DNA of 64,000 nucleotides, taken from contig NZ_CP070491.1 in the NCBI RefSeq assembly GCF_016925495.1, forward strand, positions 3,794,001 to 3,858,000, read 5' to 3'. The notes under the pieces were generated by a model. That model was not told where the DNA came from. It did not search any database and was given only the letters and a program-made list of their open reading frames with translations. Position 1 is the stretch's first letter. Each line of letters begins with the position of its first letter. Position numbers and translations under genes: made by a program. The DNA comes from Methylococcus sp. EFPC2. GTDB lineage: Bacteria; Pseudomonadota; Gammaproteobacteria; Methylococcales; Methylococcaceae. Shown here piece after piece: positions 1-64,000 of the stretch.

Positions 1-1
1 T

Positions 2-67
2 CTGGCCGACGATTTTCTCGCGCTGTGCCGGAGCGATATCGATCAGACGCGCGCCTGCGCCTCGTGA
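2..67 (+). CDS. C-terminal end of an upstream gene (partial)
   Basis: An open frame enters from the left edge and ends with TGA at 65-67. About 21 residues are visible, ending RACAS. The stop overlaps the likely GTG start of the next gene in a GTGA arrangement, the same coupling seen throughout this cluster, so it is probably the tail of another C1-cofactor gene in the same operon. Too little is present to identify it. Confidence 0.4.
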   Translation: MADDFLALCRSDIDQTRACAS

Positions 68-933
68 GCATCGCAAGGGCGCTTCTCGAACAGGCTTATC
101 GTGATGCCTGCGAGGTGGAACTGCGCGCCTTCAAACCCGGTAATGTCAGCATCCATTCGGAAGGTCACGACATGACGGTGGAGGATTTTCGCCGTAGCGC
201 GCAGGCCAGCGCGCCTCCTCTATGCGATCCGGCGCTGTCGCTGGGCGAACGTATCTATCAGGCGGTGCTCGCCACCCGCGAAACAGCGGGCTGCAATACC
301 AATCTGGGCATCATTTTGCTCGCGGCTCCCTTGCTGCTCGCTTGCCAGGTCGGCAGGAGCGAGCTGCCTTTGCGTAATAATCTATTTCATGTGCTCGAAC
401 AGACTACCCGCGAGGATGCCGAATGGGTGTTTCGGGCCATCTGTCTGGCCGAGCCCGGTGGCTTGGGCGAGTCGTCCGAGCAGGATGTACGCGCTCCTCC
501 GAGCGTTACGCTGCGGGAAGCCATGAACATCGCGGCGCACCGCGACCGAATCGCTCGGCAATATATAACCGTTTATGCGGATGTTTTTGATTTTGCCATT
601 CCAAGCTATTATAAGGCCCTGTCCCGTTGGGGGGATGAAGAATGGGCGGCCGTGGCCGTGTTCGCAGGATTGCTGAAAGCGATCCCCGACAGCCACATCG
701 AACGCAAGTTTGGCACCCGGTACACCAGGAAGGTGGCCGAAAGGATGGCGCAAGTCGACGAGGCGTTGTCCGCTCCGGTCGAATCTGAACGACTCATGCA
801 ACTCCTCGAGGAGGTGGATGAGGAATTCAAATCGTCCGGGATCAATCCAGGCACGACCGCAGACCTGACGGTTACCTGTCTGCTCGCAGTACGCCTGGAG
901 TCGCTGTGGCCGGTAAAAGCCGCAGGAGGTTGA
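64..933 (+). CDS. CitG-like (triphosphoribosyl-dephospho-CoA synthase family) protein of the H4MPT gene cluster
   Basis: The protein of about 289 residues carries the CitG/MdcB pattern: an early segment with KPGNVS, the motif AGCNTNLGIILLAAPL near residue 80, and helical segments rich in Asp/Glu. True CitG makes the citrate lyase prosthetic group. Homologues in methylotroph C1 clusters sit beside fae and lack citrate lyase, so a role in methanofuran or methanopterin cofactor synthesis is inferred. The GTG at 64 overlaps the upstream stop; the frame stays open to a GTG at 25, so the start is uncertain. It lies 90 bp upstream of fae in the same direction. Confidence 0.7.
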   Translation: MSIARALLEQAYRDACEVELRAFKPGNVSIHSEGHDMTVEDFRRSAQASAPPLCDPALSLGERIYQAVLATRETAGCNTNLGIILLAAPLLLACQVGRSELPLRNNLFHVLEQTTREDAEWVFRAICLAEPGGLGESSEQDVRAPPSVTLREAMNIAAHRDRIARQYITVYADVFDFAIPSYYKALSRWGDEEWAAVAVFAGLLKAIPDSHIERKFGTRYTRKVAERMAQVDEALSAPVESERLMQLLEEVDEEFKSSGINPGTTADLTVTCLLAVRLESLWPVKAAGG

Positions 934-1023
934 ACACGGAGATTGTTTGCAACTATTCCGATTAAGACCTGAGTCTGTAATCAATAATTTATTCATACTT
1001 TGACGAGTGAAGAGGAAATCAAG

Positions 1024-1536
1024 ATGGCAAAAATCAATAAACTGTTGGTCGGCGAAGCCCTGGTCGGCGAAGGCAACGAAATCGCTCACATCGACCTGAT
1101 CCTGGGACCGCGTGGCAGCGCTGCTGAAACCGCTTTCGCCAACGCACTGACCAACAACAAGGATGGCTTCACCACCCTGCTGGCCGTTGTCGCTCCGAAC
1201 CTGGCAGTCAAGCCGAACACCATTCTGTTCAACAAGGTCACCATCAAGAACGGCAAGCAAGCCGTTCAGCTGTTCGGACCCGCACAGCGCGGTGTGGCTC
1301 TGGCCGTTGCCGATTCCGTTGAAGACGGCACCATCCCGGCCGACGAAGCCGACGACATCTTCATCAGCGTCGGTGTGTTCATCCACTGGCTGGCTGAAGA
1401 CGATGCCAAGATTCAGGACTACAACTACGAAGCCACCCGTTTGTCCATCAAGCGCGCCATAGCCGGCGAGCCGAAGGCCGTTGACGTGGTTGCACGTAAG
1501 AGCAAGGAAAGCCACCCCTTCGCCGCTCACGATTAA
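1024..1536 (+). CDS. fae: formaldehyde-activating enzyme Fae
   Basis: This cytoplasmic enzyme condenses formaldehyde with tetrahydromethanopterin to methylene-H4MPT, the entry point of formaldehyde oxidation and detoxification in methanotrophs. The 170-residue product has the usual Fae length and start. It contains the conserved His of the family (His22, in [11 protein letters not shown]), the segment [15 protein letters not shown] and the C-terminal tail [11 protein letters not shown]. The ATG at 1024 is preceded by GAGGAA. Codon use is strongly biased to C-ending codons, as in pmoCAB, which suggests high expression. A strong hairpin terminator follows. Confidence 0.96.
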
Positions 1537-1592
1537 TTTCGTGGCCTGACGCGACCCGTTTGGCGGTGTCGCGTCGCTCCGGCGATAAAATG

Positions 1593-1620
1593 AAAAAGCG
1601 CTGCAAGGCGCTTTTTCTTT
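1593..1620. terminator. Rho-independent terminator after fae, shared with the convergent HisA-like gene
   Basis: The stem AAAAAGCG/CGCTTTTT is followed on the plus strand by a T-rich run. Because A runs precede and T runs follow it, the hairpin can end transcripts from both sides. It lies between the stop codons of fae and the convergent HisA-like gene. Confidence 0.8.
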
Positions 1621-1640
1621 TTGCAGTCTTCGACAGCGCT

Positions 1641-2330
1641 TCAACGACTTAGATAGTCATGCAATCGGCCCGCATGCAGGGCGCTCGCTACCAACACGGT
1701 TTCGATGCCCAATTCACTCAGCCGATCGAGGTCGTGCTCGTCGCGCACGCCGCCCGCGGCGATCAGGTGCCGGGCCGGGCCGAGTTCCCGTATTTGCGTC
1801 AATCGATCCCAGTCCGGTCCTGCCCAGGTTCCGACCCGGTTCAGTGTCATGACGATCACCCGTTCCGGCCAATGGTCCGCTTGGGCCAGAATCTCCCTCG
1901 GCCCCCGCAGTTCCCCATGGAAAAAATCCAGCGAAAGAATCCAGTCGCGGCCGGAATACTTCAGGTCATTCCAGGCGCTCGCGTCGAGCGACTCCGTGCC
2001 GACGATCGGAGTCCACGGGCCCGTCGGCGCCGGCCAGCCGGCGTCCAGCCAGATATCGGCGGTCGGATGCCGTTCGGCCAGCGTACGCACCAGGGGATGT
2101 TGAGCACCCCGGCCCATCAAGGCGTCCAGGTCGGCGATGTAGTAGGTGGCGAAAGGATGCAGCCGGGCCAGGCCGGAGATCACGTCCTCGGGCGCCGGGC
2201 CGGTGCACAGGGAGCTTTCGAGGGGGCGATACTCCTCCCGCAAACCGGCGCGGGCCTGTACCGCGACGCCGCCCATCAGGTCGACAACCGGGACGATCTG
2301 TATGCGTGAGTTAGGCAAGGCGCAATCCAT
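1641..2330 (-). CDS. HisA-like TIM-barrel protein of the C1 cluster
   Basis: The 229-residue product looks like a HisA/HisF-type half-barrel repeat protein. It opens with IQIVPVVDLMGGVAVQ, has YYIADLDALMG in the middle and LIAAGGVRDEHDL near the end, matching the two phosphate-binding strands of HisA. There are no other histidine genes nearby, and homologues occur beside fae in methylotrophs, so it probably acts on a cofactor precursor rather than in histidine synthesis. The proposed ATG at 2330 overlaps the ATG of the divergent mfnD homologue and has no clear ribosome-binding site, so a slightly internal start is possible. Confidence 0.72.
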   Translation of the reverse strand: MDCALPNSRIQIVPVVDLMGGVAVQARAGLREEYRPLESSLCTGPAPEDVISGLARLHPFATYYIADLDALMGRGAQHPLVRTLAERHPTADIWLDAGWPAPTGPWTPIVGTESLDASAWNDLKYSGRDWILSLDFFHGELRGPREILAQADHWPERVIVMTLNRVGTWAGPDWDRLTQIRELGPARHLIAAGGVRDEHDLDRLSELGIETVLVASALHAGRLHDYLSR

Positions 2331-3348
2331 GAAAATCTTGGTGATGGAATATATCACCGGCGGTGGACTCGCGGGGGCAGAGCTGCCGCCGGGCTTGGTT
2401 CGGGAAGGCGGGTTGATGCGGAGGGCCTTGCTGGACGATCTCTTGCAGGCAGGCGGGGTGAGCGAGGTGCTGGTCTTGAACGATGCTCGCATTCCCGCAG
2501 TGCCGGCCGATACGCGCGTGCAGTGGCTTCCCGTGAGCGATGCGGCGGGTTTCTCGGCCCGCTGGCGCGAGGGGCTGGGGGCTTGCGATGCGCTATGGCT
2601 CGTCGCGCCGGAAAGCGGCGGCATCCTGGCCGATTTGAGCGCGGAGGCGGAAGCGGCCGGCATCCGTCTGCTGAGCAATCCTTCGCAGGCCGTGAATCTG
2701 GCCGGCAGCAAGTCCGCGACTCTGGAGCGCTTGCGCGCCCATGGCCTGCCGGTGGTGGAAAGCTGGCACTGGGCGGATTACCGGGTACAGGTTCAGCGCG
2801 ACGGTCTGCTTGCCAACTCGCCTCTGGTGATCAAACCCGACGATGGGGTAGGGTGTGAGCATACGCGCATCTTTTTCCATCCGGACGAGCCCGAAGTACC
2901 GGACGATACGGCGTTTATCGTTCAGCCGCTGCTGGAAGGGGAACCGCTCAGCTTGTCCATCCTTTTCGCCGCGGGTGAGGCGAGCCTGCTGACCGTCAAC
3001 CGACAGATGATAGACCAGCGGGATAAGGGCTTCGTACTCACCGGCTGCCTCGTGAATGCCCTGTCCGACACCGATGGTCGCTGGCAAAAACTGGCTGAGG
3101 ACGTCGCTCGGGCCATGCCAGAGTTGTGGGGCTATGCCGGTATCGATCTGATATTGACCGCGCAGGGGCCCCGCATCCTGGAAATCAACCCCCGCCTGAC
3201 GACGTCCTATGCCGGCATCCGTCGCGCGATCGGGCACAATCCCGCCGAGTTCGTTCTCGAGCTGATGCGAGGCGGTGCTCTGCCGCCGCCGGTCTCGGCT
3301 CGGGGGATAGCGGTCGCAATTTCCCTGCGGGAAAATCATGCAGATTGA
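2329..3348 (+). CDS. mfnD: ATP-grasp ligase, probable tyramine-glutamate ligase (MfnD-like)
   Basis: The 339-residue protein is an ATP-grasp ligase. It starts MKILVMEYITGGG, has the ATP-binding lysine segment PLVIKPDDGVGCEHTRI in the middle, and the metal-binding end YAGIDLILTAQGPRILEINPRLTTSY near residue 285. MfnD of methanogens is an ATP-grasp enzyme joining glutamate to tyramine in methanofuran synthesis. The neighbouring MfnF- and MfnE-like genes support that role here. AAGG lies 8 nt before the ATG. It overlaps the next gene by 11 bp. The family call is firm; the exact substrate is inferred from context. Confidence 0.75.
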   Translation: MKILVMEYITGGGLAGAELPPGLVREGGLMRRALLDDLLQAGGVSEVLVLNDARIPAVPADTRVQWLPVSDAAGFSARWREGLGACDALWLVAPESGGILADLSAEAEAAGIRLLSNPSQAVNLAGSKSATLERLRAHGLPVVESWHWADYRVQVQRDGLLANSPLVIKPDDGVGCEHTRIFFHPDEPEVPDDTAFIVQPLLEGEPLSLSILFAAGEASLLTVNRQMIDQRDKGFVLTGCLVNALSDTDGRWQKLAEDVARAMPELWGYAGIDLILTAQGPRILEINPRLTTSYAGIRRAIGHNPAEFVLELMRGGALPPPVSARGIAVAISLRENHAD

Positions 3349-4384
3349 CCGGATAGGCTGGGACATCGGCGGCGCCCATCTCAAGGCGGCGGGCTTGGCG
3401 AACGGTGTCGTGGTTGCCGTCGCCCAGCGGCCCTGCCCCTTGTGGCGAGGCCTGGACCATCTGCATGCCGCCGCCGCTTCCATAGTCGAAGAACTGGCTC
3501 CCGCCGCGGGTTGCCGTCATGTCCTGACCATGACCGGCGAACTGGTCGATTTGTTCGAGCATCGCGAACAAGGTGTGCTGGGATTGCTCGCGGCGATGCG
3601 CGAGCATTGCCCCGTCGAGCAACTGTCCGTTTTTGCCGGTCCTCAAGGATTCCTGCCCGCCGCCGAGGTCGATGCGCGGCACGTCGCGGCCATCGCTTCG
3701 GCCAACTGGCTGGCCACCGGGCTTTATGCGGCCGGTCGTATCGCGTCGGGCCTGCTGGTGGATATCGGCAGCACGACCACGGATATCCTGGTCCTGCATG
3801 GCGGTACGGTTTCTTACCGGGGCTATAGCGATTTCGAACGCATGCGTTACGACGAGCTGGTTTACACGGGCGCGGTGCGCACCTCGCTCATGGCCCTGAC
3901 GCCGCACGCCCCGTTTCGAGGCGAGTGGGTCCGCCTGATGGCCGAGCATTTCGCCACGACGGCCGACGTTTACCGCCTGCTCGGCGATTTGCCGGCTCAT
4001 GCCGATCAGGCCGATACCGCCGACGGCGGTCCGAAGACGCCGGAGGCCAGCGCGCGGCGCCTGGCGCGGATGTTGGGGCTGGACGCCGAATCGGTGGCCA
4101 TGGCCGACTGGGTGCGGCTCGCCCGCTATTTTCGCGAGCGGCAATTGTCCTGCGTGGGCGATGCCTGCGCCCGTTCCGAGTCGCTCGGCCTGCTGGCGGA
4201 AGACGCGCCTCTGGTCGGCGCTGGCGTCGGCCGTTTTCTGGTGCAAGAATTGGCGCGCCGATCCGGGCGACCCTATCTGGATTTCGACGACGTGTTAGCT
4301 TCCTCCCTATCCCCAGCCGGATTCCATGCGGCCGATTGCGCGCCGGCCGTCGCGGTCGCCTGTCTGGCCGAGCAGAACCGATGA
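3338..4384 (+). CDS. mfnF: H4MPT-linked C1 pathway protein, hydantoinase/sugar-kinase-like fold (MfnF-like)
   Basis: The 348-residue protein has an ASKHA-type ATPase fold. Its N-terminal phosphate loop is GWDIGGAHLKAAGL, and a second loop, LLVDIGSTTTDILVL, lies near residue 140. This matches the family known as probable H4MPT-linked C1 transfer pathway protein. The archaeal member MfnF joins the aminomethylfuran diphosphate unit to gamma-glutamyltyramine in methanofuran synthesis. The gene overlaps mfnD upstream and pabB downstream (ATGA), so it is translationally coupled. The family assignment is firm; the reaction is by homology. Confidence 0.75.
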   Translation: MQIDRIGWDIGGAHLKAAGLANGVVVAVAQRPCPLWRGLDHLHAAAASIVEELAPAAGCRHVLTMTGELVDLFEHREQGVLGLLAAMREHCPVEQLSVFAGPQGFLPAAEVDARHVAAIASANWLATGLYAAGRIASGLLVDIGSTTTDILVLHGGTVSYRGYSDFERMRYDELVYTGAVRTSLMALTPHAPFRGEWVRLMAEHFATTADVYRLLGDLPAHADQADTADGGPKTPEASARRLARMLGLDAESVAMADWVRLARYFRERQLSCVGDACARSESLGLLAEDAPLVGAGVGRFLVQELARRSGRPYLDFDDVLASSLSPAGFHAADCAPAVAVACLAEQNR

Positions 4385-5793
4385 GCGAAAACATCCCCAC
4401 CATCACCGAACTACCCTATTTCGAGGACAGCACCGCCCTGTTCATGCCCTGGGCGGAACGGCGCTGGGCGGCTTTCCTGGACAGCGGTTTTCCGTTTACC
4501 CGACAGGGCCGTTACGACATTCTGGCGGCGGAGCCGTACATCACGCTGGTGACGCGCGGGCCACTGACCGAAATCCGCCAGGACGACAGCATCCGATTGT
4601 CACCCGAAGACCCGTTCGCCCTGATCAAGCAGGCTCTGGGCGAGCCGGCTCCGGCTCTGCCGGATATCCCGTTTCCGGGCGGAGCCATAGGCTATTTCGG
4701 TTATGACCTGGCGCGGCGGCTGGAGCGTTTGCCGGAGCTGGCTAGCGATGCGGAACTGATACCCGAGATGGGTGTGGGAGTCTACGACTGGGCGGTCGTC
4801 GTCGATCACCACGAGCGTCGCACCCGTCTGGTCAGCCTCAATCGCGATCCCGCGACCGCGGCGCGCTGGCCTCATCTGGTTCACGCCTTCAGCCAGATCC
4901 AGACCCTGGGCTGGCAGCACACAGGCTTCGGCCTGAGCGGTCAGGTCGAATCGAACATGACCCGCGCGCAGTACGGCAAGGCCTTCACGCGCATAAAGCA
5001 GTACATCCGCGAGGGCGATTGTTATCAGGTCAATCTGGCCCAACGCTTCCAGGTCCGCTGCCACGGCAATCCATGGACCGCCTACGTGACCCTGCGGCAC
5101 GTCAATCCTGCGCCGTTCAGCGCCTTCCTCAACCAGCCCCAGGTCCAGGTCCTGAGTTCCTCGCCCGAGCGCTTCCTCAAACTGAAGCAGGGCGTCGTCG
5201 AAACCAAGCCCATCAAGGGCACCCGGCCGCGTTCCCTGAACCCCGAGGACGACAGGGCCCGCATCGAGGAGTTGCGCGCCAGCCTGAAAGACCGGGCGGA
5301 AAACTTGATGATCGTCGACCTGCTGCGCAACGACATCGGCAAAAGCTGCGAGCCCGGCTCGGTCCACGTGCCCGGCCTGTTCGAGATCGAGAGCTACGCC
5401 ACGGTGCATCATCTGGTCAGTACCGTGCGCGGCCGGCTGGCGGCGGGGAGGCATGCGCTCGATCTGCTGCGCGGCTGTTTTCCCGGCGGCTCCATCACCG
5501 GCGCGCCCAAGATCCGTGCGATGGAAATCATCGAGGAACTGGAGCCCAACCGGCGCGGCGTCTACTGCGGGGCCATCGGCTATATCGGCTACGACGGCGA
5601 CATGGACAGCAACATCGCCATCCGCACCCTGGTGCATTCGGACAGCCGCATCCGCTTCTGGGCGGGCGGCGGCATCGTCGCGGACTCCGACATGGAACAG
5701 GAATACCAGGAGTGTTATCACAAGGCCGCCGCCCTCCTGCATCTGCTCGAACATTTCCAGATCGGCAACACCGGCGACCATGTGGGTGCTTAA
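4381..5793 (+). CDS. pabB: aminodeoxychorismate synthase component I (PabB)
   Basis: PabB aminates chorismate to 4-amino-4-deoxychorismate, the precursor of p-aminobenzoate. The 470-residue protein belongs to the chorismate-binding family, with GDCYQVNLAQRF, KPIKGTRPR, IVDLLRNDIGKSC and the C-terminal block FPGGSITGAPKIRAMEIIEELEP shortened here to its core GSITGAPKIRAMEI. p-Aminobenzoate is needed for both folate and tetrahydromethanopterin, which explains its place inside the cofactor operon. Its ATG overlaps the mfnF stop, and its own end overlaps mfnE by 14 bp. Anthranilate synthase (TrpE) is the main alternative, but the context and the KPIKGT motif favour PabB. Confidence 0.88.
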   Translation: MSENIPTITELPYFEDSTALFMPWAERRWAAFLDSGFPFTRQGRYDILAAEPYITLVTRGPLTEIRQDDSIRLSPEDPFALIKQALGEPAPALPDIPFPGGAIGYFGYDLARRLERLPELASDAELIPEMGVGVYDWAVVVDHHERRTRLVSLNRDPATAARWPHLVHAFSQIQTLGWQHTGFGLSGQVESNMTRAQYGKAFTRIKQYIREGDCYQVNLAQRFQVRCHGNPWTAYVTLRHVNPAPFSAFLNQPQVQVLSSSPERFLKLKQGVVETKPIKGTRPRSLNPEDDRARIEELRASLKDRAENLMIVDLLRNDIGKSCEPGSVHVPGLFEIESYATVHHLVSTVRGRLAAGRHALDLLRGCFPGGSITGAPKIRAMEIIEELEPNRRGVYCGAIGYIGYDGDMDSNIAIRTLVHSDSRIRFWAGGGIVADSDMEQEYQECYHKAAALLHLLEHFQIGNTGDHVGA

Positions 5794-6385
5794 GCTGGGC
5801 GGCAGCCTGGCCGACGGCGATGCCTTGCCGCACTGGCTGGATGCCCTGGCCGGCTGCCCGGTCGTCGTCGTGCCTGGCGGGGGACCTTTCGCGGACGCCG
5901 TGAGAACGGCCCAGGCCCGCTGGCATTTCGACGAACAGACAGCCCACGAAATGGCCATCTTAGGCATGCAGCAATACGGGCGGATGCTGCTGGGCCTCAA
6001 CGCCGGTTTGCGGGCGGCGCGCTCGCCCTGCGAATTGGCCGGGCGCTTGCCCGCCGTCTGGCTGCCGGAGCCGGAAACGCTGAGCGCCGCCCGCGTGCCG
6101 GCTTCCTGGGACATCACGTCCGACAGTCTGGCCGCCTGGCTGGCTGTCGCTACGGGTGCGTCCCATCTGCTGCTGGTCAAGTCGGTGTCGTCTCAGGGCG
6201 GTGCGCGGGCGGTCGAGTGCGACGATTTGATAGCGCAAGGTGTCGTCGATCCGGCCTTCCGCGAGTATGGCCGCGATGCGTCTCTGCAAAGCTGGTGGTG
6301 CGGACCGGGGGATTATGTCCATTTGCCGGACGCCTGGCATCGTCCGGCGGACTCTTTCGTGCGCATCCGATTCGATCGAACATGA
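5780..6385 (+). CDS. mfnE: amino-acid-kinase family protein, probable aminomethylfuran phosphate kinase (MfnE-like)
   Basis: The 201-residue product is a small member of the amino acid kinase family: WVLKLGGSLADGDALP at the N-terminus, VVVVPGGGPFADAVR around residue 33, and WDITSDSLAAWLAV near residue 112. MfnE of methanogens, of similar size, phosphorylates aminomethylfuran phosphate in methanofuran synthesis. The start overlaps the pabB end by 14 bp and the stop overlaps prmC (ATGA). The family is clear; the substrate is inferred from the operon. Confidence 0.72.
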   Translation: MWVLKLGGSLADGDALPHWLDALAGCPVVVVPGGGPFADAVRTAQARWHFDEQTAHEMAILGMQQYGRMLLGLNAGLRAARSPCELAGRLPAVWLPEPETLSAARVPASWDITSDSLAAWLAVATGASHLLLVKSVSSQGGARAVECDDLIAQGVVDPAFREYGRDASLQSWWCGPGDYVHLPDAWHRPADSFVRIRFDRT

Positions 6386-7233
6386 GTCGTCTCGCTTACG
6401 GCGAATTGCTGCGGGATGCCACGGCCAAACTCGCCGAGTTTACCGACAGCCCCCGTCTGGATGCCGAAATCCTGCTCGGCCGCGCCACCGGAAAAAGCCG
6501 GGCCCAGCTTTTCGCCTGGCCTGAAAAAACGGTCGATGCGGCGGAAATGACTTGTTTCGAAAGCCTGCTCGCGCGACGGCTGGCGGGCGAGCCGATCGCC
6601 CACATCCTCGGCACGCGGGAGTTCTGGTCGCGGGAGTTCCGGGTTACCCCGGATGTGCTGATCCCTCGCCCGGAAACCGAGCTGCTGGTGGATCTGGCCT
6701 TGCAGCGCATCCCACCCGACCGGCCGGCCCGCATCGCCGACCTCGGCGCGGGCAGCGGCGCGATCGCCGTCACCCTGGCCCTGGAACTGCCGAAGGCGCA
6801 AGTTCTCACCCTCGACCTCAGTCCGGCGGCTCTCGCGGTCGCGCGCGACAACGCGGAAAGACTGGGAGCCCGCAATCTGCGCTTCCTGGCCAGCGACTGG
6901 TTTGCCGCACTGGACGACGACGCTCGTTTCGATCTGATCGTCAGCAACCCGCCCTATATCGCCGAAAACGATCCGCATCTATCGCGGGGCGACGTGCGTT
7001 TCGAGCCCGCACTCGCGTTGAGTTCCGGCGTCGACGGGCTGGATGCCATCCGCATCATCGTCGCGGATGCACGCAAACACCTGCTGCCGGGCGCCTGGTT
7101 GCTGTTCGAGCATGGCTACGACCAGGGCGCGTCCGCCCGCGAACTGCTGCACGAGGCGGGATATGCCGATGTCGCCAGTTATACCGACGGATTGGGATAC
7201 GACCGGGTGAGCGGCGGAGTTCTCGACGGATAG
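6382..7233 (+). CDS. prmC: peptide chain release factor N5-glutamine methyltransferase PrmC (HemK)
   Basis: PrmC methylates the GGQ glutamine of release factors RF1 and RF2. The 283-residue product has the PrmC N-terminal helical domain, then FWSREFRVTPDVLIPRPETE, the SAM-binding loop IADLGAGSGAIAVTLAL and the catalytic NPPY motif in LIVSNPPYIAEND. It overlaps mfnE by 4 bp and ends the C1-cofactor operon, so this translation gene is co-transcribed with cofactor genes. Confidence 0.93.
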   Translation: MSRLAYGELLRDATAKLAEFTDSPRLDAEILLGRATGKSRAQLFAWPEKTVDAAEMTCFESLLARRLAGEPIAHILGTREFWSREFRVTPDVLIPRPETELLVDLALQRIPPDRPARIADLGAGSGAIAVTLALELPKAQVLTLDLSPAALAVARDNAERLGARNLRFLASDWFAALDDDARFDLIVSNPPYIAENDPHLSRGDVRFEPALALSSGVDGLDAIRIIVADARKHLLPGAWLLFEHGYDQGASARELLHEAGYADVASYTDGLGYDRVSGGVLDG

Positions 7234-7472
7234 TGGTTCGGCGTCACGTCCTTGAGTGGCGCCCCGGCCATCGCCTTGCCCTGGAAATTGAAGCGCGCGG
7301 AGAACTCCGCCCTGTGCAGGTCGCAGGTGTCTCCGTCGGGGCGCTTGCGCCGGGTGTTCATCGCTCTTAAAGCAGGATCTGCTGGCCTGTTACACTGTCG
7401 GCGTCTACCGGGCCGGAGCCGCGCGCATATCCGTTGTCCGGTCTTTATCGGTTCCTACATTCGAGTATCCCG

Positions 7473-8786
7473 ATGGGTTATGAATTCGGTTTGATCATGC
7501 TGTTGATTTTGCTCAACGGCGTGTTCGCCATGTCGGAGATGGCCATCGTCTCGGCACGCAAGCACCGGCTGCAGCAGCGAGCGGACGATGGCCACGCCGG
7601 CGCGGCCCGGGCCCTGGAGTTAGTCGATCAGCCGACCCGTTTCCTTTCCACCATCCAGGTGGGCATCACATCCATCGGCGTGCTGAGCGGTGCCTTGGGC
7701 GAGGCGGCGATCGCAAAACCTCTGCTGCCTTACCTCGCCGCGGTCCCTCAACTGCAGCCCTATGCGGATGAACTGGCCCTGGCCGTGACCGTGGTAGTCA
7801 TCACTTACCTTTCCCTGATCCTGGGCGAACTGGTGCCCAAGCGGCTGGCGCTGAACTTTCCCGAGTCCATCGCGGCCTGGACGGCGCGCCCCATGCATTG
7901 GCTCTCGCTGGCCGCCCTGCCGGCGGTGAAGGCTCTGATTCTGTCCACGGAGCTGGTACTCTGGCTGCTGCGGATCAAACCGTCTCAAGCGCCGTCCATC
8001 ACTGAGGAGGAAATCAAGGTCTTGCTGGAGCAGGGCACCGAGGAAGGGGTGTTCGAGCAGACCGAGCAACAGTTGATGGAGAACATCTTGCGCCTGGACG
8101 ATCGCAAGGTGGGTGCCATCCTGCGACCGCGCAAGGACATCGTGTTTCTCGACCTGGGCAACACCTTCGAAGAAAACCGCCAGCGCATCGTCGACCATCG
8201 CCATTGGGTCCTGCCCTTGTGTGAAAACGGCCTGGAAAACATCATCGGCGTGGTCAAGACCAAGGATCTGCTGAACCATATGTTGATGGGCGAACAGGCG
8301 GATTTGCGCGCGATCGCGACCCCGGCACTCTACGTGCCGGAATCGCTGACCCTGATGGAGTTGCTGGAGCAGTTCAGGGCTTCCCACCTGCATACCGCCC
8401 TGGTAGTGGACGAGTACGGCGAGGTGGAGGGGCTGGTGTCGCTGGGCGATGTGCTGGGCGTTATCGTTGGACATCTGTCTTCTTACGCGGGCGAGGACAG
8501 GCCGGAGATCGTGGAGCGTGAGGACGGCTCCTGGCTGGTCGATGGTATGTTGGATATCGACCGACTGAAGGCCGTGGTCGATCTAGACGAGCTGCCGGAG
8601 GAGAGGGCCGGCGAGTTCAACACGGTGGGCGGCTTCGTGATGCTGCACCTGGGGCGGGTGCCCAGGACGGCCGATCACTTCGAATTCGACGGATTGCGTA
8701 TCGAAGTCGTCGATATGGACGGTAACCGGGTGGACAAGGTTTTGGTGTCTCGCATCACCGACGCGGCGGCGCCAGGGGCGTCCTGA
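7473..8786 (+). CDS. CNNM/CBS-domain membrane protein (HlyC/CorC family)
   Basis: The protein of about 437 residues begins with the CNNM membrane domain (GLIMLLILLNGVFAMSEMAIVSARK, transmembrane segments to about residue 160). Paired CBS domains follow (LRPRKDIVFLDLGNTFEEN; VVDEYGEVEGLVSLGDVLG), then a C-terminal CorC_HlyC domain (EFNTVGGFVMLHLGRVP). Family members are linked to magnesium or cobalt efflux; hemolysin is a historical name. The frame extends to 7434, but the ATG at 7473 begins exactly at the membrane domain and is preferred. Confidence 0.85.
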   Translation: MGYEFGLIMLLILLNGVFAMSEMAIVSARKHRLQQRADDGHAGAARALELVDQPTRFLSTIQVGITSIGVLSGALGEAAIAKPLLPYLAAVPQLQPYADELALAVTVVVITYLSLILGELVPKRLALNFPESIAAWTARPMHWLSLAALPAVKALILSTELVLWLLRIKPSQAPSITEEEIKVLLEQGTEEGVFEQTEQQLMENILRLDDRKVGAILRPRKDIVFLDLGNTFEENRQRIVDHRHWVLPLCENGLENIIGVVKTKDLLNHMLMGEQADLRAIATPALYVPESLTLMELLEQFRASHLHTALVVDEYGEVEGLVSLGDVLGVIVGHLSSYAGEDRPEIVEREDGSWLVDGMLDIDRLKAVVDLDELPEERAGEFNTVGGFVMLHLGRVPRTADHFEFDGLRIEVVDMDGNRVDKVLVSRITDAAAPGAS

Positions 8787-8806
8787 ACTGGCGTCGCCGC
8801 CGGGCT

Positions 8807-9874
8807 TTAGGTGCCGGCAAAAAACCGTATCTTGGTCGGCTCGACCAGGACTTCGGCGTCCTTCTGCAAACCCAGCTGCTGGAAATCCGCCTGCGAAATA
8901 TCCACTTCCAGCAGGCCTTGCCCGTCGCTACGTTCCAGTTCGACCCGGACGGTGGAACCGAAGCGGCGTGCATCCCGGATGCGCGCGCGCAGGCCGCCGT
9001 TGAGCTTGGCGGAGTCGAGCGGGGCGATCTGCAACTCGTGGGGTCGGGCGTAAAAGACGGCCTGGTCGCTGGGAGGTTGTAGCGCCTCGGACAGTTCGAC
9101 GGTCGCGTCGCCGATATGCGCCTGGCCTTCGTGGATACGCCCGTGAAACAGGTTCACGTCGCCGAGGAAGTGCATGACGAAAGGATTGGCCGGGTGGTCG
9201 TAAACCGAATCCGGCGTGCCGACCTGCTCGATGCGGCCGGAATTCAAGACCACCACGCGGTCGGCCACCTCCAGCGCTTCTTCCTGGTCATGGGTGACGA
9301 ATACGCTGGTGATGTGCAGTTCGTCGTGCAAGCGCCGCAGCCAGCGCCGCAAGTCCTTGCGCACCTTGGCGTCCAGCGCGCCGAAAGGCTCGTCCAGCAG
9401 CAGCACCTTGGGTTCTACCGCCAGGGCGCGGGCGAGGGCGATACGCTGGCGCTGTCCACCGGAAAGCTGGGTCGGATAACGCTGCGCCACCCAGCCGAGC
9501 TGTACCAGTTCCAGCAGTTCGTTGACCCGCCGGCGGATGTCCTCGTCGCTGGGCCGGGTCGCGCGCGGACGCACGCGCAGGCCGAAGGCGACGTTCTCGA
9601 ACACGGTCATATGCTGGAACAGCGCATAATGCTGGAACACGAAGCCAACCTGGCGCTCGCGCACGTGCACATTAGTGGCGTCTTCACCGTGCAGAATGAT
9701 GCTGCCGGAGTCCGGAGCCTCCAGGCCGGCGATGATGCGCAGCAGCGTGGTCTTGCCGCAGCCGGACGGCCCGAGCAGCGCGACCAGTTCCCCGCCGGCG
9801 ATTTCCAGGCTGACGTCCTTGAGCGCGTGAAATTGGCCGAAATGCTTGCTGACGTGGTCGATATGTATGGTCAT
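8807..9874 (-). CDS. cysA: sulfate/thiosulfate ABC transporter ATP-binding protein CysA
   Basis: The 355-residue ATPase has Walker [13 protein letters not shown], signature [15 protein letters not shown] and Walker [13 protein letters not shown], followed by a C-terminal TOBE-type regulatory domain. It powers sulfate import with CysT and CysW, encoded just upstream with a 6-bp gap. No periplasmic sulfate-binding protein gene (sbp/cysP) is present in the window, so it must lie elsewhere. Confidence 0.92.
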
Positions 9875-9880
9875 GGGGCT

Positions 9881-10738
9881 TTATTCTTCGGTATGGGCTA
9901 AGCGGACTTGCTGTTTGATGCGCCATGCCAGCAGGCTCTTCGCCGCCAGCGTCACCAGGGCCAGGAGCGCCAGCAGCGAAGCCACGGCAAAGGCCGCCGC
10001 GGTGTTGTATTCGTTGTAGAGGATTTCCACGTGCAGCGGTATGGTGTTGGTCAGTCCGCGGATATGGCCCGACACCACCGATACGGCGCCGAATTCGCCC
10101 ATCGCGCGGGCGTTGCTCAGGATCACGCCGTACAGCAGTCCCCACTTGATGTTGGGCAGGGTGACGTGCCAGAAGGTCTGCCAGCCCGTCGCGCCCAGTA
10201 CGATGGCGGCTTCTTCTTCCTGCGTGCCCTGCGCCTGCATCAGCGGGATCAATTCGCGGGCGACGAAGGGAAAGGTGACGAAGATCGTGGCCAGCACGAT
10301 GCCGGGTACGGCGAAGATCAGCTTGATGTCATGCTCGTGCAGCCAGTCGCCGAACCAGCCCTGCAGGCCGAACATCAGCACGTAGATCAGGCCCGAAACC
10401 ACGGGCGAGACGGAAAACGGCAGGTCTATCAGGGTGATCAGCAGGCTCTTGCCGGGAAACGAGAACTTGGCGATGCTCCAGGCCGCCGCGACGCCGAATA
10501 CCAGGTTCAGCGGGACGGCGATGGCCGCCACCGTCAAGGTCAGCCGCACGGCGGCCAGCGCGGTGGGATCCGTCAGGGATTGCCAATAGGTCGCCACCCC
10601 TTTGGAGAACGCCTGGATGAATACCAGCGCCAGGGGCAGGACCAGAAAGCCCAGGAGATACAGCAAGGCCAGCCCTATCAGCAGCCAGGGTAGCCAGCTG
10701 CCTGCGGTACGCGCCTGCGGGGTTGCGATCGCGCTCAT
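9881..10738 (-). CDS. cysW: sulfate/thiosulfate ABC transporter permease CysW
   Basis: The 285-residue inner-membrane protein has about six transmembrane segments. It carries the ABC permease EAA loop [19 protein letters not shown], which contacts CysA, and the sulfate-permease signature [15 protein letters not shown]. It lies between cysT and cysA in the conserved cysTWA order and pairs with CysT to form the channel. Confidence 0.92.
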
Positions 10739-10753
10739 ATCGATGTCTATAGG

Positions 10754-11590
10754 TTAATGTGCCTGACCCAATCGACGCTGCCCCCACCATTGCAATACAT
10801 TGATGGCCAGGAGCAGGGCGAATGAAACCACCAGCATGGAGACGGCCAGCGCGGTCGCCCCGGCGTAGTCGTATTGCTCGAGGTGGGTGATGATGAGCAG
10901 CGGGGTGATTTCCGACTTGAAAGGGATGTTGCCGGCAATGAAAATAACCGAGCCGTATTCCCCGATGGCTCGCGCGAACGCCAGGGCGAAGCCAGTCAGC
11001 AGGGCCGGCCAGATTTGCGGGAATAGCACCCGGATGAACGTCTGCAGCCGGTTCGCCCCCAGGCTGTGCGCCGCCTCTTCCAGTTCCTTGGGGAATTCTT
11101 CCAGCACCGGCTGTACCGTGCGGACCACGAAAGGCAGGCCGATGAAGGTCAAGGCGACCACTACGCCGAGGGGGGTGTAGGCGATCTTCAGCCCCAAGGG
11201 CGCGAATAGCTGTCCGACCCAACCCTTGGTGGAATAAAGCGTCGCCAGGGCAATGCCGGCGACGGCGGTGGGCAGGGCGAAGGGCAGGTCGACCAGCGCG
11301 TCGATCAAGCGCTTGCCGGGAAATTCGTAGCGCACGAGCACCCAGGCCACCAACAAACCGAACGCCGCGTTGATCAGCGCGCCGGCCAAGGAGGCGAAGA
11401 AGGTCAGTTTGTAGGACGCCAGGACGCGAGGGGTCGTGATGACTTGCCAGAATGCTTCCCAGCCCAGGGTCGCACTCTTGAGGAAGGTCGCCGATAGCGG
11501 AATGAGTACGATCAGGCTCAAATACAGCAAGGTGAAGCCCATCGCCAAAGGAAAGCCGGGCAATACGCTGTGGCGTTTGGACAAAGTCAT
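10754..11590 (-). CDS. cysT: sulfate/thiosulfate ABC transporter permease CysT (CysU)
   Basis: The 278-residue inner-membrane permease shows the sulfate-type signature [17 protein letters not shown] and the EAA loop [21 protein letters not shown]. It is the first gene of cysTWA. The leader upstream is strikingly AT-rich and carries a consensus -10. In other gammaproteobacteria this operon is activated by CysB during sulfur limitation; no CysB gene is in the window. Confidence 0.92.
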
Positions 11591-12327
11591 GAACTAACCT
11601 GGAAGCGGCAACGGGGCGTGCATAAGCAATTTACATGCATCTTCTTATTCCATTATAGAATTTATACTTTTAATTATATAACAGAGCAACTGAATTCCGG
11701 TTGCGGCGAGCGAGCGTTGGCTTGGTCGCCCATGCGACGCGTGGCCGGATGCCGGGATTGTTCAACGAGGAAGCCTTGAGTCCCGCCTCTCGGAGCAGGA
11801 AAGGGATCGTGCGTTGCTGCAAAAGATGAAGCGGCGCGGGTCAAATTTAGGTGGGATCGCTCTTTGAGCGTGTTCGATACGCCTCCCGGCGGGCTTCCGG
11901 AACATGCTGTGGGGCGGCTGCTTGAACCAAGCGCAGCATCCGCTTGCCGATACCATGAACTCGTGTTGCAACGTTTTCCTAAGCGCAAATCATGCGACTA
12001 GTTCGGCCAATGCCCGTTCCGTCCCCCGGCTTTCAGCCGGTGTTCCCGAGTCGCGATCGCCGCATTCTGCAGGGGGCTGACAACGCTGCTAGCCATGGCA
12101 CGGTCTCCTTTCCCTTACAGGCCCCGTCCTATACCGGTTACTCCGTCCACTCACGGAGTTCCATCGTGTAGGCTTTTTTCGGCAATTTTTACTTGCAACG
12201 CCTACCTTTCGTGGCATGAAGCTTTGGCGTCCATTTTTCCAACCTGCCGCCGTTTTGAATTCAGGCTATACGGCCTGAATGTTGGTAATCATGCTGCTCT
12301 ACTTAATGAATTTGCTGATGAGGCTGT
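11591..12327. other. intergenic region with a hairpin and a possible 32-codon ORF
   Basis: No convincing long gene lies here. After the AT-rich cys leader the minus strand holds, in order, a hairpin with arms ACTCCG/CGGAGT (around 12145-12165), an AAAGGAG ribosome-binding site, and a 32-codon frame from 12096 to 11998 starting MASSVVSPLQ. This hairpin, Shine-Dalgarno and short-ORF order could be a leader peptide or a relic of a mobile element. The last 150 bp before the glycosyltransferase are AT-richer than the surroundings. Confidence 0.35.
11652..11657 (-). promoter_or_regulatory. putative -10 element of the cysTWA promoter
   Basis: On the minus strand a perfect TATAAT lies about 62 nt upstream of the cysT start, inside an AT-rich tract (about 11640-11690) with no good -35. 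A weak -35 beside an AT-rich upstream region is typical of CysB-activated promoters, but no CysB site can be proved by eye. Confidence 0.5.
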
Positions 12328-13110
12328 ATGAAGGTAAGTATCGCAATTCCCTGCTACGAAATGTATGGAAGAGGTGTCGAGTGTCTGGATCATTCGCTCT
12401 CTGCCATATCAAGGCAAACATATAAGGATATAGAAGTCGTTATTTCCGACCATTCGCGAGATGATGCGATTTATACAGTGGTTCGTCGTTGGGCTGCTAA
12501 TCTCGATATACGCTATGTCAGGTTTGAGGAAATGCGGGGCTCTTCCTCTGCAAACCATAATAGCTGCATTAGGCATTGTTCGGGCGATATTATTAAGTTT
12601 CTCTGTCAGGATGATTACTTGTATGATAAATTGGCCCTTAAGACCATAGTCGATGCTTTTTTGCCTGAAGCGAACTGGTTGTTGTCGAGATATATACATA
12701 CGAGGGATCGTGTGAATTACTTTCGGCCGCAATATCCAACCCTCAATAAGTCGATCCATGTGAGTAATACCGTAGGGACTCACAGTTGCTTGACGATAAG
12801 AAATGTTGATCCGCCTTTGTTCGATGAAAATTTGATTTGGTTTATGGACTGTGAGTACTATCGCAGGCTCTACGATATTTATGGGGCTCCTTATATTCTT
12901 AACGAGTTAACCACGGCCGTGTTTCTTTGGGAGGGGCAGGTTTCAAATACGACGGCATCTAGCCAGGCTCTGCGGCAGGGGGAGTTGGATTACTTGCAAC
13001 GGAAATACCCGTTCGATATTGATGAGCCGATTTCATCGCGGGAATATTCTTTGTTTCAGAAGCTCTCCAGAAAAATACATAGACAGCTATCGTTTCTGCG
13101 GGAGACATGA
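12328..13110 (+). CDS. family 2 glycosyltransferase
   Basis: The 260-residue product begins with a GT-A nucleotide-binding strand (VSIAIPCYEMYGRGVECL), then RQTYKDIEVVISDHSRD, and has a DXD-like DDYLYDK near residue 95. It probably transfers a sugar in surface polysaccharide or lipopolysaccharide synthesis at the cytoplasmic face. It ends with a basic tail and no membrane anchor. Its AT-rich codons (for example ATA and TTT), unlike the genes on either side, and its acyltransferase neighbour suggest horizontal transfer. Confidence 0.8.
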   Translation: MKVSIAIPCYEMYGRGVECLDHSLSAISRQTYKDIEVVISDHSRDDAIYTVVRRWAANLDIRYVRFEEMRGSSSANHNSCIRHCSGDIIKFLCQDDYLYDKLALKTIVDAFLPEANWLLSRYIHTRDRVNYFRPQYPTLNKSIHVSNTVGTHSCLTIRNVDPPLFDENLIWFMDCEYYRRLYDIYGAPYILNELTTAVFLWEGQVSNTTASSQALRQGELDYLQRKYPFDIDEPISSREYSLFQKLSRKIHRQLSFLRET

Positions 13111-13225
13111 AGCGGCCCGCAAGGTCCTGTTAGACCATCCCGGTTGGCCGCGCGCGGGGTTAGGGTGTGCTGAAGCTGGGAGTTTGGGTATGGTGTAGGT
13201 GTTGCCCGAGTGTGAAAACGGCAGG

Positions 13226-14287
13226 CTATATGACGGATTTTCGAATATATGGGATTCTCATTAATAAAGCCACTAGCCCATACGATAGGCTTATTACCAA
13301 TAACGCGAAAATGATTTCCCATATTGGGTGGACGACCGCTCTCCTGATGAGGCTGACGGCGCCGAGCACCGGCGTGTGTATGAGGTAAATGCCAAGCGAG
13401 CGACTTCCGAGTGCGGAAAGAACCGAATTTGCCCCCAGGTTCGGATGGCTAGTTGCAAACAGGAATGCGCAAGCGGCGAGCGGGAGGCTGCTGAACAGAT
13501 AAGGTCTTTCTTGGAAGGGCAGCCCGGAAAGATGAGATAGTAAGGCGGATTCACAAAATATCATAATTACTGCCGTGGCCAGGAAGGGCGCGCTATGTTT
13601 TGTGCTTATGTTGTGGGCCGCAAAGAAGTGCCCGACGGTCAGAAATGAGAAAGCAATGAGTGGCCCTCGCTGTTCAAGGGGTAGAGTCAGGCCAAAACCC
13701 AAAAAGGTGGCCTCATAAGATGAGGTGGCTAGGCATAGCGCATACGCGCTAAAACCAATCGCAAGCAGGGCCGGTGGGCGTAAGGAGAGTTTAAGGCATA
13801 GTGCCAATAGACTGATTCCTGCGATTAGCGAGACGAGAAACCATAATGGCACGGCCGTTCCGCGAAAGAAGAATAAGTCTGGCCGCTTCGCGGCGAACGA
13901 AGGGAGAGCGTTCAAATTCCAAAGCAATGGAGCTGCGCTCTTTGCTTTAATCATTTGTTCCAGCCATGGGCCCCAGAAGATTCCATCGATGATGGTCCAG
14001 ATTAGGAGTAGCGAGGCGAGTCGTGACGTGTATTTCAGCCATCTGGACAGTATGCTTTCCTTACTGATTCCTCTGGAATAAAAGTAGCCGGCGGCAACGA
14101 AGAAGAAGGGGACGGCGAAGGAAGAAAGCTGCTGTAGCGACTGCCCTAGATAGTACCAGTCCCCCTTCATCGATGCGGTGGCAATAAAGGGTTCCGTATG
14201 TATGATGACTACGGCAATTATAGCCAAGCCCTTAAGGGTATCGATCGATCGAATGCGCATTTGCAGCCTGATTTCGGGGTCGCACAA
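13226..14287 (-). CDS. acyltransferase 3 family membrane protein
   Basis: The 353-residue protein is an integral membrane acyltransferase of the OafA/WecH type. It opens RSIDTLKGLAIIAVVIIHTEPF with the catalytic-type His after the first membrane segment, and has about ten hydrophobic segments in all. Such enzymes O-acetylate surface glycans. It converges on the glycosyltransferase gene and shares its lower GC content, so the two may be one imported surface-modification pair. Confidence 0.85.
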   Translation of the reverse strand: MCDPEIRLQMRIRSIDTLKGLAIIAVVIIHTEPFIATASMKGDWYYLGQSLQQLSSFAVPFFFVAAGYFYSRGISKESILSRWLKYTSRLASLLLIWTIIDGIFWGPWLEQMIKAKSAAPLLWNLNALPSFAAKRPDLFFFRGTAVPLWFLVSLIAGISLLALCLKLSLRPPALLAIGFSAYALCLATSSYEATFLGFGLTLPLEQRGPLIAFSFLTVGHFFAAHNISTKHSAPFLATAVIMIFCESALLSHLSGLPFQERPYLFSSLPLAACAFLFATSHPNLGANSVLSALGSRSLGIYLIHTPVLGAVSLIRRAVVHPIWEIIFALLVISLSYGLVALLMRIPYIRKSVI

Positions 14288-14451
14288 CGTGCTGGTTCAA
14301 CTGGGCGTTGTCGGCGATTAAGGGTGTTCCGCGGAGGACGTAAGGTATGAATTTCGAACAGAGCCGGAGATTCAACGGCTTTTATGTCTGGCCAAAATTA
14401 TTGATGGAAAAGTGTTCATCGGTACTCGATCTGCAATAGGCAAGAGGCGGT

Positions 14452-15714
14452 TTATTTGGGGCTAAGGTCTGTGATCGTCGGGGTTTGGGGCGCGAGGGCT
14501 CGACGGACCGACGCGATGCGCGCCTGACGCAAGGCCTTGCCTAACGCCTCGCCTTGCAGGCCTTGCGCGATCAAAGGCGCGGTGGTCACGGCCATGGCGG
14601 CGATTTGGGCTTTGAGGATGAGGTCGCGCTGTGGGTAAGACCTGTTTTCGAAGCCGGTGCGGCCTCGGGCGTCGGCTTCGCAGGCCAGCAGGAAGTCGGC
14701 CAAGCGGTTGTTTTTCCTCAGCGCGTCCAATCGTTGCAGCAGGTCGACCAAGGTAGCGGCGCGCAACTCGGTCGCCCGATGGCAATGGCCGTGATAGCGC
14801 ATGACCTGCTCCGCGAGCCGCTGATAATCCTTGGGTGCCTTTAGTCGGGTGCATAAAGCCTGCAGGGCCGGCAGGCCGGATTTTTCGTGGCCATGATGGC
14901 TGGGCCAACGCTCCGGTGGCGTCAATCCCTTTCCCAGATCATGCATCAAGGCGGCGAAGCGCAGCTTGGGATCATCGCTGAGGCAGGCGGCTTGTTCCAG
15001 AACCAACAGGGCATGGATCCCGGTATCGATTTCCGGATGATGCTGGGGCGGTTGCGGTACGCCGAACAGGCGGTCGAGTTCGGGAAACAGGCGCTCGAGG
15101 GCGCCGCAATTTCTCAGAGCGCGGAAGAATTCGGCCGGTGCGGGTTCGGACAAGGCCTTGACCAGCTCGGCCCAGACCCTTTCCGGCACCAGGGCGTCCA
15201 CCTCGCCGGCCGCCACCATGGCTCGCATCAAGGTTAGGGTTTCTTCCGCCACCTTGAAGCCCAGGCGCGCGTAACGGGCGGCGAAACGGGCCACTCGCAG
15301 GATGCGCACCGGGTCTTCGGCGAATGCCTGGGAAACATGGCGCAACAGCCCGGCTTGCAGGTCGCTCAGGCCACCGTAGGGATCGATCAGCCGGCCACGC
15401 GCATCTTCGGCCATGGCGTTGATGGTCAGGTCGCGGCGCAACAGATCCTGTTCCAGCGTCACTTCCGGCGCGGCGTGCACGACGAAGCCACGATAACCGG
15501 GAGCGGTCTTGCGCTCGGTGCGGGCCAGGGCATATTCCTCGTGGGTTTGTGGGTGCAGGAACACGGGGAATTCACGGCCCACGGGCCGGAAGCCCAGGGC
15601 CAACATTTGCTCCGGGGTCGCGCCCACGACCACCCAGTCCCGCTCCTTGACCGGCAGGTTCAGCAGGCGGTCGCGCACCGCGCCGCCGACGAGATAGGTG
15701 TTCAACGATGCCAT
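14452..15714 (-). CDS. cca: multifunctional CCA tRNA nucleotidyltransferase with HD domain
   Basis: The enzyme adds or repairs the 3' CCA end of tRNAs. The 420-residue protein starts [25 protein letters not shown] (nucleotidyltransferase core), continues with the [12 protein letters not shown] segment, and has an HD phosphohydrolase domain ([16 protein letters not shown]) in the C-terminal half. That is the gammaproteobacterial bifunctional form with repair phosphatase activity. Start and length agree with the family. Confidence 0.94.
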
Positions 15715-15779
15715 GGATTGATGCTGAAGGTGCCGATCGGATAAGGTCGCGAGTTTAACTCAAGCATCTTTAAGCGCGT

Positions 15780-16589
15780 ATGTTCGAAACTTGGGCGTAT
15801 TACCTGGCCTTCGGCAGTCTGGCCGGCGTCTTGTCCGGACTTTTAGGCATAGGCGGGGGCGTGGTGGTGGTGCCGTTTCTGATCTGGCGCTTGACGCTGG
15901 CGGGCTGCCCGCCGGATCTGGTCATGATCGTGGCGGTGGCCACCTCCTTGGCGACCATTGTCGTGACGTCGATGTCCGCGGTCTATACCCATCATCGGCT
16001 GGGTGCCTTGCGCTGGTCCTGGATCCGGCGGATGACGCCGGGCATCGTGCTCGGCACGGCGGTAGGCTCGGTGATCGCCGAGCGCCTGCCGGCGGGCTGG
16101 TTCAAGCTGCTGTTCGCCCTGTTCCTGATCTTCGTCGCGCTGCGTATGTTGCGCCGTGTGTCCACGCGGCTCGCCACCGAGCACCCGCGGAGCGTCGTGG
16201 TGGCCGGGGTGTCCGGTTTGATCGGACTGCTGTCGGCCATACTGGGGATAGGCGGCGGGACCCTCAGCGTGCCTTTTCTGGCCCGATGCGGCCAGCCCAT
16301 GGGCAATGCAGTAGCCATCTCGGGGGCTTTGGGCTTTCCCATCGCGCTGGCTGGCGCCGTCACGTATGTTGCGCTGGGCTGGCAGCATCCAGGGTTGCCC
16401 GCGCCTAGCCTGGGCTACGTCTACCTGCCGGCCTTCGTCGGCATCATCCTGACCAGCGTGCTGTTCGCGCCTCTGGGCGCGAGGCTGGCGCACCGCTTGC
16501 CGGCCGCTCAGCTCAAGCGGGTGTTCGCCTTCGTGATCTTGGCCATAGGCGGCAAGCTGTTGTGGCAGGGGCTAGCGCGGCTGGTTTAG
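15780..16589 (+). CDS. TauE/SafE family sulfite exporter-like membrane protein
   Basis: The 269-residue protein has about eight transmembrane segments with the two family repeats, each bearing the GIGGG motif (LLGIGGGVVVVPFLI and ILGIGGGTLSVPFLA). Members export sulfite or other organosulfur anions; the substrate here is unknown. It is divergent from cca by 65 bp and is followed by a strong terminator. Confidence 0.85.
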   Translation: MFETWAYYLAFGSLAGVLSGLLGIGGGVVVVPFLIWRLTLAGCPPDLVMIVAVATSLATIVVTSMSAVYTHHRLGALRWSWIRRMTPGIVLGTAVGSVIAERLPAGWFKLLFALFLIFVALRMLRRVSTRLATEHPRSVVVAGVSGLIGLLSAILGIGGGTLSVPFLARCGQPMGNAVAISGALGFPIALAGAVTYVALGWQHPGLPAPSLGYVYLPAFVGIILTSVLFAPLGARLAHRLPAAQLKRVFAFVILAIGGKLLWQGLARLV

Positions 16590-16641
16590 TCCGGAGCGGC
16601 CGTCAAGAAGCTCAAGTGCGGGACAGTCGCGTGCAGGGCTT

Positions 16642-16680
16642 GGCAAGCGGGGAGGGGAAGTCCCTTCCCGCTTGCCTTTT
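16642..16680 (+). terminator. Rho-independent terminator after the TauE-type gene
   Basis: A long hairpin with arms GGCAAGCGGG and CCCGCTTGCC, extended inside by AGGGGA/TCCCTT-type pairs, is followed by TTTT. It lies between the TauE-type gene and the convergent trmJ. Confidence 0.8.
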
Positions 16681-16708
16681 GGGGGGGCGTCCGGAAGAGC
16701 GGTCCGCG

Positions 16709-17455
16709 CTAGCTGCCACGGGGGACATCGCGCGTCCCCAGGCGATGCTGGACGGCAGTCAGTATGCCTCGCAACATGTGAATCTCGCTTTGCTCCAGCA
16801 GGGCGCGGTTGAAGATACGGCGTAATTTGCGGGTCAGCGAGGGCGAGGATTTGCGCTCGTGCAGGAAGCCGACATCGAACAGGGTTTGTACGAGATGCTT
16901 GTGGAAGGATTCCATTTGTTCGCCGGTGGCCAGGGGTTCTTGCTCCTTAGCCGTATTGGGCGGCGCCCCGGCCCGGGTGGCCTGGAACAACTCGTAGGTG
17001 ATGACCTGCACGGCGGCGGCGACGTTGAGCGAGCTGAAATCGGGATTGCAGGGTATGTGCAGGAGGAAGTGGCAGCGCTCCAGTTCTTCGTTGGTGAGCC
17101 CGGCATGCTCGCGGCCGAATACGATGGCTGTCTTGTGGCGGCCGGCATCGCCCATCGCCAGTTCGGCGCTTTCCCTGGGCGTCAGTTGCGGCCAGGCGAT
17201 GGTGCGCAGCCGGGCGCTGGCCCCGATCACGCGATGGCAGTCCGCAACGGCGGCGTCCAGGTCGTCGAACACGCGGGCGGATTCCAGGATGTCGTCGGCT
17301 CCGGATGCCCGGGCGCTGGCCTCGTCGCTGGGAAAAATCTTGGGGGTTACCAGGGCCAGGTCGGACAGCCCCATGTTTTTCATGGCGCGGGCGGCGGCCC
17401 CGATATTGCCGGGATGGGTCGTGGCGACCAGAACGATGCGGATGTTGGAGAGCAC
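16709..17455 (-). CDS. trmJ: tRNA (cytidine/uridine-2'-O-)-methyltransferase TrmJ
   Basis: TrmJ methylates the ribose of nucleotide 32 in tRNA. The 248-residue SPOUT protein opens NIRIVLVATTHPGNIGAAARA, has the knot motifs ALVFGREHAGLTNEEL (seen as AIVFGREHAGLT) and a C-terminal PCNPDFSSLNVAAAVQV SAM-binding segment. The GTG start at 17455 fits the family; the longer frame adds an unconserved leader. It is divergent from suhB. Confidence 0.9.
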   Translation of the reverse strand: MLSNIRIVLVATTHPGNIGAAARAMKNMGLSDLALVTPKIFPSDEASARASGADDILESARVFDDLDAAVADCHRVIGASARLRTIAWPQLTPRESAELAMGDAGRHKTAIVFGREHAGLTNEELERCHFLLHIPCNPDFSSLNVAAAVQVITYELFQATRAGAPPNTAKEQEPLATGEQMESFHKHLVQTLFDVGFLHERKSSPSLTRKLRRIFNRALLEQSEIHMLRGILTAVQHRLGTRDVPRGS

Positions 17456-17540
17456 GGGGCGAGGGCTCGGGCAAAAAAGGGGCGAAAATACTAGCAAAAG
17501 TTGCTAACCTACGCTGCTTTTTCACAAAACCGGTAGCGCT

Positions 17541-18371
17541 ATGGATCCCATGCTGAACATCGCCACCCGCGCTGCACGCGCGGCAGGTGATTACATCGTC
17601 CGCCAACTCGATCGCGTTGATACCCTTAAGATCACGCCCAAGGGACGCAACGATTTCGTCAGCGAGGTGGACCGCAAGGCTGAAGACGAAATCGTTAATA
17701 TCTTGCGCAAGGCCTACCCGACTCATGGCTTCCTGGGCGAGGAAGGCGGCCGCCACGGCGGGCCGAGAGCGGAATACACCTGGGTCATCGATCCGCTCGA
17801 CGGCACCACCAACTTTCTGCACGGTTTTCCCCAGTTCGCCGTGTCCATCGCCCTGTTGTTCAAGGGCAAGCTGGAGTGCGGCGTGATCTACGATCCGGTG
17901 CGGCAGGAGTTGTTCACCGCCAAGCGGGGCGGCGGGGCGGCGCTGAATAGCCGCCGTCTGCGGGTCACCCGGCAGAACGGCTTCAAGGGCGCCTTGCTGG
18001 GCACCGGATTTCCGTTCAAGGACCAGCGTCACAATGACGCCTATTTCGCGATGTTCCGCGAGTTGATGAAGGACACGGCCGGCATACGCCGGGCCGGTTC
18101 CGCCGCACTGGATCTGGCCTGGGTGGCGTGCGGTCGACTGGACGGATTTTGGGAGATCGGCTTGATGCCTTGGGACCTGGCGGCCGGCGTGTTGCTGATC
18201 CAGGAGGCCGGCGGCATCGTCACGGATTTCGAAAACGGCGATAAATTCCTGGAAACGGGCAACGTGCTGACCGCCAATCCGCGCCTGCACGCGTTGATGG
18301 AAGAGGCAATCCGGCCTCACGTCACGGATGCGTTGCGTTACACTCCTCCCGTGAGCGAAAACCCGGTCTGA
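17541..18371 (+). CDS. suhB: inositol monophosphatase family protein SuhB
   Basis: The 276-residue protein has the Mg-dependent phosphatase motifs FLGEEGG (metal ligand Glu), WVIDPLDGTTNFLHG (metal-binding core) and WDLAAGVLLIQEAGG (second metal site). SuhB is an inositol-1-phosphatase that also joins the rRNA antitermination complex in gammaproteobacteria. The length matches the family. It is transcribed divergently from trmJ across about 85 bp. Confidence 0.93.
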   Translation: MDPMLNIATRAARAAGDYIVRQLDRVDTLKITPKGRNDFVSEVDRKAEDEIVNILRKAYPTHGFLGEEGGRHGGPRAEYTWVIDPLDGTTNFLHGFPQFAVSIALLFKGKLECGVIYDPVRQELFTAKRGGGAALNSRRLRVTRQNGFKGALLGTGFPFKDQRHNDAYFAMFRELMKDTAGIRRAGSAALDLAWVACGRLDGFWEIGLMPWDLAAGVLLIQEAGGIVTDFENGDKFLETGNVLTANPRLHALMEEAIRPHVTDALRYTPPVSENPV

Positions 18372-18412
18372 CGGGTTGCATCCCTATCTTGATCGGATCA
18401 TGGAGGTTGGGC

Positions 18413-19075
18413 ATGACACTAGAGGAAAGGTTGACCGCCATCAAGGCGGAACATCTGGCGGCTTTGGAAGAGTCCGATGCCTTTAGGCGGCTGGCCGAGT
18501 CGCGTCGTTCGGCGACTGCGGGGCAGCCGGGCGACAACGGCGAAGTTTTCGTCCTGCGCGAGCGGGCCGACGCCGCCAGTGAGCGGGCCTGCGAACTGGC
18601 CGAGCAGATCGAGGAAATCCAAGCCCATTTGGATGAAACGGCCGCCGAGGGGCGGGCTCAGTTGCTGAGCCAGCTACACACCGTCAGAGAACGTTTAAGG
18701 GGGCTGGGAGCAGGGGGGGGCAGCCAGGGAAATGTGCTGCAGCGCGAAGCGCAAGAACAGGCCTTGCAGCGGCAGCTGCAGAGTCTGCGCACGGAGCTTC
18801 TGGGCGAGAAGGGCGAGAGCCTGGCCGTCGAATATCTGGCAGCGGCACGTCAGCTGCTGCGCACCGCCACCGAATTGAAGGCATTTGCCGATTTCGCCGC
18901 CCTGTTCGGCGTGCGGCTTGGGCTGCACGTCGAAGATTTGCGCATTCCTCCGCCCCAGGGCGACAGGGCCGGATTCCACGTCTGTCGCCCGGAAGATTTG
19001 CGTGTCGACGCCGTTGCCGTGCAGAGTGCCAAGGCCGCCATCACCGAAAAGTGGGGTGATCTGCTGTCTGATTAG
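18413..19075 (+). CDS. hypothetical coiled-coil protein
   Basis: I do not recognise this 220-residue protein. Residues 1-150 are charged, heptad-like and rich in Glu, Ala, Leu and Arg (for example RERADAASERACELAEQI), so a long coiled coil is likely. The last 70 residues look globular (FAALFGVRLGLHVEDLRIP). There is no signal peptide or membrane segment. GGAGG lies 6 nt before the ATG at 18413 and decides the start. It lies 41 bp after suhB and could be co-transcribed. Confidence 0.7.
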   Translation: MTLEERLTAIKAEHLAALEESDAFRRLAESRRSATAGQPGDNGEVFVLRERADAASERACELAEQIEEIQAHLDETAAEGRAQLLSQLHTVRERLRGLGAGGGSQGNVLQREAQEQALQRQLQSLRTELLGEKGESLAVEYLAAARQLLRTATELKAFADFAALFGVRLGLHVEDLRIPPPQGDRAGFHVCRPEDLRVDAVAVQSAKAAITEKWGDLLSD

Positions 19076-19101
19076 CCGGGACGCGCCGGCGCCCGTACGG
19101 A

Positions 19102-19680
19102 TCAGATGGCGCGGCCGGCGTTGATGGCTTCCGGCACCTCGACCAGCTTCCCGGATTTCACGTCGTAGACGAAGCCGTAGATCGGAATGTGCTTGGGAAC
19201 CAGCGCATGGGCGCGGATGCGGCGCACGTCTTCGGTGACACTCTCCGCCTGGTTCTTGATGGTCAGCCAGTTGATGTAGCGGCCTTCCGCGGAGCCCGGT
19301 CCGGCGCCTACATCGTGCCAGCCGTGCTCGTCGATGGTGGCGGTGTCCAGGCTCTTGCTCAGCAGATCCGCCATGATGTCGTTGTTGAACAGCTCCATGC
19401 CGCAGTCGGTGTGATGGATGACGAACCATTCGTGGGTGCCCAGCAGCTTGTGGGAAATCACCAGGGAGCGGATGGCGTCGTCGCTGGCGCGTCCGCCGGC
19501 GTTGCGGATCACGTGGGCGTCGCCTTCGCTCAGGCCGGCGTATTTGGCGGGATCGAGGCGGGCGTCCATGCAGGTCAGGATGGCGAAGCGGCGGGCCGGC
19601 GGCAGGGCCAGGCCTCCCTTATCGAAACGCGCGGCGTAGTTCTGGTTCGCTGCCAATACTTCTTGAAGAATCTTGCTCAT
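19102..19680 (-). CDS. beta-class carbonic anhydrase
   Basis: The 192-residue enzyme interconverts CO2 and bicarbonate. The zinc ligand pattern is visible as CMDARLDP (Cys and the Asp-Arg dyad, near residue 36) and HHTDCGM (His-x2-Cys, around residue 92), with a compact fold like the short beta-CA subclass. In a methanotroph it helps handle the CO2 made by formate oxidation and supplies bicarbonate for carboxylases. The ATG at 19680 follows a GAG-rich ribosome-binding site. Confidence 0.85.
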
Positions 19681-19784
19681 GTAGCGCTCTCCACGGGGGT
19701 GATTGTTGGTGACGCCCGGCGGCCAGCCAGGCCTCATGAATATAAGCCTGTGCTTATGAATTTCACAAATGGTTTGACCAAGTC

Positions 19785-20399
19785 ATGACGCAAAAGATCG
19801 TGCTCGCCAGCAATAATCCCGGAAAGATCCGCGAGATCCAGGTGATGTTGGGGAGTCGAGGCATCGAGGTGGTTTCGCAAGCCGGGTTTATCGATCGCGA
19901 GGCCGAAGAGACGGGGCTCACCTTCATTGAAAACGCGCTGATCAAGGCCCGCCACGCGGCGCGGTGCAGCGGCCTGCCAGCCATCGCGGACGACTCCGGC
20001 CTGGAGGTCGACGCGCTCGGCGGCGCGCCGGGCGTACGCTCCGCCCGTTACGCCGGTGACGGCGCCGAAGACGGGGCGAACAACGAGAAATTGTTGTACG
20101 AGTTGGCCGAAGTCCCGGATGAGCGTCGCACGGCGCGCTTCCGCTGCGTCATGGTTTATCTCCGGCATGCCAACGATCCCAGCCCGCTGATCGGTCAGGG
20201 CGTGTGGGAAGGACGCATTGCGCTCGAGCCGTCGGGGGGCGGCGGTTTCGGCTACGACCCGATTTTTTTCCTGCCCGGTCTGGGCGTTACGTCGGCAGAA
20301 TTGCCGCCGGACGAAAAGAACCGGCTCAGCCATCGTGGCAAGGCCTTGCATGCGCTGCTTTCCCAATTCCTCCCCGAGCGCACGGGCCGGAACAGTTAG
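19785..20399 (+). CDS. rdgB: XTP/dITP diphosphatase RdgB (HAM1 family)
   Basis: The enzyme removes deaminated purine nucleotides (ITP, XTP) from the pool. The 204-residue protein has the N-terminal [12 protein letters not shown] substrate motif, the [21 protein letters not shown] block and the C-terminal [11 protein letters not shown] and HRGKAL motifs typical of RdgB. Start and length are standard. Confidence 0.95.
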
Positions 20400-20461
20400 C
20401 GATTACATGCCATAATCCGGATGTTCGTTTTTCCCTGAAATCCACCCGAACGGAACCGGTC

Positions 20462-21154
20462 ATGATAGAAGATCTCAAAGGCGATGAATCCTGGCGGATG
20501 TTCCGGATCATCAGCGAATTCACCGAAGGCTTCGAGAGGCTCTCCGATACCCATTTCGCCATCTCGATCTTCGGCTCGGCGCGGATAAAGCCCGAAACGC
20601 CTTATTACCAGGCCGCTCAGACCATCGCGGAAGTGTTGGCCGGCAACGGCTATTCCATCATCAGCGGCGGCGGGCCCGGTGTCATGGAAGCGGCCAACAA
20701 GGGGGCTTGGCTGAAAAACGCACCCTCCATAGGCCTCAATATCCAGCTTCCCAGCGAACAACGCCCCAATAACTATCAGAACGTATCGCTGGAATTTCGT
20801 TATTTCTTCGCGCGCAAGGTCATGTTCGTCAAATACTCCATCGGCTACGTGTGCCTGCCCGGAGGCTTCGGCACGCTGGACGAACTTTTCGAAGCCTTGA
20901 CCCTGATGCAGACGCACAAGATCCACCCCATGCCGCTGGTGCTTTTCGGGGCCGATTACTGGAACGGATTGCTGAGCTGGATCCGCGATACGGTGTTGGC
21001 GCATAAGCTGATCGGCCCCGATGAGTTGGACTACATTTCCGTCACGGACGATCCTCTGGAGGTGGTCGACATCATGAATCGCCACCGCGAATGGAAACTC
21101 AAGAAAATCCTCGAAGCTTCCGGCAAGCCCGACACCAATCGCTGCGAGCCTTAA
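20462..21154 (+). CDS. LOG/TIGR00730 family Rossmann-fold protein
   Basis: The 230-residue protein has the two signature motifs SGGGPGVMEAANKGA and LPGGFGTLDELFE of the lysine-decarboxylase-like LOG family. Many members are nucleoside 5'-monophosphate phosphoribohydrolases (PpnN, LOG). It lies 62 bp after rdgB, another nucleotide-pool enzyme, and 27 bp before a kinase-like gene, so a nucleotide-salvage context is plausible. Confidence 0.85.
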   Translation: MIEDLKGDESWRMFRIISEFTEGFERLSDTHFAISIFGSARIKPETPYYQAAQTIAEVLAGNGYSIISGGGPGVMEAANKGAWLKNAPSIGLNIQLPSEQRPNNYQNVSLEFRYFFARKVMFVKYSIGYVCLPGGFGTLDELFEALTLMQTHKIHPMPLVLFGADYWNGLLSWIRDTVLAHKLIGPDELDYISVTDDPLEVVDIMNRHREWKLKKILEASGKPDTNRCEP

Positions 21155-21181
21155 ACAACCCGATTTCCGGAGACGCCGTCC

Positions 21182-21907
21182 ATGCCAGGCAAAGAGCCCA
21201 TCGAAGTGTTGCTGACCCGGGAGTTCGTCATCGACGATTACCTCGCCAAGAAGAAGCTTCGCGCCAAGGCCGAGCCCGCTCCGCCAAGGGTGATCACGAT
21301 TTCGCGCGATTACGGTGCGCTGGGAGAGGAAATCGCCGCTGGCCTGGGACAGCGGCTGGGGTTGCCGGTATACGGGACGGAGATACTGGAGCAGGTCGCC
21401 AAACGCGCCCGCATCGACAAGTTTTTTCTCGAACATTTCGACGAGCAGGGCAGCGCGAAGACCACCACCTTCCTTTACAGTCTGATCACCGGCTCCACGG
21501 CCACCCTGCTCAGCTACCGCCGATACCTCTATGACGTCGTGCTGGAGTTGGCGCAAAAGGACTGCATCCTGATCGGGCGGGGTGCCCATCTCATCCTGCA
21601 GGATCGCCCCGTGTTCCGCTTGCGCATCGTCGGCTCCCGCTTGAACTGCGCCGCACGCATCAGCGGCGAGACCGGCATAGGCCTGACCGAGGCCGAACAA
21701 AAGGTGGCCGAGATCAACGGCAAGCGCCATCAGTCCATCGTCAATCTGTTCGGCGAGAACTTCGAACACTGCTCCCTGGAACACGCCGCGAATTTCGACC
21801 TGATATTGAATACCGACCGCCTGTCGGTCGACGGTGCGGTTGCAATCACGCTGCTGGCCGTGCACGAAACGGAATCCTATTTCAGCCATCCCAAGGCGAG
21901 TTCATGA
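21182..21907 (+). CDS. cytidylate-kinase-like family protein
   Basis: The 241-residue protein resembles the cytidylate-kinase-like family. After about 35 residues it has PRVITISRDYGALGEEIAAGL, where the usual P-loop glycine-lysine pattern is replaced by a degenerate one, then the family segment CILIGRGAHLILQ and a C-terminal NTDRLSVDGAV. Members often sit with stress or envelope functions and their substrate is unknown. It overlaps the epsilon-like gene by 4 bp (ATGA), so the two are made together. Confidence 0.7.
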   Translation: MPGKEPIEVLLTREFVIDDYLAKKKLRAKAEPAPPRVITISRDYGALGEEIAAGLGQRLGLPVYGTEILEQVAKRARIDKFFLEHFDEQGSAKTTTFLYSLITGSTATLLSYRRYLYDVVLELAQKDCILIGRGAHLILQDRPVFRLRIVGSRLNCAARISGETGIGLTEAEQKVAEINGKRHQSIVNLFGENFEHCSLEHAANFDLILNTDRLSVDGAVAITLLAVHETESYFSHPKASS

Positions 21908-22362
21908 CCGAACACACTCCGGCCCTGCTAAGAGTCGACATCGCGGACGTCACGCAACAGATATTCTCCGGGCTCTGCCGCAGCGTGGTCGCGCCGGCCT
22001 CGCTGGGCGAAGTCTGCATCCTTCCCCGTCACGCGCCCCTGTTGTCCAAGCTCATCCCCGGCACCATCAAGCTGGATACGGGGAACGGGGAGCCGGCGTT
22101 GTTCTACGTGTCCGGCGGTTACCTGGAGGTGCAACGCACCGAGGTGACGATACTGGCCGATCACATGCTGCGCTCGGATCAACTCGATCGCGAGTCGGCC
22201 CTGGAAGCCAAGCGTCGGGCCGAAGAGGTCTTGAAAAAGGCGCGCCTGTTCACCGATAGGGATCAGGCCAAGCTCGAACTGATCAAGGCACTGGCGCAAT
22301 TGCGTGTGCTGGAGCGGGTCGATTTGCTGCGCTTGCACGGCAAGCGCCCGCGTTCCCGCTGA
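21904..22362 (+). CDS. orphan ATP synthase epsilon-subunit-like protein
   Basis: The 152-residue product resembles AtpC: an N-terminal beta-sandwich (LRVDIADVTQQIFSG, then LGEVCILPRHAPLLSKL) and VSGGYLEVQRTEVTILAD, followed by a C-terminal helical hairpin of about 60 residues. No other ATP synthase gene is nearby. In a complete F1 the epsilon subunit contacts gamma and the c-ring. An isolated copy coupled to a kinase-like gene and next to ppdK suggests a regulatory or divergent role. Confidence 0.75.
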   Translation: MTEHTPALLRVDIADVTQQIFSGLCRSVVAPASLGEVCILPRHAPLLSKLIPGTIKLDTGNGEPALFYVSGGYLEVQRTEVTILADHMLRSDQLDRESALEAKRRAEEVLKKARLFTDRDQAKLELIKALAQLRVLERVDLLRLHGKRPRSR

Positions 22363-22430
22363 GATTTCATCGAGGCATGTAAGGGGCTGCCGAAGTTGTT
22401 GTCCCACCCATAATCAATAAGGAGACGCTC

Positions 22431-25157
22431 ATGAACAAGAAACACGTTTACGCATTCACCGAGGGTGACGGCAAGAACAGGCATTTGTTGGGCGGCAAGG
22501 GCGCGAACCTATGCGAAATGACCCAGATCGGCCTCAACGTGCCGCCCGGCTTCGTCATCAGCACGGAGGCCTGCCTGGAATACCTGGAACGCAAGGTGCT
22601 GCCGCCCGATCTCATGGAGGATGTCGTCGGCCACATGCGTCACCTGGAGGAAAAAACCGGCCGGCGCTTCGGCGGCGAGAGCGATCCTTTGCTGGTATCG
22701 GTCCGCTCCGGCTCGGCCATGTCCATGCCCGGCATGATGGACACCATCCTCAACCTCGGATTGAACAGCAAGACGCTGTTCGGCCTGATCCAGCAGACCA
22801 ATAACGAGCGCTTCGGCTACGACGCCTACCGCCGCTTCATCCAATTGTTCGGCAAGGTGGCGTTGGGCGTGCCGGACGAGCTATTCGACGAAGAGTTCGA
22901 TGAGGTCAAACGCCAGGCGGGGGTCAAGGCCGACATCGGCCTGGAATCCTGGCACCTCAAAGAAGTCAGCGAGCGTTTCCTCAACGTCGTGCGTCAGCAT
23001 ACCGGCCGGCCCTTTCCCGAGGATGTCTACGAGCAGCTCGAAATCGCCATCAAGGCGGTGTTCAACTCCTGGTCGGGCAAGCGCGCGGTCGATTACCGCC
23101 GCGAATTCAACATCACGCCGGACAAGGCCAACGGCACCGCCGTCAATGTGGTGACCATGGTGTTCGGCAACATGGGCAACGACTGTGCGACGGGAGTCGG
23201 TTTCACCCGCAATCCGGGCACCGGTGAAAACGAGATGTACGGCGAATATCTGGTCAACGCCCAGGGCGAAGACGTGGTGGCCGGCATCCGCACGCCCAAG
23301 CCGGTTGCCGAGATGCAGCGCGAAATGCCCGATCTCTACCGCCAACTGGTCGAGTTGCGGAACAAGCTGGAAGGGCATTATCACGAAGTCCAGGATTACG
23401 AATACACCATCGAGAAAGGCGTGCTCTACTGCCTGCAAACCCGCAACGGCAAGATGAATGCCACCGCCTTGGTGCGCACGTCGATCGAAATGTACAACGA
23501 GGGGCTGATCACCAAGGAACAGGCCTTGCTACGCGTCAATCCGGTACACCTGGAGCAGTTGCTGCATCCCACCCTGCATCCTTCGCACGGCGAAAAGCCG
23601 CTGGCCCAGGGTTTGCCGGCCTCCCCCGGGGCGGCCTGCGGCAAGGTGGTGTTTCATGCCGACCAGGCCGAATTGCTCGGGCGCGCCGGCGAAAAGGTCA
23701 TCCTGGTGCGCGAGGAAACCAAGCCGGAAGACATACACGGCTTCTTCGCCTCGCAAGGCATACTCACCAGCCGCGGCGGCAAGACCTCACATGCCGCCGT
23801 GGTCGCGCGCGGCATGGGCAAGGCTTGCGTGGCCGGCGCCGAAGGCATCAAGGTCGACACCCGCGCCCGGCAGGCGACCATAGGCGAACTGGTGCTGCGC
23901 GAAGGAGACGTGATCACCATCGACGGATCGACGGGCAATGTTTACCAGGGCGAAATCCCCACGGTGGAGCCGACTTTCTCGGATGACCTAAAAACCTTAT
24001 TGGCCTGGGCCGACGAGACGGCCCGCTTGAAGGTGATGGCCAACGCGGATACGCCCAGCGCGGCGCGTCTGGCCGTGGATTACGGCGCCATGGGCATCGG
24101 TCTTTGCCGCACCGAGCGCATGTTCAACGAGGTCGACCGGTTGCCGCTGGTGGTCGAGATGATCCTGGCTCGCAACGTCGACGAACGCAAGGCCGCCCTG
24201 GCGCAATTGCTGCCCATACAAAAGGAGGATTTCAAGGCGATCTTCAAGACCATGGCGCCGCGTCCGGTGACGGTGCGTCTGCTCGACCCGCCCATGCACG
24301 AATTCCTGCCCACCGAACAGCAGTTGATCGACGACATCGATGCGATCACCCGCTACCGCAAAATCGTCAAGGGCCATCTGGCCGCCGCCGGGGTACTGAA
24401 CCTGAACCCGCCGCCGGCCGGATTCGATCTCGGCCTCGATCAGCTGAACACCGCCCTGACCAAGAAGGAACGGATGCTGCGCAAGGTCCGCGAACTGTAT
24501 GAGGTCAATCCCATGCTGGGCCATCGGGGCGTCCGCCTGGGGATCACCTATCCGGAAATCTACGAAATGCAGATCCGGGCGGTGCTGGAGGCGGCGGCCG
24601 AAAGCCTGAAAGAGGGGGTCGCGGTCAGTCCGGAGATCATGGTTCCGCAGGTCATCACTTCCGCGGAGTTGGTTCGCGTCAAGGAATGGGTGGACAAGAT
24701 CGAGGCGGAAGTGGAAGCGCGATTCGGCGTCAAGCTCAACCTCAAGTTCGGCAGCATGGTGGAGACCGTGCGGGCCTGCATGCGAGCCGCGCAGCTGGCC
24801 GAAGTGGCGGAGTTTTTTTCGTTCGGGACCAACGATCTCACGCAGGCCACGTTCTCGTTCTCGCGCGAGGATGCTGAAAACAAGTTCCTGCCGCTGTATA
24901 CCGAACACGGCATCTTGAGCGACAACCCGTTCGAGGTGCTGGATATCCACGGGGTGGGCATCCTGATGGAAATGACGGTGGAGCGCGGACGGCGCGTCAA
25001 GCCCGAGTTGAAAGTCGGCATCTGCGGCGAGGCGGGCGGACATCCGGAGTCCATCCACTTCTGCCATGAAATAGGCCTCAGCTATGTCTCGTGTTCCGCT
25101 CCGCGCGTTCCCATCGCCCGGCTGGCGGCGGCTCATGCCAAATTATTGAAGGGCTGA
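22431..25157 (+). CDS. ppdK: pyruvate, phosphate dikinase
   Basis: PPDK interconverts pyruvate + ATP + Pi and phosphoenolpyruvate + AMP + PPi, a central reversible step in Methylococcus-type carbon metabolism. The 908-residue protein has the N-terminal ATP-grasp domain (GGKGANLCEMTQIGLNVPPG), the swivelling domain with phosphorylated His454 in SRGGKTSHAAVVARG, and the C-terminal PEP/pyruvate barrel (LCRTERMF, GTNDLTQATFSFSREDAE). A GGAGA site precedes the ATG. Length and order are those of bacterial PPDK. Confidence 0.97.
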   Translation: MNKKHVYAFTEGDGKNRHLLGGKGANLCEMTQIGLNVPPGFVISTEACLEYLERKVLPPDLMEDVVGHMRHLEEKTGRRFGGESDPLLVSVRSGSAMSMPGMMDTILNLGLNSKTLFGLIQQTNNERFGYDAYRRFIQLFGKVALGVPDELFDEEFDEVKRQAGVKADIGLESWHLKEVSERFLNVVRQHTGRPFPEDVYEQLEIAIKAVFNSWSGKRAVDYRREFNITPDKANGTAVNVVTMVFGNMGNDCATGVGFTRNPGTGENEMYGEYLVNAQGEDVVAGIRTPKPVAEMQREMPDLYRQLVELRNKLEGHYHEVQDYEYTIEKGVLYCLQTRNGKMNATALVRTSIEMYNEGLITKEQALLRVNPVHLEQLLHPTLHPSHGEKPLAQGLPASPGAACGKVVFHADQAELLGRAGEKVILVREETKPEDIHGFFASQGILTSRGGKTSHAAVVARGMGKACVAGAEGIKVDTRARQATIGELVLREGDVITIDGSTGNVYQGEIPTVEPTFSDDLKTLLAWADETARLKVMANADTPSAARLAVDYGAMGIGLCRTERMFNEVDRLPLVVEMILARNVDERKAALAQLLPIQKEDFKAIFKTMAPRPVTVRLLDPPMHEFLPTEQQLIDDIDAITRYRKIVKGHLAAAGVLNLNPPPAGFDLGLDQLNTALTKKERMLRKVRELYEVNPMLGHRGVRLGITYPEIYEMQIRAVLEAAAESLKEGVAVSPEIMVPQVITSAELVRVKEWVDKIEAEVEARFGVKLNLKFGSMVETVRACMRAAQLAEVAEFFSFGTNDLTQATFSFSREDAENKFLPLYTEHGILSDNPFEVLDIHGVGILMEMTVERGRRVKPELKVGICGEAGGHPESIHFCHEIGLSYVSCSAPRVPIARLAAAHAKLLKG

Positions 25158-25163
25158 TCAAAA

Positions 25164-25242
25164 CGGGGCGGGTGGGGCTGGCCGGCAAAGTGCTTTAAAG
25201 CCCGCGCGCAATGAGGGAAAATGCGCCGCTCAACCCGCCCCG
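25164..25242. other. long-range inverted repeat between ppdK and the first mtdB-type gene
   Basis: Perfect 10-nt arms CGGGGCGGGT (25164-25173) and ACCCGCCCCG (25233-25242) enclose 59 nt, about 30 nt before the next start codon. In RNA this could close a large structured leader. It may be an attenuator, a processing site or an RNA-stability element for the downstream mtdB pair. Confidence 0.5.
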
Positions 25243-25272
25243 AGTTCCCAACAATAACGAGAGCAGCGCGCC

Positions 25273-26190
25273 ATGGAAAAACCTTTCATCCTCCATATGT
25301 TCAGCCCCGAGAAGAATCTCAGTCCTTTCGACGTGAACATGGCGCTCGACGCCGGCTGGATATCCACCATTCCGTATACCCAGCTCGAACTGGGCGAAAT
25401 TCCCGCGCTGGTGCAGGATGCGATATTTTCGCGCGGTCCAGGCGGACTCAAGCGGACCGGTATTTTCATCGGCGGGCGGGATGTGAAAACGGCCATGGAT
25501 TTCCTGCGCAGCGCGCGTAAGACCATGTTCCCTCCGTTCGAGGTGTCCTTGTTCGCCGACCCCAGCGGTTCGTTCACGACCGCCGCGGCCATGGTCGCTA
25601 TGGCAGAGCGCGAACTGGAAAAGCAGCACGGCACGGATCTGAAAGGCAAGAACGTGCTGGCGCTGGGCGGTACCGGCCCGGTCGGCCAGATCGCCGCCGT
25701 GCTCGCCGCGCAAGCCGGCGCCAAGGTGAAGATCATCGGTCGCCAGCTCGAAAGGGCGCAATCCATCGCCTCACTCGCCAACTCGGAGTACGGTGAGGGC
25801 AAGATCGCCATCGAGGGGGATGCCGACGCCAACAAGGCCGAGCTGATCAAGACGGCCGACGTGGTGTTCGCCACCGCCGCGGCCGGTATCGAAGTTCTCA
25901 GCGCCGAGCTGGTCGCGTCCGCGCCGCAACTGAAGGTGGCGGCCGACGTCAATGCCGTGCCGCCTTCGGGCATCGCCGGTCTCGACGCGCACCACAAAGG
26001 CACGCCCATTCCGGGATCGAAGAGCGGCGCAGTGGGGATAGGCGCATTGGCCATCGGCAACGTCAAGTATCAGACGCAGAATCGATTGCTCAACCAGATG
26101 CGTTTCCAGACCCGCAAGGGCGACAAGCCGGTTTATCTCCACTATGAGCACGCCTTCGAGGCGGCGCGCGAATTCGCCAAGAAGCTCTGA
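25273..26190 (+). CDS. mtdB: methylene-tetrahydromethanopterin dehydrogenase, MtdB type (copy 1)
   Basis: The enzyme oxidises methylene-H4MPT to methenyl-H4MPT with NAD(P)+, the step after Fae. The 305-residue protein starts ILHMFSPEKNLSPFDVNMALD, the MtdB-type N-terminus, and has the Rossmann loop LALGGTGPVGQIAAVLA near residue 130 and DVNAVPPSGIAGLD near residue 230. These match MtdB better than the folate-linked MtdA. A second paralogue follows 75 bp downstream. Confidence 0.87.
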   Translation: MEKPFILHMFSPEKNLSPFDVNMALDAGWISTIPYTQLELGEIPALVQDAIFSRGPGGLKRTGIFIGGRDVKTAMDFLRSARKTMFPPFEVSLFADPSGSFTTAAAMVAMAERELEKQHGTDLKGKNVLALGGTGPVGQIAAVLAAQAGAKVKIIGRQLERAQSIASLANSEYGEGKIAIEGDADANKAELIKTADVVFATAAAGIEVLSAELVASAPQLKVAADVNAVPPSGIAGLDAHHKGTPIPGSKSGAVGIGALAIGNVKYQTQNRLLNQMRFQTRKGDKPVYLHYEHAFEAAREFAKKL

Positions 26191-26265
26191 CAGTCGCCGC
26201 TGACCGGCGGCTCCATCGCCCGGCCCTCCGGGCGTTCGACACACGTTTCGATTAGGTCCCAGCTC

Positions 26266-27171
26266 ATGGAAAAACGTTCCATCATCCACATGATCGACCC
26301 CATGCCGCACAATAGCCCGTTCGATTTGAACATGGCGGCGGATGCGGGTTTCGAAGTCTTGCTTCCCTATAGCAACGTCAAGCTCGAAGAGGTGAACGGC
26401 CTGGTCCAGGATGCGATCTTCTCGCGCGGCCCGGCAGGCGTTAAGCGCACCGGTGTGTTCATCGGCGGGCGCGACATCGGCTTGGCCATGGGGATGCTGG
26501 ACAAAGCCCGGAAGGCCATGGTGCCGCCCTTCGAAGTTTCGGTGTTCGCCGATCCGAGCGGCGCATTCACCACCGCCGCGGCGCTGGTCGCCTGCGTGGA
26601 GCGAGAGTTGAAAAACAAGCATGGCCTGGGTTTGGAAGGACAGCGCGCGGTCGTGTTCGGAGGCACCGGGCCGGTCGGCCTGGCGACAGGGGTCATCGCC
26701 TCGTTGGCCGGCGCGGATACCACGATCATCGATCCTTTCAACATCGAGACCGCGCTGCAGAAGGCCGACGAATACAATGCGCTGTGTGGCAGCAAGCTGC
26801 ACGGGACTTACGCCAGTTCCGACGCCGACAAGGCGCGTTTGCTGGCGCACGCCGATATCGTGTTCTGCACCGCCAAGGCCGGTGTGCAGGTGTTGAGCGC
26901 GGAAGTGCTGGCCGACGCCCTGCAGCTCAAGGTGGCCGGCGACGTCAATGCCGTGCCGCCTTTGGGCATCGAGGGCCTCAAACTGAAACATTTCGGCGAA
27001 CCGCTGGTCCATGCAGTCAATTCGAAAGGCGCGGTCGGCATAGGCGCCTTGGCGGTCGGCGACGTCAAATACCGCTTGCAACATCGATTGCTGGCGCTGA
27101 TGCTGGAGACCGAAAAGCCGGTCTACCTGGATTTTCGCGATGCGTTTCAGAAGGCCCGCGAGCTGGTTTAA
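26266..27171 (+). CDS. methylene-tetrahydromethanopterin dehydrogenase-like protein (copy 2)
   Basis: The 301-residue paralogue of the preceding gene begins IIHMIDPMPHNSPFDLNMAAD and keeps VVFGGTGPVGLATGVIA, ADVNAVPP-like GDVNAVPPLGIEGL and VGIGALAVGDVKY. After the Rossmann glycine loop the residues that usually set NAD versus NADP choice differ between the copies (KIIGRQLER in copy 1, TTIIDPFNIE here). The acidic IID in this copy suggests NAD preference while copy 1 has an Arg that could favour NADP. That split is inference. Confidence 0.82.
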   Translation: MEKRSIIHMIDPMPHNSPFDLNMAADAGFEVLLPYSNVKLEEVNGLVQDAIFSRGPAGVKRTGVFIGGRDIGLAMGMLDKARKAMVPPFEVSVFADPSGAFTTAAALVACVERELKNKHGLGLEGQRAVVFGGTGPVGLATGVIASLAGADTTIIDPFNIETALQKADEYNALCGSKLHGTYASSDADKARLLAHADIVFCTAKAGVQVLSAEVLADALQLKVAGDVNAVPPLGIEGLKLKHFGEPLVHAVNSKGAVGIGALAVGDVKYRLQHRLLALMLETEKPVYLDFRDAFQKARELV

Positions 27172-27203
27172 CGGGAAGTTTCCGATCCGCCGGTTTGCCG
27201 CCC

Positions 27204-27226
27204 ACGCCCCGCTTTCCGCGGGGCGT
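27204..27226 (+). terminator. hairpin after the mtdB pair
   Basis: Arms ACGCCCCGC and GCGGGGCGT (9 bp, perfect) with a short loop are followed by TGTCGTTT, a weak T tract. It probably terminates or attenuates between the mtdB pair and the Bat genes. Confidence 0.55.
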
Positions 27227-27250
27227 GTCGTTTGAAGCGATTTACCCGAG

Positions 27251-29041
27251 ATGAACGAATTCCATTTTATGCGGCCCTGGTGGCTGCTGGCGCTACTGCT
27301 TTTGGTTCTGTTGGGCGCATATCTGCAGCGGCGCGGACGTGACGCCGGCGATTGGCGCGAGTTGTGCGATCCCGACCTGCTGCCCCACATTTTGGTGCAG
27401 GGCGCGGGTGGTGGAGGGCGCCGTTTCGGCGTCTGGCTGTGGTGGCTGGGCGGTGTCCTGGCCGTCTTGGCTCTGGCAGGCCCCGTTTGGCAGCGGGTGC
27501 CGGCTCCCGCCCTGCGCAACGAAGCGGCTTTGGTCATCGCGCTCGATTTATCGCGGACCATGGATGCGGCGGATGCCAAGCCCAGTCGCCTGGCGCGCGC
27601 GCGCTTCAAGATCGAGGATATCCTGCGCCAGCGGAAGGATGGCTTGACTGCGCTGCTGGTTTATTCGGGCGATGCGTATACCGTGACGCCATTGACCGAC
27701 GATGTGGCGACCATCAAGGCACAAATCGAGGCCTTGACCAGTGATCTCATGCCGACGCAGGGAGGTCGTGCCGATCTGGCGTTGGAACGGGCGTGGAAGT
27801 TGCTCGGGCAAGCCGGACTGACGCAGGGCGATATCTTGCTGATCACCCATGGTGTCAATCTGGGCAAGTCGGAGCCAGCCGCCGCCGGATTGCGGGCGAG
27901 TGGATATCGTCTTTCGATCCTGGGCGTGGGCAGCGAAGAGGGAGCGCCCGTGCCTTTGCCCGAAGGCGGGTATTTGCAGGATACGCGAGGACAAATCGTG
28001 CTTTCCCAACTGGCCACGCCCGCCCTGCGGCAATTGGCCGCGACCGGAGGTGGGCTTTATCGCACCCTGGGCGCGGACGATGCCGACGTCGCCGAGTTAA
28101 CGGCGCAGTTCGCGCAACAGGCGCGGGCTGGGGCCGGATCGGATGTTTTCCGGGTGGAGCAATGGCGCGAGCAGGGGCCGTGGCTGCTGCTGGGCTTGCT
28201 CCCGCTGGCTGCTCTGGCATTCCGCAGAGGCGTGCTGTGGGTATTCGTCTCGGTCGTGCTGGCCCAGGCTCCCGTCCCCAGCCACGCCGAGGGCAGCACG
28301 AGTCTCTGGCAAACCCCGGACCAGCGCGCGAGCCGGGCCTATGCGGAAGGCCGTCACGCCGAAGCGGCGTCGACATTCAGCGATCCTGCCTGGAAGGGCG
28401 CCGCGCTCTATCGGGCCGGCGATTATGCCGAGGCGGCACGAGCGCTGGAGTCGCTGGATACGGCGGAGGCTCATTACAATCGCGGCAACGCCTTGGCGAA
28501 GCAGGGTCTCTACCTGGAGGCGTTGGCTGCTTATGACCGTGCCCTCGCGTTATCCCCCCAGCATGCCGACGCCAAGTACAACAAGGAACTCGTGGAGCAT
28601 GCCTTGCAACAACAGCAGGAACAGAAAAAGGAAAAACCCGGTGATGGGCAACAAGACCAAGCCGCCAAACAGCGGCAGGATGCGAAGCCGGAAAATGGGC
28701 AAAACGGCGGAGAGCGGGCGCAGGAGCAGCAGGCGAACCAGGAGAAGTCGGGTGAAAACCGGCAGGAGCGACGTGCTGAACAGAATAGTACGCAGAAGGA
28801 CGACATGAGCGAGGGCGAAAACGCAAAGGGGCGCGGGGAAAAGCCGCGGTCCGCGGCATCTGAAACGTCCGCGGCCGAGCGCGATCGGCCGGCTGCGGGC
28901 GAGGTGAGTACGGAGCGCCGCGAGCAGCAACAAGCGGGAGAACAATGGTTGCGGCGTATTCCCGATGATCCGGGCGGGCTGCTTCGGCGCAAGTTTTATT
29001 ACCAGTATCAGCAGCGCCAGGGACTGGAGCGTCGGCCATGA
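27251..29041 (+). CDS. von Willebrand A/TPR membrane protein (BatB-BatC fusion)
   Basis: The 596-residue protein has hydrophobic segments near residues 10-27 and 57-75, then a vWA domain (LVIALDLSRTMD with a DxSxT rather than DxSxS metal site), two more membrane segments near 305-350, and TPR repeats (HYNRGNALAKQGLYLEALAA). It ends in a long Gln/Glu/Lys-rich low-complexity tail. BatB and BatC are separate proteins in many bacteria; here they are fused. Bat proteins act with MoxR ATPases in envelope stress tolerance or metalloprotein assembly. The stop overlaps batD. Confidence 0.8.
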   Translation: MNEFHFMRPWWLLALLLLVLLGAYLQRRGRDAGDWRELCDPDLLPHILVQGAGGGGRRFGVWLWWLGGVLAVLALAGPVWQRVPAPALRNEAALVIALDLSRTMDAADAKPSRLARARFKIEDILRQRKDGLTALLVYSGDAYTVTPLTDDVATIKAQIEALTSDLMPTQGGRADLALERAWKLLGQAGLTQGDILLITHGVNLGKSEPAAAGLRASGYRLSILGVGSEEGAPVPLPEGGYLQDTRGQIVLSQLATPALRQLAATGGGLYRTLGADDADVAELTAQFAQQARAGAGSDVFRVEQWREQGPWLLLGLLPLAALAFRRGVLWVFVSVVLAQAPVPSHAEGSTSLWQTPDQRASRAYAEGRHAEAASTFSDPAWKGAALYRAGDYAEAARALESLDTAEAHYNRGNALAKQGLYLEALAAYDRALALSPQHADAKYNKELVEHALQQQQEQKKEKPGDGQQDQAAKQRQDAKPENGQNGGERAQEQQANQEKSGENRQERRAEQNSTQKDDMSEGENAKGRGEKPRSAASETSAAERDRPAAGEVSTERREQQQAGEQWLRRIPDDPGGLLRRKFYYQYQQRQGLERRP

Positions 29042-30810
29042 GCTTCTCACTCGCCACGTCCATCCGTTGGCTCGGCTGTTTGCTGTTCCTCGTCGCGACG
29101 CCGGCGCTGGCCGCCACCGTTCAGGTCACGCTCGACAGCCGTACGGTGCGCTTGGGTGAGTCGTTCAATGTCGTGTTCGGCGCCGAGGCGTCGCCCGACG
29201 GCGAGCCCGATTTCGCTCCTTTGAAACAGGACTTCGATATCGTCAGCCAGAGCCAGAGCAGCCAGGTTTCCATCGTCAACGGCCGTTTCCACCGCAAGAC
29301 CGAATGGCTGCTCACTCTGATCGCCAGGCGCGCGGGTAGTCTGACGCTGCCGCCCGTCTCCTTCGGCCGCGACGCCAGTCCCGCGACGCCGATCCTCGTG
29401 GAGGAAGGACCTGATCCATCGACCAAGAACGGCGCGCCGTCTGGGGATTTGATAGTGGAAGCCGAGGCGGAGCCACGCAGCCCCTACGTTCAGGCGCAGG
29501 TCGTGTATACCTTGCGGGTTTTTTTCAGGGTGGACGTCGCGGGCGCCGATCTCAGCGAGCCTGCGCCGGCCGATACCCTGATCGAGCGCCTGGGCAAGGA
29601 ACGCCGTTACACCGCACAACGCGGCGGCCTCGACTATACGGTCGTGGAGCGCAAATATGCCTTGTTCCCGCAGAAGAGCGGGCCACTACACATCGATCCC
29701 GTCCGGCTGGAAGCGCGCGTCGCCGACGGCGGGCGCTCCCGTTTCAACAGCCTGTTCAATCGCGCGACGCGGGTGTTGCGCTTGAATTCCAACCCATTGG
29801 ATCTCACCGTGCGTGCGGTGCCGTCGGCGGTCGCCGGCAAGCCCTGGCTTCCCGCCGAAAGCGTGCAGTTGGAGGAGACGTGGTCGCAGGATCCGGGTCG
29901 CTTGAAGGTAGGGGAGCCCGTGACCCGCACGCTGAGTTTGCGTGCAGTCGGTGCGACGGTAGGGGTGCTGCCCGAAATTGCAGCGATGCCCGAAACCGTG
30001 GCCGATCTGAGGCAATATCCCGACCAGCCTAGTCTGAACGAGGAAAAGAAAGATTCGGGTGTCGTTGCGGCCCGTGAGGAGAAAGTAGCCCTGATCCCCG
30101 GGCGCGCCGGCCGCATCGTCCTGCCGGCGATAGAAATACCCTGGTGGAACATCCGAACGGACCAGCCCGAGGTTGCAAGGATCCCGCAGCGCATTTTGAC
30201 CATAGAGTCGGCTCAGGGGCTGGCTGACGATGGACAGCAAGCGGCCGTTTCCACACCGAAGCCGATGACGACGGGACCGGCGCAGCCGGCGGCAGCGCCT
30301 GCCGTAACGCCGCCGGACTCGGCGGAGCCGGGAAGCCGTTGGCTCGGGCTGGCTTTGCTCTGTGCGACGGGTTGGGCGATCACGGCGGCCGGCTGGTGGG
30401 GCAGTCGCTACAAAAAGGGCCGCAAAGACGATAAAGGGCTCCCCCGTCCCCGGTCATCTTCCAGCGATGACAGCGCACGGTCGGTCCGCAGGGAGTTGCA
30501 GGCCGCCTGCAGGGCGAACGACGCCCGCGCGGCGCGCGTGGCGTTGCTGAGATGGGCGCGCATACGCTATCCGGCTAAGGAACCCTTGACGCTGACGGTG
30601 TGGTGCGAATTGGGAGCGGAGTTTGCCGAAGCCGTCGACCGTTTGGAGCGCGCCCTATACGGCCGCGTCGAGACCCCCTGGTCGGGCGACGAGTTATGGG
30701 GCCGGTTTGCCGGCTTGGAGGAAGTCGCCGGCCACCGCGATGTGGCGAGCCCGGGTGCGGTTCTTCCCCCTCTGTATACGAGGACGCAATCGTCCGAGCG
30801 AAGCCCTTAG
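29038..30810 (+). CDS. BatD family protein
   Basis: The 590-residue protein has a signal peptide ending at ALAA (about residue 25). Repeated beta-rich oxygen-tolerance domains of the BatD type follow (FEDFEIVSQSQSSQVSIVNG-like segment FDIVSQSQSSQVSIV; LEETWSQDPGRLKVGEPVTR), then a transmembrane segment near residues 430-450 and a cytoplasmic helical tail. It lies mostly in the periplasm and partners the vWA/TPR protein encoded just upstream, with which it overlaps (ATGA). Confidence 0.82.
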   Translation: MSFSLATSIRWLGCLLFLVATPALAATVQVTLDSRTVRLGESFNVVFGAEASPDGEPDFAPLKQDFDIVSQSQSSQVSIVNGRFHRKTEWLLTLIARRAGSLTLPPVSFGRDASPATPILVEEGPDPSTKNGAPSGDLIVEAEAEPRSPYVQAQVVYTLRVFFRVDVAGADLSEPAPADTLIERLGKERRYTAQRGGLDYTVVERKYALFPQKSGPLHIDPVRLEARVADGGRSRFNSLFNRATRVLRLNSNPLDLTVRAVPSAVAGKPWLPAESVQLEETWSQDPGRLKVGEPVTRTLSLRAVGATVGVLPEIAAMPETVADLRQYPDQPSLNEEKKDSGVVAAREEKVALIPGRAGRIVLPAIEIPWWNIRTDQPEVARIPQRILTIESAQGLADDGQQAAVSTPKPMTTGPAQPAAAPAVTPPDSAEPGSRWLGLALLCATGWAITAAGWWGSRYKKGRKDDKGLPRPRSSSSDDSARSVRRELQAACRANDARAARVALLRWARIRYPAKEPLTLTVWCELGAEFAEAVDRLERALYGRVETPWSGDELWGRFAGLEEVAGHRDVASPGAVLPPLYTRTQSSERSP

Positions 30811-31460
30811 CGGGCGCCAAAGACCACAATAGTTTTCCCTGAAACGGATATCAGGCCATCCGCCGCGAGACTCTTCAAGACTTTGCCCGCCATTTCCCGC
30901 GAACATCCCACGATGCGACCGAGCTCCTGGCGGGTCACGCGGATTTGCATACCGTCCGGGTGAGTCATGGCGTCGGGCTGGCCGCAGAGATCCTCCAGCG
31001 TGTGGACGATACGCTGGGTCACATCGAAAAATGCCAGCTTCTCGACCTTGCGGCTGGTTTTGAGCAAGCGGTGGGAAAGCTGTTTGCCCATCAGCAACAA
31101 AATATCGACGGCGCAATCGGCCAATTCCGCATGTAACAGCTGATGCAGCCGGGCGTAGCCGATTTCGGCGAGCTGTGAAGGTTCGCGAGTTACCACCGAC
31201 ACGTCGCGGACCATGGGGCCCATGAAAACGCCGATTTCCCCGATGAAGTCGCCTTTGTTCAGATAGGCCAGCACGATGTCCTGGTCGTTCGCCTTGTCGT
31301 GCATGCTGACCGCCACCGAGCCCGAGGCGACGTAGAACAGTGTATCGCCATGGTCGCCGGGTTTGATGATGCGGGCCTTCCCCGCATATTGCCGACGGTG
31401 GCAGTAGCGCAATAGGCGTTCGAGAGTCTCACGGCTGACTGTGGGTTCCTGGTGGATCAT
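30807..31460 (-). CDS. crp: CRP/Vfr-type cAMP receptor transcription regulator
   Basis: The 217-residue protein aligns along its length with enterobacterial CRP. The cyclic-nucleotide domain includes FIGEIGVFMGPMVRDVSVV (phosphate-binding cassette with Arg kept, but Asp in place of the following Ser) and the C-helix pair Thr-Ser in LLKTSRKVEKL. The winged helix has TRQELGRIVGCSREMAGKVL, keeping the DNA-contacting Arg and Glu, with Lys for the third contact Arg. It is convergent with batD and divergent from pmoC, so it may control methane oxidation genes. Vfr is the closest functional model. Confidence 0.88.
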   Translation of the reverse strand: MIHQEPTVSRETLERLLRYCHRRQYAGKARIIKPGDHGDTLFYVASGSVAVSMHDKANDQDIVLAYLNKGDFIGEIGVFMGPMVRDVSVVTREPSQLAEIGYARLHQLLHAELADCAVDILLLMGKQLSHRLLKTSRKVEKLAFFDVTQRIVHTLEDLCGQPDAMTHPDGMQIRVTRQELGRIVGCSREMAGKVLKSLAADGLISVSGKTIVVFGAR

Positions 31461-31534
31461 GGGCGATCCTGCGATGCGGTAGAAGGCAAGATTCTAGCAG
31501 CGGAAAGATTATGCGAAATCGTCCGGATGAGTTC

Positions 31535-31564
31535 TTGACAGCGCAACGGGGGGTGTGACAAAGT
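31535..31564 (+). promoter_or_regulatory. putative sigma-70 promoter of pmoCAB
   Basis: A perfect -35 TTGACA (31535-31540) is followed after 18 nt by CAAAGT (31559-31564) preceded by TGA, an extended -10. The overlapping TGTGA at 31554-31558 is a CRP half-site, though the second half is poor (GTCGC). The site lies about 120 nt upstream of pmoC. Confidence 0.5.
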
Positions 31565-31682
31565 GTCGCGCACCCAAGGGTAGGGGGCTTCACTTCTGCA
31601 AATGAGGTGGGGGATTTAAGGATGAAGACACAAGAAATCGCTTCATCATGCGATGAGGCAAACCCTAAATCTGGAGGTAACA

Positions 31683-32462
31683 ATGGCTGCAACAACTATT
31701 GGTGGCGTCGCCGCCCAGGAAAAGCCGCTGCTTGATATCAAGTGGCTGACTTTTGCGTTTGCGATCTACACCGTTTTCTATGTGTGGGTACGCTGGTACG
31801 AAGGCGTTTACGGCTGGTCCGCCGGTCTGGATTCTTTCGCACCGGAATTCGAAACCTACTGGATGAACTTCCTGTACATCGAAATCGTGCTGGAAATCGT
31901 CACCGCATCGCTGCTGTGGGGCTACATCTGGAAGACCCGCGACCGCAACCTGGCCGCCATCACCCCGCGTGAAGAACTGCGCCGCAACTTCACCCACCTG
32001 ATCTGGCTGTTCGCTTATGCGTGGGCCATCTACTGGGGCGCTTCCTACTTCACCGAGCAGGACGGCACCTGGCATCAGACGATCGTGCGCGACACCGACT
32101 TCACCCCGTCGCACATCATCGAGTTCTACCTGAGCTACCCGATCTACATCATCACCGGCTTCGGCGCCTTCCTGTATGCGAAGACCCGTCTGCCGTTCTG
32201 GTCGCAGGGTCTGTCTCTGCCCTACCTGATCACGGTCGTGGGTCCTTTCATGATTCTGCCGAACGTCGGTCTGAACGAATGGGGTCACACCTTCTGGTTC
32301 ATGGAAGAGTTGTTCGTAGCGCCGCTGCACTACGGCTTCGTGTTCTTCGGTTGGTTGGCTCTGGCGATCCTGGGCGTTGTGCTGCAAGTTGCTAGCAGCT
32401 TCAACAACCTGATCGGCAAGCAAATCTGCGAAGCTGTTGATCAGGGTCTGATCAGCAAGTAA
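31683..32462 (+). CDS. pmoC: particulate methane monooxygenase subunit C
   Basis: PmoC is an integral membrane subunit of pMMO, which oxidises methane to methanol in the intracytoplasmic membranes. The 259-residue protein has about six membrane helices. It keeps the copper-site ligands Asp127 and His131 in EQDGTWHQTIV and His144 in DFTPSHIIEFY (Asp156, His160 and His173 in the usual Methylococcus numbering). The ATG at 31683 follows GGAGG; the upstream in-frame start at 31653 adds an unconserved leader. It is the first gene of the operon. Confidence 0.98.
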   Translation: MAATTIGGVAAQEKPLLDIKWLTFAFAIYTVFYVWVRWYEGVYGWSAGLDSFAPEFETYWMNFLYIEIVLEIVTASLLWGYIWKTRDRNLAAITPREELRRNFTHLIWLFAYAWAIYWGASYFTEQDGTWHQTIVRDTDFTPSHIIEFYLSYPIYIITGFGAFLYAKTRLPFWSQGLSLPYLITVVGPFMILPNVGLNEWGHTFWFMEELFVAPLHYGFVFFGWLALAILGVVLQVASSFNNLIGKQICEAVDQGLISK

Positions 32463-32501
32463 GTAGGCTACGGGCTGGGCGGTCGGGCTTTTGTCTGCAC
32501 C

Positions 32502-32531
32502 GCCTGCCACTTGTCCTTCGGGCAAGCAGGC
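32502..32531 (+). other. hairpin in the pmoC-pmoA intergenic region
   Basis: GCCTGC...CTTGTCC, a TTCG loop and GGCAAG-CAGGC form a strong stem-loop within the 142-nt spacer, about 70 nt before pmoA. It lacks a T run, so it is probably an RNA-stabilising or processing element rather than a terminator. Confidence 0.55.
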
Positions 32532-32604
32532 TGTGTAAGCCGGATCTACGGCTCGTCGATCTGGTTTGCGAAAACATAAAAATGCGACATTTTGGAGGTA
32601 ACTC

Positions 32605-33348
32605 ATGAGCGCACTTCAATCCGCGGTTCGGTCACACGCCGAAGCAGTAAAGGTCTCGCGGACCGTAGACTATATCTTGTTGTTTGTTGTTTTCTTCGTG
32701 GTGGTGGGCTCGTACCACATTCACGCCATGTTGACGATGGGTGACTGGGACTTCTGGGTTGACTGGAAGGATCGTCGTCTGTGGGTAACGGTGGTACCGA
32801 TCGTGTTGATCACCTTCCCGGCGGCGCTGCAGTCGGTTCTGTGGGAACGCTTCCGTCTGCCTTGGGGCGCCACCGTGGCGGTCCTGGGCCTGCTGTTGGG
32901 TGAGTGGATCAACCGCTACTTCAACTTCTGGGGCTGGACCTACTTCCCGATCAACCTGGTATTTCCTTCCCAGATCGTACCGGGCGCCATCATTCTCGAC
33001 ACCGTCCTGTTGTTGAGCGGCAGCTACCTGTTCACCGCCATCGTTGGCGCCATGGGCTGGGGCTTGATCTTCTACCCGGGCAACTGGCCGGTCATCGCAC
33101 CGTTCCACGTACCGGTCGAGTACAACGGCATGCTGCTGTCGGTTGCCGACTTGCAGGGCTACAACTATGTCCGTACCGGTACCCCCGAGTACATCCGCAT
33201 GGTTGAAAAGGGCACTCTGCGTACCTTCGGTAAGGACGTAGCGCCGGTATCGGCCTTCTTCTCTGCGTTCATGTCCATCCTCATCTACTTCATCTGGCAC
33301 TTCGTCGGCCGCTGGTTCGGCTCCGTCAAGTTCATTCAGCAGAGCTAA
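32605..33348 (+). CDS. pmoA: particulate methane monooxygenase subunit A
   Basis: The 247-residue membrane subunit contains the well-known conserved blocks GDWDFWVDWKDRRLWVTV, LLGEWINRYFNFWGWTYFPIN and EYNGMLLSVADLQGYNYVRTG used for methanotroph typing. It is close to Methylococcus PmoA but not identical, with changes such as FVVFFVVVGSYHIHAML kept and SVKFIQQS at the C-terminus. GGAGGT precedes the ATG. Confidence 0.99.
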   Translation: MSALQSAVRSHAEAVKVSRTVDYILLFVVFFVVVGSYHIHAMLTMGDWDFWVDWKDRRLWVTVVPIVLITFPAALQSVLWERFRLPWGATVAVLGLLLGEWINRYFNFWGWTYFPINLVFPSQIVPGAIILDTVLLLSGSYLFTAIVGAMGWGLIFYPGNWPVIAPFHVPVEYNGMLLSVADLQGYNYVRTGTPEYIRMVEKGTLRTFGKDVAPVSAFFSAFMSILIYFIWHFVGRWFGSVKFIQQS

Positions 33349-33476
33349 TTGCGAGTAGATAAACGGATGGGTGTCGGCGGCGTCCGCACCCATGCGCTGA
33401 ACCATCAAGAAGAGCACACCGCTGCCGGGCTCACCGGGTAGCGGAAACAACGAACATTCTCGAAAGAGGAGGAACT

Positions 33477-34721
33477 ATGAAAGTAATCAGAGACAGGATC
33501 GCGCACTGGTCCTTGGTCGGCTTGTTGTTGGCATTCGCCGCGACCAGCTTCTACGCGCCGAGCGCCTCGGCCCACGGTGAAAAATCGCAGGCTGCGTTCA
33601 TGCGTATGCGTACCATCCACTGGTACGACCTGAAGTGGTCCAAAGAAAAGGTGCAGGTCAACGAAGACGTTGAAATCACCGGTAAGTTCCACGTCTTCGA
33701 AGGCTGGCCGGAAACCGTTGACGAACCGCATGTATCGTTCCTCAACATCGGTATCCCCGGTCCCGTCTTCATCCGCAAGGAATCCTACATCGGCGGTCAG
33801 CTGGTGCCGCGTTCCGTGCGTCTGGAAATCGGCAGCACCTACGAGTTCCGCGTCGTACTGCGCGCTCGTCGTCCGGGTGACTGGCACGTACACACCATGT
33901 TGAACGTCCAGGGCGGCGGTCCGATCATCGGACCCGGCAAATGGATCACCATTGAAGGCTCCATGGCCAACTTCAAGAACCCGGTGACCACCCTGACCGG
34001 TCAGACCATCGACCTGGAAACCTACGGTGAAAGCAACATCGCCTTCTGGCACGTATTCTGGGCAGTGTTCGGCACCGCCTGGATCGTCTGGTGGGTCCGC
34101 CGTCCGGTCTTCCTGCCGCGCATCCTGTTGGTTGATGCGGGTCGCGCCAATGAAATCGTCACCCCGACCGACCGCAAGGTAGGCGCCGCCTTCCTGGCCG
34201 GCACCATCCTGATCGTGGTGGCTTCCATGAGCGCCACCAACAACAAGTACCCGATCACCATTCCTCTGCAGGCGGGTACTCTGCGTGGCATCCACGCGCT
34301 GGAAGAGAAGAAGCCGACCATCGCGATCAAGGTGGAAGACGCCACCTACCGTGTGCCGGGTCGTGCGATTCGCTTCAAGCTGACCATCAGCAACAATGGC
34401 ACCAGCGCTGTGCGTCTGGGTGAGTTCTACACCGCCTCGGTCCGCTTCCTGGATTCCAATGTCTACAAAGACACCACCGGCTATCCGGAAGACCTGTTGG
34501 CGGAAGACGGCCTGAGCGTCAGCGACAACAGCCCGCTGGCTCCGGGTGAAACCCGCACCGTCGAAGTCACCGCTTCCGACGCTGCATGGGAAGTCTATCG
34601 TCTGGCCGACATCATCTACGATCCGGACAGCCGTTTCGCCGGTCTGCTGTTCTTCTTCGACGCCGCTGGCACCCGCCAGATCGTCCAGATCGACGCGCCT
34701 CTGATCCCGTCCTTCCTGTAA
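33477..34721 (+). CDS. pmoB: particulate methane monooxygenase subunit B
   Basis: PmoB carries the periplasmic copper sites. The 414-residue precursor has a signal peptide ending ASA with His33 as the mature N-terminal residue. His137 and His139 lie in GDWHVHTMLNVQGGG; together these are the three ligands of the CuB site. Two cupredoxin domains flank a two-helix membrane hairpin near residues 188-260. AGGAGG precedes the ATG. Codon use is highly biased, consistent with massive expression. Confidence 0.99.
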   Translation: MKVIRDRIAHWSLVGLLLAFAATSFYAPSASAHGEKSQAAFMRMRTIHWYDLKWSKEKVQVNEDVEITGKFHVFEGWPETVDEPHVSFLNIGIPGPVFIRKESYIGGQLVPRSVRLEIGSTYEFRVVLRARRPGDWHVHTMLNVQGGGPIIGPGKWITIEGSMANFKNPVTTLTGQTIDLETYGESNIAFWHVFWAVFGTAWIVWWVRRPVFLPRILLVDAGRANEIVTPTDRKVGAAFLAGTILIVVASMSATNNKYPITIPLQAGTLRGIHALEEKKPTIAIKVEDATYRVPGRAIRFKLTISNNGTSAVRLGEFYTASVRFLDSNVYKDTTGYPEDLLAEDGLSVSDNSPLAPGETRTVEVTASDAAWEVYRLADIIYDPDSRFAGLLFFFDAAGTRQIVQIDAPLIPSFL

Positions 34722-34785
34722 GGTGGGCCTGAGCCGCCCCGCGCGGGGTGGCTCATCCCATCCGAACCGAATCGGGTTCAACTGA

Positions 34786-34817
34786 CCCCCGCCGGGTAAC
34801 CGGCGGGGGTTTTTTAT
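34786..34817 (+). terminator. Rho-independent terminator of pmoCAB
   Basis: A GC-rich stem CCCCCGCCGG/CCGGCGGGGG with a GTAA loop is followed by TTTTTT. A second palindromic hairpin (34731-34754, GAGCC...GGCTC arms) lies between the pmoB stop and this terminator and may protect the 3' end. Confidence 0.92.
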
Positions 34818-35220
34818 TTCCGATATCGGATCGAAGTTAGACGAGCCGGGCCTTATAAGCCCGTATCGATAGGAATCAGTTTGAGTTATTGACTCCGCGT
34901 CTATCCCGCGAAAGTGCCACGCTTAACGGCGGTCCCGGGCCCAGTCACTCACCAGTCACTCAATGGAACGCAAGCAACCCGGCAGTAACGATTCCGCGAC
35001 CGAGTGTACAGCCGAGCGAAGCCGATGTTGTGCTGTGAGACCGGAGTTGGGCAAGTCTGATGAAGTCACGGCGCTATCAGCGCGCCGAGATACAGCTGAG
35101 CGAGTGGGGGATAAGGCGTGATGCGGCCGAATGGAAGCCCGATTCGGCCGGGTGATGGGGAGCTTGAACTGGCCCCTGGATTTGGAAAATCGAAAGCGGG
35201 TGCGAACGGCGACTAAAGAA
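34818..35220. other. noncoding stretch between the pmo terminator and the IS30 element
   Basis: No convincing gene is visible. The region contains a doubled CAGTCACTCA, a stem-loop GCCGAAT/ATTCGGC (around 35122-35148) and other short complementary segments such as GGCGCTATCAGCGC. A 91-codon minus-strand frame exists but lacks a ribosome-binding site and normal composition. The structured, repeat-like look suggests a remnant of a mobile or intron-like element; I cannot name it. Confidence 0.3.
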
Positions 35221-35245
35221 TGTGGATTCAACCGGTGGATGCAAC
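35221..35245 (+). repeat. left terminal inverted repeat of the IS30 element
   Basis: Begins TGTGGATTCAACCGG. It is the exact reverse complement of the right end. Confidence 0.93.
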
Positions 35246-35280
35246 ATACTAGATCTGCATAGGCAGAAGGAGTGTTGCAG

Positions 35281-36441
35281 ATGAAACAGCGACCCCGAAT
35301 CTATTACACGGACAGCCAGAAGGCGCTGATGTGGGAGCGCTGGAGAAAGGGCGACTCCCTCCAGCAGATTGCGCAACTATTCGATCGCAACCACTCGTCG
35401 GTTCAGAGAATTCTGGCGGAGACAGGTGGGATACCTCCTGCTCCGCGATGTCGCTCTAGGTTGGCGCTGACGCTGAGCAACCGGGAAGAAATTTCCCGAG
35501 GTTTGGTTGCGGGGCACTCCATTCGTACCCTTGCAAGCCAGCTCGGGCGAGCGCCTTCCACCATCAGCCGAGAAATCAATCGCAATGGAGGTCGGAGTTG
35601 CTATAGAGCCAGCCAAGCCGACCAGGCTACCTGGGATCGGGCGCGTCGTCCCAAGCGTTGTAAGCTGGTGGAGAGCCGAACGCTTGCCCACATCGTGGCG
35701 AACAAGCTCCAGTTGCTGTGGTCGCCGGAACAGATTGCCGGATGGCTCAAGCGCATCTATCCCGACCATGCAAGTCATCAGGTGTCACACGAGACGATCT
35801 ATCGCACCTTGTTCATCCAAACCCGAGGGGCTTTGAAGAAGGAGTTGCTGGCGTATTTGCGTCGTACACGCGCCATGCGCCGTTCTCGTCATCACACTCA
35901 GAAGACGGACAATCACGGCCGAATCGTCGATACCGTGTCCATTAGCGAACGTCCTGCCGCGGCGGATGATCGGGCCATACCGGGGCATTGGGAAGGCGAC
36001 CTGCTGTGCGGCAGCAAGAACAGTCAGATTGCGACGCTCGTGGAACGTCAGTCACGTTACGTGATGCTGCTCAAACTGTCCGGAAAGGACACCGAAACCG
36101 TCACCAATGCGTTGATCAAGAATGCTCATAAATTGCCGCAAGAATTATACAAATCGCTGACCTGGGACCGGGGCAAGGAAATGGCTGACCACAAGCGTTT
36201 TACTTTGGCTACCGACATCCAAGTCTATTTCTGTGATCCGCACCACCCTTGGCAACGGGGAACCAATGAGAATACCAACGGACTTCTGCGCCAGTATTTC
36301 CCGAAGGGAATTGACTTGTCTGCCTATTCACAAGCCAAGCTTAATGCCGTAGCGCGAGAATTGAATGGGCGCCCAAGGAAAACACTAAACTACGAAACGC
36401 CAGCACAACGATTTCACCAAACCGTTGCATCCACCGGTTGA
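35281..36441 (+). CDS. IS30-family transposase
   Basis: The transposase of about 386 residues has an N-terminal helix-turn-helix (QIAQLFDRNHSSVQRILAE, then IRTLASQLGRAPSTISREI). The DDE catalytic domain follows: PGHWEGDLLCGSKN (first Asp), LTWDRGKEMADHKRF (second Asp) and HHPWQRGTNENTNGLLRQY (Glu). AGAAGG lies 8 nt before the ATG at 35281; an in-frame GTG at 35272 is less likely. All catalytic residues are present, so the enzyme should be active. Confidence 0.94.
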   Translation: MKQRPRIYYTDSQKALMWERWRKGDSLQQIAQLFDRNHSSVQRILAETGGIPPAPRCRSRLALTLSNREEISRGLVAGHSIRTLASQLGRAPSTISREINRNGGRSCYRASQADQATWDRARRPKRCKLVESRTLAHIVANKLQLLWSPEQIAGWLKRIYPDHASHQVSHETIYRTLFIQTRGALKKELLAYLRRTRAMRRSRHHTQKTDNHGRIVDTVSISERPAAADDRAIPGHWEGDLLCGSKNSQIATLVERQSRYVMLLKLSGKDTETVTNALIKNAHKLPQELYKSLTWDRGKEMADHKRFTLATDIQVYFCDPHHPWQRGTNENTNGLLRQYFPKGIDLSAYSQAKLNAVARELNGRPRKTLNYETPAQRFHQTVASTG

Positions 36442-36448
36442 ATCCACA
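36424..36448 (+). repeat. right terminal inverted repeat of the IS30 element
   Basis: Ends CCGGTTGAATCCACA. All 25 bp pair with the left end. The transposase stop codon lies inside this repeat. Confidence 0.93.
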
Positions 36449-36487
36449 AACGGAACCGGGCCCAACGAACAACCGGTTGGAGCCTGC

Positions 36488-40005
<3,518 letters not shown>

Positions 40006-40041
40006 CGATGGATCGATTTCACCCGTGGGTCGTCCTATTGA

Positions 40042-40365
40042 TCAGACGGTAAAGCTCTCGCCGCAACCGCAAGAAGCCCTCGCATTGGGATTGTGAAAGC
40101 GGAAAGCCTCGCTGATGCCTTCGCGGGTGTAATCGACCTGGACGCCGTCGAGTACGGGCAAATCGCTGGCGTTGATGATCAACTTGACACCGTGTTCCTC
40201 GAAAACCTGATCGTCGCCGCCCAAATCGTCGGCGTAATCGACCACATAGGCGAGCCCGGAGCAGCCGGCCTTTTTGACGCCCAGGCGCAGCCCCAGGCCG
40301 CGACCCCGTTTTGCTAATTGTTTGGCGATTTGTTTGGCGGCGCTTTCGGTGAGGGTGATGGACAT
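40042..40365 (-). CDS. iscA: IscA-type iron-sulfur cluster assembly protein
   Basis: The 107-residue A-type carrier has the three conserved cysteines: one in KKAGCSGLAYVVDY and two in the C-terminal CGCGESF. The segment ITLTESAAKQIAKQL is the usual IscA N-terminus. A-type proteins bind iron or Fe-S clusters and deliver them to targets. It follows iscS by 32 bp without an intervening iscU. Confidence 0.93.
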   Translation of the reverse strand: MSITLTESAAKQIAKQLAKRGRGLGLRLGVKKAGCSGLAYVVDYADDLGGDDQVFEEHGVKLIINASDLPVLDGVQVDYTREGISEAFRFHNPNARASCGCGESFTV

Positions 40366-40397
40366 GACGGCTAACCAGGGAGAAACGGACGCTTATT

Positions 40398-41537
40398 CTA
40401 ACCCGCCGCGCGGTTCAGGCCGAAATCCGCGAGGATGTTTTTTAGCGCCTGCAGCAACAGAGGCACTTGTTCCTCACTGTTGTCTTTGCCGAAGCTGACG
40501 CGCACAGCGCCCTTGGCTACGTCCGGCTCGACGCCCATCGCCAGCAGGACCGGGCTGGGTTCGCCGGCGCCGCTGGCGCAGGCGGAACCGCTGGAAACGG
40601 CAAAACCGCGCCGGTCCAAGGCCATCACCAAGGCTTCGCCATCGATGCGGGTCAGGGCAAACTGGACGGTATTAGGCAGGCGCTCGGAGTCACCGGCAAA
40701 TATCGTCGCGCCGGGCAGACTGGCCAGCCCGGATTCCAGTACTTGGCGTAGTCGCAGCATGTGGGCGTACCGCTGATCCAGTTCCGACTTGGCCAATTCC
40801 GCTGCTTTCCCGAAGCCGACCAGGGCGGCGACGTTTTCGGTACCGCCGCGCAGATCGCGTTCCTGGCCTCCGCCGTGCAGCAGCGGTTCGAGTTCGACGC
40901 CGGTTTGTACGATCAACGCGCCGGCGCCTTTGGGGCCGTATATCTTGTGCGCCGAGATCGACAGCAGATGCGCGCCGCAGCGGTGGAAGTCGAGCGGGAG
41001 CTTGCCCGCCGCCTGGACCGCGTCGCAGTGGAGATAAAGGCCGCGGGCCCGGAGGCGATCTGCGACGCGGGCTATGTCCTGAATCACGCCGGTTTCGTTG
41101 TTGGCCAGCATCACCGTCGCGAAACGCAAGTCCGGATGCTCCCAGGCTTCCTGACTATCGCCGGTAAGCGAGCCTTGTGCGTCTACCGCCAGTGTCTGTA
41201 TACGCCAGTCGTGCCGGCTCAGATAGTCCAGAGGTCCCGTTACGGCGGGATGTTCGGTGAGTGGGCTGGCTATCACGCCGGGGCGGAGTTTGCCGGCCAG
41301 TCCCTTGATCGCCAGATTGTCGGCCTCGGTGCCGGATGCCGTGAATATCACCTCGGAGGGCTGTGCGCCCACCAGGGCCGCCACTTGTTCGCGGGCGGTG
41401 CCTATCGCGCTGCGGGCGATTCGTCCCAATCGGTGCAGGCTGGAGGGGTTGCCGTAGAGCGGTCCCAGATAGGGGAGCATGGATTCCCGCACCCGCTCGT
41501 CCAGTGGGGTCGTGGCGTTATGGTCGAGATAAATCAT
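40398..41537 (-). CDS. iscS: cysteine desulfurase (IscS/NifS family)
   Basis: The PLP enzyme takes sulfur from cysteine for Fe-S assembly. The 379-residue protein starts MIYLDHNATTPLDERV, has the PLP lysine in SISAHKIYGPKGAGALI near residue 200 and the active-site cysteine loop SSGSACASGAGEPSPVL. At 379 residues it is shorter than enterobacterial IscS (404) and lacks the extended C-terminus that binds IscU, which matches the missing iscU. Confidence 0.93.
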   Translation of the reverse strand: MIYLDHNATTPLDERVRESMLPYLGPLYGNPSSLHRLGRIARSAIGTAREQVAALVGAQPSEVIFTASGTEADNLAIKGLAGKLRPGVIASPLTEHPAVTGPLDYLSRHDWRIQTLAVDAQGSLTGDSQEAWEHPDLRFATVMLANNETGVIQDIARVADRLRARGLYLHCDAVQAAGKLPLDFHRCGAHLLSISAHKIYGPKGAGALIVQTGVELEPLLHGGGQERDLRGGTENVAALVGFGKAAELAKSELDQRYAHMLRLRQVLESGLASLPGATIFAGDSERLPNTVQFALTRIDGEALVMALDRRGFAVSSGSACASGAGEPSPVLLAMGVEPDVAKGAVRVSFGKDNSEEQVPLLLQALKNILADFGLNRAAG

Positions 41538-41576
41538 CGACTCGCGCAGAACTCCCGCTGGGCTTCAACTCGTCTT

Positions 41577-42074
41577 TCAGGACGCGGTAACCCGCTGTTC
41601 GTGGCGAACCAGCTTTTCCATCGCATGGGCGGCTACCGGTTGTTTGTCCTGGCGCTCGGCCACCTGACGCACCTGGCGGCGCTGGAGCAAGTCGTGCAGA
41701 CTGATGGTGGACAGATAAGTCCTGATCTGCTCGCTCAGGCCCATCCACAAATCGTGGGTCAGGCAAGGCTGAGCATTATGGCAGTTGGACTTTCCTCCGC
41801 AGCGGGTGGAATCTATGGTTTCATCAACGGCGGTGATGATGTCCGCGACATTGATGCTGGCGGAGTCGCGGCTCAACTGGTAGCCGCCGCCGGGGCCACG
41901 TACCCCTTCCACCATGCCGGCTCGGCGCAGCCGGGCGAACAGTTGCTCCAGATAGGACAGTGAAATGTTCTGCCGCTTGGCGATGTCGGTCAGTGTGACG
42001 GGATGTTTCTCGCCGTGATAAGCCAGGTCCAGCATGGCGGTAACGGCATATCGGCCTTTGGTAGTCAGTCTCAC
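41577..42074 (-). CDS. iscR: Fe-S cluster regulator IscR
   Basis: The 165-residue Rrf2-family repressor has an N-terminal winged helix (RLTTKGRYAVTAMLDLAYH; IAKRQNISLSYLEQLFARLR). The 2Fe-2S ligands follow the C-x5-C-x5-C pattern in RCGGKSNCHNAQPCLTH. It controls its own operon, and an IscR-like box lies over the -35 upstream. It is the first gene of iscR-iscS-iscA. Confidence 0.95.
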   Translation of the reverse strand: MRLTTKGRYAVTAMLDLAYHGEKHPVTLTDIAKRQNISLSYLEQLFARLRRAGMVEGVRGPGGGYQLSRDSASINVADIITAVDETIDSTRCGGKSNCHNAQPCLTHDLWMGLSEQIRTYLSTISLHDLLQRRQVRQVAERQDKQPVAAHAMEKLVRHEQRVTAS

Positions 42075-42105
42075 GGGTTTGCTCCCAGTCGAAAGGGTTA
42101 GGAAA

Positions 42106-42139
42106 ACTATAGCGAATCCCCAGAAAAATAGTCAACTAT
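42106..42139 (-). promoter_or_regulatory. iscR promoter with IscR type-1-like operator
   Basis: On the minus strand TTGACT (42130-42135) and TATAGT (42106-42111) are spaced by 18 nt. The left half of the IscR type-1 consensus, ATAGTTGACT (42130-42139), is perfect and the right half partial, overlapping the -35. This suggests the known IscR autorepression. Confidence 0.7.
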
Positions 42140-42233
42140 TGCGGTGACGATTGCAAGCCCTGGATCACACGAAATTTCAGGTTTTTTTCTGGCAAACTAA
42201 GCGCACGCCCACGAACTAGTCCGATCGCCTTCC

Positions 42234-43511
42234 ATGTGTTCCCGCCAGCTACGTTTGCTCATGACGGCATTATTGCTTGTCGCCGGCTTGTTTGGGTTTT
42301 TACTGGCGATGATGGTGCAAACGGCGCCGGAGATCAGCGCTCCGCCGGGCGGTTCCCAGCCCTTTTTGGCGGCCACCAGGACGCTGTTGCATGACGGCGT
42401 AGCCGCCCGGCCGGACGGCCAGCGAATCAAATTGGTCGCGCTGACGGAAAACGATTTGACCGCCTTGGTCAATTTCGCCTTGCTGCGTAAGCATTGGCAG
42501 GGTTATGCCCTCGCCTCGATACATGGTGGCCGGCTCGACGTTACGGCCAGCATCCGGCTGCCGATCCGGTCCGCGGACCTCTATCTCAATCTGAAGCTGG
42601 TCGCGGACGATGCCCAGCCGCAGGCTGTCATCAAACGCTTGAGGGTCGGGCGCTTGTCTTTGCCGGCGCCGGTGGTGAGGGGGCTGATCGGTGTCATGCG
42701 GGCGTTGACTTCGCTGGGTCGCTATGCCGCGGTCGGCGAGCGCCTGTTGCGCGAAGTGCGGATCGGCGACGAGCGCTTGCAGCTTGCGCTCAATTGGGAC
42801 CAGGAGACGGTCCAGCAACTGCGGGCGCTGGTGGTCGACGTGGCCAGCCAGGAGCGTATGCTGGTATATCAGCAAAGGTTGGGCGAGGCTCTCGCCGCCT
42901 TGCAAGGCAAGCGTTACGCCAGCCTGGCCGTCTTGATGCAGTCCTTGTTCGCGCTGGCCGACGAAAGGTCCGCGCTTCCCGAAAGCGAGCCCATGGAGGA
43001 AAACCGCGCGATCATTCTGGTGCTGGGCGCCTATGTCAATAATCGCGAATTGTTGCGGGAGGCCGGCGGCGCTTCCGTCCGGCTTCCGCGCCGGGGTGTC
43101 CTGCTCAGTCGCCGCATCGATATGGCGCAGCATTTCATGGGCTCGGCGGCTCTGGCCATCTCCGGCCATCGAGCCCTGGCCGATGTGGTCGGCATGGCCA
43201 AGGAAATCAACGACACGCATAGCGGCAGTGGCTTCAGCTTCACCGACTTGGCCGCCGACCGGGCCGGCGCCTTGTTCGGCAAGGTTGCGGTGCGTTCGGC
43301 CGATGAGGCGAGACGTGTGCAGTCTCTGCTGAAAGCCGGAACCGATGAGTCGGTGTTCATGCCGTCCATCAAGGACCTGCCGGAAAACCTCGACGCCGAT
43401 GCCTTTGCCCAGCGTTATGGCACGATAGAGAGCGAACCCTTCCTGGCCTTGAAGCAGCAGATCGAGACGCGCATTACTGCCTGCCCTCTCTACCAGGGCG
43501 TGCCGCTCTAA
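42234..43511 (+). CDS. hypothetical protein with N-terminal membrane anchor
   Basis: I do not recognise this 425-residue protein. One hydrophobic segment at residues 8-27 (LLMTALLLVAGLFGFLLAMM) anchors it or forms an uncleaved signal. The rest looks globular and probably periplasmic: alternating beta segments at 60-130 (LDVTASIRLPIRSADLYLNL), then a helical domain. Near residue 300-340 are a possible zinc or metal-like MAQHFMGSAALAISGH and SGSGFSFTDLAADRAG. The His and Asp/Glu spacing there recalls some metalloproteases, but no HExxH motif is present. Confidence 0.7.
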   Translation: MCSRQLRLLMTALLLVAGLFGFLLAMMVQTAPEISAPPGGSQPFLAATRTLLHDGVAARPDGQRIKLVALTENDLTALVNFALLRKHWQGYALASIHGGRLDVTASIRLPIRSADLYLNLKLVADDAQPQAVIKRLRVGRLSLPAPVVRGLIGVMRALTSLGRYAAVGERLLREVRIGDERLQLALNWDQETVQQLRALVVDVASQERMLVYQQRLGEALAALQGKRYASLAVLMQSLFALADERSALPESEPMEENRAIILVLGAYVNNRELLREAGGASVRLPRRGVLLSRRIDMAQHFMGSAALAISGHRALADVVGMAKEINDTHSGSGFSFTDLAADRAGALFGKVAVRSADEARRVQSLLKAGTDESVFMPSIKDLPENLDADAFAQRYGTIESEPFLALKQQIETRITACPLYQGVPL

Positions 43512-43514
43512 GGA

Positions 43515-44876
43515 TTAAACAGTCGTAGCCGATGGCAGATACTTCGCCAGCAGTCCGAGTTTGGCCGCTGCCGTCGGCAATGGAATCTTGACCTCCCAGC
43601 CGCCACCGGGCGCCTCGGCTAGGGGGTTGCCGTTTTTGTCTTCCAGGTGCTCGACGACGATGTCCCGATTGCCTTCCGGCAGTATCAGTTCCAGCCGGTC
43701 GCCGACCGCGAACTTGTTTTTCGCCAGCACATCGGCCTTGCCGGTGAGCGGGTCGAAGCCAGTGATTTCGCCGACGAATTGCTGTTTGCGGCTTTCCGAA
43801 TAGCCACGCAGGTAGTTCTGCTGCTCGTGGGTGTGGTGGCGCTGATAAAAACCATCGGTGTAGCCGCGCTGGGCCAGGTTTTCCAGCACGCCTAAAAGTT
43901 CCGGCTGGAACGGGTGGCCGGCGAGGGCGTCGTCGATGGCCTGGCGGTAAACCTGAGCGGTGCGCGCTACGTAATAATGCGATTTGGTGCGGCCTTCGAT
44001 CTTCAGGCTGTCCACGCCGATCTCGACCAGCCTTTGCACATGCTCGACGGCGCGCAAGTCCTTCGAATTCATGATGTAGGTGCCGTGTTCGTCCTCCATC
44101 ACCGGCATGAATTCGCCCGGGCGGTTTTCTTCTTCCAGCAGGTAGATTTGATCGGCCAGAGGATGGCGGGCCGCGCCGCCGCAATCGGCCTTGTTGAGTT
44201 CGGCGAATGAAATGTCCAGTTTCCCCACGGGCACGATATCGCCCTCCGCGTTTTCCGTGGCTGGCGTGGTGTCATACTTCCAGCGGCAGGAATTGGTGCA
44301 GGTGCCCTGGTTGGGATCGCGGTGATTGAAATAACCGGACAACAGGCAGCGGCCGGAATAGGCGATGCACAAGGCACCGTGGACGAAGGTTTCCAGTTCC
44401 ATGTCCGGGCATTGCTGACGGATCTCGGCGATTTCGTCCAGCGAAAGTTCGCGCGAGAGGATGATGCGCGTGATACCGACCGACTGCCAGAATTTGACCG
44501 ATGCGTAATTCATGGTATTGGCCTGTACCGACAGGTGTACCGGCATGTCGGGCCAGTTCTCCCGCACCAGCATGATGAGACCGGGGTCGGCCATGATCAG
44601 GGCGTCGGGTCCCATGGCGACGATGGGCGCGATGTCCTTGAGGAAGGTCTTGATCTTGCTGTTGTGCGGCAGCACGTTGGTGGCCAGGTAAAATTTCTTG
44701 CCTAACGCGTGGGCTTCGGCGATACCCAGCGCCAGGTTCTGCTCCAGAAAATCGTTGTTGCGCACCCTCAGGCTGTAGCGCGGCTGGCCGGCGTAGACCG
44801 CGTCGGCACCATAGGCATAGGCGTAGCGCATGTTTTTGATCGTGCCCGCGGGCGAGAGCAGTTCGACGGATTTCAT
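43515..44876 (-). CDS. trhP: U32 family protein TrhP/YegQ (tRNA hydroxylation)
   Basis: The protein is needed for 5-hydroxyuridine formation at tRNA position 34. The 453-residue product begins VELLSPAGTIKNMRYAYAYG and has the U32 signature ETFVHGALCIAYSGRCLLSGYFNHRD with further cysteines (GTCTNSCRWKYD) that bind an Fe-S cluster. Length and motifs match YegQ rather than the shorter U32 proteins UbiU and UbiV. Confidence 0.88.
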   Translation of the reverse strand: MKSVELLSPAGTIKNMRYAYAYGADAVYAGQPRYSLRVRNNDFLEQNLALGIAEAHALGKKFYLATNVLPHNSKIKTFLKDIAPIVAMGPDALIMADPGLIMLVRENWPDMPVHLSVQANTMNYASVKFWQSVGITRIILSRELSLDEIAEIRQQCPDMELETFVHGALCIAYSGRCLLSGYFNHRDPNQGTCTNSCRWKYDTTPATENAEGDIVPVGKLDISFAELNKADCGGAARHPLADQIYLLEEENRPGEFMPVMEDEHGTYIMNSKDLRAVEHVQRLVEIGVDSLKIEGRTKSHYYVARTAQVYRQAIDDALAGHPFQPELLGVLENLAQRGYTDGFYQRHHTHEQQNYLRGYSESRKQQFVGEITGFDPLTGKADVLAKNKFAVGDRLELILPEGNRDIVVEHLEDKNGNPLAEAPGGGWEVKIPLPTAAAKLGLLAKYLPSATTV

Positions 44877-45034
44877 GGTGGGCGGTGTTGCTGTGTAGAA
44901 GAAGGCGACATTTTAAGGTAAAAACCTATCCACGTGCTGGGGAATAGGGCATCGCCTGCCTTGCCGGCATCTGAGCCGGTCGGGTCCCCGTTCTGGTATT
45001 CTTGCCGCCGTCGGTTTTCAAATTTCAGCCTGTC

Positions 45035-45931
45035 ATGAACGTGTCCTTTCCGGTTCTCGAGTCCTTCGTAGGCAACACGCCCCTGGTGCGTTTGCAGCGC
45101 CTGCCGGGCGATACCCGCAATGTCATTCTCGCCAAACTGGAAGGCAACAATCCCGCCGGATCGGTCAAGGACCGGCCGGCCCTGAGCATGATCCAGCAGG
45201 CGGAGGCGCGCGGCGAGATCAAGCCCGGCGACCGGCTGATCGAGGCCACCAGCGGCAATACCGGCATCGCCCTGGCCATGGCGGCGGCGATCAAGGGCTA
45301 TCGCATGACCCTGATCATGCCGGACAACATGAGCCTGGAGCGCCGCGCGGCGATGAAGGCCTATGGCGCGGAAATCATCCTGACTCCCGCGGAAGGCAGC
45401 ATGGAAGCCGCCATCGACCTGGCGCGGGAAATGGAAGCCCGCGGTGAAGGCTTGGTGCTCGACCAGTTCGCCAACCCCGACAATCCGCGCGCTCACTACG
45501 AAGGCACGGGCCCCGAGATCTGGCGCGACACGCAAGGGACCGTGACGCATTTCGTCAGCTCCATGGGAACGACCGGCACCATCATGGGGACTTCGCAATA
45601 CCTCAAGGAACAGAACCCGGCCATCCAGATCGTCGGGGTTCAACCGGAGGGTAATTCCAAGATCGCCGGCATCCGTCGCTGGCCGCAGGAATATCTGCCC
45701 AAGATTTACGACGCCTCCCGGGTGGACCGCATCATCGACATGAGCCAGGAAGAAGCCGAAGACATGACCCGCCAACTCGCGGCGGTGGAAGGCATATTCG
45801 CCGGCGTCTCTTCCGGCGGCGCGGTGGCGGCCGCCTTGAAATTGTCGGCCGAGGTCGAGAACGCGGTCATCGTGGTCATCATCTGCGACCGCGGCGACCG
45901 CTATCTGTCCACCGGTGTCTTTCCGGAATAG
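45035..45931 (+). CDS. cysM: cysteine synthase B
   Basis: CysM makes cysteine from O-acetylserine and sulfide or thiosulfate. The 298-residue PLP enzyme has the PLP lysine Lys45 in NNPAGSVKDRPALSM, the TSGNTG loop in EATSGNTGIALAM, and the CysM-type C-terminus ICDRGDRYLSTGVFP. The Arg-rich segment and shorter length fit CysM better than CysK. Together with cysTWA it covers sulfur assimilation. Confidence 0.94.
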   Translation: MNVSFPVLESFVGNTPLVRLQRLPGDTRNVILAKLEGNNPAGSVKDRPALSMIQQAEARGEIKPGDRLIEATSGNTGIALAMAAAIKGYRMTLIMPDNMSLERRAAMKAYGAEIILTPAEGSMEAAIDLAREMEARGEGLVLDQFANPDNPRAHYEGTGPEIWRDTQGTVTHFVSSMGTTGTIMGTSQYLKEQNPAIQIVGVQPEGNSKIAGIRRWPQEYLPKIYDASRVDRIIDMSQEEAEDMTRQLAAVEGIFAGVSSGGAVAAALKLSAEVENAVIVVIICDRGDRYLSTGVFPE

Positions 45932-45966
45932 CCCCGCCCGATTTCCGCTTCTCTTCAGTTCTTTCG

Positions 45967-45982
45967 TTCATTCATTCATTCA
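45967..45982 (+). repeat. tetranucleotide repeat (TTCA)x4 abutting the rlmD start
   Basis: Four TTCA units run directly into the ATG of rlmD, whose upstream region has no Shine-Dalgarno sequence. Such repeats can vary in number by slippage, which would alter the leader. Confidence 0.7.
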
Positions 45983-47313
45983 TGTCCAGACGCCCCAATC
46001 GCAGACCCTTACCCTCCACGCCCGTCGAAGCGCAAATCACCTCCTACACCCACGACGGGCGTGGCGTCGCCCATGTCGATGGCAAGGCCATATTCATCAT
46101 CGGAGCCCTGCCGGGAGAACATGTGTTCTTTCTCTATACCGCCATGCACCGCGATTATGCCGAGGGCAAGGTCGTCGAAGTCGTGCAGGCTTCCCCGCTG
46201 CGGGTGGAACCGCGCTGCCCGCATTTCGGCGTGTGCGGCGGCTGCAGCCTGCAGCACCTGGCCGAAGACGCGCAGATCGAGGAAAAGCAGCGCCTGCTGA
46301 TGGAGCAGTTCCGCCGCCTGGGCAAGGTGGAGCCGGAGGGGGTTTTTCCGCCATTGACCGGTCCCCTCTGGGGCTATCGCCGCAAGGCCAGGCTGGGCGT
46401 CAAATGGGTGGCCAAGAAGAACAAGGTGCTGGTGGGCTTTCGGGAAAAGGCCAGCGGTTTCCTCGCCGAGATCGAGACCTGCGCGGTCCTGCATCCCGCT
46501 ATCGGCGAGCATTTGCGCGACCTGGGCGAGTTGATCGCCGGTCTGAGTCTGCGCGAGCGCATCCCGCAAATCGAAGTGGCGGTGGGCGACGAGGCGACCG
46601 CGCTGGTGTTCCGCGTGATGAACGAGCCGACGGCGGCCGACCTGGAAGCCTTGCGGAGTTTCGGGCTGCGCTACGGCTTCGATATCTATCTACAGCCCAA
46701 GGGGCCGGATTCCATCTTCGCCCTGCAGCCCGAGCGGCCGGCGCTTTTAAGTTACGCCCTGCCCGAGCAAGGGGTGGAATTCCGTTTCCAGCCGACCGAC
46801 TTCACCCAGGTTAACACCGAGATCAACCGCAAGATGGTCGATCGTGTGTTGGAAATACTGGAGCCCCAGGCGGACGAGGACGTGCTCGATTTGTTCTGCG
46901 GTCTGGGCAACTTCACCCTGCCGTTGGCGCGTCGCGCGGCTCATGTGGTGGGGGTCGAGGGGAGCCAGGCCGCCGTCGAGCGGGGCCGGCAGAATGCCGA
47001 ATACAATGGCATCGCCAATGTGGAGTTCCACGTCGCCGACCTCTTCCAGCCCCAGGAGCATAGCCCCTGGGCTACGCGCACCTATCACAAGGTGCTGCTC
47101 GATCCCGCCCGGACCGGCGCGGCGGAGATATTGGCCTATGCGCCGCGCTGGAAGGCCTCGCGTATCGTCTACGTGTCCTGCAATCCGTCCACCCTGGCGC
47201 GCGATGCCGGCATCCTCGTGCATCAGCACGGCTACCGCCTGGTGCGCGCCGGCGTGATGGACATGTTTCCTCATACCTCCCATGTCGAATCCATCGCCCT
47301 GTTCGAAAAATGA
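45982..47313 (+). CDS. rlmD: 23S rRNA (uracil-1939-C5)-methyltransferase RlmD
   Basis: The enzyme makes m5U1939 in 23S rRNA. The 443-residue protein has a TRAM domain (ITSYTHDGRGVAHVDGKAIF), Fe-S ligands CPHFGVCGGCSLQHL, the SAM motif DLFCGLGNFTLPLA and the nucleophile segment VYVSCNPSTLARD. It starts at an ATG fused to a TTCA repeat and lies 50 bp after cysM. Confidence 0.95.
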   Translation: MSRRPNRRPLPSTPVEAQITSYTHDGRGVAHVDGKAIFIIGALPGEHVFFLYTAMHRDYAEGKVVEVVQASPLRVEPRCPHFGVCGGCSLQHLAEDAQIEEKQRLLMEQFRRLGKVEPEGVFPPLTGPLWGYRRKARLGVKWVAKKNKVLVGFREKASGFLAEIETCAVLHPAIGEHLRDLGELIAGLSLRERIPQIEVAVGDEATALVFRVMNEPTAADLEALRSFGLRYGFDIYLQPKGPDSIFALQPERPALLSYALPEQGVEFRFQPTDFTQVNTEINRKMVDRVLEILEPQADEDVLDLFCGLGNFTLPLARRAAHVVGVEGSQAAVERGRQNAEYNGIANVEFHVADLFQPQEHSPWATRTYHKVLLDPARTGAAEILAYAPRWKASRIVYVSCNPSTLARDAGILVHQHGYRLVRAGVMDMFPHTSHVESIALFEK

Positions 47314-47373
47314 CGGCAAGGCCGTCGAACGGGTCGGGGGCGGCATCGCCCGGCGGAGAATTTCAGCCCTGGC

Positions 47374-48141
47374 CTAGGGCTTGGCCGGCAAAGGCGGGGG
47401 TACTTTCAAGGGCAGGGTGACGATTTGCGGATAGCCGTCCAAATCCAGGCTCAGGCGCAGGCCGCGCGCGGTCCGCGCCTCGTCTTGGCCAGGAAAGAAC
47501 AGCACGCCGTGCGCCAGTTCGCCCGGTTGCACCAGTTGATTGCGCAAGGACTTGCGTGCCAGATCTTCACGCACCTGGTTTTCAAGTTCGTAATTCGCAT
47601 CGCTCCCGCCCGTCAGCGCACCGAGCAACACTCCGGCCGCTGCACCTTGAGCCAGCGGAGTGCCGGAAAGATGTCCGGTGACGACGCTGATGGCGAAGCC
47701 GGTGGCCAGGCCTGCGGCGCCCAGCAGTCCGGCCCCTTGGGCGCTACCCAAGGCGACCGTGCCCAGTTCCTGGGCGCGGGCGACGCGATTGTAAGCTTGT
47801 TCGGTCGACAATACCGGCCAAGCCTGTCCGTCCAGGTCGATGAGGAAGGTTTGCTGGGGATTGATGCGTATCACCGTATTGCTGCGATTGTCCAGCGCGA
47901 AGCGCACCGGCAGCAGCCCCGCGCCACGGATGTCGAAACCGAACGCCGCTTCGGCCTGCCGAGGGTCGATGTAGGGCGACGCGCTAATGAGGGCGCCTTG
48001 AACATCGACATGGTCGTTTTGCGACGACGGCAAGGGCAGGGGAGCGAGTTTGTCTCTCTGCGGCGAGCAGGCATACAGGAAAGCCCCGGCGAGGAGGGCG
48101 GCGAGGGCGCGGCGGATAGCGGTTGGAGGTGGCGAAGTCAT
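47374..48141 (-). CDS. predicted lipoprotein, hypothetical
   Basis: The 255-residue protein has a signal peptide with lipobox (LAGAFLYACS), so the Cys near residue 25 is probably lipidated. It has a mid-protein glycine-rich hydrophobic stretch (GSAQGAGLLGAAGLATG) like proteins that insert in or cross the outer membrane. The N-terminal half is beta-rich. No family is recognised. It converges on rlmD. Confidence 0.7.
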   Translation of the reverse strand: MTSPPPTAIRRALAALLAGAFLYACSPQRDKLAPLPLPSSQNDHVDVQGALISASPYIDPRQAEAAFGFDIRGAGLLPVRFALDNRSNTVIRINPQQTFLIDLDGQAWPVLSTEQAYNRVARAQELGTVALGSAQGAGLLGAAGLATGFAISVVTGHLSGTPLAQGAAAGVLLGALTGGSDANYELENQVREDLARKSLRNQLVQPGELAHGVLFFPGQDEARTARGLRLSLDLDGYPQIVTLPLKVPPPLPAKP

Positions 48142-48227
48142 GGTCGTGCCCGGTTCGGTGTACGGATGATTTCATTATAATGCCCCATCCATCTTCGAAA
48201 CCGAACCGATCAGCCGCCTATCCGACC

Positions 48228-49235
48228 ATGAGCCTCGACCCCGTCCTTAGCAACCCGGCCAACCTGTCGTCCGCCCAGCAAGACCTGCGGCGCTTGCAGG
48301 ACTTCATCAACGGCGAGGTGATCGGTCAGCGGGTCCTGGTCGAGCGCATGCTGATCGCCTTGCTGGCCGACGGACATATCCTCGTGGAGGGCGCGCCGGG
48401 CCTGGCCAAGACCCGGGCGATCAATGTGCTCGCGGGCGGAGTTGAAGGCGATTTCCACCGCATACAGTTCACTCCGGATCTGCTTCCGGCCGATCTGACC
48501 GGGACCGAAATCTATCGGCCCCAAGACGGTTCTTTCCATTTTCAGCAAGGGCCTTTGTTTCACAATTTGGTCCTGGCCGACGAGATCAACCGCGCCCCGG
48601 CCAAGGTGCAGGCCGCCTTGCTGGAGGCGATGGCGGAACGCCAGATCACGGTGGGCAAGGAAACCTATCGCCTGCCGGAGTTGTTCCTGGTGATGGCTAC
48701 TCAGAATCCCATCGAGCAGGAGGGGACTTATCCTCTTCCGGAGGCGCAACTCGACCGTTTCTTGCTCTATGTGCGCATCGGTTATCCGGAAGCCAGCCGC
48801 GAGCGGGATATCCTCCGGCTCGTAAGGGCTGAGGCGCGCGGGCGCCGCCAGGGCAGCTGGGCGGAGTTTGCGCCGCTCAGTCAGCGGGTGCTGTTTCAGG
48901 CTCGGGCCGAGGTGCTGGACGTGTTCATGAGCGAACCGCTGGAGGACTATCTGTTGCAGTTGGTGCTGACCACCCGCAATCCCGCCGACCGTGATCCCGA
49001 TCTGGCGCGCTGGCTGCAATACGGTGCCAGTCCCCGCGCCAGCATCGCGCTGGATCGCTGCGCGCGAGCCCGCGCCTGGCTGGCCGGTCGTGATTTCGTG
49101 ACGCCCGAGGATATCCAGGAAGTCGCCGCCGAGGTGTTGCGGCATCGCTTGATCCTTTCCTATGAGGCGGAAGCCGAAGGGATCAACACCGGACGCATCG
49201 TGCAGGAGTTGTTGCGTCGGGTTCCGGCGCCCTGA
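48228..49235 (+). CDS. MoxR-family AAA+ ATPase
   Basis: The 335-residue ATPase has Walker A VEGAPGLAKTRAI, the MoxR block GTEIYRPQDGSFHFQQGPLF and Walker B NLVLADEINRAPAKVQAALLEAM. MoxR proteins act as chaperones with vWA proteins such as the Bat proteins encoded at 27-31 kb; here it stands alone. The ATG at 48228 matches the family start; an upstream in-frame ATG at 48180 is possible. Confidence 0.9.
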   Translation: MSLDPVLSNPANLSSAQQDLRRLQDFINGEVIGQRVLVERMLIALLADGHILVEGAPGLAKTRAINVLAGGVEGDFHRIQFTPDLLPADLTGTEIYRPQDGSFHFQQGPLFHNLVLADEINRAPAKVQAALLEAMAERQITVGKETYRLPELFLVMATQNPIEQEGTYPLPEAQLDRFLLYVRIGYPEASRERDILRLVRAEARGRRQGSWAEFAPLSQRVLFQARAEVLDVFMSEPLEDYLLQLVLTTRNPADRDPDLARWLQYGASPRASIALDRCARARAWLAGRDFVTPEDIQEVAAEVLRHRLILSYEAEAEGINTGRIVQELLRRVPAP

Positions 49236-49570
49236 CCGGCCGACGAACGGCCTGGATCGTCGCCATCGAGCGACAGGGAGCCCCCCCGGGGCCTGCAATG
49301 GCCGTCTTGGGATGAATGGCCTATTTTTTGCTGAGTGTGATCTGTAAGTTGTTTGCCTAGTTTATACTTGCCATCTCACTCGGGAAGGTCGAAAAATGCG
49401 TTCTTAAGGTCATCTGCCGGTGGTACGGAGGATGCGTATTCCCGAAGGGCGTGCGCCACGCGGCTTTGCCGCTATGCCCTGTTGGGGGCCGTTGAATTAC
49501 GAAGGGACTCCTCATTTCGTCTAGGGTGAAGCCGGTCCGGATTCTTGCATCGACTAATTTAGGGAACCTA
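49236..49570. other. intergenic region upstream of pyrE with conserved-looking secondary structure
   Basis: No gene is visible. The plus strand has arms CGGGAA/TTCCCG about 60 nt apart (49380s and 49440s), then a strong hairpin AGGGCGT...GCGGC-TTT-GCCGC...ATGCCCT (49446-49482). It may be the long structured leader of pyrE or a small RNA. A TATACT -10-like hexamer lies near 49362. Confidence 0.4.
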
Positions 49571-50209
49571 ATGCAGCCATTTCAGCGCGATTTCATCGCC
49601 TACGCGATTCAGTGTGGAGTCCTGCGTTTCGGCCGCTTCACGTTGAAGTCCGGGCGCGTCAGCCCTTATTTTTTCAATACCGGTCTATTCGATACGGGCG
49701 CCCGGCTGGGCAGTCTGGGAGAGTTCTACGCTCAGGCTTATTTGCATGCCGGGCTGCGTGCAGACGTGTTGTACGGCCCGGCCTACAAGGGCATTCCGCT
49801 GGTCGGCTCGACCGCCATCGCATTGTCGCGGGCCACGGGCGAGGAGGTTCCGTTCGCCTTCAATCGCAAGGAGGCCAAGGACCACGGCGAGGGCGGAAAT
49901 CTCGTGGGTGCACCGCTGCAAGGCAAGGTTTTGATCCTGGATGACGTGATTACCGCGGGCACCTCGGTGCGCGAGTCCGTGGATATTATCCGACAGGCCG
50001 GTGCCGAGCCTTACGCCGTGTTGATCGCGCTGGATCGGCAGGAAAAAGGGCAGGGTGACCGTTCGGCGATCGCCGAGGTCGGTGAGCGCTATGGCTTGCC
50101 CGTGCATGCGCTCATCACCTTACAGGACATCATCGATTATCTGGAGGCCGACGGCCGCTTGGCGGAGTTGGCGGATGTCCGCGATTATCGGGACCGTTAC
50201 GGGGTCTGA
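49571..50209 (+). CDS. pyrE: orotate phosphoribosyltransferase
   Basis: PyrE converts orotate and PRPP to OMP in pyrimidine synthesis. The 212-residue protein has the PRPP-binding motif VLILDDVITAGTSVRES and the N-terminal LRFGRFTLKSGRVSPYFFN, with GPAYKGIPL for the orotate site. The start follows CTAAT with a weak ribosome-binding site after a long structured leader. Confidence 0.96.
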   Translation: MQPFQRDFIAYAIQCGVLRFGRFTLKSGRVSPYFFNTGLFDTGARLGSLGEFYAQAYLHAGLRADVLYGPAYKGIPLVGSTAIALSRATGEEVPFAFNRKEAKDHGEGGNLVGAPLQGKVLILDDVITAGTSVRESVDIIRQAGAEPYAVLIALDRQEKGQGDRSAIAEVGERYGLPVHALITLQDIIDYLEADGRLAELADVRDYRDRYGV

Positions 50210-50212
50210 TCG

Positions 50213-51217
50213 ATGGATGCCGCCCCCCGCCCCTGCGTTCCTCGTTCTGGTCTGTGGGCGCTGGCCGTCGTGATGCTGCTCGCCGGTTGGGGGCCCGTGC
50301 GGGCGGACACGTATCGCTGGGTCGACGAACAAGGCAAGGTGCATTATTCCGACCAGGTGCCTCCCGAGGAGGCGAAGCGCGAGCGGGCCCGGCTCAACGA
50401 GCAGGGACGACGGGTCGAACGCGTGGAAGCGGCCAAGACGCCGGAGCAACTGGCGCGGGAAAAGCAGCTCAAGCTCTGGCGTACCGAGCAGACTCGTTTG
50501 TTGACCGAGCAACACGACCGCGATCTGGCCCTGTTGCGCTCCTTCCGTAACGAAGAGGAATTGCAACGGGCCTTGTCGAGCAAGCTCGAAACCATCGATG
50601 CCCAGATCAAGGTGGTGATATCCAATCGCCAGCGCCAGGAGCAGTATTTACAGTCGCTGCAGCAAAAGGCCGCCGGACTGGAGTTGCAGGGCAAGCCGGT
50701 CAACAAGGTACAGCGGGACAATATCGAGGCGACCCGCCGGCAGATTGCCATCCATCAGGGGAAAATCGGCTCGCTGGAGAACGAGAAAAAGCTTATCAAC
50801 GACCAATTCGCGCGCGATCTGCAGCGCTTCCGGAACCTGCTCGCGCAGCGCGAGGAGCTCGAACGCTCCTCGCTTTGGCATGAGCCGCCCCCCGCGGCGC
50901 AGGACGAGGTCGCCGCGATGGTCACGTGTCAGCCCGGAGCGCAATGCGAGCGTGTTTGGGGGTTGGCGAAAAAATATGTTCAGTCGCGCACTAGCCTGCC
51001 CCTGTTCACGGAAACCGATCGCATCCTCCAGACCGTCAGTCCCCGAGCCGACCAGGACATTGCCTTGATCGTCGTGCGCATAGACGGCAAGGGCGATAAC
51101 ACCATTTTTCTTGATTTGCGTTGTGCCCGGTCCAGCCTGGGGGAGGAGAACTGCGCGAGTGCCAGGGCGCGGGCCATAAGGACCGATTTCCGCTCGGCGT
51201 TGCTGGGTACGATGTAG
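50213..51217 (+). CDS. DUF4124-domain periplasmic protein with coiled coil
   Basis: The 334-residue protein has a signal-like N-terminus (ALAVVMLLAGWGPVRA) and a DUF4124 motif TYRWVDEQGKVHYSDQVPPEE near residue 28. A long Glu/Arg/Gln-rich coiled coil follows to about residue 210, then a cysteine-containing C-terminal domain (VTCQPGAQCERVWGLAKKYV; DLRCARSSLGEENC). The function is unknown; periplasmic location is likely. It lies 3 bp after pyrE. Confidence 0.8.
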   Translation: MDAAPRPCVPRSGLWALAVVMLLAGWGPVRADTYRWVDEQGKVHYSDQVPPEEAKRERARLNEQGRRVERVEAAKTPEQLAREKQLKLWRTEQTRLLTEQHDRDLALLRSFRNEEELQRALSSKLETIDAQIKVVISNRQRQEQYLQSLQQKAAGLELQGKPVNKVQRDNIEATRRQIAIHQGKIGSLENEKKLINDQFARDLQRFRNLLAQREELERSSLWHEPPPAAQDEVAAMVTCQPGAQCERVWGLAKKYVQSRTSLPLFTETDRILQTVSPRADQDIALIVVRIDGKGDNTIFLDLRCARSSLGEENCASARARAIRTDFRSALLGTM

Positions 51218-51390
51218 GGCGGCCATAATTCTCCGCCCGCTCGATGGGGCTGTATCGGGCGACTTGCCTGCAACCTGATGAGGCGCCGAAGTGCAATGGG
51301 CCGCCGCCCCTTTCCCCCGTCGCGGTCCTGCTCGAACCGTGGCGTTCGATACGCCGATTAAACCGGCGCGTTACAGGAGTTCGCTCGCAC

Positions 51391-52032
51391 ATGGCCCAAT
51401 GGAACGACTACATCAAACTACTCGCCGGGCTGGTTTCGGTTCTGGATCCGCTCGGGGCGCTCGGCATATTCATCAGCCTGACGGAAAGCCGCGGCGCCGG
51501 CGACCGCCGCCGCATCGCCGGGGTCACCGCGCTTGCGGTCGGCGCGGTATTGCTGGTGGCGTTGTTCGCCGGGGAGGCCATCCTCAGGCTGTTCGGCATA
51601 GGCCTGCCATCGTTCCAGGTGGCGGGAGGGATACTGATCCTGCTCATGGGGATCACGATGTTGCGCGCATCTCACGACCGTTCCCGCAACACGCCCGAAG
51701 AACGGGCCGAAGCGGTGGACAAAGATTCGATAGCCGTCGTGCCCATGGCCATTCCCCTGCTGAGCGGTCCGGGAGCGATCAGCACCGTGATCGTCTACGG
51801 CAATCTAGATCCGGCGTGGCCGCACCGCCTGCTGGTCGCCGCCGTCGTAGTGTCGGCGGCGGCCGTCGTCCTGCTGGCCCTGCTGCTGGCTAACCGTATC
51901 GCTCCCGTGCTGGGGCGCACCGGCATGAACGTCGTCACCCGCGTCATGGGCTTGATTATCGCCAGCATCGCGGTGGAGTTCATCGCCCAGGGCTTGATCG
52001 AGCTGTTTCCCATCCTGGGCCGCTCCGCGTAG
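51391..52032 (+). CDS. MarC family integral membrane protein
   Basis: The 213-residue protein has six predicted membrane segments and the MarC-type LVSVLDPLGALGIFISLT and IPLLSGPGAISTVIVY motifs. Family function is unknown; the multiple-antibiotic-resistance name is historical. Confidence 0.85.
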   Translation: MAQWNDYIKLLAGLVSVLDPLGALGIFISLTESRGAGDRRRIAGVTALAVGAVLLVALFAGEAILRLFGIGLPSFQVAGGILILLMGITMLRASHDRSRNTPEERAEAVDKDSIAVVPMAIPLLSGPGAISTVIVYGNLDPAWPHRLLVAAVVVSAAAVVLLALLLANRIAPVLGRTGMNVVTRVMGLIIASIAVEFIAQGLIELFPILGRSA

Positions 52033-52081
52033 TCACGCTCCGTAAGGATGCTGGCCAGACGCCAGCCCAACGGGAAATTCC

Positions 52082-52668
<587 letters not shown>

Positions 52669-53427
52669 ATGAAAAAACGTTTGTTGCATGCACTGATTCC
52701 GCTGCTGATCGCCTTCGTCCAGGCCGAACCGGTTTCCGCCGACGTCACCGTCTACGCGGCCGCGAGCCTGACCAATGCGCTGTCGGACGTCGCGAAGAAG
52801 TTCGAGCAAGAGCATAAGGACGTCAAGGTGAAGCTGTCGTTCGCCGCCTCTTCCGCCCTGGCCAAGCAGGTCGAGCAGGGCGCCCCCGCCGACGTTTATG
52901 CTTCGGCCGACAGCAAGTGGATGGATTACCTGGACGGCAAGGGCAAGATAGACCACGCCTCGCGGACCAATCTGCTCGGCAACACCCTGGTGCTGATCGC
53001 TCCGCACGGCAAGAAGCTCCAGGTGAAACTGAATAAGGAATTCGACTTCCCCGGCGCTTTCCAGGGCAAGCTGTGCACCGGCGTGCCCGAATCGGTCCCG
53101 GTCGGCACCTATGCCAAGGAAGCGCTCACCCGGCTCGGCTGGTGGGACAAGCTGCAAGGCCGCGTGGTCGGCCTGGAGGACGTGCGGGCCGCGCTGAGCA
53201 TGGTCGAGCGCGGCGAATGCGATGCCGGCATCGTCTACGAGACCGATGCCAAGCTGAGCAAGAAGGTCGATCTGGTCGACCGCTTCCCGGCCGACACCCA
53301 CAGCCCCATCGTCTATCCCTTCGCCCTGGTCACTCAGTCCGGCGAGGCGAAAGAGTTTCTTCGTTATCTGGCTGGGGCGGAGGCCAAGAAGATATTTGTC
53401 AATTACGGCTTCACGCCCGCGAAATAG
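52669..53427 (+). CDS. modA: molybdate-binding periplasmic protein ModA
   Basis: The 252-residue binding protein has a signal peptide cleaved near SADVTVYAAASL and the ModA blocks AAASLTNALSDVAKKFEQ, FAASSALAKQVEQGAPADVY and VPVGTYAKEALTRLGWWDKL. It captures molybdate (or tungstate) in the periplasm for ModB and ModC. Molybdenum is needed for formate and formylmethanofuran dehydrogenases in this kind of organism. Confidence 0.95.
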   Translation: MKKRLLHALIPLLIAFVQAEPVSADVTVYAAASLTNALSDVAKKFEQEHKDVKVKLSFAASSALAKQVEQGAPADVYASADSKWMDYLDGKGKIDHASRTNLLGNTLVLIAPHGKKLQVKLNKEFDFPGAFQGKLCTGVPESVPVGTYAKEALTRLGWWDKLQGRVVGLEDVRAALSMVERGECDAGIVYETDAKLSKKVDLVDRFPADTHSPIVYPFALVTQSGEAKEFLRYLAGAEAKKIFVNYGFTPAK

Positions 53428-53460
53428 CGCAGACGTCGGATACGGCTGTTTTAAGCTGCC

Positions 53461-54153
53461 ATGATGCTGACCGAGGAAGAAATCTCCGCCCTGCTGCTCT
53501 CCCTGAAGGTGAGCCTGTGGGCGGTGGCCGGCATGCTCCCGCCGGGCATCCTGCTGGGCTGGCTGCTGGCCCGGCGGCGCTTTCCCGGTAAGTCGCTGCT
53601 GGAAGCGACGGTGCATCTGCCGCTGGTGTTGCCGCCCACGGTGACCGGCTACGTGCTGTTGCTGGCCTTCGGGCGCAACGGCTGGCTGGGCGGCTGGCTG
53701 CACGACGCGCTGGGCATCACCTTCGCATTCACCTGGAAAGGTGCGGCCATCGCCGCGGCGGTGATGAGCTTTCCCCTGCTGGTGCAGGCGGTGAAGCTGG
53801 CCATGAGCCTGGTCGAACCGCGTCTGGAGCAGGCGGCCGCCACTTTGGGCGCCGGCCCTGCGCGGGTCTTCATGACCGTCACCCTGCCGCTCGCGTTTCC
53901 CGGCATACTCACCGGCACCATCCTGAGCTATGCCCGCAGCGTCGGCGAATTCGGCGCGACCATCACCTTCGTCGGCAACATCGCGGGCGAAACCCGCACC
54001 CTGCCGCTGGCGTTCTTCACCTACACCCAGTCGGTGGACGGCGAGGAACCGGCCATGCGCCTGGTGTTCATCTCCGTCGCGCTGGCCTTCACCGCCCTGC
54101 TAGGCAGCGAATTTCTCGCCCGCCGAGCCGAACGCCGGCTGCGCGGAGCCTAG
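53461..54153 (+). CDS. modB: molybdate ABC transporter permease ModB
   Basis: The 230-residue permease has about five membrane segments and the EAA-like loop LEQAAATLGAGPARVFMTVTLP, then SYARSVGEFGATITFVGNIAG, the ModB signature. It lies 33 bp after modA and 8 bp before modC. Confidence 0.95.
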   Translation: MMLTEEEISALLLSLKVSLWAVAGMLPPGILLGWLLARRRFPGKSLLEATVHLPLVLPPTVTGYVLLLAFGRNGWLGGWLHDALGITFAFTWKGAAIAAAVMSFPLLVQAVKLAMSLVEPRLEQAAATLGAGPARVFMTVTLPLAFPGILTGTILSYARSVGEFGATITFVGNIAGETRTLPLAFFTYTQSVDGEEPAMRLVFISVALAFTALLGSEFLARRAERRLRGA

Positions 54154-54161
54154 GAGGCCGG

Positions 54162-55289
54162 ATGCTGACTTGCGACGTGGCGTTGCGGCGCGACCGCTTC
54201 GCGCTGGAGGCGCGGATCGAATGCGACGAGGGGGTCACCGGTCTGCTGGGCCGCTCGGGGTCGGGCAAGAGTACCCTGCTGGGCATCATCGCCGGGCTGA
54301 TACGTCCGCAGGAGGGGAAAGTCGTGCTCGACGGCGATGTGTTGTTCGACGGGGCGAGGGGCGTTTTCATCCCGGCTCATCGGCGGCGGGTGGGGTTGGT
54401 GTTTCAGGACAGCCAGTTGTTCCCCCAGTATTCGGTCCGCGGGAATTTGCTGTACGGCCATGCTCGTCTGAGGCAAGACGAAATCCGCTTCCGCTTCGAC
54501 GACATCGTCGACATGCTGGCCATAGGCCATCTGCTCGATGCCCATCCCCGGCAAATTTCCGGCGGCGAGAAGCAGCGGGTGGCCTTGGGACGTTCGCTCC
54601 TGGCATCGCCCAGGCTGTTGCTGCTGGACGAACCGCTGGCGTCACTGGACGGCCAGCTCAAGGAGCAAATACTGCCCTTCCTCGAACGCATCAAGCGGGA
54701 GCTGGGCCTGCCCATGATTTACGTCTCCCATTCGTTGCCCGAGGTCTTGTATCTGACCGACCGCCTGGCATTCATGGCCGAAGGCCGGATCACCGCCAGC
54801 GGAAATTTGCGCGAACTGCTCGCGACCGCTCCGGGCAATCGACTGGCAGGCTTGGGCGGCGACAACGTCCTCGCGGTCGCCATCGAGGCACACGATGCGG
54901 AAGGCGGCTGCACCGTCGGCGTGTTCGCGGGACATCATTTGCTGCTGCCTCTGCGGCCGGCCCTCGGGGTCGGCGCAACCGCCTACGTCTCGGTGCACCG
55001 CGGCGAGGTCACCCTGGCCAGTCGGAAGGTGGAGGGGGTTTCGATCCAAAACCAGCTCGCGGGACGTGTGGTCGGCATCGAAAACCGGGGCGGTGCCGTA
55101 CACGTGCAGATCGATGCCGGCACGCCCCTGTGGGCGGAAATCACCCCGCGCGCCTGGCAGGAGCTCAATCTCCATGAGGGCGATTGGGCCTATTGCCTCA
55201 TCAAGACGCGATCCATCGCCTATCTGACGGATCGCGAGAGTGCGGGGAGTTCTTTTTCTCCCGCTGCCTTGCCGGTCGGGGAGACTTAG
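54162..55289 (+). CDS. modC: molybdate ABC transporter ATP-binding protein ModC
   Basis: The 375-residue ATPase has Walker A LLGRSGSGKSTLLGI, signature ISGGEKQRVALGRSLL and Walker B LLLLDEPLASLD. A C-terminal TOBE/Mop domain (ISIQNQLAGRVVGIENR-like segment VSIQNQLAGRVVGIEN) senses molybdate. The length is right for full ModC. Confidence 0.95.
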   Translation: MLTCDVALRRDRFALEARIECDEGVTGLLGRSGSGKSTLLGIIAGLIRPQEGKVVLDGDVLFDGARGVFIPAHRRRVGLVFQDSQLFPQYSVRGNLLYGHARLRQDEIRFRFDDIVDMLAIGHLLDAHPRQISGGEKQRVALGRSLLASPRLLLLDEPLASLDGQLKEQILPFLERIKRELGLPMIYVSHSLPEVLYLTDRLAFMAEGRITASGNLRELLATAPGNRLAGLGGDNVLAVAIEAHDAEGGCTVGVFAGHHLLLPLRPALGVGATAYVSVHRGEVTLASRKVEGVSIQNQLAGRVVGIENRGGAVHVQIDAGTPLWAEITPRAWQELNLHEGDWAYCLIKTRSIAYLTDRESAGSSFSPAALPVGET

Positions 55290-55423
55290 GCCGAGAGGAT
55301 GGTTGCCCGAACCCTTTGTGGATTTCCGTAGCTCCCGTTCCGAAAACTGCAGAACGACGGCCGCCCGTTCTACATCACTCCACCCTGCTTCGGCGGCTAC
55401 CTATCCTATTGAGGGGAAGCACT

Positions 55424-55852
55424 ATGAAAACAAGCGCAAGAAATCAATTTTTCGGCAAGGTGACCGCCGTAACGCCCGGTGCGGTGACGACCGAGGTGGA
55501 AGTCGGCCTCAAGGGCGGCAGCAAGATCATCGCCACCGTGACCAAAACTTCCGAAGAAACTCTCGGCATCAAGGTGGGCGTGGACGTGGTGGTGCTGGTC
55601 AAGGCGCCCACGGTGATCATCCTGACGGACGCCGCCGGTTACCGCCTGTCGGCGCGCAATCAGTTGCCCGGTACCGTCAGCAAGGTGCAAAAGGGCAGCG
55701 TTAACGCCGAAGTATTGGTCGAGCTTGCCGGTGGCGACACGATTGCATCCAGCATCACCAACGAAAGTGTCGATGCCCTGGGGCTGGCCGTCGGTTCGAA
55801 AGCCACGGCGGTTTTCAAGGCCGGCGCGGTCATCCTGGGCGTGGCGGGCTGA
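55424..55852 (+). CDS. mop: molybdopterin-binding di-Mop protein (molbindin)
   Basis: The 142-residue protein has two Mop domains of about 68 residues, each opening with SARNQFFGKVTAV or SARNQLPGTVSKV. Such molbindins form hexamer-like rings that store molybdate in the cytoplasm. The repeat is visible within the single chain. GAGGGG precedes the ATG at 55424. It follows modC by 134 bp. Confidence 0.92.
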   Translation: MKTSARNQFFGKVTAVTPGAVTTEVEVGLKGGSKIIATVTKTSEETLGIKVGVDVVVLVKAPTVIILTDAAGYRLSARNQLPGTVSKVQKGSVNAEVLVELAGGDTIASSITNESVDALGLAVGSKATAVFKAGAVILGVAG

Positions 55853-55872
55853 TAGGCTCGAACTTCGTTACG

Positions 55873-55897
55873 GTGGGAGCTGGCTTTAGCCCGCGAC
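55873..55897 (+). repeat. REP-like palindromic element (copy 1)
   Basis: GTGGGAGCTGGCTTTAGCCC continues into GCGAC. It has the GTAGGAGCNGGCTTTAGCCCGCGA form of bacterial REP elements. It lies 48 bp from the end of the NCS2 gene. Confidence 0.75.
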
Positions 55898-55945
55898 GAT
55901 CGCGGTCCGCAAGCCGCTCCCGCCGAAATCCTCAAGACGCTCCCG

Positions 55946-57523
55946 CTATCTCTCTTCCACCGTCAGCCAGCGCGCCGACAGAAACACCGATCCCATCACG
56001 GCATAGCCCGTCACCCAGGGCCAGGCCGGCGTCAGGCTCAGGACCGTGTCGCCCGCGTCCCAGCGGTAGCTGTGCATCAATCCCAACGCGGAAAGCAGCG
56101 CCGCGGCCCAGCACCACAGGCTCGCCTGGACGAAACGGCGTTCGATGACCGCCGTGGTCGCGGCGGCCAGCAGCGTGGCGGTAAAGATCGCCCCCTGTTC
56201 CAGCGCAAAAGCCCCGTCCATCCATAGGTCCGCCTGCGCGAAACGGCTCAACACCTCGGCCGAAAATGCCGGGCCGTCCGCATCGCCCATGCCCGCGGCG
56301 CGCATGCCGTTCTTGGCCATGAATGCGCCCCAGGCGGCGATGCCCGGCAGCAAGCCCACGACCACCGCCGGTGCATGATGGCGAGGCGTGGCCTGGAAGG
56401 CTTGCGCGCCGATGACGATGCCTATCCATAGCACAATCGCCAATCCCGCATCCACGGGCACGGCCCAGGCGATGTAAGCCAAGGTTCCCGACAGGCAGAT
56501 GAAGCTCATGAAAACACCGTTCAGCACCGAATAGCCGGCCCGCGCGCCCAGCGCCTTCCAGCCCGGATGGCCGATGTAGATCGTGGTGGGAAAGCAGGAG
56601 CCGAATGCGCAGGCGGCCAGCGAACCCACGCCGTTGATCAGCAGGGACGGGCGAGTGGAATAGCGGTCGCCGGCCGCTTCCGCCGATTCGATGTTCTGTA
56701 GCGAGCCTATCAGGTTGAACAGCCCCATGGGCACGATCACCGACAAGTAGGCGAGCAGGGTCTCGGCCCGGAGCGAATCGAACAGCTCGCCCAGCACCGG
56801 CACCGGCAGACGCCAGCCGGTCGCCACGGGTTCCGCGCCCACCGGTGCGATGCCCGTCAGCCAGGCCAGCAAACTGCCCAGCACCACGGCGACCAGTCCG
56901 CCCGGCAGCCGGCCTTTGAAACGCACCTTGCCGAAATAGGTCAGCAATATCACGCCCAAAGTGGACAGCCCCACCAAGGGGTGGGCGTAGGCATGGAACA
57001 GATAACCCATGGCGATGAAGCCGACGGCAATGCCGGCCAGCGTCGACAGCAAGGCCGCGCGCGGGGTGGCGCGGCGCACCCGCTCGGCCACAAAGGCCCC
57101 GGCCATCTCGATCAGCGCGCCACTGAAGCAGGCCAGCAAACCCACCTGCCAGGCCGCCCGGGCCGGATCGGCCACGCCCTGAGCCTGAGCGGCCAGCTTG
57201 GCCGGCAGCATCACCAGAAAGACGAAGGCGAACAGCGACACCGTGTTGATGCCGTAGGGCAAGGCGCAAACGTCCGCACGGCCTTCCACATCCGCCAATC
57301 GCTTGGCCTGCCAGGCATAGAACAGATTGCCCACCAGCAGCGAAACCGCCGCGCCGGGCAATATCCGCCCGTAAACCAGGTCCTCGGAAAATCCCAGCAC
57401 GCCCCGGCACAGCGCGGTCATCACCAGCAACTGCACCAGATTGTCCAAAGCCAGCCCGAAAAAGCCGTCGATATCGCCGGCCACCAGCCAGGGCATGGCG
57501 GTTTTGAGTGGGGTTTTATTCAT
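55946..57523 (-). CDS. NCS2-type permease (xanthine/uracil/vitamin C family)
   Basis: The permease of about 525 residues has 12 or more membrane segments and the N-terminal GDIDGFFGLALDNLVQLL and CALPYGINTVSLFAF segments seen in the AzgA-like NCS2 group. It may import purines or related compounds; its place after the mod genes could also suggest an anion substrate. An in-frame ATG 9 nt upstream (57532) is equally possible. Two REP-like palindromes flank the gene. Confidence 0.8.
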   Translation of the reverse strand: MNKTPLKTAMPWLVAGDIDGFFGLALDNLVQLLVMTALCRGVLGFSEDLVYGRILPGAAVSLLVGNLFYAWQAKRLADVEGRADVCALPYGINTVSLFAFVFLVMLPAKLAAQAQGVADPARAAWQVGLLACFSGALIEMAGAFVAERVRRATPRAALLSTLAGIAVGFIAMGYLFHAYAHPLVGLSTLGVILLTYFGKVRFKGRLPGGLVAVVLGSLLAWLTGIAPVGAEPVATGWRLPVPVLGELFDSLRAETLLAYLSVIVPMGLFNLIGSLQNIESAEAAGDRYSTRPSLLINGVGSLAACAFGSCFPTTIYIGHPGWKALGARAGYSVLNGVFMSFICLSGTLAYIAWAVPVDAGLAIVLWIGIVIGAQAFQATPRHHAPAVVVGLLPGIAAWGAFMAKNGMRAAGMGDADGPAFSAEVLSRFAQADLWMDGAFALEQGAIFTATLLAAATTAVIERRFVQASLWCWAAALLSALGLMHSYRWDAGDTVLSLTPAWPWVTGYAVMGSVFLSARWLTVEER

Positions 57524-57639
57524 GGGTCGCATGCGAGGAAAAGGCGGAAAGCCGAAGTTCTACGGGAATGCGGCCCGCGGCTCAAGTGCTTGGACGACAG
57601 CGGCCTATACACGCCTTACCTCGCCACTAGCCGCGACTT

Positions 57640-57664
57640 GTAGGAGCGGGCTTTAGCCCGCGAT
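57640..57664 (+). repeat. REP-like palindromic element (copy 2)
   Basis: GTAGGAGCGGGCTTTAGCCC continues into GCGAT. It shares 22 of 25 positions with copy 1, in the same orientation, about 1.77 kb away. The inner GCGGGCTTTAGCCCGC part is self-complementary. Confidence 0.8.
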
Positions 57665-57736
57665 CAGTGCCAGGGCGGTAGCCGAGACTGCTTTCAAGCC
57701 GAAAAATTTGCCCGGCCCGCACCACAGGCTCAGCTT

Positions 57737-57818
57737 TTGAGGCAGTAGCCTGGATAAACTAGCGCCGGACATCAGGACAAGGAGCTATCGATGGAAGCGT
57801 ATTTCCGCTATTGGGGCA
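57737..57818 (+). repeat. direct repeat A, 5' region of a relic cas3
   Basis: It runs from TTGAGGCAGTAGCCTG through the ATG at 57791 into MEAYFRYWG. It matches repeat B at 58459-58538 with a few substitutions and one-base indels, including the noncoding upstream part. Confidence 0.75.
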
Positions 57819-58183
57819 AAGCAGGAAAGGCGGGTGATGAAGGAGAAGGGGCGCCGTATCACCTGCTGCCTTATCACAGCTTGGATGTCGCGGCGGTAGG
57901 CGCGGTACTGCTGGAGCGGCACACCTTCCTGCGTTCCACACTGAGCCATAGGCTTGGCTGGTCGGAAGAGGCCTTGGCAGCATGGATCACGACGCTGCTG
58001 TCATTTCACGATCTGGGCAAGTTCGCCGAAAGTTTCCAGCAATTGAAACCGGACTTTCGTAAGTCCTGGTGGGGAGAGAGCTCACTCCGGCATTACGACA
58101 TACGCCACGACACCCTCGGGTTTTTGGGCTGGCACGACGCTTATCACTGGCGCGCCAGGCGTCCTGCAACGAATGGGAAATCT
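57791..58183 (+). pseudogene. cas3: Cas3 HD-domain N-terminal fragment, type I-E-like
   Basis: The first 131 codons encode the N-terminus of a Cas3: MEAYFRYWGKAGKAG, HLLPYHSLDVAAVGAV and the HD motif SFHDLGKFAESFQ. It resembles the intact Cas3 downstream (FRYWGK, YHLLPYHSLDVAA) but is clearly a different sequence, so it derives from another I-E system. The helicase part is gone. The frame runs on without a stop into the brnA antitoxin, giving a possible 202-residue HD-BrnA fusion protein. Confidence 0.8.
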
Positions 58184-58194
58184 ATGAAACCTGA
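58150..58194 (+). pseudogene. brnT: 3' remnant of a BrnT-type toxin gene
   Basis: In a different frame from the Cas3 fragment, the last 14 codons read ARQASCNEWEIYET and stop at TGA 58192-58194. This matches the BrnT C-terminus pattern ARxAxxxExxxYE. The stop overlaps the brnA start by a few bases, as in normal brnTA pairs. The rest of the toxin is missing, replaced by the Cas3 fragment. Confidence 0.6.
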
Positions 58195-58399
58195 ATACGA
58201 TTTTTCCACGGTCGAACGTGGTGCGGTAGTCGAGCCCACAGGCAGAACCCGCATCAGCATTTATCTTGACGGCGACATCCTAGCCTCTTTCCGCGCCCGA
58301 GCCGACGCCGAAGGCAAGGGTTACCAGACCCTCATCAACGCAGCATTGCGCGCAGCCATCAACCCTCAGACAGCCCCGGTGACGGTAGAAACTTTGTGA
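58184..58399 (+). CDS. brnA: BrnA-type antitoxin (orphaned)
   Basis: The 71-residue protein has the BrnA form: MKPEYDFSTVERGAV at the start, then RISIYLDGDILASFRARADAEGKGYQTLINAALRAAI, a ribbon-helix-helix DNA-binding fold. BrnA neutralises the BrnT ribonuclease and represses its operon. Here the toxin gene is destroyed, so it can act only as a DNA-binding protein or against a toxin elsewhere. Confidence 0.8.
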   Translation: MKPEYDFSTVERGAVVEPTGRTRISIYLDGDILASFRARADAEGKGYQTLINAALRAAINPQTAPVTVETL

Positions 58400-58458
58400 A
58401 AGAATCTGTGAGAAAGGTCGAATGTTGCTTGAGCATAAGCTTCGTCACAGACCCTGCA

Positions 58459-58538
58459 TTGAGGCAGTGGCCTGTAAAACTAGCGCCCGGCAAAACGGAT
58501 CTGAGCTTTCGATGGAAGCGTATTTTCGTTATTGGGGT
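58459..58538 (+). repeat. direct repeat B, 5' region of a relic cas3
   Basis: TTGAGGCAGTGGCCTGTAAA through MEAYFRYWG repeats the upstream and start region of repeat A about 720 bp away. Confidence 0.75.
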
Positions 58539-58586
58539 ACGGCTGGAGATATGTGCGTTTATACCCATGCTGTCTCACTCGCATAA
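58512..58586 (+). pseudogene. cas3: second Cas3 start fragment
   Basis: MEAYFRYWGTAGD is followed by unrelated codons and a stop after 24 residues. The first nine residues are identical to those of the fragment at 57791. It is a broken second copy of the relic cas3 start. Confidence 0.7.
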
Positions 58587-58751
58587 GTCATCTTGGTCGC
58601 TGGATGAGAGTGGATCGGTGGGCGGCGCTTGATATACGGTGTAGGTGGTTATCCGGCCTTTCTGGATATCGATAATTGAGGCTTCCAGTTCGGCATTCAA
58701 ATCCCGTTTTGCTTCCCAGCGCTCAAGGTTTTGATCATTCAATTTACTCAT
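58575..58751 (-). CDS. small acidic protein, possible antitoxin-like
   Basis: The 58-residue product starts MSKLNDQNLERWEAKRDLNAELEASI and ends with an acidic tail SSSDQDDLCE. GGAG lies 7 nt before the ATG at 58751. The segment ERWEAKRDLNAELxxSIxDIxKG resembles the front of helix-turn-helix antitoxins next to RelE-type toxins, but the DNA-binding half is absent, so it may be truncated. It faces the cas genes in the opposite direction. Confidence 0.5.
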   Translation of the reverse strand: MSKLNDQNLERWEAKRDLNAELEASIIDIQKGRITTYTVYQAPPTDPLSSSDQDDLCE

Positions 58752-58879
58752 AAATGGCTCCATAACGGATTTCTATAGGCGCGTCTTTCCCGATACACCA
58801 TATCCGGCAATGAATTGGGTGGTATGGGAATTCAAGGCGATTAGCTTGTGAAAACGAGGGACACGGTGAAGGATTTCCA

Positions 58880-61549
58880 ATGTCAAATCAACTAGCTTTT
58901 TTCAGGTATTGGGGTAAAAGCAGCCGAGATTTTCCTCCTCGTCGAGAACAATATCCGGGTTGGCATCTATTGCCTTATCACAGTCTGGATGTAGCGGCAG
59001 TGGCATATGTCTGGTGGGATTCGAGTCGTTCCATCCGCCGGGCCTTTCCCGCCGTTCTGGACGTAGACCGCGATGATGAGCAAGCCATGACGGAACTCAA
59101 GGCTTGGTTGTTGTTCTTCGTCGCGTTGCACGATCTGGGCAAGTTCGATGTGCGGTTCCAATCCAAAGCTCCGGGGGTTACGGGAGTACTTTGGCCCGAG
59201 CTAGGACAGAAGCTCCGTGGTATTCCGCCCGATGACCGTAGGCACTATGACCATGGTATCGGGGGGTATTGCTGGTTTTCATCGGAAGCCGATTCCCTCC
59301 TCGGAATCGAGGATGAAGATAACTACTACGGGGCTATGGATTACTGGGCACCATGGTTGGCATCGGTAGCCGGACATCACGGGGAAATCATTTCGCCAAA
59401 CGCAGATTCGGATGGTATCCGAAATTTTGCAGGATTGGAGGCGCTGGACATCGAAGCGCGGAAAGCATGGTTCGCTGAGCTTGAAGCCCTATTCCTTGTG
59501 CCAGTCGGTCTGTCTTTGCGGGACAGGCCGCCGCAAATAACAAACGACAACCGCGCCGCGCAAAACCTAATCGCCGGTTTCTGCTCAGTGGCCGACTGGG
59601 TGGGTTCAAACACCCGGTATTTTTCTTACTGTGCCGAAATTCTCGAACCCGCCGCCTATCTCTCTCAGCGGATCGCGGATATAACTGACAAACGGGTGCT
59701 GCATTCTTGCGGCCTGCAGGGGCAAGTCCTGGATTATTCCGGGATCACCGCGCTACTCCCGGAGGGTGAAAAGCCACGGGGCGTGCAAACCATGGTGGAT
59801 GCCTTGCCTGTGGAGTCGGGTTTGCTCTTGGTGGAAGCCCCCACCGGCTCTGGTAAGACGGAAGCGGCGTTAGGTTACGCTTGGCGCTTGCTTGAAGCGG
59901 GATTGGCCGATTCCATTGTGTTTGCCCTGCCTACCCAAGCCACAGCCAACGCCATGCTCAAGAGGCTGGAAGATTTCGCCAAATTGGCCTTCCGGGAAGG
60001 TACGAATATCGTCTTGGCTCACGGGAAGTCGCAACTCAATGATGACTTCAAACGGCTGACAGAAACCGGGCGTCGCCCGAGCATCCAAGGCGAAGAGGAA
60101 GCCGCCGCACAATGCACCGCTTGGCTGGCGCAAAGCCGCAAGCGCGCTTTCCTGGGACAAATCGGCGTTTGTACGGTGGACCAAGTCTTGCTTTCCGCAC
60201 TGCCGGTCCGTCATAAGTTTGTGCGGGGCTTTGGGATCAATCACGGCGTGCTCATCGTGGACGAAGTTCACGCCTATGACAGCTATATGACGGGTTTGCT
60301 GGAAGAAATCCTGGCCCGGCAAGCGCGAACTGGCGGTTCCGCACTATTGCTTTCTGCCACCCTGCCCGCGAATCAACGCAAGCGCTTGGTCGAGGCTTGG
60401 GGCGCCAAGAAAGTCGAGGATTCTAATGACTATCCGTTGTTGACCCATGCCATGGGCCGACGCCTCTGCACGCCAGAGCTCTCCTCTGAACATCACCCCG
60501 AGCCGCGCACGGTCGCGGTTGAATGCCTCGCCACCCCTAAAGCGGAACCGGACGAAGCGACGATGGCCCGAGTCATCGAAGCGGCTGAGAGCGGCGCACA
60601 GGTCGTCTTGATCGTCAATCTGGTGGACGTGGCGCAGAAAGCCGCGAAGGCATTGCGGGATAAAACGTCGGTTCCGGTGGACATCTTCCATGCTCGCTAT
60701 CGATTCGAGGACCGCAAAGCCAAGGAGAAAGCCGCTATTGGGCATTATGGCAAGGAGGCGGCGCGAGAAGCCGGGCGCATTTTGGTAGCGACGCAGGTGG
60801 TGGAGCAAAGCCTGGATCTCGATTTCGATTGGATGGTGACGCAAATCTGCCCGGTGGATTTGCTGTTCCAGCGGCTGGGTCGGCTGCACCGGCACAACCG
60901 ATCCAGGCCATCAGATTTCGAGTCGTCCCGTTGTACTGTGCTAGTCCCCGAGAGCGGCAAATACGGCTTGATCGAATGCATTTATGGCGATCCCCGGCTG
61001 TTGTGGCGCACCGAGCAATTGTTGAAGCGACCGGGCGGATTGATCGAGTTTCCAGGCGCTTACCGGCAATGGATCGAGGCGGTTTATGGGGAAGCTTGGT
61101 CGGATGATAAAGATGAACCGGAGGATGTTTTCGGCGGGCATTGTGGCTGGAAGCAGCGCCAGGAACAAAAGCGTAGTGATGCTGCCCGCTACGTGCGGAT
61201 GAACATCCGGGAATTCCGGGACGATCAAGACACCGTGGCCTCCCTGACCCGCGATGAGGAAATGGGTCATACAGTGCTGCCCTTGAGCGCGGACGGCAAG
61301 GCGTTCTTGGATGGGCGAAGGCTGAAGGACTTGGATGACATGGATAAGGCCGAGGCCATCAACTTGAACGGTATTCCCGCTCCGGCGAGTTGGAGGTTCT
61401 TGCAATCGCTGGAAACCAATGATGAAGGCTGCCGGGTGTTGCCGATGGAGCGTCAAGGCGGTGTTTGGCGCGGGGCGGCGGGAAGTACCGACTTAACTTA
61501 CTCGCAGGAATACGGCCTCGCGAAAGCAATTAAAGAGTCGGGCGGGTGA
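58880..61549 (+). CDS. cas3: CRISPR-associated helicase/nuclease Cas3, type I-E
   Basis: Cas3 is recruited by Cascade to degrade target DNA. The 889-residue protein has the HD nuclease (HSLDVAAVAYVWW; VALHDLGKFDVRFQ), Walker A EAPTGSGKTEAALGYA near residue 320, DEVH box IVDEVHAYDSYM, motif III LLSATLPANQ and motif VI LLFQRLGRLHRHN. GAAGGA precedes the ATG. All catalytic motifs are intact. It is followed by a 330-bp gap holding the mini-array and promoter. Confidence 0.95.
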   Translation: MSNQLAFFRYWGKSSRDFPPRREQYPGWHLLPYHSLDVAAVAYVWWDSSRSIRRAFPAVLDVDRDDEQAMTELKAWLLFFVALHDLGKFDVRFQSKAPGVTGVLWPELGQKLRGIPPDDRRHYDHGIGGYCWFSSEADSLLGIEDEDNYYGAMDYWAPWLASVAGHHGEIISPNADSDGIRNFAGLEALDIEARKAWFAELEALFLVPVGLSLRDRPPQITNDNRAAQNLIAGFCSVADWVGSNTRYFSYCAEILEPAAYLSQRIADITDKRVLHSCGLQGQVLDYSGITALLPEGEKPRGVQTMVDALPVESGLLLVEAPTGSGKTEAALGYAWRLLEAGLADSIVFALPTQATANAMLKRLEDFAKLAFREGTNIVLAHGKSQLNDDFKRLTETGRRPSIQGEEEAAAQCTAWLAQSRKRAFLGQIGVCTVDQVLLSALPVRHKFVRGFGINHGVLIVDEVHAYDSYMTGLLEEILARQARTGGSALLLSATLPANQRKRLVEAWGAKKVEDSNDYPLLTHAMGRRLCTPELSSEHHPEPRTVAVECLATPKAEPDEATMARVIEAAESGAQVVLIVNLVDVAQKAAKALRDKTSVPVDIFHARYRFEDRKAKEKAAIGHYGKEAAREAGRILVATQVVEQSLDLDFDWMVTQICPVDLLFQRLGRLHRHNRSRPSDFESSRCTVLVPESGKYGLIECIYGDPRLLWRTEQLLKRPGGLIEFPGAYRQWIEAVYGEAWSDDKDEPEDVFGGHCGWKQRQEQKRSDAARYVRMNIREFRDDQDTVASLTRDEEMGHTVLPLSADGKAFLDGRRLKDLDDMDKAEAINLNGIPAPASWRFLQSLETNDEGCRVLPMERQGGVWRGAAGSTDLTYSQEYGLAKAIKESGG

Positions 61550-61557
61550 GACCGCCC
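61540..61557. other. hairpin over the cas3 stop codon
   Basis: Arms GGGCGG (61540-61545) and CCGCCC (61552-61557) place the TGA stop inside the loop. The right arm runs into the degenerate CRISPR repeat. It may help end the cas3 transcript or the opposing guide RNA. Confidence 0.45.
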
Positions 61558-61642
61558 GGCTACCCCACAGGCGTGGGGAACTTTTCCACGTAAAAAATCG
61601 GATCAATCCGAATTACGGGTCATCCCCGAAGATGGGGAACGA
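61555..61642 (-). CRISPR. minimal repeat-spacer-repeat unit with degenerate I-E repeats, candidate CreR-type guide
   Basis: On the minus strand a repeat-like GTTCCCC...GGGGATGACCCG (61616-61640 core) is followed by a 32-nt spacer (61584-61615) and a second repeat-like AAGTTCCCCACG...GTGGGG (61555-61583). In type I-E repeats, 8 nt after the GGGG stem form the crRNA 5' handle; here that is ATGACCCG. The second repeat has an intact CCCCAC/GTGGGG stem but a diverged handle, so the unit would yield one guide. A -10-like TAAAAT (61649-61654, minus strand) would start RNA at the first repeat. Confidence 0.8.
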
Positions 61643-61659
61643 AAGTGAATTTTAACACT

Positions 61660-61721
61660 TAAGCTCGACAAAAAACGTTAAATCCAAATTACTTGATTTA
61701 AATATTTATGGAATTTACCAT
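61660..61721 (+). promoter_or_regulatory. Cascade operon promoter with an overlapping guide-target site
   Basis: TTGATT (61693-61698), 17 nt, TACCAT (61716-61721) form a promoter 30 nt before the small ORF. On the minus strand the protospacer (61660-61691) starts TAATTTGGATTTA directly after an AAG PAM (61692-61694) that overlaps the -35. It matches the mini-array guide at positions 1-5, 7-11, 13 and 15. Confidence 0.7.
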
Positions 61722-61751
61722 GCGCTCTGTGTCCACAAAGGAGGCGATGGG

Positions 61752-61880
61752 ATGTCTGAATTTGTTCGAGAAATTCGTGAACTAGTCGAGGCGCTAAACA
61801 AAACCACGCCGCTAGCTGTAGCTGCTTTGGCGCTTATGTTGGCGATTTCCGTGATGTGGATGACAGGAGGCCATAAATGA
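61752..61880 (+). CDS. 42-residue single-pass membrane peptide in the cas operon
   Basis: The frame has a perfect AAAGGAGG ribosome-binding site 7 nt before the ATG (61737-61744). The peptide has a charged N-terminal amphipathic stretch (MSEFVREIRELVEALNK), one hydrophobic helix of about 18 residues (PLAVAALALMLAISVMWM) and a short TGGHK tail. Its TGA overlaps the ATG of cse1 (ATGA), so translation of cse1 is coupled to it. I do not know any such conserved gene in type I-E operons. A membrane tether or small toxin are both possible. Confidence 0.75.
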   Translation: MSEFVREIRELVEALNKTTPLAVAALALMLAISVMWMTGGHK

Positions 61881-63406
61881 ATTTGATGAAACAACCATGG
61901 GTTCCGGTAAGGTTACGGGCAGGCGCAGCAAAAGGCCGTATGTTGACTTTGGAAGACTTGCTTTGCGGACGGGAAGAGTGGGAAATCGCCCTGCCCCGCG
62001 ACGACTTGGAAATGGCTTGCCTGCAATTGTTGATTTCCTTCGTCCAGGTGATGTTTCCGCCCGACGACGCGCCAGCCCTGCGCCAACGGGCCAAATCCCC
62101 GCTCTCGCCTGAAGAGTTCGCGGATGGTGCCGACAAGCTCAGCGATTGGTTCGACCTTGACCATCCCGAATGGCCATTCATGCAAACCCGTGGCGTCAAG
62201 GCCGACGAGGCTACCCCCATCCAAAAGCTGCTGATTGGTTTACCGGAAGGCAATAACCATGCGTTTTTTAACCAACCAGGGGAAATTCGCTATCTGGGTG
62301 CGCCCGCCACGGCTATTGCGCTGTTCCATCAAGCGGTGAACTGCCCCAGTTTCGGTGGCGGCTTCAAGGGAGGGTTGCGGGGTGGAGCACCGATTACCAC
62401 CTTGGTGTCGGGTACTCATTTGCGGGAAACAATTTGGCGGAACGTCCTCACCCGCGAATCCATCGCCGATCTGTTGCCGACCTACGACTTTGATCTTGCG
62501 CACGATCAGCCCACTTGGGTTCAGCCTATCAAAGCGGGCGAGACTTTCCCTACTTCGCGAATTGGCCTGTTACGCGGTTTGTTCTGGCAACCGGCTCATG
62601 TTGGCTTGGTTCGCTCCGATGACGATCAACCTTGCCAATTGCTTGGCGGTGAGCCCGGATCAGCTTATACCGGTTTCTTCAAAGAGAAATTCACCTATAC
62701 GGCCGAGGGCGCGCCTTGGTCCCATCCACATGGTGCCCTGCAAATTACTACAAAAAAGGGCAAGCGTGAGGAAAGGTTCCTGTCCTTTACGACTACCGCG
62801 CCCGCTTGGACTTTGCTGAGCGAATTCGTGGTTCCTCGCGGCAGCAAGCAAGACCCGGAGGGTAGCCGTCCGGCATCTGCAATCGCTCAGTTCGGCAAGA
62901 CTTGGCCGAGAAAATCATTGCCACTGCTAGTGGGGGGTTATCGCAGCAATCAAGCGTCTGTCATCGAACGCCGCCACGAACTGTTCAGCCTGGCGAGTGG
63001 CTGGGATCAAGCCGGGAACAACCTTAAACACTTGGTCGAACTGGCGCTTAAAAGCCGAGACGCCCTGCGGAAGAAGCTGTTCTATGTTGGCAAAGGCAAT
63101 AAGGACAAGGGTTTCAAAGGGTTGGGCGTGGGGTTGCAACAAACCGGTGAAACCCTATTTTTCCGCCGCACTGAGCGATTGATTCAAAATGCCTTGGCGG
63201 ATGTCGCTTTCGATGATGCACAATTCAATATCCACCGCAAGAACTTCGTGGCTGTGCTGGCCGACGTTTGCCAAGACATTTTCGGCGAATTGACCGGCCC
63301 TTACGCCGCCAAGCCGGAACTCGTTCCCATCATCGCCGTGGCCCGCGCCGGGCTGGGCGCCGATCTAGCCAGTCTTAAACAAGAGGTACAGGCCGATGGC
63401 AGATAA
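61877..63406 (+). CDS. cse1: Cascade large subunit Cse1 (CasA, Cas8e)
   Basis: Cse1 recognises the PAM and recruits Cas3. The 509-residue protein has the family start MNLMKQPWVPVRLRAGA, the block SDWFDLDHPEWPFMQTRGVK, FFNQPGEIRYLGAP and HPHGALQITTKKGKREERFL, and a C-terminal helical bundle. AGGAGG lies 6 nt before the ATG. It overlaps the small ORF by 4 bp and cse2 by 11 bp. Confidence 0.94.
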   Translation: MNLMKQPWVPVRLRAGAAKGRMLTLEDLLCGREEWEIALPRDDLEMACLQLLISFVQVMFPPDDAPALRQRAKSPLSPEEFADGADKLSDWFDLDHPEWPFMQTRGVKADEATPIQKLLIGLPEGNNHAFFNQPGEIRYLGAPATAIALFHQAVNCPSFGGGFKGGLRGGAPITTLVSGTHLRETIWRNVLTRESIADLLPTYDFDLAHDQPTWVQPIKAGETFPTSRIGLLRGLFWQPAHVGLVRSDDDQPCQLLGGEPGSAYTGFFKEKFTYTAEGAPWSHPHGALQITTKKGKREERFLSFTTTAPAWTLLSEFVVPRGSKQDPEGSRPASAIAQFGKTWPRKSLPLLVGGYRSNQASVIERRHELFSLASGWDQAGNNLKHLVELALKSRDALRKKLFYVGKGNKDKGFKGLGVGLQQTGETLFFRRTERLIQNALADVAFDDAQFNIHRKNFVAVLADVCQDIFGELTGPYAAKPELVPIIAVARAGLGADLASLKQEVQADGR

Positions 63407-63941
63407 AAAAAACCTGGAAACGGAATTTCTAGAAATCTGCGAGAAATTCCATGGGAAACGCGGACCTGATGGAACTTACAAGGGTGGCTTGGACAACGGA
63501 CTGAAAGCGCAGATTCGCCGAATCGCGGAACCAGACGACTTGCGGGATACGCCCGCGCTTTATCGACTGTTCAACCATACGCGACCCCACGATGGCTGGC
63601 TGAGGATCGTATTCCTTCTGCCTTGGTGTGAGGACTGTGGCGACGCCAAACGCGCTTCCACCCCCCGTTTCGGCAGGCAGTTGAAGGAAGCCAGTATCAG
63701 CGATCTGCGCTTGTTCCAAGTGGCCCGTTCGTGTTCTCCGCTCGATATCATCCAACTGCGCCGCTTGGCGATCATGCTCAAGCATCCTCGGGTGGATTGG
63801 GAAACCTTTGGCTGGCTGCTTTATCGCTCGGAGCAGGACGGTTCCTGGAGCCGAAATTCCAAGCGCCAACTCATTGAAGATTTTTTCATCGCTCAACCCA
63901 CCTCTTCTGGCCAAAAAAAGGACGCCGCTCATGAACTCTAA
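63396..63941 (+). CDS. cse2: Cascade small subunit Cse2 (CasB, Cas11)
   Basis: The 181-residue helical protein has Cse2 features: ALYRLFNHTRPHDGWLRIVFLLPW near residue 50, GRQLKEASISDLRLFQVARS and LRRLAIMLKHPRVDWETFGWLLY. Two copies line the Cascade backbone and stabilise the R-loop. It overlaps both neighbours by 11 bp. Confidence 0.93.
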   Translation: MADKKNLETEFLEICEKFHGKRGPDGTYKGGLDNGLKAQIRRIAEPDDLRDTPALYRLFNHTRPHDGWLRIVFLLPWCEDCGDAKRASTPRFGRQLKEASISDLRLFQVARSCSPLDIIQLRRLAIMLKHPRVDWETFGWLLYRSEQDGSWSRNSKRQLIEDFFIAQPTSSGQKKDAAHEL

Positions 63942-64000
63942 GAATTTCGTCAACTTCCATGTGCTGATTTCGCACAGCCCTTCTTGCCTCAACCGCGACG
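63931..64000 (+). CDS. cas7: Cascade backbone Cas7 (Cse4, CasC), N-terminal part only
   Basis: The visible MNSKNFVNFHVLISHSPSCL continues with NRD to the window edge. This is the Cas7e N-terminus, which forms the six-copy crRNA backbone. The gene runs off the right end; cas5, cas6 and cas1-cas2, and any main array, should follow. Confidence 0.9.
   Translation, partial: MNSKNFVNFHVLISHSPSCLNRD

Follow-up and report, generated by a model that had tools for sequence, protein, structure and literature searches.

Here we report that the gap between the cas3 and cas8e genes of the type I-E CRISPR-Cas locus of Methylococcus sp. EFPC2 holds a mini-CRISPR on the minus strand, the single guide of which matches an AAG-flanked target at the predicted promoter of the Cascade operon. 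Judging from these sequence features, we consider it probable (about 0.86) that this is CreR-type autorepression, in which the mini-CRISPR guide makes Cascade hold down its own operon. An earlier note on this DNA had proposed such an architecture, and its interpretation is supported by the match between guide and target, the absence of a second exact copy of the target from the genome, and a comparison of lineages, in which guide and target change together. The guide is a further member of the published type I-E CreR.

Liu et al. 2023 reportedly described CreR, RNAs that regulate cas genes in types I-B, I-E, and V-A. CreR of these three types is already published (PMC13131331, PMC12737573, and PMC12948488), and in the available text of these papers it shares with the present system a crRNA-like RNA partly complementary to a cas promoter, a Cas effector as the repressor (predicted here), and a response to crRNA load and anti-CRISPRs (likewise predicted). 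What sets the present system apart is that a conserved small membrane protein is encoded at the head of its presumably repressed operon.

Organization of the cas locus and the mini-CRISPR

The analysed window is the stretch of 64,000 nucleotides at positions 3794001-3858000 (forward) of a 4.44-Mb contig. The host is probably a methanotroph, because the genome's family also includes Methylocaldum sp. 14B, which is locus L025 of our set and has the same upstream region as L013. In the window, the type I-E cas3 gene (58880-61549, plus strand; NCBIfam NF007248, 1031.7 bits against a cut-off of 569) is separated by 327 bp from cas8e/cse1 (61877-63406, plus; NF007247, 594.7 bits against 576; also TIGR02547), with cse2 (63396-63941, plus; TIGR02548) behind it. 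The cas7, cas5, cas6e, cas1, and cas2 genes (TIGR01869, TIGR01868, TIGR01907, TIGR03638, and TIGR01873) lie 3' of cse2, wholly or mostly beyond the window, and the same genome thus holds a complete Cascade together with Cas3, Cas1, Cas2, and a long array. The broken start of a second cas3 was observed at 57791-58399, where residues 6-120 match Cas3e (PADLOC, E 4.4e-18) and are followed by an unrelated tail, which we take to resemble a BrnA-type antitoxin. Two further loci, L009 (10647-11015) and L010 (38-1043), carry other genes between cas6e and cas1, including one for a YgiT-type zinc finger; judged by eye, others are presumably VapC and Uma2 genes.

The mini-CRISPR was confirmed on the minus strand as it had first been read, with two degenerate type I-E repeats enclosing one guide between cas3 and cse1. 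Repeat 1, CGTTCCCCATCTTCGGGGATGACCCG, with the 5' handle ATGACCCG, occupies 61641-61616 and matches the pattern of the genome's array repeat; the guide, TAATTCGGATTGATCCGATTTTTTACGTGGAAA, follows at 61615-61583, and repeat 2, GTTCCCCACGCCTGTGGGGTAGCCG, at 61581-61557. The spacer length of 32 nt given earlier has to be corrected to 33 nt once the guide is registered to the main array, which has a 28-nt repeat and mostly a 61-nt period. The repeat pattern of that array gave 132 forward matches in the genome, which, among the matches listed, all read GTTCCCCACGCCCGTGGGGATGAACCG, and one reverse match; the handle of the array is ATGAACCG as against ATGACCCG in the mini-CRISPR. The window contains exactly one match of the array-repeat pattern, on the minus strand at 61640-61616, and this is repeat 1. 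The comparison of main-array and mini-CRISPR repeats, which the earlier note had suggested as a check, therefore shows that the two correspond, and the crRNA-like gene has the repeats of its cognate I-E system, as is characteristic of CreR. The repeat search and TRF did not detect the degenerate repeats of the mini-CRISPR, and an Rfam scan of 58400-64000 returned nothing at the gathering score.

Consensus scanning added two terminator-like hairpins on the minus strand, both omitted from the earlier note, as was an open reading frame for a 42-aa protein at 61752-61880. The first, GC-rich, ends the mini-CRISPR at 61558-61539 (two such hairpins in the region versus 0.8 expected). The second lies within the guide itself at 61611-61598 (TCGGA-TTGA-TCCGA, then T6). 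We considered that the latter might be an intrinsic terminator, which would shorten the RNA; downstream of it come repeat 2 and then the hairpin with the longer, all-GC stem.

Guide-target match and predicted promoters

The target protospacer lies on the minus strand at 61659-61691, with seed positions 1-11 at 61691-61681. It had been placed about 75 bp from the guide, on the same strand and directly after an AAG PAM, and we found it 76 nt away with AAG at 61694-61692. All ten seed positions (1-5 and 7-11) of the guide are matched there; the further matches read previously at positions 13, 15, and 19-22 proved correct as well, and those at 24 and 32-33 can be added. When 61642-61876 was dinucleotide-shuffled 20,000 times and both strands were considered, a ten-position seed match behind AAG occurred once, and 23 times when no PAM rule was applied. 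The genome (4.56 Mb) contains AAGTAATTNGGATT in exact form a single time, at the target, and one other site has it with one mismatch. The target thus combines a PAM with a partial, seed-centred match to a predicted cas promoter, a further mark of CreR.

The promoters around the target are both consensus matches. The predicted Cascade-operon promoter (61693-61721, plus) consists of the -35 box TTGATT at 61693-61698, a spacing of 17 nt, and the -10 box TACCAT at 61716-61721, whereas a stricter consensus scan of 61450-61950 listed no promoter. The contention that the target abuts and overlaps the -35 of the Cascade promoter agrees with this consensus match, in which CTT, the complement of the PAM, reaches into the predicted -35. 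The assignment of this promoter to the Cascade operon stands in that the Cascade genes follow it, with the amendment that the gene of the 42-aa membrane protein comes first. The best sigma-70-like site starts its -35 one base past the C of CTT in 21 of 34 loci, one of which is the window, as compared with a mean of 1.95 and a maximum of 5 of 34 in 20 rounds in which CTT was kept fixed and the rest was shuffled; on this comparison, the PAM seems to be built into the -35. On the minus strand, a putative promoter of the guide RNA with the extended -10 TGTTAAAAT is predicted at 61649-61657 and ends 7 nt before repeat 1, and a distance of 3-8 nt between the best -10-like hexamer and that repeat was found in 19 of 34 loci. 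These two predicted promoters are divergent and have the target of the window between them, so that Cascade bound there should interfere with both.

Proposed mechanism of autorepression

From this arrangement, we infer the following course of transcription, processing, binding, and repression. A minus-strand transcript of the mini-CRISPR (61557-61641) would be processed by Cas6e to a crRNA-like RNA, and the host Cascade, once loaded with it, would be directed by the seed (positions 1-5 and 7-11) to the AAG-flanked site at 61694-61659. The pairing at the target would be too limited for Cas3 to cut, and bound Cascade would cover both the -35 of the Cascade promoter and the upstream portion of the promoter that serves the guide RNA. 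The operon, encoding the 42-aa membrane protein, cas8e, cse2, cas7, cas5, and cas6e, would be kept low in proportion to free Cascade. Its expression would rise when ordinary crRNAs compete for Cascade or when an anti-CRISPR blocks it, and the release of repression would also yield the small membrane protein.

Joint change of guide and target in related genomes

A scan of genome contigs by means of a Cas8e alignment yielded 46 loci, and searches of the family (38 genomes) and the order (311 genomes) added more; 60 upstream stretches were fetched, and 108 cas8e-upstream regions, 97 of them distinct, were examined in all. Similar modules with other guides were found in 41 of the 108 regions (39 of the 97 distinct ones). 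The cas3 gene, or a long reading frame presumed to be cas3, ends at most 25 nt from cas8e in 51 of the 108 regions (42 of the 97), and creR was detected in none of these 51 as against 41 of the 57 others, or, with duplicates removed, in 0 of 42 versus 39 of 55. Among the 16 non-abutting regions in which creR was not detected, the sequence ends too early in L031 and L110, and an apparent transposase gene lies in L012.

Independent drift of guide and target in related genomes, which the earlier note had named as evidence that would speak against its reading, was looked for in two overlapping sets of loci free of target-based or PAM-based picking, and the CreR idea survived in 16 of 16 gaps and 25 of 26 mini-CRISPRs. 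The gaps came from 18 that were scanned for the handle, two of which (L030 and L066) failed the pattern. The best site in the 16 parsed gaps, whatever its PAM, matched all ten seed positions in 14 and nine in two, and was always preceded by AAG. When guides were swapped between loci, a complete seed match behind AAG appeared in 4 of 240 pairings, all of them within the near-identical pairs L022/L023 and L051/L052. The mini-CRISPRs were sought in the 108 regions and 35 stretches of a class sample as two repeat-like hairpins flanking a guide-sized stretch. This repeat-only search gave 26 distinct guides, 25 of which match an AAG-flanked site at 9 or 10 of the ten seed positions, and the remaining one (L148) has 8 such matches; among 130 shuffled guides, nine matches were reached by three and ten by none.

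The position profile of 37 distinct guides is conditioned, since most of its loci were chosen for a target in which no fewer than 8 or 9 seed positions match next to AAG or a PAM from a short list; in it, positions 1-5 are matched in 36-37 guides, 7-11 in 35-37, position 6 in 10, and position 12 in 7, and after position 13 (34 guides) the matching declines. The best site is on the opposite strand for three of the 37 guides, and in five loci by another count. For the mini-CRISPRs of five loci (L103, L111, L113, L117, and L119), the target was observed on the opposite strand at a distance of 67-73 nt; all five have AAG and are matched at positions 1-5, 7-11, and 13-15, and position 6 differs in two of them. 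The class sample was an even one of 369 genomes, of which 37 have Cas8e and 35 gave the fetched stretches. Automatic testing of these stretches detected three creR for which a target was scored, and a mini-CRISPR was recognized by eye in nine stretches (L134, L137, L138, L139, L142, L146, L148, L152, and L161), with the best site after AAA or AAT in L134 and L161. None of the nine contains a hydrophobic small open reading frame above the threshold used.

Guide and target are kept jointly while their sequences change, as would be expected of CreR. These data bear on the idea that the locus is a decayed mini-array with a self-matching spacer and no function, to which the degeneracy of both repeats and the merely partial match of the guide would be congenial. 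That idea is very improbable against the retention of the seed while guides differ between lineages and positions 6, 12, and the 3' half drift freely, and against the retention of the PAM and of the promoter geometry.

A family of small membrane proteins ahead of cas8e

The 42-aa protein with a single transmembrane segment is encoded at 61752-61880 on the plus strand, as the first gene past the predicted target promoter and between it and cas8e, with a good ribosome site (GGAGG at 61740-61744) and a stop codon that overlaps the cas8e start (ATGA). A profile built from 14 small membrane open reading frames found members (E<0.05) in 28 of the 108 upstream regions, 12 of which were neither in the profile nor copies of its members; L029 (E 0.017) and L106 (E 0.025) are weak. 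These regions fall among the 41 creR loci in 26 of the 28 cases; of the two others, L031 is cut by a contig end, and in L115 creR was not detected. Conversely, 15 of the 41 creR loci have no family member by the profile model, the frames in L030 and L032, which resemble the family by eye and not by model, being counted as lacking it. The 19 best places among the 311 genomes of the order (E≤0.0042, in 18 genomes; 11 of the places neither in the profile nor copies) all precede cas8e on the same strand by no more than approximately 630 bp, and 12 weaker places (E 0.01-0.05) were not matched to cas8e. The genome of the window was the only one in the class sample scoring below 0.001.

The family members are 35-46 aa long. 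Differences at the three codon positions number 6, 4, and 23 between L023 and L031 and 2, 2, and 9 between L105 and L114, which indicates that the small membrane frame is a translated gene; the counts for L070/L081 and L077/L081, shifted by one codon, were left out. AlphaFold2, run on the single sequence, gave helices at 3-18 and 20-39 (pLDDT 85), one amphipathic and one transmembrane. Five members had no match in Pfam or NCBIfam, three had none in PADLOC, and the PHROG matches of five had E values of 0.08 or worse. No mention of the family was found in the open-access listings and passages to which the search was confined.

Small toxin or antitoxin genes were observed before cas8e in ten loci (L090, L094, L097, L098, L101, L103, L104, L111, L113, and L121), in six of which creR was detected, the exceptions being L094, L097, L101, and L121. 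On scanning, HicA (as in L121) and a HicB-like gene (L104) scored above the Pfam cut-off and a ParE-like gene (L090) just under it; the others look alike. The notion that HicAB- or RelE-like genes replace the small membrane frame was rejected, as L098, L103, L104, L111, and L113 carry that frame further upstream.

The nearest experimental parallel found is in Citrobacter rodentium (C. rodentium), where, according to the available text of PMC12055562, a 96-bp open reading frame of the cas3-casA gap arrests growth on expression and needs translation to do so, casD deletion is harmful only when that region is present, and loss of Cascade is costly while loss of Cas3 is not, the silence of the toxin needing Cascade; its authors predict an opposite-strand guide and a PAM-flanked promoter target. 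The likeness to this I-E CreTA extends to the cas3-casA gap, the predicted opposite-strand guide upstream of a tiny frame with casA downstream, and the predicted PAM-flanked target at the promoter. In C. rodentium the PAM is ATG, the target lies in the UP element, and the 96-bp frame has shown toxicity, as compared with AAG, the predicted -35, and a candidate toxin of 42 codons plus a stop in the window.

Because the C. rodentium gap holds a translated toxin, the 42-aa protein is a fair toxin candidate, no more, by analogy. A CreTA-like addiction, in which the guide would mainly silence this protein as a translated toxin, and loss or block of Cascade would stop growth, with repair and punishment released together, is a tentative reading that we hold at somewhat under an even chance. 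Besides the C. rodentium layout, it would accommodate the conserved transmembrane family with its 19 best matches all at cas8e, the codon-position differences typical of a real gene, and the two predicted helices. However, the likeness to C. rodentium concerns layout; the predicted repression can do without the frame, as the 15 creR loci without a member by the model indicate; and each time Cascade is synthesized the toxin would be made along with it, hardly a tolerable state if the toxin were strong.

A comparably tentative chance attaches to the view that the protein is a harmless accessory of Cascade, an anchor or regulator made together with it, and that the RNA is a plain CreR. The overlap of stop and start codons with cas8e in the window and the strict link to cas8e would fit a co-working subunit, and there are relatives with CreR only (L034, L036, L051, and L052), in which the target lies 63-93 nt from cas8e. 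Yet the distribution is patchy on the Cas8e tree even among close relatives (present in L022 and L023, absent from L026), a pattern that resembles turnover of a module more than the retention of a subunit. On that tree of 45 rows, the three states of no module, creR, and creR with the membrane protein require 11 changes, indicating that the module comes and goes. Returning to CreR-type autorepression, by analogy the RNA is perhaps a CreTA-like switch as well, and the repression may serve to control dosage, to enforce addiction, or both.

Comparison with CreA, CrePA, and the E. coli gap

In archaeal type I-B CreA, mutation identified seed positions 1-5 and 7-11 as required and positions 6 and 12 as dispensable (PMC8501985, available text), and the positions that are free here are the same two. 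Haloarcula CreTA (I-B) shares the 1-5 and 7-11 seed (PMC8501985, PMC9458426), and in H. hubeiense two degenerate repeats likewise surround one guide. In Haloarcula as here, the PAM lies in a core promoter element, its complement falling in the BRE there and in the predicted -35 here; the toxin there is an RNA, unlike the candidate protein here. The CrePA systems resemble ours in that a crRNA-like guide represses a protein toxin gene (PMC12737573, available text), the toxin here being a candidate. They differ in that CreP typically has a KilA-N domain, whereas the 42-aa protein combines an amphipathic and a transmembrane helix and has no Pfam or NCBIfam match, KilA-N included, at E≤0.1.

We also observed a comparable arrangement in the cas3-casA gap of E. 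coli K-12 MG1655 (locus L168; NC_000913.3, 6140-6553, minus), in which a repeat-like sequence, CTTCCCTACTTAAGTAGGGATAAACCG, and the handle ATAAACCG precede a guide. This guide matches an AAG-flanked site 154 nt away at 14 of 15 positions (1-16 without 6), with the mismatch at 9, a level reached in 0 of 10,000 shuffles, and the CTT of the site runs into TTGCAG, a possible -35. At least 80% of the gap is present in 1106 of 5426 E. coli genomes, and strain RM9872-C1 differs, over guide positions 1-27, at position 12 alone. An anti-Pcas RNA of 150-200 nt, described in the available text of PMC7074321 as of unknown role, lies just downstream of cas3 in E. coli K-12, and on the sequence match this RNA may be a CreR.

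Guide folding

Thirty-four guides fold better than their shuffles, with a mean z of -1.18 as compared with -0.14 for 518 array spacers and -0.04 for the targets, a difference whose p-value of 7e-7 is too good because the loci are related. The seed often pairs with the middle or 3' half of the guide. The guide of the window is not exceptional against shuffles (z -0.3), but its whole 103-nt RNA is (z -3.2). Such folding could weaken the guide against crRNAs.

Implications

A broader proposition, which we regard as unlikely though worth stating, is that in many proteobacterial I-E systems unnamed membrane toxins of 35-46 aa head the Cascade operon, and that one crRNA-like RNA locks both toxin and Cascade, its guide folding back on its seed. 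If this were true, a single switch would combine autorepression, the sensing of anti-CRISPRs, with new Cascade made in response, and addiction or abortive infection through the toxin if Cascade stays blocked, and the self-folded guide would be outcompeted by ordinary crRNAs.

That guide and target change together is by itself an indication that self-repression by type I-E Cascade is widespread. It follows a design rule, in which the complement of the PAM lies within the -35 box, ten seed bases are kept, and positions 6 and 12 are free. The new family of small membrane proteins at the head of the operon provides a testable toxin candidate, and the guide and target of E. coli K-12 give a concrete hypothesis for the role of the anti-Pcas RNA.
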